IMG/VR virus record: IMGVR_UViG_3300045738_000575 | Location: 1-27,930 of that record | Origin: a virus | Reading direction: 5' to 3' (one strand) | DNA: 27,930 bases | Part shown: positions 1 to 27,930 of the stretch, in pieces | Layout: each line of letters opens with the position of its first letter | Numbering within the stretch: the stretch's first letter is position 1 | Program-made: the position numbers and the translations under genes | The notes under the pieces: generated by a model | What the model was told of the DNA's origin: nothing | Databases searched by the model: none | The model's input: the letters and a program-made list of their open reading frames with translations, nothing else

Positions 1-882
1 TTTAACGGTGAAGATAGTGCAGGGGGAGAACGCACTTATGCTGCAATTAAGGCAATAGCAAAAGATGTAACAAGTGGAACAAATGATGGTATTTTAGAGT
101 TTAAAACAATGGTTGCAGGGACTCAAGAAATCGTGCTAGAATTAGAAGATGGTGCTGTTACAGTTAATGAAGCATACACTCTTCCAACCACAGTAACAGG
201 AGCAAATGACCGTGTTCTAACAGCACAAACAGACGGTTCAACTGCTTGGGCGGCAGCAGGTGGCTCAAATACAGATGGTGCTGCTTTCAAGTTTACGGCT
301 AGTAATAGAGTTCCGATGATGAATGGTAATGCTGGTAACATTACAAACACAACAATGAATGCTTATTGGGCTTACGGTAATTTGGTTTCTTTCGTAGAAA
401 GTAAAACTCTATCTAACGCATGGATTTACATTAACTCCTTATCAAGTTCGGCGGCTGATACCGGATTTATTGCCGCACTATATGAATTAGCAGATTCAAA
501 TTTAATAGATAGTTCTCCTAATGGCACATTAATCGCTACGGCTACTTGGGCTGCTTCAAAGTTTGTTACAGCAACGGGTTCAACGGGTTACAACTCAGAA
601 AGTTGGGTAGCAGCAAGTGGACAATCATTACTATTAGATAGTTCAAAATACTATGTTATGATGTCATCAAATTGGGCTAATAATCAGGTAACTTCCACAC
701 CATACAACATTTTAGCATGGGCATCAGACTCATTACCTAACATTTCAGGTTCAGGAGGCAATGTCGGTGTGTCTAATGGTTTCAATTTATGGATAAACGG
801 CACAACTTCACCTGCAACATCTGCTAGTTTTGGAAACTCAGGAAGCGGTGCTAAATCAGCAATATGGAGTACATTCACATGA
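1..882 (+). CDS. Tail fibre / receptor-binding structural protein, 5'-partial
   Basis: The reading frame is open from the first base of the window, so the gene begins upstream; 293 residues are visible. The first visible part (FNGEDSAGGERTYAAIK, then a stretch ending ETMVAGT-like in LEFKTMVAGTQ) matches the repeat style of long tail-fibre and tail-spike proteins of marine tailed viruses, and the segment NDRVLTAQTDGSTAW is the usual junction ahead of a C-terminal knob. The last 200 residues are rich in Ser, Thr, Asn, Gly and Ala with few charges and no cysteine, as expected for an extracellular beta-rich receptor-binding domain. An internal ATG at 109 is not the true start because coding sequence of the same type precedes it. 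The gene overlaps the next one by ATGA (879-882), which is translational coupling to a fibre-assembly-type gene. Role as fibre is inference from composition and neighbour; host receptor is unknown. Confidence 0.75.
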   Translation, partial: FNGEDSAGGERTYAAIKAIAKDVTSGTNDGILEFKTMVAGTQEIVLELEDGAVTVNEAYTLPTTVTGANDRVLTAQTDGSTAWAAAGGSNTDGAAFKFTASNRVPMMNGNAGNITNTTMNAYWAYGNLVSFVESKTLSNAWIYINSLSSSAADTGFIAALYELADSNLIDSSPNGTLIATATWAASKFVTATGSTGYNSESWVAASGQSLLLDSSKYYVMMSSNWANNQVTSTPYNILAWASDSLPNISGSGGNVGVSNGFNLWINGTTSPATSASFGNSGSGAKSAIWSTFT

Positions 883-1136
883 TTAGATTAACAACACTAT
901 ACCGAACAGAAAATGGAGTGCCTTATGATGTTACATGGGAAACTTTTAGAGAATCAAGAAACCTTGCACTTTTAGCAACTGATGTTCATATGTTAGCGGA
1001 TAAATACAATGCTTTAACAGAAGAACAACAAGAAGCGATTACTACATTTAGACAATGGTTGAGAGATGCAACAGAAAATTATGATTCAGCAAATGATGCT
1101 GTTGATAATTGGCCTCAACCGGAGAATTGGTTTTAG
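879..1136 (+). CDS. Tail-fibre assembly chaperone-like protein
   Basis: This encodes 85 residues starting MIRLTTLYRTENGVPY. The layout fits the small phage tail assembly chaperone family (Pfam Phage_tail_APC type): an N-terminal strand region, then a helical part with RNLALLATDVHML, then FRQWLRDATENYD, and a C-terminal WPQPENWF. The family normally carries a YRqaLRD-type helix followed by WP and a proline-rich tail, which is what is seen here. Such proteins assist folding or trimerisation of the fibre encoded just upstream. I chose the ATG at 879 instead of the in-frame ATG at 864 because it forms an ATGA overlap with the fibre stop. Family assignment comes from motif recognition only. Confidence 0.6.
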   Translation: MIRLTTLYRTENGVPYDVTWETFRESRNLALLATDVHMLADKYNALTEEQQEAITTFRQWLRDATENYDSANDAVDNWPQPENWF

Positions 1137-1165
1137 GAGAAAGAAAAATAACAGGAGTGAAAAAA

Positions 1166-1465
1166 ATGGCTTTAGAAATAACACATGAAATAGAAAAATT
1201 AGGAATAACCCTAGAAAATGTATATGCAAAGATTGCGAGAGCATCTTTTGATAACATGGAAAACGATGAAGGAGTTAATGTAAGTTATACTGTTAAACTT
1301 TATAAGAATGAAGAGGCAAAAGAAGCGGGAGAACACCCCTTTGGTGGAATGAGTTTCTCAACCACATTAAACATTGGTAATGCTAAGACACAATATAATT
1401 TACTAAAACAATGTTATCTTCATTTAAAAACTTTAGATGGTTTTACTGATGCTATTGATAGTTAA
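1166..1465 (+). CDS. Unknown small protein of the structural module
   Basis: This encodes 99 residues beginning MALEITHEIEKLGITLENVY. The ATG at 1166 is chosen because AGGAG lies at 1153-1157, 8 bases before it; a TTG further upstream in frame would overlap the preceding gene and lacks a binding site. The protein is soluble, without signal peptide, membrane segment or cysteine cluster apart from a single Cys. It has alternating polar strands (NVSYTVKLYKNEEA, MSFSTTLNIGNAKTQ) and a helical C-terminus. It is the last rightward gene before the convergent intergenic region and probably belongs to the virion or tail module by position. I do not recognise the family. Confidence 0.6.
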   Translation: MALEITHEIEKLGITLENVYAKIARASFDNMENDEGVNVSYTVKLYKNEEAKEAGEHPFGGMSFSTTLNIGNAKTQYNLLKQCYLHLKTLDGFTDAIDS

Positions 1466-1490
1466 ATTCAATTTAAAGTAATGTAAATGT

Positions 1491-1515
1491 TACCCGCGAG
1501 GGTATTTAAACCCTC
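1491..1515 (+). other. Two mutually exclusive hairpins after the structural genes
   Basis: TACCC (1491-1495) pairs with GGGTA (1500-1504) around a GCGA tetraloop of GNRA type. Alternatively GAGGGT (1498-1503) pairs with ACCCTC (1510-1515) around ATTTAA. The two stems share GGGT, so only one can form at a time. The position, 26 bases after the stop of the last rightward gene, suits a 3' processing or termination signal, but there is no long T-tract on the plus strand, so the function is open. Confidence 0.45.
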
Positions 1516-1521
1516 CAAAAA

Positions 1522-1710
1522 GTGCTAACATTTTAGCCACAAAAAACCCGTAGAGGGGGCATTTAAGCCTCCCTATTTCTTCAATGGGCATATCCGCCCC
1601 TGACCCTCTAACGGCCCACAGACACGCTTCTATGGTGCAAAATGGGCTATCTATCCAAGATAGAAGAGTCCATTGAAATCAATTGCCCAAAATAATTAAA
1701 ATATTAGCAC
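1522..1710. ncRNA. Candidate structured RNA (or DNA structure) in the convergent gap
   Basis: The segment is closed by GTGCTAACATTTT (1522-1534) pairing with AAAATATTAGCAC (1698-1710): 12 of 13 pairs, extendable by A1535-T1697 and a G1536-T1696 wobble. Inside lie: a helix of 1548-1557 with 1604-1614 (CCGTAGAGGG with CCCTCTAACGG, 10 pairs and one bulged A); a possible GGGC/GCCC hairpin at 1586-1599; TTCAATGG (1580-1587) with CCATTGAA (1670-1677) as a competing long-range helix; and CTTCTAT (1627-1633) with ATAGAAG (1660-1666), competing with TCTATC/GATAGA at 1650-1664. No reading frame of useful length crosses it. The leftward genes have T-tract terminators before reaching it, so a rightward transcript is slightly favoured, as are two G-T wobbles that pair only in plus-strand RNA. 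No known RNA family is recognised; a DNA-level role such as an origin or packaging site is possible. Confidence 0.5.
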
Positions 1711-1726
1711 CTTGTAATAAAGACCC

Positions 1727-1832
1727 AAAAAAAATCAAAAAAAAATTTACAAGGCCACCGAATCAAAGGTTGTTTTATTAGACCATAGAGAGAAACACTC
1801 TCTACATTCCCATAATTTCAACCGATTCGGTG
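1727..1832 (-). terminator. Hairpin plus double T-tract terminator of the leftward genes
   Basis: CACCGAATC (1756-1764) pairs with GATTCGGTG (1824-1832), and after an AAA bulge GGTTG (1768-1772) pairs with CAACC (1819-1823), making a 14-pair stem. Its loop carries another perfect hairpin, AGAGAG/CTCTCT (1787-1803). Read leftward the stem is followed after 10 bases by nine T (1745-1737), GA, and eight T (1734-1727). T-tracts on the non-template strand are the established archaeal termination signal, so this is very likely the end of the long leftward transcript. Confidence 0.7.
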
Positions 1833-1840
1833 AACCGACA

Positions 1841-1864
1841 TAAAAACCTAACAGGCGTTTAGGT
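1841..1864 (-). terminator. First hairpin-T5 terminator of the leftward genes
   Basis: Read leftward, ACCTAA (1864-1859) pairs with TTAGGT (1851-1846) around a 7-base loop, and the stem runs directly into TTTTTA (1845-1840 region). It lies 34 bases after the stop at 1898 and before the larger terminator at 1727-1832, giving tandem termination signals. Confidence 0.55.
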
Positions 1865-1897
1865 ATAGTTAATTGTTTACAGAAGGGACAACCCTGT

Positions 1898-2053
1898 TTA
1901 AGAGCCATCTCTTCTTCGCTCCTCATTAATTAGTCTGTCCATATATTCCTCAATAGAACTATATGGGGAATTGTTTGAGCCGAATGCGGCAAAAAACAAT
2001 AAACTAATAACGAGGATAAATATAAACCATATCATTACTTCTAAAGTTTGCAT
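1898..2053 (-). CDS. Small single-pass membrane protein
   Basis: This encodes 51 residues: MQTLEVM, then a hydrophobic stretch of about 18 residues (roughly 7-24, rich in Ile, Leu, Phe), then a polar, charged tail with EEYMDRLINEERRRDGS. It is the last gene of the leftward train. Its ATG overlaps the stop of the exonuclease gene by one base (TAATG, at 2051-2055), the same coupling used elsewhere in the train, and two terminators follow. A type II or III single-span protein with the basic and acidic tail on one side of the membrane is likely. Function is unknown; by position it could be a viral membrane or egress factor, but nothing in the sequence proves this. Confidence 0.65.
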   Translation of the reverse strand: MQTLEVMIWFIFILVISLLFFAAFGSNNSPYSSIEEYMDRLINEERRRDGS

Positions 2054-2643
2054 TACCACGATACCTCCATTTCTCTTTCCTTTGCTTTTTCTATACTGAA
2101 TGCTTTAATTGTATTGTTCTGTCCATGTTTCCATAGGTTATAAACTAACTTACAATCCTTTAAACAATATTCTGCCACTTCTTCATACTCTCCTTGTTTC
2201 CATAATACGGGTGCGTTTGCACTCTCCATTAATTTTGAATCACCTAAAGTATGCTCAACCAAATTAGATAGACTAAATCTTTCACCATGAGCCTTTGTTA
2301 ATTCTTTACTAGTATCAATATAAGAGTGCGTTTTCATATATTTATGAATACAATAAATATCCATAGCATCTCTTAAAACAGGTAAATCAAATGCAGCAAT
2401 ATTATGCCCTAATAATTTTCCTCCTTTTTCTAAGTGGTCATCTAAATCATATTTTAATTCTGATAATGATTTTGTTTCCACACCAGATTTAATCAAATTA
2501 TCAACAGGCTTATCAATATAAATTGTGCCTTTGTTTCCATCCCATGTGCATACAGTAGATACTAAGAACATATGAGTATTACCCCAACCACCTATGTCAT
2601 TAGACATATTCTTGGTTTCTAAATCAATTGCTAATACGCTCAT
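2053..2643 (-). CDS. DEDDy-type 3'-5' exonuclease (RNase H fold)
   Basis: The 196 residues carry the three exonuclease motifs in order: Exo I AIDLET (D7, E9), Exo II GHNIAAFDLPVL (H80-L90, with D86), and Exo III YCLKD (Y159, D163). These are the metal-binding acidic residues of the DEDDy family, which includes proofreading domains of family B polymerases and stand-alone DnaQ-like exonucleases. It probably removes nucleotides from 3' ends during replication, repair or end processing. The polymerase gene of this window has its own Exo motifs, so this is an additional, free-standing nuclease. The start overlaps the upstream gene by ATGA. Whether the substrate is DNA or RNA cannot be told. Confidence 0.8.
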   Translation of the reverse strand: MSVLAIDLETKNMSNDIGGWGNTHMFLVSTVCTWDGNKGTIYIDKPVDNLIKSGVETKSLSELKYDLDDHLEKGGKLLGHNIAAFDLPVLRDAMDIYCIHKYMKTHSYIDTSKELTKAHGERFSLSNLVEHTLGDSKLMESANAPVLWKQGEYEEVAEYCLKDCKLVYNLWKHGQNNTIKAFSIEKAKEREMEVSW

Positions 2644-2876
2644 TCTTCATCACTTTCATCTGACCATAAAGTTTTAATCTTATCTCGTTCAGCCTTTTGG
2701 GGGTCAGGCATAACAATATCATATCTTCTCTTTAAGAAGGCAACCAATTGGTCAGAACCAATAGGTAATATTGTATTTAATTCCCAACCTTCTTTACCAT
2801 ATGTATCTAAAGATTCAATAATTACCTTTGGGCCTCTTGCCACCACAAACACTAAAAACTTATTTTCCCATTTCAT
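2640..2876 (-). CDS. DUF4177-like small protein
   Basis: This encodes 78 residues. The core KFLVFVVARGP, then YGKEGWELNTILPIG and LKRRYDIV, follows the pattern of the DUF4177 family (a short strand, a helix, the signature GWEL, more strands ending in KR). Proteins of this family are common in phages and their function is not established. The C-terminus is acidic (WSDESDEE). It overlaps both neighbours by ATGA, so it is translated together with the helicase-like gene and the exonuclease gene. Confidence 0.6.
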   Translation of the reverse strand: MKWENKFLVFVVARGPKVIIESLDTYGKEGWELNTILPIGSDQLVAFLKRRYDIVMPDPQKAERDKIKTLWSDESDEE

Positions 2877-4333
2877 TTATTATCCTCCTTTAATTTTAAA
2901 TATACACTTCTTTGTAATTTCTGTTCATCAAAATATTCTTCTACCATAGGCCACCATTTATAGATTGTTGATGCTGATTTTTTAGTTTCGCTCTTAATCT
3001 TGTTGAGTAGTAACTTTTTATTAACCCATCCGTCTGATGTTGATTTACTTAAATCACGGTATGTTTTCTTGAATATAACTAAATTAGCCTTTTCTTCTAA
3101 CACAGATTTACGCGATGTGAGTGCCTCGTCCAGCCAATCCACCAGACTCTTATAACATTGTCGAATGATAGAAGAGGCTTGAAGCACATTATTAGAGGTC
3201 ACCTTAAATCTTTTAGTTTTATCCGAGATACTAGGTGCTTCAGCAACACAACATAATACAGATAGTTTTTGTAGGTGCATCAAGGTTCTATTAATAAATG
3301 TATTCATAGCATCAATAACTTCAGGACGACTATCGCTTACATATTTCTCCATAAGAATACATTCGCGCTCCATTGTTGCTTGAGCATCTTTAGTAATAGT
3401 AACAACAGATTCCATATCGGAGTCCATCTCTTCATATTTTTCTTTAATACAATCATATAATTTTACAAAATTATTAGAGAATTGTTCTATTGGAATTTGA
3501 GTGTTAGACTTTTTGCCCCAATTTTTAATTAGCATTCTTCTGATAGATTCTTGTTGATGTTGTGGAACTTCATACACAAACATTAATAGTCTTTGAAGAA
3601 CACCCTTTGTATGGATTACATCATTAAGATTTTTTGGAATATAAGAAGTGCCATATACTGAACGCCTACATTTGCACTCTATAGGTTCATCTCCCAATCT
3701 AAGTTTCTTTTTAATAATCCAAGTTTCACCATGAATTGTATTCATAAATGTATTAAGATAAACAATCGCATTTTGCTTGTGTTGAGATTGATTAAATACA
3801 CCTGAGTATTCAAACTCATCCCATATTGCTAATCCATCACCTTCTAATTGGCCTTGAATTTGAACATCAACTTTAATGGTTGTTACATTACCATCCTCAT
3901 CAACCACTTCTTGTTCTTCTCTTTCCATTGAGCCTATTAAAGCAGCGTCAGTATAGTCAGTAATGTCAAATATATCAAACTTAGTCCCGTGTTTAGTATT
4001 AATCTTTTCAAATGTGTTTCTAAGAATTGGTATATAGAAATTAGTTAATGTTGACTTACCTGTTCCAGAAGTTTGTAGCCATAGAAATTGAATTCTAATA
4101 TCATCTAATCTGCCAGCATTGGGTATTGCCACCAAGTCTTTCACAATTTGTCCAAGTATAACAAAAAAGGATACCGCCGCAGGGACTTCATTATAGTTTG
4201 AAATCTTCTCAGATTCAATCACATAGTTCTTCACTACTGCCGGAAGCATCATTTTTCGTTCTATTTGTGGGGTTTCTTTTTTTATTGTTTCTTCATAAGA
4301 ATAAAACAATTCATCATAGTCATCATCATCCAT
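2873..4333 (-). CDS. P-loop ATPase, probable replicative helicase
   Basis: This 486-residue protein has a Walker A motif LQTSGTGKST (about 86-95, K93) and a Walker B motif GLAIWDEFEY (D172, E173). Farther on come RRSVYGTSYIPKN (sensor-like) and GVLQRLLMFVYEVP, resembling the glycine-arginine segment of DUF3987/YfjI-type and superfamily-3-like primase-associated helicases. A helical C-terminal part may contain a winged helix (KKLLLNKIKSETKKSASTIYKWW). No other helicase candidate is visible among the replication genes of this window, and it sits next to ERCC4 nuclease and primase, so a role in unwinding is the best inference. AGGTGA lies 6 bases before the ATG, and the gene directly abuts the upstream stop. 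It could instead be a terminase-like or partition ATPase, but the neighbours argue against that. Confidence 0.6.
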   Translation of the reverse strand: MDDDDYDELFYSYEETIKKETPQIERKMMLPAVVKNYVIESEKISNYNEVPAAVSFFVILGQIVKDLVAIPNAGRLDDIRIQFLWLQTSGTGKSTLTNFYIPILRNTFEKINTKHGTKFDIFDITDYTDAALIGSMEREEQEVVDEDGNVTTIKVDVQIQGQLEGDGLAIWDEFEYSGVFNQSQHKQNAIVYLNTFMNTIHGETWIIKKKLRLGDEPIECKCRRSVYGTSYIPKNLNDVIHTKGVLQRLLMFVYEVPQHQQESIRRMLIKNWGKKSNTQIPIEQFSNNFVKLYDCIKEKYEEMDSDMESVVTITKDAQATMERECILMEKYVSDSRPEVIDAMNTFINRTLMHLQKLSVLCCVAEAPSISDKTKRFKVTSNNVLQASSIIRQCYKSLVDWLDEALTSRKSVLEEKANLVIFKKTYRDLSKSTSDGWVNKKLLLNKIKSETKKSASTIYKWWPMVEEYFDEQKLQRSVYLKLKEDNK

Positions 4334-5014
4334 TTATATCACCTGTTTATTTTCGCTATTAAGCACTTCATGGATTCTTTGTGATACGGCAAGTCCAATT
4401 CCGTCTATTTTAGCCATTTCTTCGGGTGGCGCTTCCCCTATCTCCATTATTGAGCCATATGCTTTTATTAATTTTTTGGCTTTATTTTTACTTACGCCTT
4501 TAATTGTTACTAACATATCTGTTCTTAAGTCTGTAGTTTTTATACTTTTTAGTAGACTCGGCTCTATAACCTTTCTATCTATTGGTCGCATTTTACATAG
4601 TGTTGTTATTACTCTTGCTGCCATTTTCACATCTTCTATCCAAAATACTTTGCAATCAGTATCTAATGTTATTTTTCCTATTCCACCAAAGAACTTATTG
4701 ATTAGTAATGACTTAGGGAAATCCATTTTTACATATCTATTATATTTAAGCATCTCATCTAATGTCCCATGAATAAATACAAAGGTATGTTCAAAGTGCC
4801 TATCCATATTATCTATTTGATTCCATAATCGTTTGTTAATAACTGACTGTAAAAAATCTATTGTTGACTTTGCTTCAAATGCCATATCAGAAAATATATA
4901 GTCTCCTATTTCTAACCATTGTTTTTCTGTTTGAATATTTAACCTACTACATTCTGATTCTATATATTCGTATAGGTTAGAATTTTCCCTACTATCAATG
5001 ATTAATTTATTCAT
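4334..5014 (-). CDS. ERCC4/XPF-family structure-specific nuclease
   Basis: The 226 residues combine an N-terminal ERCC4 nuclease domain and a C-terminal tandem helix-hairpin-helix domain. Nuclease motifs: IIDSRE (D7, E10), GDYIF (G37, D38), FEAKSTIDF (E47, K49; the family consensus is ERKxxxD, here EAKSTID) and KRLWNQI. The HhH2 part reads TIKGVSKNKAKKLIKAYGS and KIDGIGLAVSQRIHEVL (about 168-220). Archaeal XPF/Hef and Mus81 proteins use this architecture to cut branched DNA such as flaps, forks and replication intermediates. No helicase domain is fused, as in short crenarchaeal XPF. GGAGGT stands 7 bases before the ATG, and ATGA overlaps the primase stop. The Arg of ERK is replaced by Ala, while the metal-binding acids remain. 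Confidence 0.85.
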   Translation of the reverse strand: MNKLIIDSRENSNLYEYIESECSRLNIQTEKQWLEIGDYIFSDMAFEAKSTIDFLQSVINKRLWNQIDNMDRHFEHTFVFIHGTLDEMLKYNRYVKMDFPKSLLINKFFGGIGKITLDTDCKVFWIEDVKMAARVITTLCKMRPIDRKVIEPSLLKSIKTTDLRTDMLVTIKGVSKNKAKKLIKAYGSIMEIGEAPPEEMAKIDGIGLAVSQRIHEVLNSENKQVI

Positions 5015-6000
5015 TCACAATACCTCCAACATTTACCTACACAATAACCCTGTGGAATTAATACGCTTTTACATCCCGGAGCATGATACCCACCATCTAT
5101 AATACCTTTGGTATATTTACGGGTAACTGATTCATCCCAATCTAACCATACATCTTCATTGTCTTTAATGAATTCAAATTCTTTCATTATTGTTTCTAGT
5201 ATTTCCTTATTGTTTTCATTGGATAAATTTCGTTCTCTCATTGATAATAAATCTCTATACCATTGAGTTAAATATACTCTAGCATAATGACTAGGATTCT
5301 CTACCATAATGGCATTATGTAGGCATGGTAAAATGGGCAATTTTCCAGCAGGTTTTGGTGGTGCTATTTCTATATCCGACATTTCTATTGATTTTAATTC
5401 TTTCCAAGTTTGTAACTTCTGTCCATAGTTAAATGTCCCTTGTCTCATTTGTTTTGCTCGCAATAGTATTCCATCTAATCCCTCATAAACATCTGCAGAA
5501 CAAATAGGGATACAAAAATAATCACTACTGAGATTTGCTGTATTAGGTATTCTGCGAAGCCTATTAGTTTGTATGCCGGTTCTATCAAGGGTAGGACAAT
5601 CTTTAGCCAATTCGGTAAAACGCTGTTGAATGCTTCTAATATCATTTGCTATTTCTCCATATACAATTACATGAAATCCTTTGCCACTGAAATACATTTT
5701 GAATTTTATATCATCACGCAATAGTGTTTTTGTAATACGCAATACATCTTTCAATGCATTTTCAAGTGGTTCATCATGAGCATCAAAATCTAAAAACATC
5801 CTATCTAATACAATTGAACCGTCAACCTTTGAAGATTCTGAGTATTGTAGGAAATCATATACTGTTGTATAGCAATTCATTTTGCCATTGTATAAATTAA
5901 CCCAATCTATAAATTCTTGTCTATTATTTACTATCTGTCTTTTCATTTGTGGTGCGTTCTTTAAGTGACTTCCAGCCCACACTTCCCTCGGAAATTTCAT
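5011..6000 (-). CDS. Archaeo-eukaryotic primase with PriL-like Fe-S C-terminus
   Basis: The 329 residues hold the PriS catalytic motifs: FLDFDAHDE (D71, D73 metal ligands), YFSGKGFHV (S105-H110, nucleotide binding) and the third motif region LDRTGIQTNRLRRIPNT (138-154). After a linker, LPCLHNAIM (C226) with HYARVYLTQWYRD, and GYHAPGCKSVLIPQGYC plus the last residues (C310, C320, C324, C328) follow the pattern of the PriL iron-sulfur domain (PPC, H..R, YxPPSC, GLC). It would make RNA or DNA primers for the polymerase encoded nearby as a single chain. I start at the ATG at 6000, since AAGGAGG (6010-6016) is 9 bases upstream; in-frame starts further up lack this spacing. It overlaps the upstream gene by 77 bases. 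Confidence 0.85.
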   Translation of the reverse strand: MKFPREVWAGSHLKNAPQMKRQIVNNRQEFIDWVNLYNGKMNCYTTVYDFLQYSESSKVDGSIVLDRMFLDFDAHDEPLENALKDVLRITKTLLRDDIKFKMYFSGKGFHVIVYGEIANDIRSIQQRFTELAKDCPTLDRTGIQTNRLRRIPNTANLSSDYFCIPICSADVYEGLDGILLRAKQMRQGTFNYGQKLQTWKELKSIEMSDIEIAPPKPAGKLPILPCLHNAIMVENPSHYARVYLTQWYRDLLSMRERNLSNENNKEILETIMKEFEFIKDNEDVWLDWDESVTRKYTKGIIDGGYHAPGCKSVLIPQGYCVGKCWRYCE

Positions 6001-6268
6001 TTTCATCTTCCTCCTTATTTTTATTACCAAAACTAACTTCGGCTTGCATTAATTCTTCTTTCACTATTTTTGCTACTGTTTCTGATATGTTTTCTATTAT
6101 TTCATTGTAGATATCTTGCTTCCAAATCATTTCTAATTTCTGTTCAGGACTCATTTCATTATAAATAATATCAGATATTTCATCTAGAACTTTTTCCATA
6201 TTCAATAAACTAGCAAACGTCCATTCTTTTTCATTCAACAATTCTCTTATTCTTTTTTCTATATTCAT
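5924..6268 (-). CDS. Unknown helical protein between nuclease and primase
   Basis: This encodes 114 residues, very rich in Glu, Lys and Ile, predicted almost wholly helical (MNIEKRIRELLNEKEW at the start, then MSPEQKLEMIWKQDIYNEI). The C-terminal third is polar and low in hydrophobic residues (NKNKEEDENEISEGS) and lies in the 77-base overlap with the primase gene, so its sequence there is constrained by two frames. The ATG overlaps the upstream nuclease stop by ATGA. No cysteine or membrane segment. The family is not recognised; position suggests a replication accessory protein. Confidence 0.55.
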   Translation of the reverse strand: MNIEKRIRELLNEKEWTFASLLNMEKVLDEISDIIYNEMSPEQKLEMIWKQDIYNEIIENISETVAKIVKEELMQAEVSFGNKNKEEDENEISEGSVGWKSLKERTTNEKTDSK

Positions 6269-7131
6269 AGGAAACTCTCCGATTGAGCAACATCACAAAT
6301 ATTAAAATAACTACAATCAGGACAAGTTTTATAATAATATTTAGCATCAAATTGATTCTTTTCATATGCATGAATCATTTTAGCAAACCCATTCATTACT
6401 CCTGTGATGCTTCGCTTCCCAGCCTTTTCTATTTGAAGATAATTTGATTCTGGATAATACCAACCCCAATTACTAATAGGGATATTTGGGTCTAACCCCA
6501 ATTCATGCAATCTTTCCTCTTCACTTCCCTCAAATAATAATTTATAGAATGCCAATTCGCGCCTAACAGAAGTGGCTTTCCAATCTTTATATAAACCTGT
6601 CTTTAATTCAATTGGTATATATTTACCATCTTCATAATACATACGGTCAACAATCCCTTGAAGATGAACAACATAATCTCTCTCTAACTCAATCTTTTTA
6701 TTTATATTATAGGGAATTACTATCTGTGCATCTAACATAACTTCATTTATGATTGGCATAAAATTATCTAATGTATCATTTGCTCTTGAAGTAATAAATC
6801 TATCTGCTTCAAATGTAGACATTGTTCTATATATTTCAGCATGGTCATCAATTGGATGAAGACCAACACAATAATCAAATATTTCTGTATGAGTCATAGA
6901 CTCCGCTTTTTTAACATCGAATTCATCAAAAAATGATTGTCGTGCATTATGCACTTCTGACCCTTTAATCATAAGGGGTGAGGTATCATAAGGTAGTCTT
7001 TGTCTATATGCAAATTCATATTTAGTAGGGCACCATTGAAAGGACTGATAAGAAGATTTAGATATTTTTAATATTGGTTCATCTTCATTTTCAAAGTCTT
7101 TCGGTTTCCATTGATATGTAAATTCTCTCAT
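6265..7131 (-). CDS. Cas4/RecB-like PD-(D/E)XK nuclease with Fe-S cluster
   Basis: This 288-residue protein begins with ISKSSYQSFQWCPTKYEFAY (the typical entry of RecB/Cas4 nucleases, first cluster cysteine C34), followed by the helix GSEVHNARQSF (the His of the GxxxH motif). The catalytic core reads LQGIVDRMYYEDGKYIPIELK: Asp of GIVD, then IELKTG as the (D/E)XK. The C-terminal CPDCSYFNIC gives C270, C273 and C279, completing the four cysteines of a 4Fe-4S cluster. Members cut or resect DNA ends as exonucleases, alone or with helicases. The start at 7131 has GGTGGT 7 bases upstream; an ATG at 7149 would overlap the polymerase gene by 14 bases without such a site. There is no CRISPR locus here, so a replication or end-processing role is more likely than spacer acquisition. 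Confidence 0.8.
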   Translation of the reverse strand: MREFTYQWKPKDFENEDEPILKISKSSYQSFQWCPTKYEFAYRQRLPYDTSPLMIKGSEVHNARQSFFDEFDVKKAESMTHTEIFDYCVGLHPIDDHAEIYRTMSTFEADRFITSRANDTLDNFMPIINEVMLDAQIVIPYNINKKIELERDYVVHLQGIVDRMYYEDGKYIPIELKTGLYKDWKATSVRRELAFYKLLFEGSEEERLHELGLDPNIPISNWGWYYPESNYLQIEKAGKRSITGVMNGFAKMIHAYEKNQFDAKYYYKTCPDCSYFNICDVAQSESFL

Positions 7132-7135
7132 TTTA

Positions 7136-8083
7136 TTACCACCATTCATCTAAAGTTTTTTGTTTGTTATCAAATGTTATATTTACTGTGTCCCATTCCA
7201 TTGCTTTATAAATTGGGTCTGCCTTCTTTACAATGGTGTTAGCATAATGCTGGGTATCTATTTTATAATTATTTAATTCTTCTAATTTAGTTGCAGAAGC
7301 CCACTTTGGGGTTATAATTTTTTCTGTAATTGGATGCATATATGTTTCATCAGAATCTATTATCTTAATAAATACATATGAATCATCAATAGGGTGTTCA
7401 TTATTTTGATTATAACAAATTATTCCCTCAATTCCAGAACCAATTGTTATTCTTTTTCCTTCTATTGTTGTTAACCCAACAATAAATGGCCTTGAGCATT
7501 TTACACAAAAGTGTGTTATACTACCTTTATTTTTAAAGGAAACCTTATCTCGTAATCTCATTGTCTTCTTAGCCAATTTATGTAACTCCTTAAATGTATA
7601 TATCTTTTTACAGGTTATACACATAGCCTTAAGTCGTTCCGGTCTAAACCTACTTCTCTTAACTAATTTACTTAGAGGAGTTTGATTATTTAATACTTGG
7701 TTATATATAATATTACAATACTTATCTATTTCTTCTTTTGGTTTATTATTTACCCACATATCAAGAATATGTAATTGGACTTCTTTTTCTATTGGTGTTA
7801 CTGAAAGTCTTTTTGCTGTAAATCCCGTCATAGTAAATTCATTAGGCTCCAAATACTTTCCGTCTTTCCATGAAATTAAACCGGCGTTTCTATTTTTAGT
7901 ATAGCCTACTCCCAAAGTGCTAAAATACTTTTCTAATTCTAATTTAACAGGATGTTCTTTTAGTTCTAGAAGATTGGGAAATTGTTTTCTAACATGGGTA
8001 TTTAATATGTTTAATGTTTCTTCGGTTTTATCCATTGGCATTTTAACATAGATTGAATCCGTGTGTCCATAAACTACTTTCAT
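7136..8083 (-). CDS. polB: Family B DNA polymerase, C-terminal part (motif C and thumb)
   Basis: The 315 residues begin MKVVYGHTDSIYVKMP, which is catalytic motif C (consensus YGDTDS) at residue 5, so the gene starts exactly where the N-terminal half stops. The first Asp of the motif is His (H7), while the second, metal-binding Asp (D9) is kept. Downstream comes TKNRNAGLISWKDG (the KxRYAG-like palm/thumb element) and TGFTAKRLSVTP. A zinc-ribbon-like insertion (C155, C158, C193, C196) lies in the thumb region. The last residues, KQKTLDEWW (Q308-W315), form a PCNA-interacting PIP box. The ATG overlaps the preceding micro-ORF by ATGA. It must assemble with the product of 8557-10224 to be active. 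Two Trp in place of Phe/Tyr in the PIP box occur in related archaeal boxes (as in QTGLTSWL of Pyrococcus PolB). Confidence 0.9.
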   Translation of the reverse strand: MKVVYGHTDSIYVKMPMDKTEETLNILNTHVRKQFPNLLELKEHPVKLELEKYFSTLGVGYTKNRNAGLISWKDGKYLEPNEFTMTGFTAKRLSVTPIEKEVQLHILDMWVNNKPKEEIDKYCNIIYNQVLNNQTPLSKLVKRSRFRPERLKAMCITCKKIYTFKELHKLAKKTMRLRDKVSFKNKGSITHFCVKCSRPFIVGLTTIEGKRITIGSGIEGIICYNQNNEHPIDDSYVFIKIIDSDETYMHPITEKIITPKWASATKLEELNNYKIDTQHYANTIVKKADPIYKAMEWDTVNITFDNKQKTLDEWW

Positions 8084-8175
8084 TTCAACTCACACTCTTT
8101 ACACATTCTACCTTTTATAGTATATTTAACTACTACATTTTGTCCACAGTTTAAACAATATCTAATTGTTATCAC
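8080..8175 (-). CDS. 31-residue zinc-ribbon microprotein (inside the polymerase split)
   Basis: A GTG-started ORF encodes MITIRYCLNCGQNVVVKYTI followed by KGRMCKECELK. It contains two CxxC knuckles (YCLNCG and MCKECE) separated by 14 residues, the pattern of a minimal zinc ribbon. The start overlaps the previous micro-ORF (GTGA at 8172-8175) and the stop overlaps the ATG of the polymerase C-part (ATGA at 8080-8083), so it is stitched into the train. Function unknown; a structural partner of the split polymerase is one possibility, a decayed mobile insertion another. Confidence 0.55.
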   Translation of the reverse strand: MITIRYCLNCGQNVVVKYTIKGRMCKECELK

Positions 8176-8267
8176 TTAACATCACATCCACAATATTTAC
8201 ATTTATTCTCTTTAGTAACACTTCTAGCGCCTCTATTAAATTGGCAAGTGCAATATTTTACTTTCAT
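8172..8267 (-). CDS. 31-residue Cys-rich microprotein (inside the polymerase split)
   Basis: The ORF encodes MKVKYCTCQFNRGARS followed by VTKENKCKYCGCDVK. Cysteines occur as CxC (residues 6 and 8) and CxxCxC (23, 26, 28), enough for one zinc site. A GGAGTGA sequence precedes the ATG at about 8 bases and the gene begins 6 bases after the stop of the 72-residue gene. Basic residues suggest nucleic-acid or protein binding. Not recognised as a named family; similar in style to its neighbour at 8080-8175, but the sequences do not look like recent duplicates. Confidence 0.5.
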   Translation of the reverse strand: MKVKYCTCQFNRGARSVTKENKCKYCGCDVK

Positions 8268-8273
8268 TCTTCT

Positions 8274-8492
8274 TCACTCCAATTTATCTTCATGATATTT
8301 CGTTCGGGCTCTCGCATTTATCTTCTCACGATTCTCTTCGCGCATCATCTTCCTTTGATACAGGTGTCTGGCACGATAACATTTATCACAGAATCTCTTC
8401 TGTGGAATATAGTCGAAGAAGTTATCGCAAGTCTCACATATTGTGATTTTCTTGTCCATTATCATCCTGTGCATTTCATCAAAGTCCATCAT
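8274..8492 (-). CDS. 72-residue zinc-binding basic protein (inside the polymerase split)
   Basis: After MMDFDEMHRMIMDKK the protein has ICETCDNFFDYIPQKRFCDKC, a CxxC-x13-CxxC zinc ribbon (C19, C22, C36, C39 approximately), followed by a strongly basic helix (YRARHLYQRKMMREENREKI) with many Arg and Lys. This ribbon-plus-basic-helix layout is found at the ends of HNH and other homing-type nucleases and in small DNA-binding proteins, but no HNH or GIY-YIG catalytic residues are visible. The start overlaps the 23-codon ORF by ATGA. It is the longest ORF in the gap between the two polymerase genes, so it may be a relic of, or accessory to, the element that split the gene. Confidence 0.6.
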   Translation of the reverse strand: MMDFDEMHRMIMDKKITICETCDNFFDYIPQKRFCDKCYRARHLYQRKMMREENREKINARARTKYHEDKLE

Positions 8493-8560
8493 TCTTTTTC
8501 ACCCACATTTATTACTATTATAGCACCTGTTTGCATACACTTAAATATATTTGCTTTCAT
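8489..8560 (-). CDS. 23-residue micro-ORF following the polymerase N-part
   Basis: The ORF reads MKANIFKCMQTGAIIVINVG then EKE. It starts in the stop of the polymerase N-part (ATGA at 8557-8560) and ends in the start of the zinc protein (ATGA at 8489-8492). Exact coupling on both sides is the only evidence that it is translated; it may serve mainly to carry ribosomes to the next gene. No family recognised. Confidence 0.35.
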   Translation of the reverse strand: MKANIFKCMQTGAIIVINVGEKE

Positions 8561-10224
8561 AATTCCATCACCTTAAACGCAACACTTCTAATTGCTTCTC
8601 TAGCACTTGCTGTAATTGATGCTGCTAAATCAACATCTGCCCAACCAAATCCTTGATAGCCAATTATGCCATAAAAGGATGCCATTAATCTTTTAACAGC
8701 CATTTGATTATTATTCCACTTAACATACTCACCATCACTCGTAGCCTCCCTCATATTTTTCTTATAAATATCTCTTAAGTCTTTAAGTTCTAATACTGCC
8801 TTTGGCAATAAACCTAATTTATTTGTTTTGTAATAGCGCATATCTCTTACACCCCACCCCTCACGGTCGCTGAAATCTCTTGGGGTCAATAGATTTACCG
8901 CAAATTCAGTTGGGTGTAATGACTTAGTTTCCCATGATATGTTTCTTGCTATCATCATTGATGGATAAAGACCAGCAAAATCAAATGCAGCAACTCCCAT
9001 ATGTAAACCATTTGTGCCTTCCTTTGAAGGCTCGTATATCATAGCGCCTTTATAATGCTGTTTTTCTTCCCTCTTTCCTGTTGGTGCTTTCCATGAGGCA
9101 TTTCTCATAAAATATATACTAGCCATGTTACTAGCATAAAAACACGCATCGAAGGGGGCTATTAGTAGGCGTTGGAGAGCAATAATTGCCTCAGAAGTGT
9201 AGTTTTCTTCATCTATTCTCTTTAGTAAGTCAGTATCTTTCAAGGCATATTGCAAATAAATTTCAGTATCTTCTAACCATGCTCTTTGGAAGAATTCATT
9301 TTTGTCTGGGAATTTTTCACTAACCAATTTCTTTTCGCCCAAAACTAATTCGGCTATATAATCTAATGCAAGAGATGGAAGTGTTCCCCGTTGAGCATCA
9401 TTCCATTGGCGTTCAAAAGCAAGGTCAAGATTCAAAATCAGGCGACCTCTAATAGGTTGGTCTATTGGAGAATAACCCTTAGCCTGTTTTGATAACTTTA
9501 CTCCGTCATTCCAATATACACCTTTAACATCATTGTATGGAGATAATTTTCTAGGGTCAATCCCATTAACATGAAGTCTCTCAATTAATTTAGGCAAATC
9601 GAACTTTGAACCAAACCATGAAATTAACATATCAGGGTCTTGATTATTCAAATCTCTAATAAACCTAATAAGCATCTCTCTTTCAGAATTAAAAACGGTT
9701 ATGTTATTTGCATGGAACAGTCTTTCTGGATTATCCTTTATATCTGGAAACCAAACATATGCTTCATTTCCATTATTAGTAGTCAAAGAAATACAAGTAA
9801 TAGCACCATCATGTTTTCCACCTTGTTGCCACTCTAAATCCCAATACCATTTAACTAAGTCATACTCAGGTATCTTAGTTAACGCATCAATAGAATACCT
9901 ATAATGAAAAGGAACATCTGCCTCAAAGGTTTTATTCCATAACTCTCTAAGTGTTCTAGTATAACCTGGCTTTGGTGGAGTCCAAGTAACCTTTTTCAAT
10001 TTATCACCATTCAAATTAACTGAGCCATCCTTTATATATTCTACTTTAATTGTAAATTTACTTCGGCCATCACTAATTTCTGCCTTTGAGTGTTCTTTAT
10101 CGTCTTCTAAAATATAGAAGTATGGTTGAAAATCATTATAGGGAATTAATTTTTCTTTCCTTTTTCCATCTTCTCGCCATCTTAGAGCGAAATTATTTTG
10201 TTTATCTATTGCACTTATTATCAT
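8557..10224 (-). CDS. polB: Family B DNA polymerase, N-terminal part (exonuclease, motifs A and B)
   Basis: The 555 residues contain, in order, a proofreading domain with Exo I YWDLEWQ (D129, E131), Exo II SWFGSKFDLPKL (D209) and Exo III YALKD (Y326, D330), and polymerase motifs A AFDFAGLYPSM (D415) and B KRLMASFYG (K511-G519). In motif B the usual Asn of KxxxNSxYG is Ala. The protein ends SITASAREAIRSVAFKVMEL, the helix that normally leads within a few residues into motif C. Motif C is encoded in the separate gene at 7136-8083, so this is a genuinely two-gene polymerase with no frameshift that would join the halves; combined length is 870 residues, usual for the family. One-base TAATG overlap couples it to the PCNA gene. 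It is the replicative polymerase by context. Confidence 0.92.
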   Translation of the reverse strand: MIISAIDKQNNFALRWREDGKRKEKLIPYNDFQPYFYILEDDKEHSKAEISDGRSKFTIKVEYIKDGSVNLNGDKLKKVTWTPPKPGYTRTLRELWNKTFEADVPFHYRYSIDALTKIPEYDLVKWYWDLEWQQGGKHDGAITCISLTTNNGNEAYVWFPDIKDNPERLFHANNITVFNSEREMLIRFIRDLNNQDPDMLISWFGSKFDLPKLIERLHVNGIDPRKLSPYNDVKGVYWNDGVKLSKQAKGYSPIDQPIRGRLILNLDLAFERQWNDAQRGTLPSLALDYIAELVLGEKKLVSEKFPDKNEFFQRAWLEDTEIYLQYALKDTDLLKRIDEENYTSEAIIALQRLLIAPFDACFYASNMASIYFMRNASWKAPTGKREEKQHYKGAMIYEPSKEGTNGLHMGVAAFDFAGLYPSMMIARNISWETKSLHPTEFAVNLLTPRDFSDREGWGVRDMRYYKTNKLGLLPKAVLELKDLRDIYKKNMREATSDGEYVKWNNNQMAVKRLMASFYGIIGYQGFGWADVDLAASITASAREAIRSVAFKVMEL

Positions 10225-10967
10225 TATCCCACTCTCGGCGCTAAAACTATTTTTCTATCTATGCCCTTCATCAATAATGGTGCGTCATCTTTCATATACA
10301 AAATTGTTAACCCATTAACAAACTTATGGAAAGGTTGGGCAATCACAAGTGTTGCTGGCTCTCCGATATGAGCAAGCATTGGAACAACTGTTTTATATGA
10401 CTCTTGATTATAATTAGAAGAGATGTGTAATTCTTCACCATCATAATCTAATTTATATTCTCCTGTCCCTACAACTGAACAAGCGTTAACTGCATCAATT
10501 AAGTTATCTCCTAACACAGTTATATTAGATTCCAATTTAGTCTTACCAAAGAAAGGAAAATCTTCTGTAATTTCAGTATCAATTACCTTATGAACCATAT
10601 TAATTGCTGGATGGTCAATAACTAATGGTAGTGACGCTCTCTTTGAGCCTGATTTAAGTAGTATAAAATCTGTTATACATACATTAACAATATCAGTAAA
10701 GGACTTTAAGTATTTAATCATTTTTTCAATTTCAACAACAAAAGTTCCGCCCCCATTTTGTGAATCGGGTTCTTCCACTATGATATTTATGCAACATCCA
10801 CAACAGTTATTAGCATTATAAATAGTCAACACATTATTAGTTAATGAAAGGAAAGCATACTCCCCAATAATTTTGGTTTTCAACCCACTTCCACTCTTAT
10901 ACTTTCCTTTCATTAAGACTGTTTGTAGTGCCCTTTCCATTTCTTTACTAACAACATTAAATTTCAT
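10224..10967 (-). CDS. pcn: PCNA-type sliding clamp
   Basis: The length, 247 residues, is that of a PCNA monomer. The C-terminal strand PLLMKGIDRKIVLAPRVG matches the end of archaeal PCNA, where the last strand reads iapr(v/i). The body shows the two-domain alternation of strands with an interdomain region near FFGKTKLESNITVLGDN. There is an unusual Cys cluster NNCCGCCINIIV near residue 55. As trimeric ring it would tether the polymerase (whose C-part ends in a PIP box) and be loaded by the RFC proteins encoded at 14007 and possibly 15232. It lies directly between the recombinase-like ATPase (ATGA overlap) and the polymerase N-part. Sequence is divergent from cellular PCNA, so assignment rests on length, terminal motif and context. 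Confidence 0.75.
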   Translation of the reverse strand: MKFNVVSKEMERALQTVLMKGKYKSGSGLKTKIIGEYAFLSLTNNVLTIYNANNCCGCCINIIVEEPDSQNGGGTFVVEIEKMIKYLKSFTDIVNVCITDFILLKSGSKRASLPLVIDHPAINMVHKVIDTEITEDFPFFGKTKLESNITVLGDNLIDAVNACSVVGTGEYKLDYDGEELHISSNYNQESYKTVVPMLAHIGEPATLVIAQPFHKFVNGLTILYMKDDAPLLMKGIDRKIVLAPRVG

Positions 10968-11827
10968 ATATTACCATCTCTAAGTTCAGGTATTCCATGC
11001 CATGCAATTTCTGGAGGAACACCTTCTCTTATTGTCCAATCTTTACCAACAATACTACCATTTGTCCTACTACCAAGTAACTTAGCAAAAAACTTTACTT
11101 CACTTTTACCTGCGTTCTTTCCACGGGTTACTTGTGATTCCCACCTAGAACAATGAATTTCTTGTTCAAGTTTGCCACCCCAATTTCTCCACGCGGGAAC
11201 AACACCAACAACTACATTATCAATGTATTGTTCAACTTCATGTGTAACATAAATTATATCACAATCTAATTGATATATTGCTTCCATTAAGAAGAAGAAG
11301 GTTTTATTTCTTGCACCATACATATATGGCATGATTTTAGTGACTACTCTAGGATTAGGATTAATCTTTAACATTGTTGCATCAAACCATTCATCTACAC
11401 CATCAAATACAAAAATAGGATTACTCCCCTCTAGTATTTTATTACGAACATGATTAAGAAAGAATAACGAATTTTCTTCTGATTTCTCAATGTCTATTAT
11501 ATTATTCTTATTCATCACTATAGGACAATAGGGTTGTATTCTGTCTGTTGCATCATGATGAGCCTTCCATGTTGATTCAACCCCTCTATCCCAATCTAAC
11601 ACAAAAATTTCCCTATCAGGAAAATCTAAGGCTAAACCCGTTTTACCTGTTTTTGGTTTTCCCCAAATACCCAATACAAGTCTTGATTTGCGTTCTTGTT
11701 TTTTAGAAAGAAGATGACGGAATTGTTCATTCCATTTATCTTGTTTCTTTCCAAAATCAATCTTTTTCGTTTCTTCTATTTTTTCATTGCTTACTGCGTT
11801 TCCTTTTGTTTCATTTGTCCAACTCAT
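10964..11827 (-). CDS. Sak4/RecA-like recombination ATPase
   Basis: The 287-residue protein has Walker A GKPKTGKTGLA (56-66, K62) after a charged N-terminal region, and Walker B PIFVFDGVDEW. A following segment CDIIYVTHEVEQY fits the sensor strand of RecA-fold ATPases. The single-domain size and the FVLDWDRGVES after Walker A resemble phage Sak4-type (AAA_24) proteins, which act with ssDNA-binding proteins in annealing and strand exchange. I start at ATG 11827, with AGGTGG 7 bases upstream, not at an in-frame GTG at 11836. A RadA-like role is possible, but the HhH N-domain of RadA is missing. It overlaps the upstream gene by 17 bases and is followed by PCNA. Confidence 0.72.
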   Translation of the reverse strand: MSWTNETKGNAVSNEKIEETKKIDFGKKQDKWNEQFRHLLSKKQERKSRLVLGIWGKPKTGKTGLALDFPDREIFVLDWDRGVESTWKAHHDATDRIQPYCPIVMNKNNIIDIEKSEENSLFFLNHVRNKILEGSNPIFVFDGVDEWFDATMLKINPNPRVVTKIMPYMYGARNKTFFFLMEAIYQLDCDIIYVTHEVEQYIDNVVVGVVPAWRNWGGKLEQEIHCSRWESQVTRGKNAGKSEVKFFAKLLGSRTNGSIVGKDWTIREGVPPEIAWHGIPELRDGNI

Positions 11828-12053
11828 ATTTACCACCTATTTTTATATTTAAACTAATACCAGACCATGTGTCTGTAATATCCGTTAATTCTAGTTCTGA
11901 TACTCTAATTCTAATTTCTTTACCGGAAGGCAAATGGAATTTTACCCAATATTTTCCCGTTTCTTCATTAAGCCTCCAAGTAATAAATTCAATAGAATTT
12001 AATGCTACGGCAAAACTATTGCCGTGAATAACTCCACTTTCAATACTATACAT
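11811..12053 (-). CDS. Unknown 80-residue beta-rich protein
   Basis: The protein reads as mainly beta: MYSIESGVIHGNSFAVALN, TWRLNEETGKYWVKFHLPSG, KEIRIRVSELELTDI, ending GGKYELDK. There are no cysteines, signal or membrane segment. The pattern of alternating strands fits a small barrel or OB-like fold, and the gene lies between the probable ssDNA-binding protein and the recombinase ATPase, so a DNA-processing accessory role is plausible but not shown. Confidence 0.55.
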   Translation of the reverse strand: MYSIESGVIHGNSFAVALNSIEFITWRLNEETGKYWVKFHLPSGKEIRIRVSELELTDITDTWSGISLNIKIGGKYELDK

Positions 12054-12062
12054 TATATTCCC

Positions 12063-13289
12063 TCAAGCGAACCAATCGAAGGAATCTTCTTCTGCAACAT
12101 ATGGCTCAACGATTGAACCTCTTGTTTCTATTACATAGATACCACTAACATTAATGGTTGGTTTATCAAACCCATCTTCAGTTTGACGCTGTGATGTTCG
12201 TCCTACAACCATGATTGTTGAACCAATACCAAAACTTATATCAATATGCGATGGAACCCAACAGGTTGTTCCAGACCATCCACCACCATCATAATCAAAG
12301 TCAGAATTCAAATCATTAAGAGATAGTCTTCGTGTGCCATAATCGTTAGGCGTCATATTAATGCTTGATACAGAACCATCTGTTATAACATATCTTTCTG
12401 CATATGGATTACCCATACAAGAACCATGATACCTTTCAAGGTCAATTAAAGAACAATGCTTATCCTCAGCAAATTCCAATACATCGGTAACGATATTTTG
12501 TTGAGACATATCTCTTTTACTTTCATCTTCTTCGCTCAAATCATCATTATATAGTAATGCACTTGCAGTAGTTTCCTTAAATCCATAAATACGATTAGGG
12601 TTATTCTGGTCACGAATAACTAACATATGCAGATAATTAAACGCGGTGGGTAAGAAGGTCTTAGATGCTTCTCCCTTATAGGAAAATTGATATAAACCAA
12701 CATCTCCATCAACATCTCCAATAAATACTCCCGCCATTCTAAATTGTTCCTTTGGTAATGGTTTACCGTAGTTATGGTTTTTGTTTGTTCCGTATGCTTT
12801 CATTGTATCTAATGGTATAATGAATATACCTTCTTCCACTTCAACATTATTTGTTGGTAATGTAGGAACAGATTTTTGTGCTTCTTCTGCCTCTAACATA
12901 CGCTTAACAGTATATGTTCCATCTTCATTTGTTGTTGCGACCGCAACTTTACCGAGTCGATAAGTTGTATCTGAATCTCTCAAATATTCATTCTTAACTC
13001 GTTGTGTTTGTAACTCCATAAGGTCACGGGCTTCATTAACAGATATAAAATATCCAAACGCCTTTTTAACAAGACTTGATGTTTGTGTTTGTGGTCGGCT
13101 CTTTGCAGACATAGCCTGACTGAACCATTGGCGGAATAGACTTAAACTGAGTTTCCACTCGTCTGCATCTACTTCATTTTCCGCACAAATGTCTTGATAT
13201 TTAACCAAGACTTCAGCATAATCCATATCAAGGACTTCTGCCGCCTTCTTTATTTCTTCATCTACTTTTTCATTCATTTTTTCATTCAT
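12063..13289 (-). CDS. Probable ssDNA-binding (RPA-like) protein
   Basis: The 408 residues begin with an acidic helical region (KMNEKVDEEIKKAAEVLDMD) and continue with a long beta-rich part, including GIFIIPLDTMKAYG, MAGVFIGDVDGDVGLYQFSY and IGSTIMVVGRTSQR, followed by NVSGIYVIETRG. The C-terminus is acidic and aromatic (VAEEDSFDWFA), like the tails by which ssDNA-binding proteins recruit partners. OB-fold identity is inferred from strand pattern, tail and position beside the Sak4-like ATPase; no zinc ribbon of RPA is visible. I start at ATG 13289, 6 bases after AGGTGA; an in-frame GTG at 13298 lies inside that binding site. An alternative is a viral structural or regulatory protein. Confidence 0.5.
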   Translation of the reverse strand: MNEKMNEKVDEEIKKAAEVLDMDYAEVLVKYQDICAENEVDADEWKLSLSLFRQWFSQAMSAKSRPQTQTSSLVKKAFGYFISVNEARDLMELQTQRVKNEYLRDSDTTYRLGKVAVATTNEDGTYTVKRMLEAEEAQKSVPTLPTNNVEVEEGIFIIPLDTMKAYGTNKNHNYGKPLPKEQFRMAGVFIGDVDGDVGLYQFSYKGEASKTFLPTAFNYLHMLVIRDQNNPNRIYGFKETTASALLYNDDLSEEDESKRDMSQQNIVTDVLEFAEDKHCSLIDLERYHGSCMGNPYAERYVITDGSVSSINMTPNDYGTRRLSLNDLNSDFDYDGGGWSGTTCWVPSHIDISFGIGSTIMVVGRTSQRQTEDGFDKPTINVSGIYVIETRGSIVEPYVAEEDSFDWFA

Positions 13290-13446
13290 AGTTATCACCT
13301 ATTTTTTGTTTTCTTTCCTTATGTTCTTCGGGAGAACCATCTAATGCTGCACAATATGGCGCACCATTGATAATTCGTCGAATTTGATTACGGGCATTCC
13401 CGTATGTTTTCATCCAATAATTATCTATCCATTCTTTTTCTTTCAT
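13282..13446 (-). CDS. Unknown 54-residue protein
   Basis: The ORF encodes MKEKEWIDNYWMKTYGNARN and continues through QIRRIINGAPYCAALDGSPE to a basic tail EHKERKQKIGDNYE. It starts in the MazG stop (ATGA at 13443-13446) and ends eight bases into the next gene (ATGAATGA). Both overlaps are typical of this train, so it is likely translated. It is helical with a single Cys and no recognised motif. Confidence 0.55.
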   Translation of the reverse strand: MKEKEWIDNYWMKTYGNARNQIRRIINGAPYCAALDGSPEEHKERKQKIGDNYE

Positions 13447-13766
13447 CTATCATCACCTTCTCCTTTTATTACATTTCTCCGTTCTCTATCTCGGAGTTTA
13501 TCTATATTCTTTGAGGCTATATTATCTAAATTTAATCCTAAGTCTGTTGCTAGGTTTGCGATATACCATAACACATCTCCTAGTTCTTTTTCCACTTCAT
13601 TAATCAAATCACCAGATATATCATAATCCCCACGAAGATGTTTCTTAATCTTCTCACAAACCTCTCCACTTTCACCTGCTAATCCTAATGCTGGATATAC
13701 TATAGCATACTCACGAGGATAAATCTTTGTCTTCAATGCTTCTAATTGATATTCATATAATTCCAT
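13443..13766 (-). CDS. mazG: MazG-like nucleoside triphosphate pyrophosphohydrolase
   Basis: The 107 residues have the all-helical MazG signature: LGLAGESGEVCEKIKKHL supplies the ExxE metal site (E32, E35), and EKELGDVLWYIANLATDLG the ExxD site (E61, D64), followed by the terminal NIDKLRDRERR, typical of the short phage type. These enzymes hydrolyse NTPs or dNTPs to monophosphates; viral versions are thought to adjust nucleotide pools or alarmone levels in the host. It fits with the ribonucleotide reductase at the right end of the window. It is followed by coupled small ORF 13282-13446. Confidence 0.85.
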   Translation of the reverse strand: MELYEYQLEALKTKIYPREYAIVYPALGLAGESGEVCEKIKKHLRGDYDISGDLINEVEKELGDVLWYIANLATDLGLNLDNIASKNIDKLRDRERRNVIKGEGDDR

Positions 13767-13767
13767 A

Positions 13768-14010
13768 TTATCCCCTCTTTCTTACATCATCTAAATATTC
13801 TGATATTGCAGCAACAGCCGCACAAAACCAAAAGAAATCACTATTGATTTGTGTATATCCTAAAACATTAGTTGCACTACCAATACCAATTGCTAATCCT
13901 GCCAATAGCATCCATTCGTGACTGAACATTTTAGTTTCTGTTATATCTTCGATAGTTAATTTACCATCATCATTCATGTCTAACCATGCTGTTATTTTCT
14001 TTTTCATCAT
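13768..14010 (-). CDS. Small membrane protein with an EF-hand-type loop
   Basis: The 80 residues begin MMKKKITAWLDMNDDGKLTIEDI. DMNDDGKLTIED fits the 12-residue calcium loop (D at 1, N at 3, D at 5, G at 6, D at 12). Two hydrophobic segments follow (roughly 31-50, EWMLLAGLAIGIGSATNVLG, and 56-70, FFWFCAAVAAISEYL), with a basic end DDVRKRG. It would be a two-span membrane protein with a cation-binding N-terminal loop. The start at 14010 gives an ATGA overlap with the RFC stop; a longer frame from 14070 would lie inside the RFC gene. Such small EF-hand/membrane proteins occur in marine phages; function unknown. Confidence 0.65.
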   Translation of the reverse strand: MMKKKITAWLDMNDDGKLTIEDITETKMFSHEWMLLAGLAIGIGSATNVLGYTQINSDFFWFCAAVAAISEYLDDVRKRG

Positions 14011-14918
14011 ACCATCTGCCCTATCATCCAAGATGCTAAAACCTTTGGTGTCATATTTGAACTGCGCCATTCTGATTCACCAATAATTCTTAATAGTTTA
14101 AATTTAGTATTTGAGTCTAATTCTCTTATTAAAATCACATCATGTAAACTAATACATATTGATTTTATATCTAACGATAGGCTCAACATAATATGGGTTT
14201 GAGTGAGTGCAGATTCGTATTGTTTATTTAGAATGCTATCCAATAATTTATCGTAAGGTTCTTGCATTCTTTCTATTTGTATTGATAAGGCTGTATTACT
14301 CGCGGTTGCTGCCTGCAATTCTGTAATTGCTCTACGCATATCACCATTGAACCCCCCTATAAAGGTTCGTAAATCTTCTGAGGCATATTTGCCATTACCT
14401 TCTTTAACAAGAATATTGTTTATTACATCATACATTACATCGCTACTTAATGATTTAAATAAGTAATTTGCACATCTTGATTGTAAGGGGTATATTATTT
14501 TATGTCTATAATTACATGTAATAATAAATCTAACATTTTCACTATAACGCTCCATAATTCGACGGAGTGCATTTTGAGCATCAGGAGTCATACCATCCAT
14601 TTCATCTAACATAATTATTTTAAATGGAACATCTCCTAATTTCATTGTTGAAGCAATATCTTTAATTGTTGTTCTAACAGTTTCTAATCTTCTATCATCA
14701 GAAGCATTAATCTCAAAGAAGTTACCTTCAAAATTATCAGTTAACATATCTAAAGATAATGCTCCTGCTGCTGCTGTTTTACCAATACCAGCATTACCAT
14801 ATAATAATAGATTTGGCATTTCTTTACTTGCAATCCAACCTAAAGCATCTTCAACAAAGTGTTCTTGTCCTACTATTTCTTTAATTGTTTTTGGTCTATA
14901 TTTTTCTGTCCATAACAT
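14007..14918 (-). CDS. rfcS: Replication factor C small subunit (clamp loader ATPase)
   Basis: The 303 residues start WTEKYRPKTIKEIVGQEH, the RFC box typical of the archaeal small subunit. Walker A is YGNAGIGKT (40-48), Walker B IIMLDEMDG (D105, E106), and QSRCANYLF carries the SRC motif with the arginine finger (R148). Sensor 2 appears in FNGDMRRAITELQ. The C-terminal helical collar is short compared with cellular RFC-S (about 320 residues). Its task is loading the PCNA ring of 10224-10967. It stands immediately before the EF-hand gene and two bases after the stop of the gene 14921-15232. Confidence 0.93.
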   Translation of the reverse strand: MLWTEKYRPKTIKEIVGQEHFVEDALGWIASKEMPNLLLYGNAGIGKTAAAGALSLDMLTDNFEGNFFEINASDDRRLETVRTTIKDIASTMKLGDVPFKIIMLDEMDGMTPDAQNALRRIMERYSENVRFIITCNYRHKIIYPLQSRCANYLFKSLSSDVMYDVINNILVKEGNGKYASEDLRTFIGGFNGDMRRAITELQAATASNTALSIQIERMQEPYDKLLDSILNKQYESALTQTHIMLSLSLDIKSICISLHDVILIRELDSNTKFKLLRIIGESEWRSSNMTPKVLASWMIGQMV

Positions 14919-14920
14919 TT

Positions 14921-15232
14921 CTATTCCTCTTCATATTTATATTGAACTTTTCTCCATACTCTACAATTCTCTTTCATCATTTCAGTTTTTCTAACGCGGG
15001 GAAATATAAGACAAAATCTACTAATTGTATTAGTTGTAAAATACATCTGTCTAAGACGCCTTCCTCTTTTTGAGAGCATACCTTTATTAGACCAACTATA
15101 TATTACAAAGTTTTGAATATCCCGTGATGTAAATTCTTCTTTCATGTTATCAATACAATAACTTAAAAATCTATATCTTCTAGAGTTTGAGTTTCTCGTC
15201 CAACCAACTTTTGATTTTCCACTACTAGCCAT
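14921..15232 (-). CDS. Unknown basic, possibly winged-helix DNA-binding protein
   Basis: The 103 residues are strongly basic: MASSGKSKVGWTRNSNSRRY, then helices FLSYCIDNMKEEFTSRDIQN and VIYSWSNKGMLSKRGRRLRQ, followed by TTNTISRFCLIFPRVRK. The order helix, helix with SRDIQNFV, basic turn, recognition-like helix TNTISRFC is compatible with a winged helix-turn-helix. The ATG at 15232 has AGGTGG upstream and overlaps the previous stop by TAATG; an in-frame start at 15241 would lie in the ribosome binding site. It is placed between two clamp-loader-type ATPases, which may indicate a replication-associated DNA-binding role. Family not recognised. Confidence 0.55.
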   Translation of the reverse strand: MASSGKSKVGWTRNSNSRRYRFLSYCIDNMKEEFTSRDIQNFVIYSWSNKGMLSKRGRRLRQMYFTTNTISRFCLIFPRVRKTEMMKENCRVWRKVQYKYEEE

Positions 15233-16095
15233 TAATACCACCTATCTAATGATGCTTGTGGAATAACAATATCTGTTTTCTTTTTTCTTGGGATTCCACC
15301 AATACCTAATAATCTACAATCTGAATTATTCAATTTCCTTTTTGCGTGCTTTACAAAAACTTCATCCTTAATTAACTGTTTAACTAAATTTCCCTGTTCG
15401 GGACTCAATCCTAGTTTTTTGGCAATAACAGAAATTTGCTGTTTCGGATTTCGTTCTGGCATTTGAATACCGCGAGAACCTCTACCATTGTGGGCAAACG
15501 CTAATAACTCATAAAAATAATTTTGTGACCATTTGCGCTTAACCTTAGAATCAATATATGCTATCTTGTTAGGATGAATATTTGATGATAACCAAGACAT
15601 AAATTGAAAATCAGATGGCTTATTCATTTTCAACTTAATTGCGATAGCATCTCTATCTTCATCCTTTAAATATTCCCTTAATAAGGAGAAAATATCTAAA
15701 TTATATTCTTTAGGTGAATCTGAATTCGGGGCAATATTAGCAATACTTTCTTGAAGGTATTTCTTTGTGCCCGCTCGCTTTAATTTGCAAAAGCCCATAA
15801 TTGTTTTTGGAACATCTTTTTGATTTAGAGAAGTTAATATAATTAAACCTTTATATTGTCGTAGAGTATTTAGTATTAAATCTGACTGTGGCTTATAGTT
15901 AACTTCTTCAATTAAAATTCCTCTATTAATATCTATACTATAATTATCTTCAATATCAAATTCATTAGCATATTTTATAATAGGTTTAACACTATCATAC
16001 TCTTCTAATAATTTAAATGCTTGGGTTGTTTTCCCTGTTCCCGCTTTGCCCACTATTATTATTGGTCTATTAGTTTTCATGTTCAATAGACTCAT
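15232..16095 (-). CDS. P-loop ATPase with C-terminal PIP box, possible second clamp-loader subunit
   Basis: The 287 residues carry Walker A IIVGKAGTGKTTQAF (K22) and a degenerate Walker B GILIEEVN (E63, E64, without the preceding Asp). ILTSLNQKDVPKTI fits a sensor-1 strand. The C-terminal part is helical (IAKKLGLSPEQGNLVKQLI) and basic, and the last eight residues QASLDRWY (Q280-Y287) form a PIP box. Archaeal RFC large subunits likewise end in a PIP box, so a divergent partner of the RFC small subunit at 14007 is a reasonable inference, but the characteristic RFC box and SRC motif are missing. It could also be a helicase loader. GGGAG precedes the ATG; the gene overlaps the zinc protein by 26 bases. 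Confidence 0.6.
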   Translation of the reverse strand: MSLLNMKTNRPIIIVGKAGTGKTTQAFKLLEEYDSVKPIIKYANEFDIEDNYSIDINRGILIEEVNYKPQSDLILNTLRQYKGLIILTSLNQKDVPKTIMGFCKLKRAGTKKYLQESIANIAPNSDSPKEYNLDIFSLLREYLKDEDRDAIAIKLKMNKPSDFQFMSWLSSNIHPNKIAYIDSKVKRKWSQNYFYELLAFAHNGRGSRGIQMPERNPKQQISVIAKKLGLSPEQGNLVKQLIKDEVFVKHAKRKLNNSDCRLLGIGGIPRKKKTDIVIPQASLDRWY

Positions 16096-16312
16096 TATAC
16101 TCCCTCACGGCTAAAATATCTGTATATTCTGCTCCACATTTACCACACTCTACTTGCATTAAAAATGTTTTACATCTCTTTTCTAAACTTAAACCTGCCT
16201 GAAATGAAAATTGTAGAAAACCACATTCTTTACAACCAACACTTACGGCTTTAACTAAGGCATTTTCTAGAATTACAATATCTTTAGATGTTAATTTAGA
16301 CACATCATACAA
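16070..16312 (-). CDS. Zinc-ribbon protein, 80 residues
   Basis: The sequence contains VGCKECGFLQF and, after about 25 residues, VECGKCGAEYTDIL, two CxxC knuckles of a zinc ribbon, plus an additional Cys between them (EKRCKTF). The N-terminal half (YDVSKLTSKDIVILENALVK) is helical. Ribbons of this kind occur in transcription and replication accessory proteins. It overlaps the LAGLIDADG-like gene (8 bases) and the P-loop ATPase gene (26 bases). No family name can be given. Confidence 0.6.
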   Translation of the reverse strand: MYDVSKLTSKDIVILENALVKAVSVGCKECGFLQFSFQAGLSLEKRCKTFLMQVECGKCGAEYTDILAVREYNESIEHEN

Positions 16313-16703
16313 CTCCCTTAATTTCTAATATTCGTTCTAATCCATCAGGGGTATGGTGGTCACCATTATCAACAATAACCAAAACTTCTCTAAAATCATC
16401 CCACATATCCTTTGAATCTGGCATATCAACATCAATAAATGTTGCCAATTTAACTAGATTAACTATACCACTAACTCTTAAGATAGGTCTTGGTCGGCTT
16501 TTATGCTCTTGTTCTTTATATGTTGATTTAACACCAATGTGTTCTAAACTCCGTTGTAGTCTAATTAGAAAAGCAGAACTGCCTCTAAAATTTATTCTTA
16601 ATCTTACTCTATATCCTATTCCTATATGGTCTGCTCTTGAAATGTGTATTTCTGGTTTTGGTAAACATAGTAATATTCCTATCATTTGGTCATCATTAAA
16701 CAT
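16305..16703 (-). CDS. Degenerate LAGLIDADG-type protein (probably not an active nuclease)
   Basis: The 132 residues show the single-domain LAGLIDADG fold pattern: an N-terminal helix (DDQMIGILLCLPKPE), strands GYRVRLRINFRG, the helix SAFLIRLQRSLEHIGVKS, strands RPRPILRVSGI, the helix NLVKLATFIDV, and at the end HHTPDGLERILEIKG, a segment typical of these endonucleases. The first helix should end in an acidic catalytic residue (GDG or ADG); here it reads ILLCLPK, so the metal-binding acid is missing. This suggests a domesticated, DNA-binding descendant and not an active homing nuclease. It is stitched into the train by overlaps on both sides, supporting a retained function. Confidence 0.55.
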   Translation of the reverse strand: MFNDDQMIGILLCLPKPEIHISRADHIGIGYRVRLRINFRGSSAFLIRLQRSLEHIGVKSTYKEQEHKSRPRPILRVSGIVNLVKLATFIDVDMPDSKDMWDDFREVLVIVDNGDHHTPDGLERILEIKGVV

Positions 16704-17004
16704 CTTTTTTCACTTCCTTCGCTTCTAATAACTTATGTTCTATTCTAAGAGCGGATAGACCATCAGAAATAAATAAGGGTATAGGGAATTCGTCGCTGAA
16801 TTTCTCGTGGTGACCAATAATAGGAAACATAAATTTAACATTCCATCCACGATTAATATCATACATTTCACTCTTTTCTTCATCAATTTTATCAATATTA
16901 ATAAATACTACATCTTCTAACGAGGGATAACCTAATTGGCATAATCCTGCTTCTAAGATTAACATATCCCTATATCCAGGTTCTGCGTAAATTAAGAATG
17001 ACAC
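16696..17004 (-). CDS. Unknown protein, N-terminus uncertain (perhaps to 17082)
   Basis: From the GTG at 17004, 102 residues are encoded (MSFLIYAEPGYRDMLILEAG, then VVFINIDKIDEEKSEMYDIN and IPLFISDGLSALRIEHKLLE). The strands SFLIYAE, VVFINIDK and MFPIIG alternate with helices as in a small alpha/beta (Rossmann- or thioredoxin-like) domain. This GTG has no ribosome binding site. The frame is open 26 codons further, through a helix IEEIKQIKDYEISLNKLLDR, to an ATA at 17080-17082 that overlaps the upstream stop and lies 6 bases after GGGGGT. The true N-terminus may therefore be longer and use a rare start codon. Function not recognised; thioredoxin-type CxxC is missing. Confidence 0.5.
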   Translation of the reverse strand: MSFLIYAEPGYRDMLILEAGLCQLGYPSLEDVVFINIDKIDEEKSEMYDINRGWNVKFMFPIIGHHEKFSDEFPIPLFISDGLSALRIEHKLLEAKEVKKDV

Positions 17005-17078
17005 GACATAAATGGAATCATATCTATCTAATAATTTATTTAGTGAAATTTCATAATCTTTAATTTGCTTTATTTCTT

Positions 17079-17552
17079 CTATGGTGATACCCCCACAAAT
17101 TCCTTATAATCTTTGGCTCGTTCTTTATTTTGTTCCCAATAGCCAATACCTTCATCTTGAGTCATCTCAAGATAAAACCAATGTGATGCCGTTACTCTAT
17201 CATCTCCTCTAATGATTGCATTTCTTTCTGCTTTACTTGCTAAATGCGACACTAAATCTTCAAGATGTTCTGATACCAAGTAAGCAAGGTCATGCGACAC
17301 CGGCAATTCTATTTCTTTTTTAATCGCTTTCATATAATTAAAACGCATCAATCTCTTTCTAGACACCTTTGATTTGGGTGGTTTCACTAATTGACCGTTT
17401 TCGTCAAAATACGGGACTAATTTTACGTCTATTTTTTTAAGCCTCCCCCTTTGCTCATCGACGGCTGACTTTAAATAGGCCATTCCGTCTTCTATTTTTA
17501 CGCATCTATAAGGCTTTATGTCAATTATTGTCATATCACCTATATTAATCAT
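17079..17552 (-). CDS. Protein with a C-terminal histone-fold-like domain
   Basis: Of 157 residues, the first 75 form a beta-rich, basic domain (MTIIDIKPYRCVKIEDG, then KSKVSRKRLMRFNYMK). Residues about 83-132, ELPVSHDLAYLVSEHLEDLV, then SHLASKAERNAIIRGDDRVT and ASHWFYLEM, follow the histone fold: short helix, long central helix ending in a positively charged loop (RGDDRVT) and a third helix opening with TASHWFYL, comparable to the RxTV..DI segment of archaeal histones. It may bind and bend viral DNA or act as a TAF-like transcription partner. It overlaps the ligase stop by ATGA. Assignment is by fold pattern and needs a profile or structure test. Confidence 0.5.
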   Translation of the reverse strand: MINIGDMTIIDIKPYRCVKIEDGMAYLKSAVDEQRGRLKKIDVKLVPYFDENGQLVKPPKSKVSRKRLMRFNYMKAIKKEIELPVSHDLAYLVSEHLEDLVSHLASKAERNAIIRGDDRVTASHWFYLEMTQDEGIGYWEQNKERAKDYKEFVGVSP

Positions 17553-19081
17553 ATCATCATCTCAGTCACACTTTGAACCGTATCAATATCAGAAACATAT
17601 TTATCTTCTCTAATCTTTAGGCATCTAGGAAATCTTAAACCAATATTACCATCAGAATCAGTAGTTACCATATCACAAGTTATCTCTAATACAATTCTGG
17701 GTAAGAAATAATGAGTATTGTTATCATATCTTTCTATTGCCTTTCTTAATTCTCTAGTTAACATAGTTAATTCATACTCTTTAAATCCGGTTCCTATCGA
17801 ACCAATAGATACAAAACCCGTATCATTACGGACTGATATTCCAAATGTCCCAAAAACATGGGCGCGTTTTCCTTCACCATATTTAGCCGAAGTAATAACA
17901 ACATCAAGATTAAATCGGGGAGGCTTATATTTCAACCACGCCTTTGACCTCTTTCCAGGATGATAAGGAGCATTAGCATCCTTAATCATTACGCCCTCAA
18001 ATCCATCATTAATAGCAATATTATATGCACTAGTAATTGTTCCGTTAAAAACAACGGCTCTATATTCTTCTGGAATATTTTTAATATATTTAATTCTTTC
18101 CTTTAATGGCATTTCAAGGAGAGTGTTTCCTTCATATGATAACATATCAAATACGGCTAATTTAACAGGGACTCTCTCAATAGCAACAGCCTTGTTCTTT
18201 GAATGAACTCGCGTAGCCAATTTTTGATGCGGTGCAGGAGAACCGTCAGTATCTATTGGATAGATTTCAGTGTCCATTATTAAATGATTACAATCAAATT
18301 GCTTCACTAAAGATACAATATCAGTATATTGTGGTGTAGCAATTTTACCCTTCCTATTAAATATAATTACTGATTCATCTTTCTTATGAATTTGATACCT
18401 ATTACCATCATATTTAACATCAATAATATTTTCTTTGTGTATTTCTTTTCCCTTTCTGGGCTTTGCTAACATTGGCATAACAAATGAACCATGTTCCAAA
18501 ACACATTCAGGAATAGCGTCTGATTCAAAAGAAGATACAATATCAGATAACGAATTATATTGATAGTATTTTGCAATAAGTTTTTTATCAACACTATAAT
18601 ATTTTGCTATTGCCTTAATTATCTGTGTTTTTATTACTCCATTTCTTGGAACCTTTAACCAATATCGAATAAACCACTTCTTTTCCCTTGCGCTCATTTT
18701 AACAAGGTGTTCTTTAAATAAAGAATAAGAATTGCTTTTCATTGTGGAACAGTTCATTTCTAATAAAGAATTAAATTGCTTCAATGTTATTTCTGAATCT
18801 GTCTCGTTTCCTTCATCAAATTGTTGAATCCCCTCTCCTATATCTCCCCATATTGTAGTAGTAAGTTCAATTTCATCTTCAAATGAACCAAGAGCACTAG
18901 CAATCCATTTAACTGCTCGTTGGCTTCCAATATTATTAACCGGATAATCCATTGATAATATCTTAATAAACATTGTTCTATCAGAAAAACCACTCATTGC
19001 CTTATTTATTTCACTAGCCTTCACAGTTGGTGTTCTATGCTCTATATATTCACATAATCTTGCAAATTTTGCTAAAGTCAT
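17549..19081 (-). CDS. lig: ATP-dependent DNA ligase (archaeal LigB/ligase I type)
   Basis: The 510 residues have an N-terminal helical DNA-binding domain (about 1-200), an adenylation domain with motif I DVKYDGNRYQIH (catalytic K223), motif III MDTEIYP (E272), IV EGVMIKD and V AWLKYKPP, and a C-terminal OB domain ending with RFPRCLKIREDK (motif VI region). This is the standard order and length of archaeal and eukaryotic ligase I-like enzymes that seal Okazaki-fragment nicks. No N-terminal PIP box is visible. The start at 19081 is taken because its ATG overlaps the previous stop (ATGA at 19078-19081); an in-frame GTG at 19090 lacks support. All catalytic motifs are intact, so activity is expected. 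Confidence 0.95.
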   Translation of the reverse strand: MTLAKFARLCEYIEHRTPTVKASEINKAMSGFSDRTMFIKILSMDYPVNNIGSQRAVKWIASALGSFEDEIELTTTIWGDIGEGIQQFDEGNETDSEITLKQFNSLLEMNCSTMKSNSYSLFKEHLVKMSAREKKWFIRYWLKVPRNGVIKTQIIKAIAKYYSVDKKLIAKYYQYNSLSDIVSSFESDAIPECVLEHGSFVMPMLAKPRKGKEIHKENIIDVKYDGNRYQIHKKDESVIIFNRKGKIATPQYTDIVSLVKQFDCNHLIMDTEIYPIDTDGSPAPHQKLATRVHSKNKAVAIERVPVKLAVFDMLSYEGNTLLEMPLKERIKYIKNIPEEYRAVVFNGTITSAYNIAINDGFEGVMIKDANAPYHPGKRSKAWLKYKPPRFNLDVVITSAKYGEGKRAHVFGTFGISVRNDTGFVSIGSIGTGFKEYELTMLTRELRKAIERYDNNTHYFLPRIVLEITCDMVTTDSDGNIGLRFPRCLKIREDKYVSDIDTVQSVTEMMI

Positions 19082-19383
19082 AGAACACACCCCATGTTAC
19101 ACCTACAATGAATAGAGCGATGTTTGGTTGAACCCTTCCATATTATCTTTCCACATTCACATTTAGGGCATACATCATCTAATTTTACATTCTGATATTT
19201 TGCATTTTCAATTAACAATTTAGCAGTTTTTATAGCATCTAATTGCACAGTTTTTTCGTCTAATTTTTCAACCATTTTCCATGTAATTCCCTTATCGGGC
19301 TTTCTTAAATCCTTATCATTAGGATGGCGTTCATTGTGATTTAGTCTTCTTTGTATTCCGGTAATTGTATCTTCTATTTTCAT
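19078..19383 (-). CDS. Unknown protein with C-terminal zinc finger
   Basis: This 101-residue protein has a basic helical N-terminal two thirds (MKIEDTITGIQRRLNHNERH, WKMVEKLDEKTVQLDAIKTA) and a Cys-rich end: CPKCECGKII and, 14 residues on, HCRCNMGC. The six cysteines and His allow one zinc ribbon. The pattern suggests DNA or protein binding. It is coupled by ATGA to both the histone-fold gene and the ligase gene, so it may work with them. Not assigned to a family. Confidence 0.55.
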   Translation of the reverse strand: MKIEDTITGIQRRLNHNERHPNDKDLRKPDKGITWKMVEKLDEKTVQLDAIKTAKLLIENAKYQNVKLDDVCPKCECGKIIWKGSTKHRSIHCRCNMGCVL

Positions 19384-19610
19384 TCATCTTCCCCCAACAT
19401 TAAATTTGCTATTGCTATCTTTACATGGGTAGTTGTAATTCTCTTAGATTTAGAATCTTCTTTATATGCATTAATTATATTAATAGTTAACATATCTAAT
19501 TGTTTATTGGTATATTTAACCATCAATTCATATACTTCAGTATTTACATGTGTTCCCCAAGTTAGTTTATCCTTAATCTTCTGTTTCATCATTCTTATTG
19601 TTATGGCCAT
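19380..19610 (-). CDS. Histone-fold DNA-binding protein
   Basis: The 76-residue length is close to an archaeal histone (about 67). The sequence shows a basic leading helix (MMKQKIKDKLTWGTHVN), a long central helix (TEVYELMVKYTNKQLDMLTI), a linker with basic residues (KEDSKSKRITT) and a final helix THVKIAIANLMLG. The RITTTHVKIA segment corresponds to the RKTV..DI loop 2 and helix 3 signature of histones. It may compact viral DNA or modulate transcription. AGAGGA lies 7 bases before the ATG at 19610. It overlaps the PC4-like gene by 38 bases in another frame. The DxxxR salt bridge of canonical histones is not obvious, so it is divergent. Confidence 0.62.
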   Translation of the reverse strand: MAITIRMMKQKIKDKLTWGTHVNTEVYELMVKYTNKQLDMLTINIINAYKEDSKSKRITTTHVKIAIANLMLGEDE

Positions 19611-19821
19611 CTTTCATTCCTCTATTTGTTAGTGCCATATTTAATGCCTTTATCACATTTATGGCTTCTTCTTTGTTAAACCTAACACCCTTTCGTGTTG
19701 GGTTACCATTATTATACCATCGAATATCAATTATATCAATATTCCAATGGGTTGCTGTCCGAATAACAATTTCAGTATTCGTATCGCGCGGTATTCGCGC
19801 TATTATTTTTTCATCTTTCAT
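19573..19821 (-). CDS. PC4/p15-like ssDNA-binding protein
   Basis: In 82 residues the segment NIDIIDIRWYNNGNPTRKGV followed by RFNKEEAINVIKAL resembles the PC4 domain (vdIRey....g...PTkKGIsL..eew..l), which binds ssDNA as a dimer and acts as a transcriptional coactivator in eukaryotes; prokaryotic and viral relatives exist. The N-terminus MKDEKIIARIPRDTNTEIVI is beta-like, and the tail is polar and acidic (KNDETED), overlapping the histone gene. Its placement beside the histone-fold gene and in the same train as TFB suggests a role in transcription or replication. Assignment from motif pattern only. Confidence 0.5.
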   Translation of the reverse strand: MKDEKIIARIPRDTNTEIVIRTATHWNIDIIDIRWYNNGNPTRKGVRFNKEEAINVIKALNMALTNRGMKDGHNNKNDETED

Positions 19822-20225
19822 GTCATCATTCCCTTTTTAAAAGCCTCTAATTCTTTTATTGATATAAAATATCTTGGTGTATCTAATTCATTTACTCTAT
19901 TGACTACCCAACAAACTCCACCAATACTACTAATTTGAACAACCTCATATTGTCCATTCTCACACTCAAACACCTCAATGGTTTCTATGTTTGGCACTAA
20001 ACCATATTTCTTAGATAATTCTCTAGCAATAACGCCCATATTGTCAGCAACATATTTTACAATATGTCCTCTTTGTATTGGAATTTTTGCAGCGACTGTT
20101 ATCTTAATTTTACCTTCTCTATTACAACCCAAACAACCCTTGCCACGCTTATTACTTGTTGCACAAATTGGACAAGGTATTTCAGCAGGTAATGGTGCTG
20201 GAAAGGTTACTGTTACAGCACTCAT
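19818..20225 (-). CDS. Zinc-finger protein with DnaJ-like CxxC repeats
   Basis: From ATG 20225 the protein has 135 residues. Near the N-terminus IPCPICATSNKRGKGCLGCN has C18, C21, C31 and C34, two CxxC units with glycines resembling one half of the DnaJ zinc centre, followed by basic strands (REGKIKITVAAKIPIQ). The rest is alpha/beta (YVADNMGVIARELSKKYGLV, TIEVFECENGQYEVVQISSI). An in-frame TTG at 20243 would overlap the upstream membrane gene, so it was not chosen. No J-domain or peptide-binding domain is present, so this is not a chaperone by itself. Its function is unknown. Confidence 0.6.
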   Translation of the reverse strand: MSAVTVTFPAPLPAEIPCPICATSNKRGKGCLGCNREGKIKITVAAKIPIQRGHIVKYVADNMGVIARELSKKYGLVPNIETIEVFECENGQYEVVQISSIGGVCWVVNRVNELDTPRYFISIKELEAFKKGMMT

Positions 20226-20229
20226 AATA

Positions 20230-20421
20230 TCACATATCCTCAAATAATACTATTTTTTCCACTATTTCCTCAATATTATCAGCATCAGTAAAGTCTGATA
20301 ATTGCGGCACTTTTGACATTAGTTCCAATAAATTATAGAACATTTTTAATGAGGTTCTAATTACTAATATTAGAAATAGTTGTAATAACAATATGCTAGA
20401 CAACAATAGTATTTCAATCAT
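20230..20421 (-). CDS. Small membrane protein following the lipoprotein
   Basis: Of 63 residues the first 22 form one membrane segment (MIEILLLSSILLLQLFLILV), followed by a basic short stretch (RTSLKMF) and an acidic, helical tail (DADNIEEIVEKIVLFEDM). Positive residues after the span suggest an N-out orientation. The ATG at 20421 overlaps the lipoprotein stop (ATGA at 20418-20421), so both are co-translated and may work together at the membrane. Confidence 0.6.
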   Translation of the reverse strand: MIEILLLSSILLLQLFLILVIRTSLKMFYNLLELMSKVPQLSDFTDADNIEEIVEKIVLFEDM

Positions 20422-20900
20422 TTTCCTTTCCACTCTCTATAAATTACAGTATAGTTAATTGTTATATCAAATGGGAAATCAGGAAAGTGTAGGGAAAAAT
20501 CTCCTGTATCTGGTAAATATCCTGATTGAATACAAATATTACTTTTAGCAGAACACACAAGACCATTTACTTCATAGGTATAATTATGAAATGTCACAGT
20601 ATTATTATCTACTGTGAAACTTAAATGCGTTGCTGTATAGTTAAATTGTAGTATCTCAATAAAGGAACTATCTGACATATTATCAAATGTTAATCTGAAC
20701 ACGCCGTCTTGATAGAGGGATGATTCATTCAATGTATTATTAAATTCATCTAATCCAGCATCCAATAAAACAAACTCCCCATTTATAGTAGTCCATTCTG
20801 AACCAACCACTATTATTTCTTCTTTATTATTAGGTGCTTCGGGTAAAGTGCAACCTGATAATAATGTTGCTACCACTAATACTGCTATTAATTTATTCAT
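20418..20900 (-). CDS. Secreted lipoprotein with many N-glycosylation sequons
   Basis: The 160-residue protein starts MNKLIAVLVVATLLSGCTLP: a short basic n-region, hydrophobic core and lipobox LSGC with C17 as the lipid-anchored residue. The mature part is beta-rich and contains seven NxS/T sequons (for instance NNT, NES, NMS, NYT three times), typical of an archaeal surface glycoprotein. It also has two cysteines (VCSAKSNIC) that could form a disulfide outside the cell. It would sit on the outer face of the host membrane and could act in superinfection exclusion, virion envelopment or adsorption control; these are inferences. It is coupled to the small membrane protein downstream and to the coiled-coil protein upstream. 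Confidence 0.72.
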   Translation of the reverse strand: MNKLIAVLVVATLLSGCTLPEAPNNKEEIIVVGSEWTTINGEFVLLDAGLDEFNNTLNESSLYQDGVFRLTFDNMSDSSFIEILQFNYTATHLSFTVDNNTVTFHNYTYEVNGLVCSAKSNICIQSGYLPDTGDFSLHFPDFPFDITINYTVIYREWKGK

Positions 20901-21061
20901 TCTTCCTCATCTCCTACCATTTCCACTAATGCTTCAATACCAAAACGCTCAACCATAAGGTCAAGGTGATGGTTCGTTTCTTCAAACAAAGAAGTGAGCC
21001 TCTTGTTTTCTGTTTGCAATATATCTATCTTTGTATTTAGTATAAATTTAATGTCATTCAT
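20897..21061 (-). CDS. Small coiled-coil protein
   Basis: The ORF encodes 54 residues, MNDIKFILNTKIDILQTENK, then RLTSLFEETNHHLDLMVERF, then GIEALVEMVGDEEE. A heptad-like spacing of Ile and Leu supports a coiled coil over residues 4-35. It starts within an eight-base ATGAATGA overlap with the upstream gene and ends in ATGA with the lipoprotein start. Function unknown; likely a partner of the neighbouring coiled-coil protein at 21054-21332. Confidence 0.55.
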   Translation of the reverse strand: MNDIKFILNTKIDILQTENKRLTSLFEETNHHLDLMVERFGIEALVEMVGDEEE

Positions 21062-21332
21062 TATCAAATTCCTCCAACTCTTCGCTTAACATCTCATTTT
21101 CCCGTTGTAGGTTAGAGGCTACCCTAATGAGAGGCATCAAATCAGACTCCTTTGGTAAATCCTTGTTCTCCCAATCTTCCCATTGAGGCCACTCATTAGA
21201 ATTACTCAAGTCAAGAAGTTCGTGTTCTTGTGCCAAAGCCACAATCTCTTCTAACCACGATATGCGTTTTCGCATCCATCCAAATTCATCTAATACCAAC
21301 ATTTCTGCTTTTGTATATATTTCTTTATTCAT
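21054..21332 (-). CDS. Unknown acidic helical protein
   Basis: The 92 residues are helical and acidic: MNKEIYTKAEMLVLDEFGWM, RKRISWLEEIVALAQEHELL, a Trp-rich turn EWPQWEDWENKDLPKE, and a final coiled-coil-like helix (VASNLQRENEMLSEELEEFD). There is no Cys, signal or membrane segment. Upstream is the 28-residue zinc ORF (TAATG) and downstream the 54-residue coiled-coil ORF. Not recognised; possibly the two helical proteins form a complex. Confidence 0.55.
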   Translation of the reverse strand: MNKEIYTKAEMLVLDEFGWMRKRISWLEEIVALAQEHELLDLSNSNEWPQWEDWENKDLPKESDLMPLIRVASNLQRENEMLSEELEEFDNE

Positions 21333-21418
21333 TATTCATCACTCTCACAATCAGGGCATTCTTCATGCCAATCTGAATCCCAATGATTATCACAATCATA
21401 GCAATAGAACATACTCAT
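21332..21418 (-). CDS. 28-residue acidic zinc-knuckle microprotein
   Basis: The ORF encodes MSMFYCYDCDNHWDSDWHEE followed by CPDCESDE. It has CxxC and CxxC separated by 11-12 residues together with three His, a complete zinc site within 20 residues, and is strongly acidic, opposite to the basic zinc proteins elsewhere in the window. It starts in ATGA (21415-21418) and ends with TAATG. It is very likely translated on this evidence; it may bind another protein by charge. Confidence 0.5.
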   Translation of the reverse strand: MSMFYCYDCDNHWDSDWHEECPDCESDE

Positions 21419-21495
21419 TCAACCACTAATCCAAATTCATCTAATGTCATTTGTCTGCTGTTTTCCATCGTTGGTGTCAATCTATCGTATTTCAT
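21415..21495 (-). CDS. 26-residue micro-ORF after the JAMM gene
   Basis: The ORF reads MKYDRLTPTMENSRQMTLDE then FGLVVE, starting in the JAMM stop (ATGA at 21492-21495) and ending in the next start (ATGA at 21415-21418). The coupling on both sides is the only evidence of translation. The MTLDEFG segment resembles a short linear motif more than a folded domain. No family recognised. Confidence 0.35.
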   Translation of the reverse strand: MKYDRLTPTMENSRQMTLDEFGLVVE

Positions 21496-21968
21496 TCTTC
21501 TTCCTCCATGAATATATCATAGTGAGTATATTGGGAATATTCTTCCAATAAATTGATTCGCGCAATTTGCTTATTCCCTATCACTATTGCATCTTGTAAA
21601 TGCAATTTCCATGTGTTAATAGTGTTTTGGTCTGTGCTACTAAAATATGCCTCACCAAATGGATGAGTGTGAATCCAACATTTGATGGGCAATTTCATTC
21701 TTTGGCCTCTAGTTAATTCTGCCTCTTGTCCTTCAAAGGATACAAACGATGGTGTGCCAACACTACAATAAGCATTCCCTCTAGAATCAATAATAACCTG
21801 TATTTCTCTTGCAATATCAAAGGAAAACATTGAGTGTTCCCATATACAATCTAAGAAATCACGCGAATCATATTTTCCATCACATGACTCAAGCATCGCT
21901 TCTATCTCAAATTTCCAGAAATCACCACTATCGGTTTCATGTAAATTAGACTTTGGAACATCCATCAT
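21492..21968 (-). CDS. JAMM/MPN (JAB) metallopeptidase
   Basis: The 158-residue protein has the full JAMM zinc motif CWIHTHPFGEAYFSSTDQ: H100, H102, P103 and S110-x-x-D113, plus an upstream Glu (E55 in AREIQVIID) that would polarise the water. Fold elements on either side (AYCSVGTPSFVSFEG, KLHLQDAIVIGNKQ) fit the MPN domain. Known prokaryotic members remove ubiquitin-like or sulfur-carrier proteins from targets, and phage members process tail proteins. Here it lies two genes after an E1-like enzyme (23033-23617), so a link to the archaeal ubiquitin-like (SAMP) system of the host is plausible. All catalytic residues are present. No ubiquitin-like protein is found in this window. Confidence 0.85.
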   Translation of the reverse strand: MMDVPKSNLHETDSGDFWKFEIEAMLESCDGKYDSRDFLDCIWEHSMFSFDIAREIQVIIDSRGNAYCSVGTPSFVSFEGQEAELTRGQRMKLPIKCWIHTHPFGEAYFSSTDQNTINTWKLHLQDAIVIGNKQIARINLLEEYSQYTHYDIFMEEEE

Positions 21969-22231
21969 ATATACACCTTCATAACTATGATTCCTAAAAT
22001 TATTACCATTAAACCTATTTGAAAATACACTATTGGGCTATCCTTCTGTATGCCCTCAGTATTAACAGGCCATACATTATTAGTTACATGAATATACTTT
22101 AGTGGTATTGCTGTTACCGTTCTCTCATATCCATTCTTTTCTAAAAAGGCACTTGCTTCAACGGCAGTATCTCCTCTATTTGCGCTTTTAAGCATTAATT
22201 CTATTTCTTTATCTTCCCATCTTCTATGCAT
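21965..22231 (-). CDS. Myb/SANT-like protein with C-terminal membrane anchor
   Basis: The first 50 of 88 residues, MHRRWEDKEIELMLKSANRG followed by ASAFLEKNGYERTVTAIPLK, match the three-helix Myb/SANT pattern (W, ExE in helix 1, then a basic third helix RTVTAIPLKY), also repeated in the next gene upstream. The last 21 residues (SPIVYFQIGLMVIILGIIVM) form one membrane segment with KVYI at the end, so the protein would be tail-anchored with the DNA-binding domain in the cytoplasm. The start lies in an 8-base ATGCATAG overlap with the three-repeat gene. It could tether viral DNA to the host membrane; inference only. Confidence 0.55.
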   Translation of the reverse strand: MHRRWEDKEIELMLKSANRGDTAVEASAFLEKNGYERTVTAIPLKYIHVTNNVWPVNTEGIQKDSPIVYFQIGLMVIILGIIVMKVYI

Positions 22232-23021
22232 ATGTCTTCACCTTTTTATTGAGTTTAGCAATCTTCTTTTTTAACCTATTCTGTTTCTTGGTTCTAATAT
22301 AGAGAAATACTCTATTAAGTTTTTTGGATTCCCATTCTTTAATCTTTAACCTATTCATCGCAATTTCGGCTACATCTAACCTATTTGAAATTTCATTCAG
22401 AATTAAACGCTCATATCTAACTGCACATACGCCATATCCCCTACCCATTTCTTTTCTAATAAAGTCTACTGATGCACCTTTCCAAACCATTAATAACTTA
22501 ATGTCTTCTTCTTTAGTCCAATGGCCTCCTTGACGATATAATCGTTCCGATTCCGTTGGCATGGCCGCTTGTGGCAATACCTTTTGTTTTAAACCCGCCT
22601 CAAATGAAATCTTCACTACTGCCGCTGCTTCTGCTTCTTTCCTTGATTCATCAAGCAGGGCTTGTCCAAGTCTATTAGAATGACTTACTGCAAGAGAATT
22701 TGGTGTTCTCTTAATGCCCATCTTTTTACTTATTATAGCAGCGATTTTAACCCATGATTTACCTTGTTCTATTCTAAGTTTGTTAATTAATGCTATTTCC
22801 TTTTTACTATAAAGAACCCTTTTGTGTTTGTGCATTCGTTTAATCTTTAAATCAACAATCTTTCTGCTAGGGTCTAATTTAAGTAGTTTCTTTCTGCAAG
22901 CCATTGAGGTTCTATTATTCCCAAAAACCTCAGACAAGGTTACAGAACATTCCTGATATGTATTCCCTACTCTTTTCATTTCTTTCAACATTACTTCTTC
23001 ATTTTTTGTCCATCTTTTCAT
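22224..23021 (-). CDS. Protein with three Myb/SANT-like repeats
   Basis: Three tryptophan/aromatic helix-turn-helix repeats are seen in 265 residues: repeat 1 (about 2-50) KRWTKNEEVMLKEMKRVGNT; repeat 2 (about 68-118) LYSKKEIALINKLRIEQGKS followed by WVKIAAIISKKMG; repeat 3 (about 165-212) GHWTKEEDIKLLMVWKGAS. Each has a hydrophobic-acidic helix 1 (WTKEED), a middle helix and a recognition-like helix with Asn/Arg (RTSMACRKKL, RTPNSLAVSHSNRL, GVCAVRYERL). A coiled, very basic C-terminus follows (KKQNRLKKKIAKLNKKVK). Such multi-repeat Myb proteins are known from eukaryotes and some viruses; here it is probably a transcription or DNA-organising factor next to TFB. A membrane-bound single-repeat relative follows. 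Confidence 0.62.
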   Translation of the reverse strand: MKRWTKNEEVMLKEMKRVGNTYQECSVTLSEVFGNNRTSMACRKKLLKLDPSRKIVDLKIKRMHKHKRVLYSKKEIALINKLRIEQGKSWVKIAAIISKKMGIKRTPNSLAVSHSNRLGQALLDESRKEAEAAAVVKISFEAGLKQKVLPQAAMPTESERLYRQGGHWTKEEDIKLLMVWKGASVDFIRKEMGRGYGVCAVRYERLILNEISNRLDVAEIAMNRLKIKEWESKKLNRVFLYIRTKKQNRLKKKIAKLNKKVKTYA

Positions 23022-23032
23022 ATTTATCTCTC

Positions 23033-23617
23033 CTATATATTTAGGAATAACTTATCTGTTACTTCATCCCCATTAAACCATCGTTGAATCCATTGTGCGC
23101 CTACACCAGCAATTGCAACATGAGTGAAATGAAGGTCTTTTGTATTTCTACTATTATTAAATTCCTCTCCTTGACATGAAAAAGAACCCGTTGGCCCACT
23201 AAGGAAGGTATCTGATAACTTTTCTTCCGTTTTATATGAAATCATCGCCCCATTCCTACCTTGCGCCCGTAAATCCACCCAACTCGCCCTACATTTGTTA
23301 GCAAATCCAAGCCTATAAACGGCTCGCCTAACATCTAAATTGTCTGCACAACAAATCACTAAATCATAACCTAATAATTGTTTTTCCGCAAGAATAGGAT
23401 AAGGCATTCCTTTAACAGAAGCCATCCTTAGCATAATTCCCGCGACCTTATGTTTACTAACATCTTGTTTAAGAAAGTTTTGATATGAAAGGTTCTTTTT
23501 CTCAACCTTATCAGGGTCAGCAATCCAAATTTCATATTGTTCTGTTTGATTGAGCAATTGAACTAAATAACTTCCAATTCCTCCTACTCCTACTATTAAT
23601 ATTTTTCTTTTAGTCAT
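23033..23617 (-). CDS. E1/ThiF-like adenylyltransferase
   Basis: The 194 residues have a Rossmann nucleotide site ILIVGVGGIGSYL (G10, G12, G13, G15), followed by IWIADPDKVEKKNLSYQNF (D34, D36, N42) and VSKHKVAGI (Lys of the family), and CCADNLDVRRAVYRLG (D92), corresponding to motifs that bind ATP-Mg and the C-terminal glycine of a ubiquitin-like protein in ThiF, MoeB and E1. In the usual NLxRQ the Arg is Tyr (NLSYQ). A Cys in GSFSCQGEE (C148) could be the thioester residue. The start at 23617 follows AGGGAT by 6 bases and overlaps the TFB stop by eight. The enzyme lacks a C-terminal rhodanese or E2 domain. It is probably functionally linked to the JAMM peptidase at 21492-21968. Confidence 0.8.
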   Translation of the reverse strand: MTKRKILIVGVGGIGSYLVQLLNQTEQYEIWIADPDKVEKKNLSYQNFLKQDVSKHKVAGIMLRMASVKGMPYPILAEKQLLGYDLVICCADNLDVRRAVYRLGFANKCRASWVDLRAQGRNGAMISYKTEEKLSDTFLSGPTGSFSCQGEEFNNSRNTKDLHFTHVAIAGVGAQWIQRWFNGDEVTDKLFLNI

Positions 23618-24533
23618 GTTTAATCCCTGATATAAATTCATCTATTGTCATTGTTAATAATTGTTTCTTAGAAATCCCCATAACTGATAATATCTTTCTA
23701 AAACTGCTTCGTAAAGATACATCCACAATACCCAATGCATCAGCAATCTGTCTTTGGGTATATCCTTGCATTCCTGCCTTTTGTCTTATTATTGATGAGA
23801 TATAAATTGATGCACCCAAATATGTTCTTGTATAGGTATAATCATATTGTTCTAAATAATAATTTAAATGTTCAGCAACCCGCCTTGCATCGTATGTAAA
23901 GTGCCTATCTGCCTTTAAATCATAGCAAATTCTTTCTGTCCATGATGATATAGATATTTGATGTAATAACCACGGTTTCCCTAAATGCCTTGCAGCCTTC
24001 TTTACAAATTTAGAAGAGCGAGAAGCACTAACATCATTTTCTTTTGCGAGTTGTTGAATACTAATTGCTATTCCATTCTCTTTCATAACATAATATACTA
24101 TGCCTACCGCTCTAATATCTAAATCAAAACCAGACATTACTCTCTTTTTATGCAAGGTGCGATAATAAGACTCCACTCTTTCTTTCATTGAAGGAGTCGG
24201 ATTAAACTTAGATAATACTAAATTACATGATATTATCCCTGCAGATAACGCATCATATTGAGAAATCCTTGCCGTTCTTTTTAACCTATAAACTAAGGTT
24301 CTATTAAAATTATTTCTGGCGGCTGCTCTCCCAAATACAGAACCTAATAGTCCTCTATCTGGTAATCTTGTTGATTCAATTGCATTACCACCAATATCAT
24401 AATCTGTTAAGTTTACTGATTGTCTGCTTTCAAAAATATTTCTTACTATGATAAAACCACAGTTTACACATTCTAGTTCGCCCATTATTTCATTCCAATT
24501 AAATTCGTCGTTGTTACATTCTTTGCAATTCAT
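23610..24533 (-). CDS. tfb: Transcription factor B (TFIIB-like)
   Basis: The 307 residues show the complete TFB architecture: N-terminal zinc ribbon (C3, C6, C22, C25; GELECVNCGFII), a B-reader-like segment containing DRGLLGSVFGRAAARN, and two cyclin repeats (for instance SAGIISCNLVLSKFN to KENDVSASRSSKFVKKA, and VAEHLNYYLEQYDYTYTRTY to YTQRQIADALGIVDVSLRSS). The last part YTQRQIADALGIVDVS is the helix-turn-helix of repeat 2 that contacts BRE DNA beside TBP. A virus-encoded TFB can redirect the host RNA polymerase to viral promoters. It is close to the cellular length (about 300). No TBP is seen in the window, so host TBP would be used. Confidence 0.93.
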   Translation of the reverse strand: MNCKECNNDEFNWNEIMGELECVNCGFIIVRNIFESRQSVNLTDYDIGGNAIESTRLPDRGLLGSVFGRAAARNNFNRTLVYRLKRTARISQYDALSAGIISCNLVLSKFNPTPSMKERVESYYRTLHKKRVMSGFDLDIRAVGIVYYVMKENGIAISIQQLAKENDVSASRSSKFVKKAARHLGKPWLLHQISISSWTERICYDLKADRHFTYDARRVAEHLNYYLEQYDYTYTRTYLGASIYISSIIRQKAGMQGYTQRQIADALGIVDVSLRSSFRKILSVMGISKKQLLTMTIDEFISGIKHD

Positions 24534-24534
24534 A

Positions 24535-25863
24535 TTATCTGCACCTCATAGTGGTCATATGGTGTAATTCTGTATATATTTCTTCGGGACTCACCAAATA
24601 ATCCCAATTAATTCTTTCTGGACTTTCACCATTAATCATACCCTTAGAAAGATAGCCCTTAATAGTATAGACTAACTCAATTGTTGTTTTATCATTCAAT
24701 AAAGCCATCGCCCTTGCTACAAATTGGTCACCAACACTTGAGTTAGAGTGTATGTTGTCTATACAAATAGGCCCAATCCAACTTCCATGTTGAACATTTT
24801 CTAATTTACCTCTATTTCTACTTCTTACCCCATCGGAGTAAAGACCATCAACCCTAAAGATATAGGTGCTAACCTTTTGAATATTAGATTTCCAAGCAGT
24901 ATCAACTATTAACCAATCTGCTAATTTACCCTTAACATAAAGGCGTGTTCTTTTATCAACCTCTATAATTTTTATTCTATCAGGGTAGGTAACCTCTAAA
25001 TTTTCCATTAGTTTTTTAGCCCTGCGTTCAACAATATCCTGTGACCTATTCTGTTGTAGGAAATTAACCATAACCTTTAGTTGGCCTTCTGTGGGTGGAG
25101 TGCCAATTAACTCAGACCATAGTTTTTTAGGGCTAATCATAGTCCATCTCTTAGAACGAGTGTGACCATGATAATAATGATTCATGAACGAATCTAACTC
25201 TTTAACTGTTATAGTTCCCCAAACCCCATCTGATAATTCCATCGCACATTCTGTAGCGCTAATCATTTCAATTCTTAATCTAGAGTTAACTACTTCAGAT
25301 GGTCTTTCAATTTTACGAATATAGAATTCATATGGCGCTCTATTTTCTAATGCATACGATACATTTTCGGGCAAGGTAATCATTTTCATTAAATAATTAG
25401 AAATAGAATGTGCATCGTCATCAAAACAAGAACGATATATTGTTCTTGATAATGCAGTTAATAAATTTTTCTTAGTTACTCTTAATCCCATTAGTTGATA
25501 GTGGGGAGCCACCTTTGATACCAATATCATTACTTGAGACTCTATACAATCTCTTATTTCTATAATAACATCAAAATCACTAGGCGCATTAATCCCACTT
25601 CCGCTTCTTCCCCACCCAAATCTTTGTGATAGGGTTTGTGATAATGCTGTTATCATAGGTTCTCCTTTAGTAATCCCATATGACGCTCTAGGGCGATTAA
25701 CCCTTAACATCGGTAAATCCAACTGATGACCGCCCATGCCTTGACCTTCGTGTGATATTGGGTATGAAGATTTAATATACAATATTTTATTATATCCGTT
25801 ATTAGAATCATCAACGGCGCTAATTGTTAGTGGGAGAACATATTTATATTTTAATTCTTTCAT
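24535..25863 (-). CDS. Unknown 442-residue protein
   Basis: This large protein lies between TFB and a small gene after the ribonucleotide reductase. It is soluble, mixed alpha/beta and basic-rich, with no membrane segment, signal peptide, P-loop or cysteine cluster. Recognisable patches: a Gly-rich region GHEGQ-like SHEGQGMGGHQLDLP and GWGRSGSGINAPSDFDVIIE, a conserved-looking PPTEGQLKVMVNFLQQNRSQ, and WSELIG before it. The C-terminal part has GSWIGPICIDNIHSNSSVGD and a helical end. No family could be assigned; I would place it with DNA or transcription functions because of TFB and the near-gapless operon. Its length makes it one of the largest orphans here. Confidence 0.55.
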   Translation of the reverse strand: MKELKYKYVLPLTISAVDDSNNGYNKILYIKSSYPISHEGQGMGGHQLDLPMLRVNRPRASYGITKGEPMITALSQTLSQRFGWGRSGSGINAPSDFDVIIEIRDCIESQVMILVSKVAPHYQLMGLRVTKKNLLTALSRTIYRSCFDDDAHSISNYLMKMITLPENVSYALENRAPYEFYIRKIERPSEVVNSRLRIEMISATECAMELSDGVWGTITVKELDSFMNHYYHGHTRSKRWTMISPKKLWSELIGTPPTEGQLKVMVNFLQQNRSQDIVERRAKKLMENLEVTYPDRIKIIEVDKRTRLYVKGKLADWLIVDTAWKSNIQKVSTYIFRVDGLYSDGVRSRNRGKLENVQHGSWIGPICIDNIHSNSSVGDQFVARAMALLNDKTTIELVYTIKGYLSKGMINGESPERINWDYLVSPEEIYTELHHMTTMRCR

Positions 25864-25865
25864 TT

Positions 25866-26135
25866 TTACATCTCCTTTTCATATTCATCTTTATTTACCT
25901 TCATGTATTTTGCGTATCTTACTAATTCACTTATATATTCATCATATGATTTCAAATCAACAGTTAATCCTTCTAACCAGAATATTCTTTTTAATCCTCT
26001 ATTATAGGCAGATATTGTTATCTGTTCTGTCATTAACGAGTCATATAGTTCTTTAGTCTTCGCCTTTGCTCCAACGGAGTTTAATCTTCCTATGATTATA
26101 TCATAAGATATAATTGCATCTTTTTTATATTTCAC
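25866..26135 (-). CDS. Unknown 89-residue protein
   Basis: The protein is helical: MKYKKDAIISYDIIIGRLNS, VGAKAKTKELYDSLMTEQIT, then RGLKRIFWLEGLTVDLKSYD and a Lys/Glu-rich tail with ELVRYAKYMKVNKDEYEKEM. I prefer the GTG at 26135, since AGGTGG lies 5 bases upstream; an in-frame GTG at 26144 is inside that site. It overlaps the reductase gene by 11 bases. It has no Cys or membrane segment and no recognised family. Confidence 0.55.
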   Translation of the reverse strand: MKYKKDAIISYDIIIGRLNSVGAKAKTKELYDSLMTEQITISAYNRGLKRIFWLEGLTVDLKSYDEYISELVRYAKYMKVNKDEYEKEM

Positions 26136-27930
26136 AAAGGCCACCTACACACGCGATTTCTCCTTGTAGGTCTGTATAATCGTCAACTTCTATTACCTTT
26201 GTTAAATCTATTTTTCTAACAAGGGCTAACATAGATTCATATGTTTCTTTATCAATCTCTTCAAACGGGGCTTGAACATAAGTGCCTCCATCATGGGGTA
26301 ATACTGATAAACCATTGTAATAATGTCTATTCATCCACATCCATTCCCCCACAGAATCCCATTCGTCTTCTTGTATATAAACTGTCGCAGACACATTATG
26401 TGAATTTGAACCGTTGATATGGCCGGGTTTTACCCATCTAATTGACCATCGCTTAACTCTTTCTAGAAAAGATAGAGCAGTTTCAGTTCTTGATACTATC
26501 GCTTTCTTTGGTGCTTTTTGAGGAATAGAAATTATTGCTAAACTGTTTGGGTCAAAATAATCATCCTCGACTAAATCGGGATTATTGATTAACATATAAC
26601 CATAAATGTCTTCTGTCTTATTGACTCTTATACGCCTAATATAGTATGGAGCAAACCAAGCGTGTATTCCTGAAGAAGACCCCAATACTAAACTTGTTGT
26701 TCCGGCGGGCTTAATGCAAGTAACTCTTGCGGCACTATTTATGCCTAGTAAATGAGATACTCTTTTATTTTCCTCGACTGTTAGATAAGTAGCGTGTTCT
26801 AAATCTAAATTAACGCAACGATTACTAGCAATTCCGGTCATTGATACTCCTAATAGGGCATCTCTCTCCGTCGTTGTCTTCCAAACATCTCTTAGATAAT
26901 GAAAATCAGTATAATATGCTTGTAAAGTGCCTAAGAAAGCAGCGGCTACCGCTCTTTCTTCAAGGTCTTGTTGTCCTCTAATGCTCGACGCATTAATTTC
27001 TGAGAGGTTACAGAATTGATAAGGCCGTAAAGCAATTTCACAACAAGGATTTGTTCCCCATGACTTATCATTACTGAAATAAATGCCCGGTTCTCCTGAC
27101 CCACTAGCCCTTATTCGCTGCCAAAGTTCCCTAAAGAATTTTCTATCTACTCGGTGGCGGATAATAACGGCAGAATTATTTGCTCTCCCTCTATGTGGGG
27201 AATGTTCCCACCAATTTCCTGATTTCGATGCTATCATATCATAATCATTTGCGCTAAAAAGACAAATCATAGCCGCCCTACGAATTCCACCAGATAAAAC
27301 TGCATCTGCAATATGACATAAAATATCATGAGCCTCTAAAGGAGTTAATTGACTCCCACTAGTCTTATTTTGAAACAAACCTTCTATTTTAACTAAGCAC
27401 TCTCTTAATGGTTGAGGGCCGGGTGCTTTACCCCCACTTGTTTTAATAGAAGAACCCTTTGGTCTAATTCTTTTATAATCAAATTTAGGTGATGATTTTC
27501 TATCACCTGTATAGCATTCTATTAAAATCTTTATAGAATCAGCCCAACCTTCTATAGAATCCTCTATAAGATACCGCCTGTATTTATCTTTGTTAGGTTT
27601 CCTAACCTCCGGTAAATTACGAATATGGTGTCGTTGAACAGAATAACCTATTCCTGTTCCACCTAATAGTAAAAACATTCCCTCATAAAAACAAGACATT
27701 GAATCAATTGGCATAAATGCACAATTATAAATTCTATTTGGAGATAGTTCTATTGGAAGCCCTGAAAATTGCAGGGAACGCATTGAAGGTAATATCTTTT
27801 TAGTATAAACAAAACTAGTATATAAATCCTCAATCTCTTGAGTAAATTGCTCACCTAAATGAGAAAAAGAATTAAGGTGCATTTCCTTATTTCGCGTTAT
27901 AATTTCTTCCCAACTTTCTCTTCGTTGTTC
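26125..27930 (-). CDS. Class II (adenosylcobalamin-dependent) ribonucleotide reductase, 5'-partial
   Basis: The frame stays open to the end of the window (residues EQRRESWEEIITRNKE lie before the ATG at 27882), so the start is outside; about 600 residues are visible. The sequence follows the monomeric RTPR type: SMRSLQFSG, RIYNCAFMP (redox Cys), GGTGIGYSVQ, then GTNPCCEIALRPYQFCNLSE (NPC active-site Cys, Glu two positions on and the partner Cys of the disulfide), CIKPAGTTSLVLGSSSGIHA (loop around the phosphate) and the C-terminal CVGGLC pair that shuttles electrons. It converts ribonucleotides to deoxyribonucleotides using coenzyme B12, without a separate radical subunit. It is the first enzyme of the visible operon and would feed the replication genes downstream. 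All catalytic cysteines are present. Confidence 0.92.
   Translation of the reverse strand, partial: EQRRESWEEIITRNKEMHLNSFSHLGEQFTQEIEDLYTSFVYTKKILPSMRSLQFSGLPIELSPNRIYNCAFMPIDSMSCFYEGMFLLLGGTGIGYSVQRHHIRNLPEVRKPNKDKYRRYLIEDSIEGWADSIKILIECYTGDRKSSPKFDYKRIRPKGSSIKTSGGKAPGPQPLRECLVKIEGLFQNKTSGSQLTPLEAHDILCHIADAVLSGGIRRAAMICLFSANDYDMIASKSGNWWEHSPHRGRANNSAVIIRHRVDRKFFRELWQRIRASGSGEPGIYFSNDKSWGTNPCCEIALRPYQFCNLSEINASSIRGQQDLEERAVAAAFLGTLQAYYTDFHYLRDVWKTTTERDALLGVSMTGIASNRCVNLDLEHATYLTVEENKRVSHLLGINSAARVTCIKPAGTTSLVLGSSSGIHAWFAPYYIRRIRVNKTEDIYGYMLINNPDLVEDDYFDPNSLAIISIPQKAPKKAIVSRTETALSFLERVKRWSIRWVKPGHINGSNSHNVSATVYIQEDEWDSVGEWMWMNRHYYNGLSVLPHDGGTYVQAPFEEIDKETYESMLALVRKIDLTKVIEVDDYTDLQGEIACVGGLCEI

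Follow-up and report, generated by a model that had tools for sequence, protein, structure and literature searches.

A non-coding segment between convergent magrovirus operons: a promoter with a rapidly evolving, untranslated transcript is likelier than a novel structured RNA machine

What occupies the short non-coding segment where two convergent gene sets of a tailed virus meet: a new structured RNA, or a promoter with an untranslated transcript? The question arises in the window, by which we mean the whole stretch of viral DNA analysed here (27,930 nucleotides, a 27.9-kb IMG/VR virus record), in which a preliminary description had picked out the 189 bases at 1522-1710 as a candidate structured RNA closed by a 13-base inverted repeat. 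The leftward genes of the window include a split family B DNA polymerase, a clamp-loader-like ATPase, an ATP-dependent ligase, exonucleases and a ribonucleotide reductase, and one of the rightward genes at the left end matches tail fibre assembly proteins. Magroviruses, the tailed viruses of Poseidoniales, transcribe their replication and virion modules in opposite directions (PMC10768690). Because its gene content and the relatives of its exonuclease (80 kept, from viral contigs) match, we assign the window to the magroviruses; judged by its genes, it is a fragment of a tailed virus of marine archaea of the Poseidoniales.

The segment does lie between convergent gene sets, with the late/tail module on the plus strand and the replication module on the minus strand meeting here. 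On the left, the border is formed by a rightward 99-aa gene of the late/tail module, whose stop is at 1465, and on the right by a leftward 59-aa zinc-finger gene of the replication module, whose stop is at 1747.

1466-1746, no strand assigned: intergenic region, from the list of open reading frames, with tail proteins on the plus strand and replication proteins on the minus strand.

Within this region the inverted repeat is real, its arms pairing at 13 of 14 positions with one mismatch, and it is the top-scoring repeat present (score 12.5, matched by 2 of 150 dinucleotide shuffles).

1522-1535, plus strand: 5' arm of the inverted repeat, GTGCTAACATTTTA.
1697-1710, plus strand: 3' arm of the inverted repeat, TAAAATATTAGCAC; among the genomes compared, this one alone has a closing repeat that clearly exceeds chance.
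1640-1672, plus strand: local hairpin AATGGGCTATCTATC..GATAGAAGAGTCCATT, where, together with 1548-1614, the predicted fold is at its most stable.

An origin of the arms as transposon ends was considered and dropped, as no flanking duplication is present. When both strands were folded against shuffled controls, the check that had been proposed for this element, the 189 bases proved more stable than the shuffles on plus and minus alike. As plus-strand RNA the stretch reaches -56.4 kcal/mol (z -5.2, with 0 of 200 shuffles as low), as minus-strand RNA -66.4 kcal/mol (z -3.6), and folded as DNA it has a z of -3.7. Shuffles preserving local composition in 45-base blocks gave z -5.7 on the plus strand, none of 80 being as good, and removal of the arms (1535-1697) left z -3.3 on plus and only -1.25 on minus. 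In a fold scan of the whole window the stretch is among the lower z-scores, with others comparable, and is thus not unique. As to the inner helices, the one proposed between 1548-1557 and 1604-1614 is present in the minimum-energy fold; for 1627-1633 and 1660-1666 the complementarity exists, but in that fold a more favourable hairpin, at about 1640-1672, takes the place of the helix. The case also shows that a strong folding score of a single sequence is no evidence for a conserved RNA.

Much of the segment is taken up by a stretch of unusual composition, with 52% GC against a window mean of 33%.

1545-1660, no strand assigned: GC-rich non-coding island, the most GC-rich 116 bases of the window.

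Junction relatives were gathered by queries with the flanking proteins, and about 11 magrovirus lineages have a GC-rich (45-57%), non-coding, fast-evolving island at the same junction. These islands are alignable only within one lineage, and alignment across lineages gave no detectable similarity. Searching related loci by blastn with the element returned no homologue of the window's own island, and a distant search of phage records yielded only weak A-rich matches and no homologue. Three DNA-pattern scans for further members recovered loci of known lineages, the remainder being mostly apparent coding sequences of other viruses. The window's island holds no long open reading frame in any frame, and no consistent or conserved one is shared by the relatives' islands; no tRNA or tmRNA was found, and the Rfam 15 covariance models gave no match at gathering score in the window and none at E<=1 in nine related loci. 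A host origin was also rejected, because comparison of the islands of the window and of locus L158 with 194-293 Thermoplasmatota genomes produced matches of 17-34 bases, which is the chance level. As a separate observation, the short words AGGGCAT and CTCAGAA each recur in the islands of 6 of 12 lineage groups, above shuffled islands (seen among L151, L207, L155, L141, L152, L041, L158 and L204).

Five lineages with two or more distinct islands allowed pair conservation to be measured, by comparing how many minimum-energy pairs are still pairable in a relative with the rate for all column pairs pairable in the first sequence. Predicted island pairs survive at the background rate in these lineages (1053 of 1472 kept, 1097 expected). 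The same test has power, since the hairpin of the zinc-finger gene keeps 6121 of 7691 pairs against 5869 expected, with 287 double compensations, although these comparisons are not independent of one another. In L152 and L158, which are 70-78% identical, each fold is broken in the other sequence, at 14 of 43 or 18 of 49 pairs and with few compensations. RNAalifold energies set against column-shuffled alignments gave z-scores of -2.6, +0.2, -1.8, -1.8 and -2.0 in the five lineages, so that, at best, folding the alignments gives a slight gain over the shuffled ones. The islands' own mean folding z is -1.1 on plus and -1.2 on minus, without strand preference, and the fold of the window's 189 bases is stronger than these (z -5.2 and -3.6 versus a mean of about -1.1). 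Of the 11 other members examined for the closing repeat, none has more than a weak one and some lack it; in L041 and L158 it is marginal (p 0.05). Because the pairs are unconserved, the alignment folds weak, the closing repeat clearly above chance in the window only and the strands equivalent, a structured-RNA reading is not supported for the region as a class. The covariation check suggested for the element was run on the related islands, as the window's island has no alignable relative, and the broken pairs found there count against a structured RNA. Likewise, the idea of a selected RNA closed by the repeat is not supported: across five groups of relatives with an island at this place, predicted pairs survive no more often than column pairs taken at random.

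An RNA specific to this lineage would be a narrower proposal: a structured non-coding RNA, or a late mRNA with a structured 3' end, in which the fold and its 13-base closing helix serve a function in this lineage, for example in protecting that 3' end or in binding a protein. This would account for the plus-strand z of -5.2, for the failure of all 80 block shuffles to match the fold and for the rarity of the repeat among shuffles; in addition, the island is GC-rich within an AT-rich genome, and no terminator is seen from the stop of the late gene to the island, so that a read-through mRNA would carry both arms. However, the same proposal has to contend with pairs that are not conserved in the region's relatives, weak alignment folds, a closing helix that elsewhere is absent or weak, the lack of an Rfam match and two relatives, 70-78% identical, that break one another's predicted helices. 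We regard it as unlikely. The fold of the 189 bases is true but lineage-specific, within a conserved regulatory junction.

The conserved RNA structure at the junction is, as read from the aligned sequences, another one, namely the hairpin of the zinc-finger gene end.

1722-1741, minus strand: T-run of two T8-T9 tracts, the likely end of the leftward replication operon.
1747-1926, minus strand: 59-aa CxxC..CxxC zinc-finger protein, the last gene of the leftward operon.
1750-1839, minus strand: hairpin that overlaps the zinc-finger gene's 3' codons and lies beyond the 189-base element; relatives conserve it and show compensatory changes.

In a fold scan of the relatives' junctions, the strongest consistent signal came from this gene end and not from the island. 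The fold of 1720-1830 has a z of -5.5, and most of the 81 distinct sequences compared have a similar hairpin (their mean z is -3.7, and 77% score below -2), its position relative to the stop codon shifting between lineages. In one set of ten sequences, pairing in the outer helix reaches 89%, and 4 of its 12 pairs have both sides changed. Hairpin and T-run together most probably form the 3' terminus of the replication operon, which agrees with the earlier impression that the leftward operon terminates before the segment. It may be added that the hairpin overlaps variable C-terminal codons or straddles the stop (for example in the window, L014, L025, L035, L044, L118, L198 and L218), and that RNA pairing at this gene end may constrain the protein's C-terminus.

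To the left of the island, two further elements stand next to each other.

1498-1510, no strand assigned: TATA/BRE-like motif GAGGGTATTTAAA, at the same junction in related loci, with about one non-coding match per magrovirus record.
1522-1540, no strand assigned: dyad GTGCTAACATTTTAGCCAC, equivalent to the relatives' GGNCTAAAAARTTAGNCC in an alignment of 12 sequences.

The motif consists of GAGGG-TATTTAAA, a TATA-like 8-mer with BRE-like bases upstream, as expected of an archaeal TATA/BRE sequence, and it is kept in relatives; we interpret it as an archaeal TATA box whose G-rich flanks resemble a BRE, and as a predicted promoter. It is found at the junction in the window, L151, L152, L158, L041/L043, L161, L162 and L167, while L203, L204 and L207 have a less strict version of it. 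Written as GAGNRTATWTRAA, it occurs 0-2 times per record in twelve magrovirus records of 11-98 kb, and the two matches away from the junction both lie within coding sequence. In the window the motif is near-palindromic with the sequence downstream (GAGGGT..ACCCTC), and for this reason it may serve as a promoter both ways; a single symmetric TATA box of P. furiosus gives two starts 49 bp apart (PMC6640164). If archaeal spacing applies, with transcription starting about 22-27 bases downstream, starts are predicted at about 1532 on the plus strand and about 1483 on the minus strand. The separate rightward transcript that had been raised as a possibility would in this way have a promoter-like motif of its own, and since the predicted start falls inside the 5' arm, most of that arm would lie outside the transcript. 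Which way the motif points depends on the comparison. In the orientation as written, it stands upstream of start codons in L062, L154/L251 and L263-L269, and by analogy with L062, L154 and L263 would point toward the island; the SRP RNA promoters of a Thermoplasmatota group also resemble it, with a better fit to the reverse complement (TTCAAATAC, TTCATATA) than to the forward sequence, and by that similarity it would point away.

The dyad follows the motif (GAGRGTATWTRAA) at a distance of about 13-14 bases (9 in L162), and in the window it contains both the predicted rightward start and the 5' arm of the inverted repeat. In the 12 aligned sequences, 82% of its cells are paired and 3 of 7 pairs are changed on both sides, moderately above shuffles. 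L071 and L025 retain motif and dyad and have lost the island, and in L155-L159 and L141-L147 the motif is on the right, that is the opposite, side of the island; with these losses and swaps, promoter/dyad and island behave as separable pieces. Two side observations concern the same ground. In L161 and L162 a small open frame with CxxC-type pairs (Zn-ribbon-like) lies between the 99-aa gene and the motif. L002, L163, L164, L212, L218 and L228 are without the TATA-like motif and have another dyad near the junction, of the type GGTGTARAAAATACACC, which often stands shortly upstream of a small gene's start and could be a shared operator.

The reading that we prefer, with a probability of about 0.45, is a promoter at the junction, perhaps working in both directions and with its start overlain by a dyad, that transcribes a short non-coding RNA of unconstrained structure. 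The segment would then be the control region where the late and replication operons of the magrovirus meet. The promoter at 1498-1510 would fire rightward, and possibly leftward too given its near-palindromic form; the start, placed by archaeal TATA-to-start spacing, would fall near 1532 within the dyad, which would serve either as an operator or in the form of a 5' hairpin; and the transcript would be an untranslated RNA, short and rich in GC, running through 1545-1700 toward the convergent replication operon, with dampening or separating convergent transcription as its simplest effect. The analysis shows the position, the motif, the dyad, the GC-rich island, the absence of open reading frames and the absence of conserved structure in the relatives tested, whereas transcription, its start, the role of the dyad and any effect of the RNA belong to the proposal. 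For the reading speak the near-unique motif at the junction, its orientation upstream of start codons in other loci, the dyad with some covariation, the survival of motif and dyad in loci that lack the island, the GC-rich islands free of conserved open reading frames and the two starts given by the symmetric TATA box of P. furiosus. Several findings stand against it: the motif's reverse complement is closer to SRP RNA promoters, so that transcription may run left, away from the island; this genome has no clear T-run terminator after the island on the plus strand; the motif is on the island's other side in the two groups of loci named above; and a mere untranslated transcript leaves the window's stronger-than-relatives fold unexplained. 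Since the motif and the small dyad are conserved and the fold is not, a promoter whose untranslated transcript changes quickly is a likelier identity for the segment than a novel structured RNA machine.

It is improbable, in our view, that the junction houses a gene devoted to one small non-coding RNA and driven by a promoter of its own, belonging to a class outside Rfam, GC-rich and evolving beyond recognition of sequence or structure between lineages, as in an arms race with a host factor. Equally doubtful is a passive buffer between the convergent operons, made of GC-rich DNA that drifts fast and readily forms hairpins, in which transcription arriving from either side would be slowed or ended. 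Such a buffer would fit the position between convergent modules, the strong hairpin and T-run on the replication side and the similar folding potential of the islands on both strands, but it leaves the conserved, near-unique TATA-like motif and the dyad unexplained, and no T-run is present on the plus strand beyond the island. A DNA element, with the repeat acting as DNA in a replication origin or terminus or a packaging site, is very improbable, for although the GC skew changes sign here and the inverted repeat and the DNA fold (z -3.7) would suit it, the skew follows gene strand and convergence alone yields such a change, its maximum (not minimum) at the junction is terminus-like rather than origin-like and confounded with gene strand, the repeat is not conserved, and no terminase match was found among the adjacent proteins searched; the origin and packaging roles once suggested thus gain no support.

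The packaging RNA of phi29 is a phage-encoded, structured, non-coding RNA in the size class of about 170-190 nt. The junction segment is like it in size class, in being non-coding and in being viral, and differs in having neither an Rfam match nor a conserved fold. A related magrovirus also carries ordinary large and small terminases (its ICTV profile), which sets it apart from the phi29-type case. Closer parallels are the archaeal BRE/TATA promoters, including symmetric ones, with which the motif shares the TATTTAAA/TTTAAATA core, the G-rich BRE-like flanks and the near-palindrome, and from which an expected start about 24 bases away (PMC6640164) is applied here by analogy. Unlike such promoters in general, GAGRG beside TATA is nearly junction-specific within magrovirus genomes, and the promoter here is a predicted one. 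In the halovirus HF2, intergenic repeats carry promoters, and long counter-transcripts from both strands have been reported (PMC8707807). HF2 is likened to our case by features and not by sequence, since in both an archaeal virus has promoter-like sequences between its genes, at positions that are conserved in the genome; in contrast to its several repeat copies, we find one copy per genome with an attached GC-rich island. The literature searched describes no non-coding RNA or promoter for magroviruses. These viruses of marine archaea are abundant and lack a cultured system, and a conserved, near-unique predicted promoter motif beside an untranslated GC-rich island at their module junction offers a concrete, testable regulatory site, one that shows metatranscriptome surveys where to look.

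Follow-up and report, generated by a model that had tools for sequence, protein, structure and literature searches.

A family B DNA polymerase (PolB) encoded in two pieces is said to have been described by Kelman in 1999 for the Methanobacteriales. That polymerase is archaeal and consists of two subunits, like the viral one presented here; however, it is a cellular PolB3. Loss of an intein has been proposed as the origin of the Methanobacteriales split (PMC4104785), whereas the virus group studied here holds no intein trace. PolB is likewise distributed over two genes in T4-like phages, where gp43 is split into 43A and 43B (Aeromonas phages 44RR and 25, Acinetobacter phage DLP3), and the DNA between the gp43 halves varies: they lie about 50 nt apart in 44RR, but are separated by a GIY-YIG gene in phage 25 and by seven small genes in DLP3. 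The split 43A and 43B of phage 25 co-purify and are active (PMC2988022). In the ICTV profile of Aobingvirus (Aoguangviridae, Magrovirales; Poseidoniales virus YSH_150918), a figure legend carries the labels PolB-NTD/CTD (PMC10768690), and the split itself is therefore not new. The text of this Aoguangviridae profile is silent on the cause of the split and on variability (PMC10768690). Like the virus described below, Aobingvirus has PolB as N- and C-terminal parts and carries PCNA, RFC, primase and TFB beside it; the likeness to Aobingvirus (ON649702) is one of annotation and gene set. In the literature covered, we found no published account of a shared breakpoint, a continuous sister clade or a hypervariable slot. 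Within that coverage, the present work adds the analysis of the breakpoint, the sister clade with a continuous gene and the dynamics of the slot.

The window, i.e. the whole stretch of DNA analysed, is a virus record from IMG/VR, 27,930 bases long, with 33% G+C. It very probably encodes, for a magrovirus-like archaeal virus, a replicative PolB whose two subunits, PolB-N and PolB-C, are translated separately and have to associate without a peptide bond into one palm. The two genes lie on the minus strand and are separated by 473 nt (Table 1), within an operon in the order AAA ATPase, PCNA, PolB-N, four small ORFs, PolB-C, Cas4-like nuclease, primase and ERCC4 nuclease. The viral replisome set in the window includes PolB, PCNA, the RFC small subunit, primase (a weak match, E=0.003) and ligase; a capsid gene was not identified in the window.

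The exonuclease motifs and motifs A, B and C follow one another in family B order across both genes, and they are kept in relatives. PolB-N matches the Pfam families DNA_pol_B_exo1 (8.6e-9) and DNA_pol_B (E=2.6e-20, profile positions 36-195) as well as phrog_262 (5.5e-70), and its C-terminus (...AREAIRSVAFKVMEL, then the stop) is the helix preceding motif C. PolB-C, whose first residues are MKVVYGHTDS, matches profile positions 222-413 of DNA_pol_B (1.2e-9) and phrog_262 (5.6e-6), and an alignment of 30 relatives places a CxxC...CxxC insert in its thumb. The first Asp of the YGDTDS motif is His in all relatives, split and continuous, while the second Asp is retained. Compared with the continuous homologue L101 (...FKAQELGYKVIYGHTDS), the joint has lost a Gly and has the start Met in place of a Tyr, and is otherwise complete. 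An earlier note on this DNA had placed the split just before motif C, with the exonuclease motifs and motifs A and B in the upstream gene, a downstream gene beginning VVYGHTDS, a few residues missing at the joint, and a gap of about 0.47 kb with four ORFs. The Pfam matches, the gene ends, the comparison with L101, the ORFs of the gap and the same joint in 97 contigs (see below) agree with this description.

Table 1. Coordinates of the split polymerase locus in the window.
Feature	Position	Strand	Description
Sliding clamp (PCNA-like), upstream neighbour	10224..10967	-	phrog_947 processivity factor, 2.5e-5; conserved order
PolB-N	8557..10224	-	555 aa; exonuclease domain, palm motif A, fingers motif B
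Slot (gap between the halves)	8084..8556	-	473 nt; length and content vary among relatives
Slot ORF 1	8489..8560	-	23 aa; start within the PolB-N stop (ATGA)
Slot ORF 2	8274..8492	-	72 aa; zinc-finger-like
Slot ORF 3	8172..8267	-	31 aa; cysteine-rich
Slot ORF 4	8080..8175	-	31 aa; GTG start; two CxxC; phrog_14399, 3e-4
PolB-C	7136..8083	-	315 aa; motif C (YGHTDS) at start, remaining palm, thumb
Cas4/RecB-like nuclease, downstream neighbour	6265..7149	-	PDDEXK_1, 2.4e-13; conserved order

Scans of viral contigs, which sample only contigs matching the query patterns, yielded 118 non-duplicate contigs. The PolB loci of these relatives were compared, as the earlier note had proposed: 97 show both ends of a split PolB, in a further 13 PolB-N terminates at the joint, five (L101, L102, L110, L111 and L112) encode a continuous PolB, and none bears an intein. 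The break position is identical in the 97 contigs having both halves. In the split relatives, PolB-N ends at approximately ...AAFKVxEL (in some cases a few residues later), and PolB-C starts with MKVVYGHTDS or a close variant. The codon at the joint is ATG in 93 of these contigs, TTG in two, and GTG and ATC in one each; a start codon is thus present in 96 of the 97. Across a large group of marine archaeal viruses, the split PolB is thus a fixed trait. In addition, the only relative from the genome-contig scan, in a contig binned as Maricaulis, also has a split PolB. A search of a phage collection with PolB-C returned no match, and a motif scan spanning the joint detected no further continuous genes with a pattern that is too strict and misses the ...SIF of L101.

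The continuous sister clade shares its gene order with the split viruses. The continuous polymerases (L101/L110/L112) have the same YGHTDS motif C and about 42% identity to PolB-N of the window; however, each is a single gene (813-821 aa in four complete copies) that reads ...FKAQELGYKVIYGHTDSIF across the site of the split, without a slot and, unlike PolB-C of the window, without the CxxC insert in the thumb. In the PolB tree (97 sequences, halovirus HSTV-4 as outgroup), continuous and split polymerases are separated with support of 0.987 and 0.996, and a tree of the AAA, PCNA, Cas4-like and primase proteins, from which PolB was omitted, shows the same separation (0.999). The PolB of HSTV-4 is also continuous, but this outgroup is very distant (branch 4.1), leaving the root of the PolB tree not firm. 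The simplest reading suggested by the trees and the continuous HSTV-4 gene is that the split clade goes back to a single basal fission. Neither the continuous genes nor the split clade with YAHTDS (L071, L124 and L174) have the thumb insert, which was therefore probably gained after the fission.

The gap of the window (positions 8084-8556) has stop codons in all three frames, and its four ORFs cover 98.7% of it. From PolB-N to PolB-C, the successive junctions measure -4, -4, +6, -4 and -4 nt; the scoring of ORF chains favours -4 and -1 junctions, and junction counts from it are biased upwards. The stop of slot ORF 4 overlaps the start of PolB-C by 4 nt. Relatives of slot ORF 1 are present in the slots of five other contigs, and the family of slot ORF 3 has members in the slots of 12 contigs, some of them from distant clades. 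Slot ORF 2 resembles the N-terminal part of a slot protein of contig L013 (same cluster) and is weakly similar to the HNH family phrog_15471 (E=0.004); an HNH core was not seen in this ORF, and from its sequence it is possibly the remnant of an HNH endonuclease.

Among the contigs, the gap length ranges from -4 to 1376 nt (median 359). The gap exceeds 100 nt in 90% of cases at the slot, 49% at PolB-C/Cas4, 20% at PCNA/PolB-N, 19% at AAA/PCNA and 8% at ERCC4/helicase, a comparison from which two further gene pairs were left out as they have a conserved small gene between them. The slot is not alone in being variable; the PolB-C/Cas4 junction is also often long. Four relatives (L036, L043, L065 and L141) have no insert between the PolB halves. 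Close pairs of contigs match up to the PolB-N stop and again from the PolB-C start, while whole ORFs differ between these points, as in L065/L148/L131, L141/L170, L031/L041 and L049/L055. Clustering of the 250 slot ORFs gives 67 clusters, and relatives of 69 of the ORFs are present elsewhere in the same contig set. Most slots hold unrelated small genes. However, L093 carries an HNH gene (phrog_2214, 3e-8) and L095 an endonuclease VII-like gene (phrog_1035, 6e-14), each directly after the PolB-N stop, whereas L094, a near-identical relative of both, lacks slot endonuclease genes. Other contents include a PemK-like toxin (L087) and a CRESS-type Rep domain (L049). The gap is thus a tandem of mostly overlapping small ORFs that are gained and lost as whole units, both halves being kept intact. 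Gene entry and exit in virus operons can be seen clearly here, where whole small genes are exchanged at a single fixed position. Judging from the edges of the inserts, the small genes may be acquired and lost through recombination at short stop/start junctions of the ATGA type, perhaps on occasion with the assistance of endonuclease genes. A further-reaching reading, which we consider rather unlikely, would make the polymerase break a standing acquisition slot, at which ORF cassettes, each with an overlapping stop/start and the ribosome site of the next gene, are exchanged precisely between the halves of an essential enzyme, and HNH, endonuclease VII-like or HUH endonuclease genes that home to the conserved stretch separating motif B from motif C occasionally drive the exchange.

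As for how the split arose, it might have been founded by an insertion that other DNA has since replaced, or by a small frameshift through which the codons of a Gly-Met junction became a stop and, overlapping it, a new start. The earlier note had proposed an ancient insertion. The endonuclease genes in two slots and the weak HNH likeness of slot ORF 2 speak for it, but most slots hold unrelated genes and four relatives are bare, and an insertion is therefore indistinguishable from fission by a small frameshift or by stop and restart. One form of insertion, which would parallel the "genes in pieces" of T4-like phages, is a free-standing HNH-type homing endonuclease that founded the split before motif C and has since decayed or been replaced, leaving the 72-aa ORF as its remnant. 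We regard this origin as possible but doubtful: two contigs, L093 and L095, carry different endonucleases at the same point, near-identical L094 has none, the ORF of the window is weakly HNH-like, and phage 25 has its GIY-YIG gene between 43A and 43B; however, a clear endonuclease is found in only two of the 97 slots, the slot endonucleases belong to recent branches of the tree, several slots are without an insert, and the phage 25 endonuclease may have invaded an already split gene (PMC2988022). This scenario bears only on how the split arose, and does not conflict with an enzyme of two separate subunits. Tentatively, the split may instead have begun as a small frameshift or a stop-restart in one gene, other genes having moved in later. 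Loss of one base from Gly-Met codons (GGA ATG AAA to GA ATG AAA) yields exactly the L036/L065 junction, L036, L043 and L065 read GAATTAGAATGAAAGTA with the stop and the start overlapping and nothing between them, and only one residue has been lost relative to the continuous gene. On the other side, L065 and L141 are nested among insert-bearing close relatives, the bare junctions looking like secondary deletions, and the continuous relatives have Gly-Tyr, not Gly-Met.

The gap might also be removed as RNA or protein, by an intron, an intein or trans-splicing, giving a single polypeptide. In some archaeal PolBs, motif C serves as an intein site, and a group I intron lies inside 43B of phage 25; yet the length and content of the gap vary freely, four relatives have no gap at all, and a start codon is kept at the joint although the residue it encodes would differ from that of the continuous enzyme. 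The pol-c intein site, moreover, is presumably within motif C, not upstream of it. An Rfam scan of positions 7900-8800 gave no match at E up to 5, for group I or II introns or any other known intron RNA, and neither half has an intein extension in any of the relatives, nor is there an intein-bearing copy among the 118 contigs. Splicing is accordingly very improbable, and the link that the earlier note had drawn between the origin of the split and motif C as an intein and homing site is not supported as far as an intein or intron is concerned. Assembly errors are a known failure mode of metagenome contigs, but chance and misassembly are ruled out by the recurrence of this joint in 97 contigs, which together with the conserved active-site motifs and a dN/dS well below 1 in both halves leaves a virtually nil probability that the split is an assembly or sequencing error or a decayed polymerase.

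The alternative to splicing, an enzyme of two subunits, is consistent with the position of the cut. In an AlphaFold2 model of the continuous L101 polymerase (pLDDT 90.6), which resembles the KOD, Tgo and 9N polymerases (TM 0.7-0.8), the palm helix that comes after motif B (534-557) is followed by a short turn (558-560) and the motif C strand (561-566), and the cut maps to the turn, in the palm beside the catalytic motif C hairpin. The precedents named in the earlier note hold insofar as two-gene PolBs are known, but the phage cut is at another site: in the split gp43 of the Aeromonas and Acinetobacter phages it lies within the fingers, between motifs A and B, whereas the window polymerase is cut in the palm turn, between motifs B and C. 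In addition, these phages have bacterial hosts, and the PolB of the window has at most about 25% identity to phage PolBs. When PolB-C of the window was modelled alone, from a shallow alignment, the motif C segment had a pLDDT below 50 and much of the thumb was above 90, which may hint that the palm strands need PolB-N for folding. PolB-N and PolB-C would assemble into an active enzyme, which could be weak, the palm being cut right beside the metal-binding motif. The locus thus presents a natural, clade-wide replicative PolB cut inside the catalytic palm beside a metal-binding motif, and can be compared with a sister group that has the continuous gene; two-piece active-site assembly and the evolution of gene fission become directly testable, and a ready split-polymerase design is offered.

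Comparison of close relatives gives dN/dS values of 0.04-0.24 (PolB-N) and 0.03-0.21 (PolB-C), and strong purifying selection on both halves makes a two-subunit enzyme the most likely outcome. Twelve split contigs, 75-98 kb in length, have one PolB-C locus apiece. The high frequency of ATGA at the PolB-C start is partly automatic (Met-Lys gives ATGAA), a bias for which a comparison of reading frames controls: the frame that runs into the TGA overlapping the PolB-C start has a median open length of 59.5 codons, as compared with 5 and 7 for the other two, so the upstream ORF does terminate there. Translation of PolB-C is thus likely to be coupled to that of the preceding ORF. An SD-like motif precedes PolB-C in 92 of the 97 contigs, as against 27% at random positions.

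Small genes also occupy the polymerase slot, the gap between the PolB-N and PolB-C genes, in relatives of the window's virus, as in contigs L049 and L087, where they encode a match to a Rep endonuclease domain and a PemK/MazF-like toxin, respectively (see table). Contig L055 is closely related to L049 and lacks exactly the ORF carrying the Rep domain. In Acinetobacter phage DLP3 (L107), the halves of a split T4-like PolB are separated by about 2 kb with seven or more small genes; this arrangement is slot-like, independent, and cut at another site than in the window's group. The same split PolB as in the window was also found in contig L184 (NZMJ01000151.1); although assigned to the MAG of a bacterium (Maricaulis), this contig is probably of viral origin and contaminates the bin.

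The first Asp of the usual motif C, YGDTDS, is replaced by His in every split and continuous relative, whereas halovirus HSTV-4 retains YGDTDS. The thumb of PolB-C carries a zinc-ribbon-like insert with CxxC pairs. Most members of the split clade have this insert, whereas it is missing in the YAHTDS split clade and in the continuous genes.

Positions of features in the window and in related contigs
Feature	Position	E-value	Remark
CRESS-DNA virus Rep endonuclease domain (Viral_Rep)	L049:5410-5754	4e-17	114-aa slot ORF
PemK/MazF-like toxin gene	L087:1738-2079	1.8e-17	within polymerase slot
Motif C	window 8056-8071		YGHTDS
PolB-C thumb insert	gene at window 7136-8083		CxxC pairs, residues about 155-200
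JAB-like gene	window 21492-21968	3e-4	under Pfam cut-off
Myb-like DNA-binding protein	window 22224-23021	2.8e-7	
ThiF/E1-like gene	window 23033-23641	7.5e-17	
Transcription factor B-like protein	window 23610-24533		zinc ribbon and repeats; likeness judged by eye

Elsewhere in the window, a TFIIB Pfam search of the transcription factor B-like protein gave no match. The ThiF/E1-like and JAB-like genes lie near each other and could form a ubiquitin-like module of the virus.
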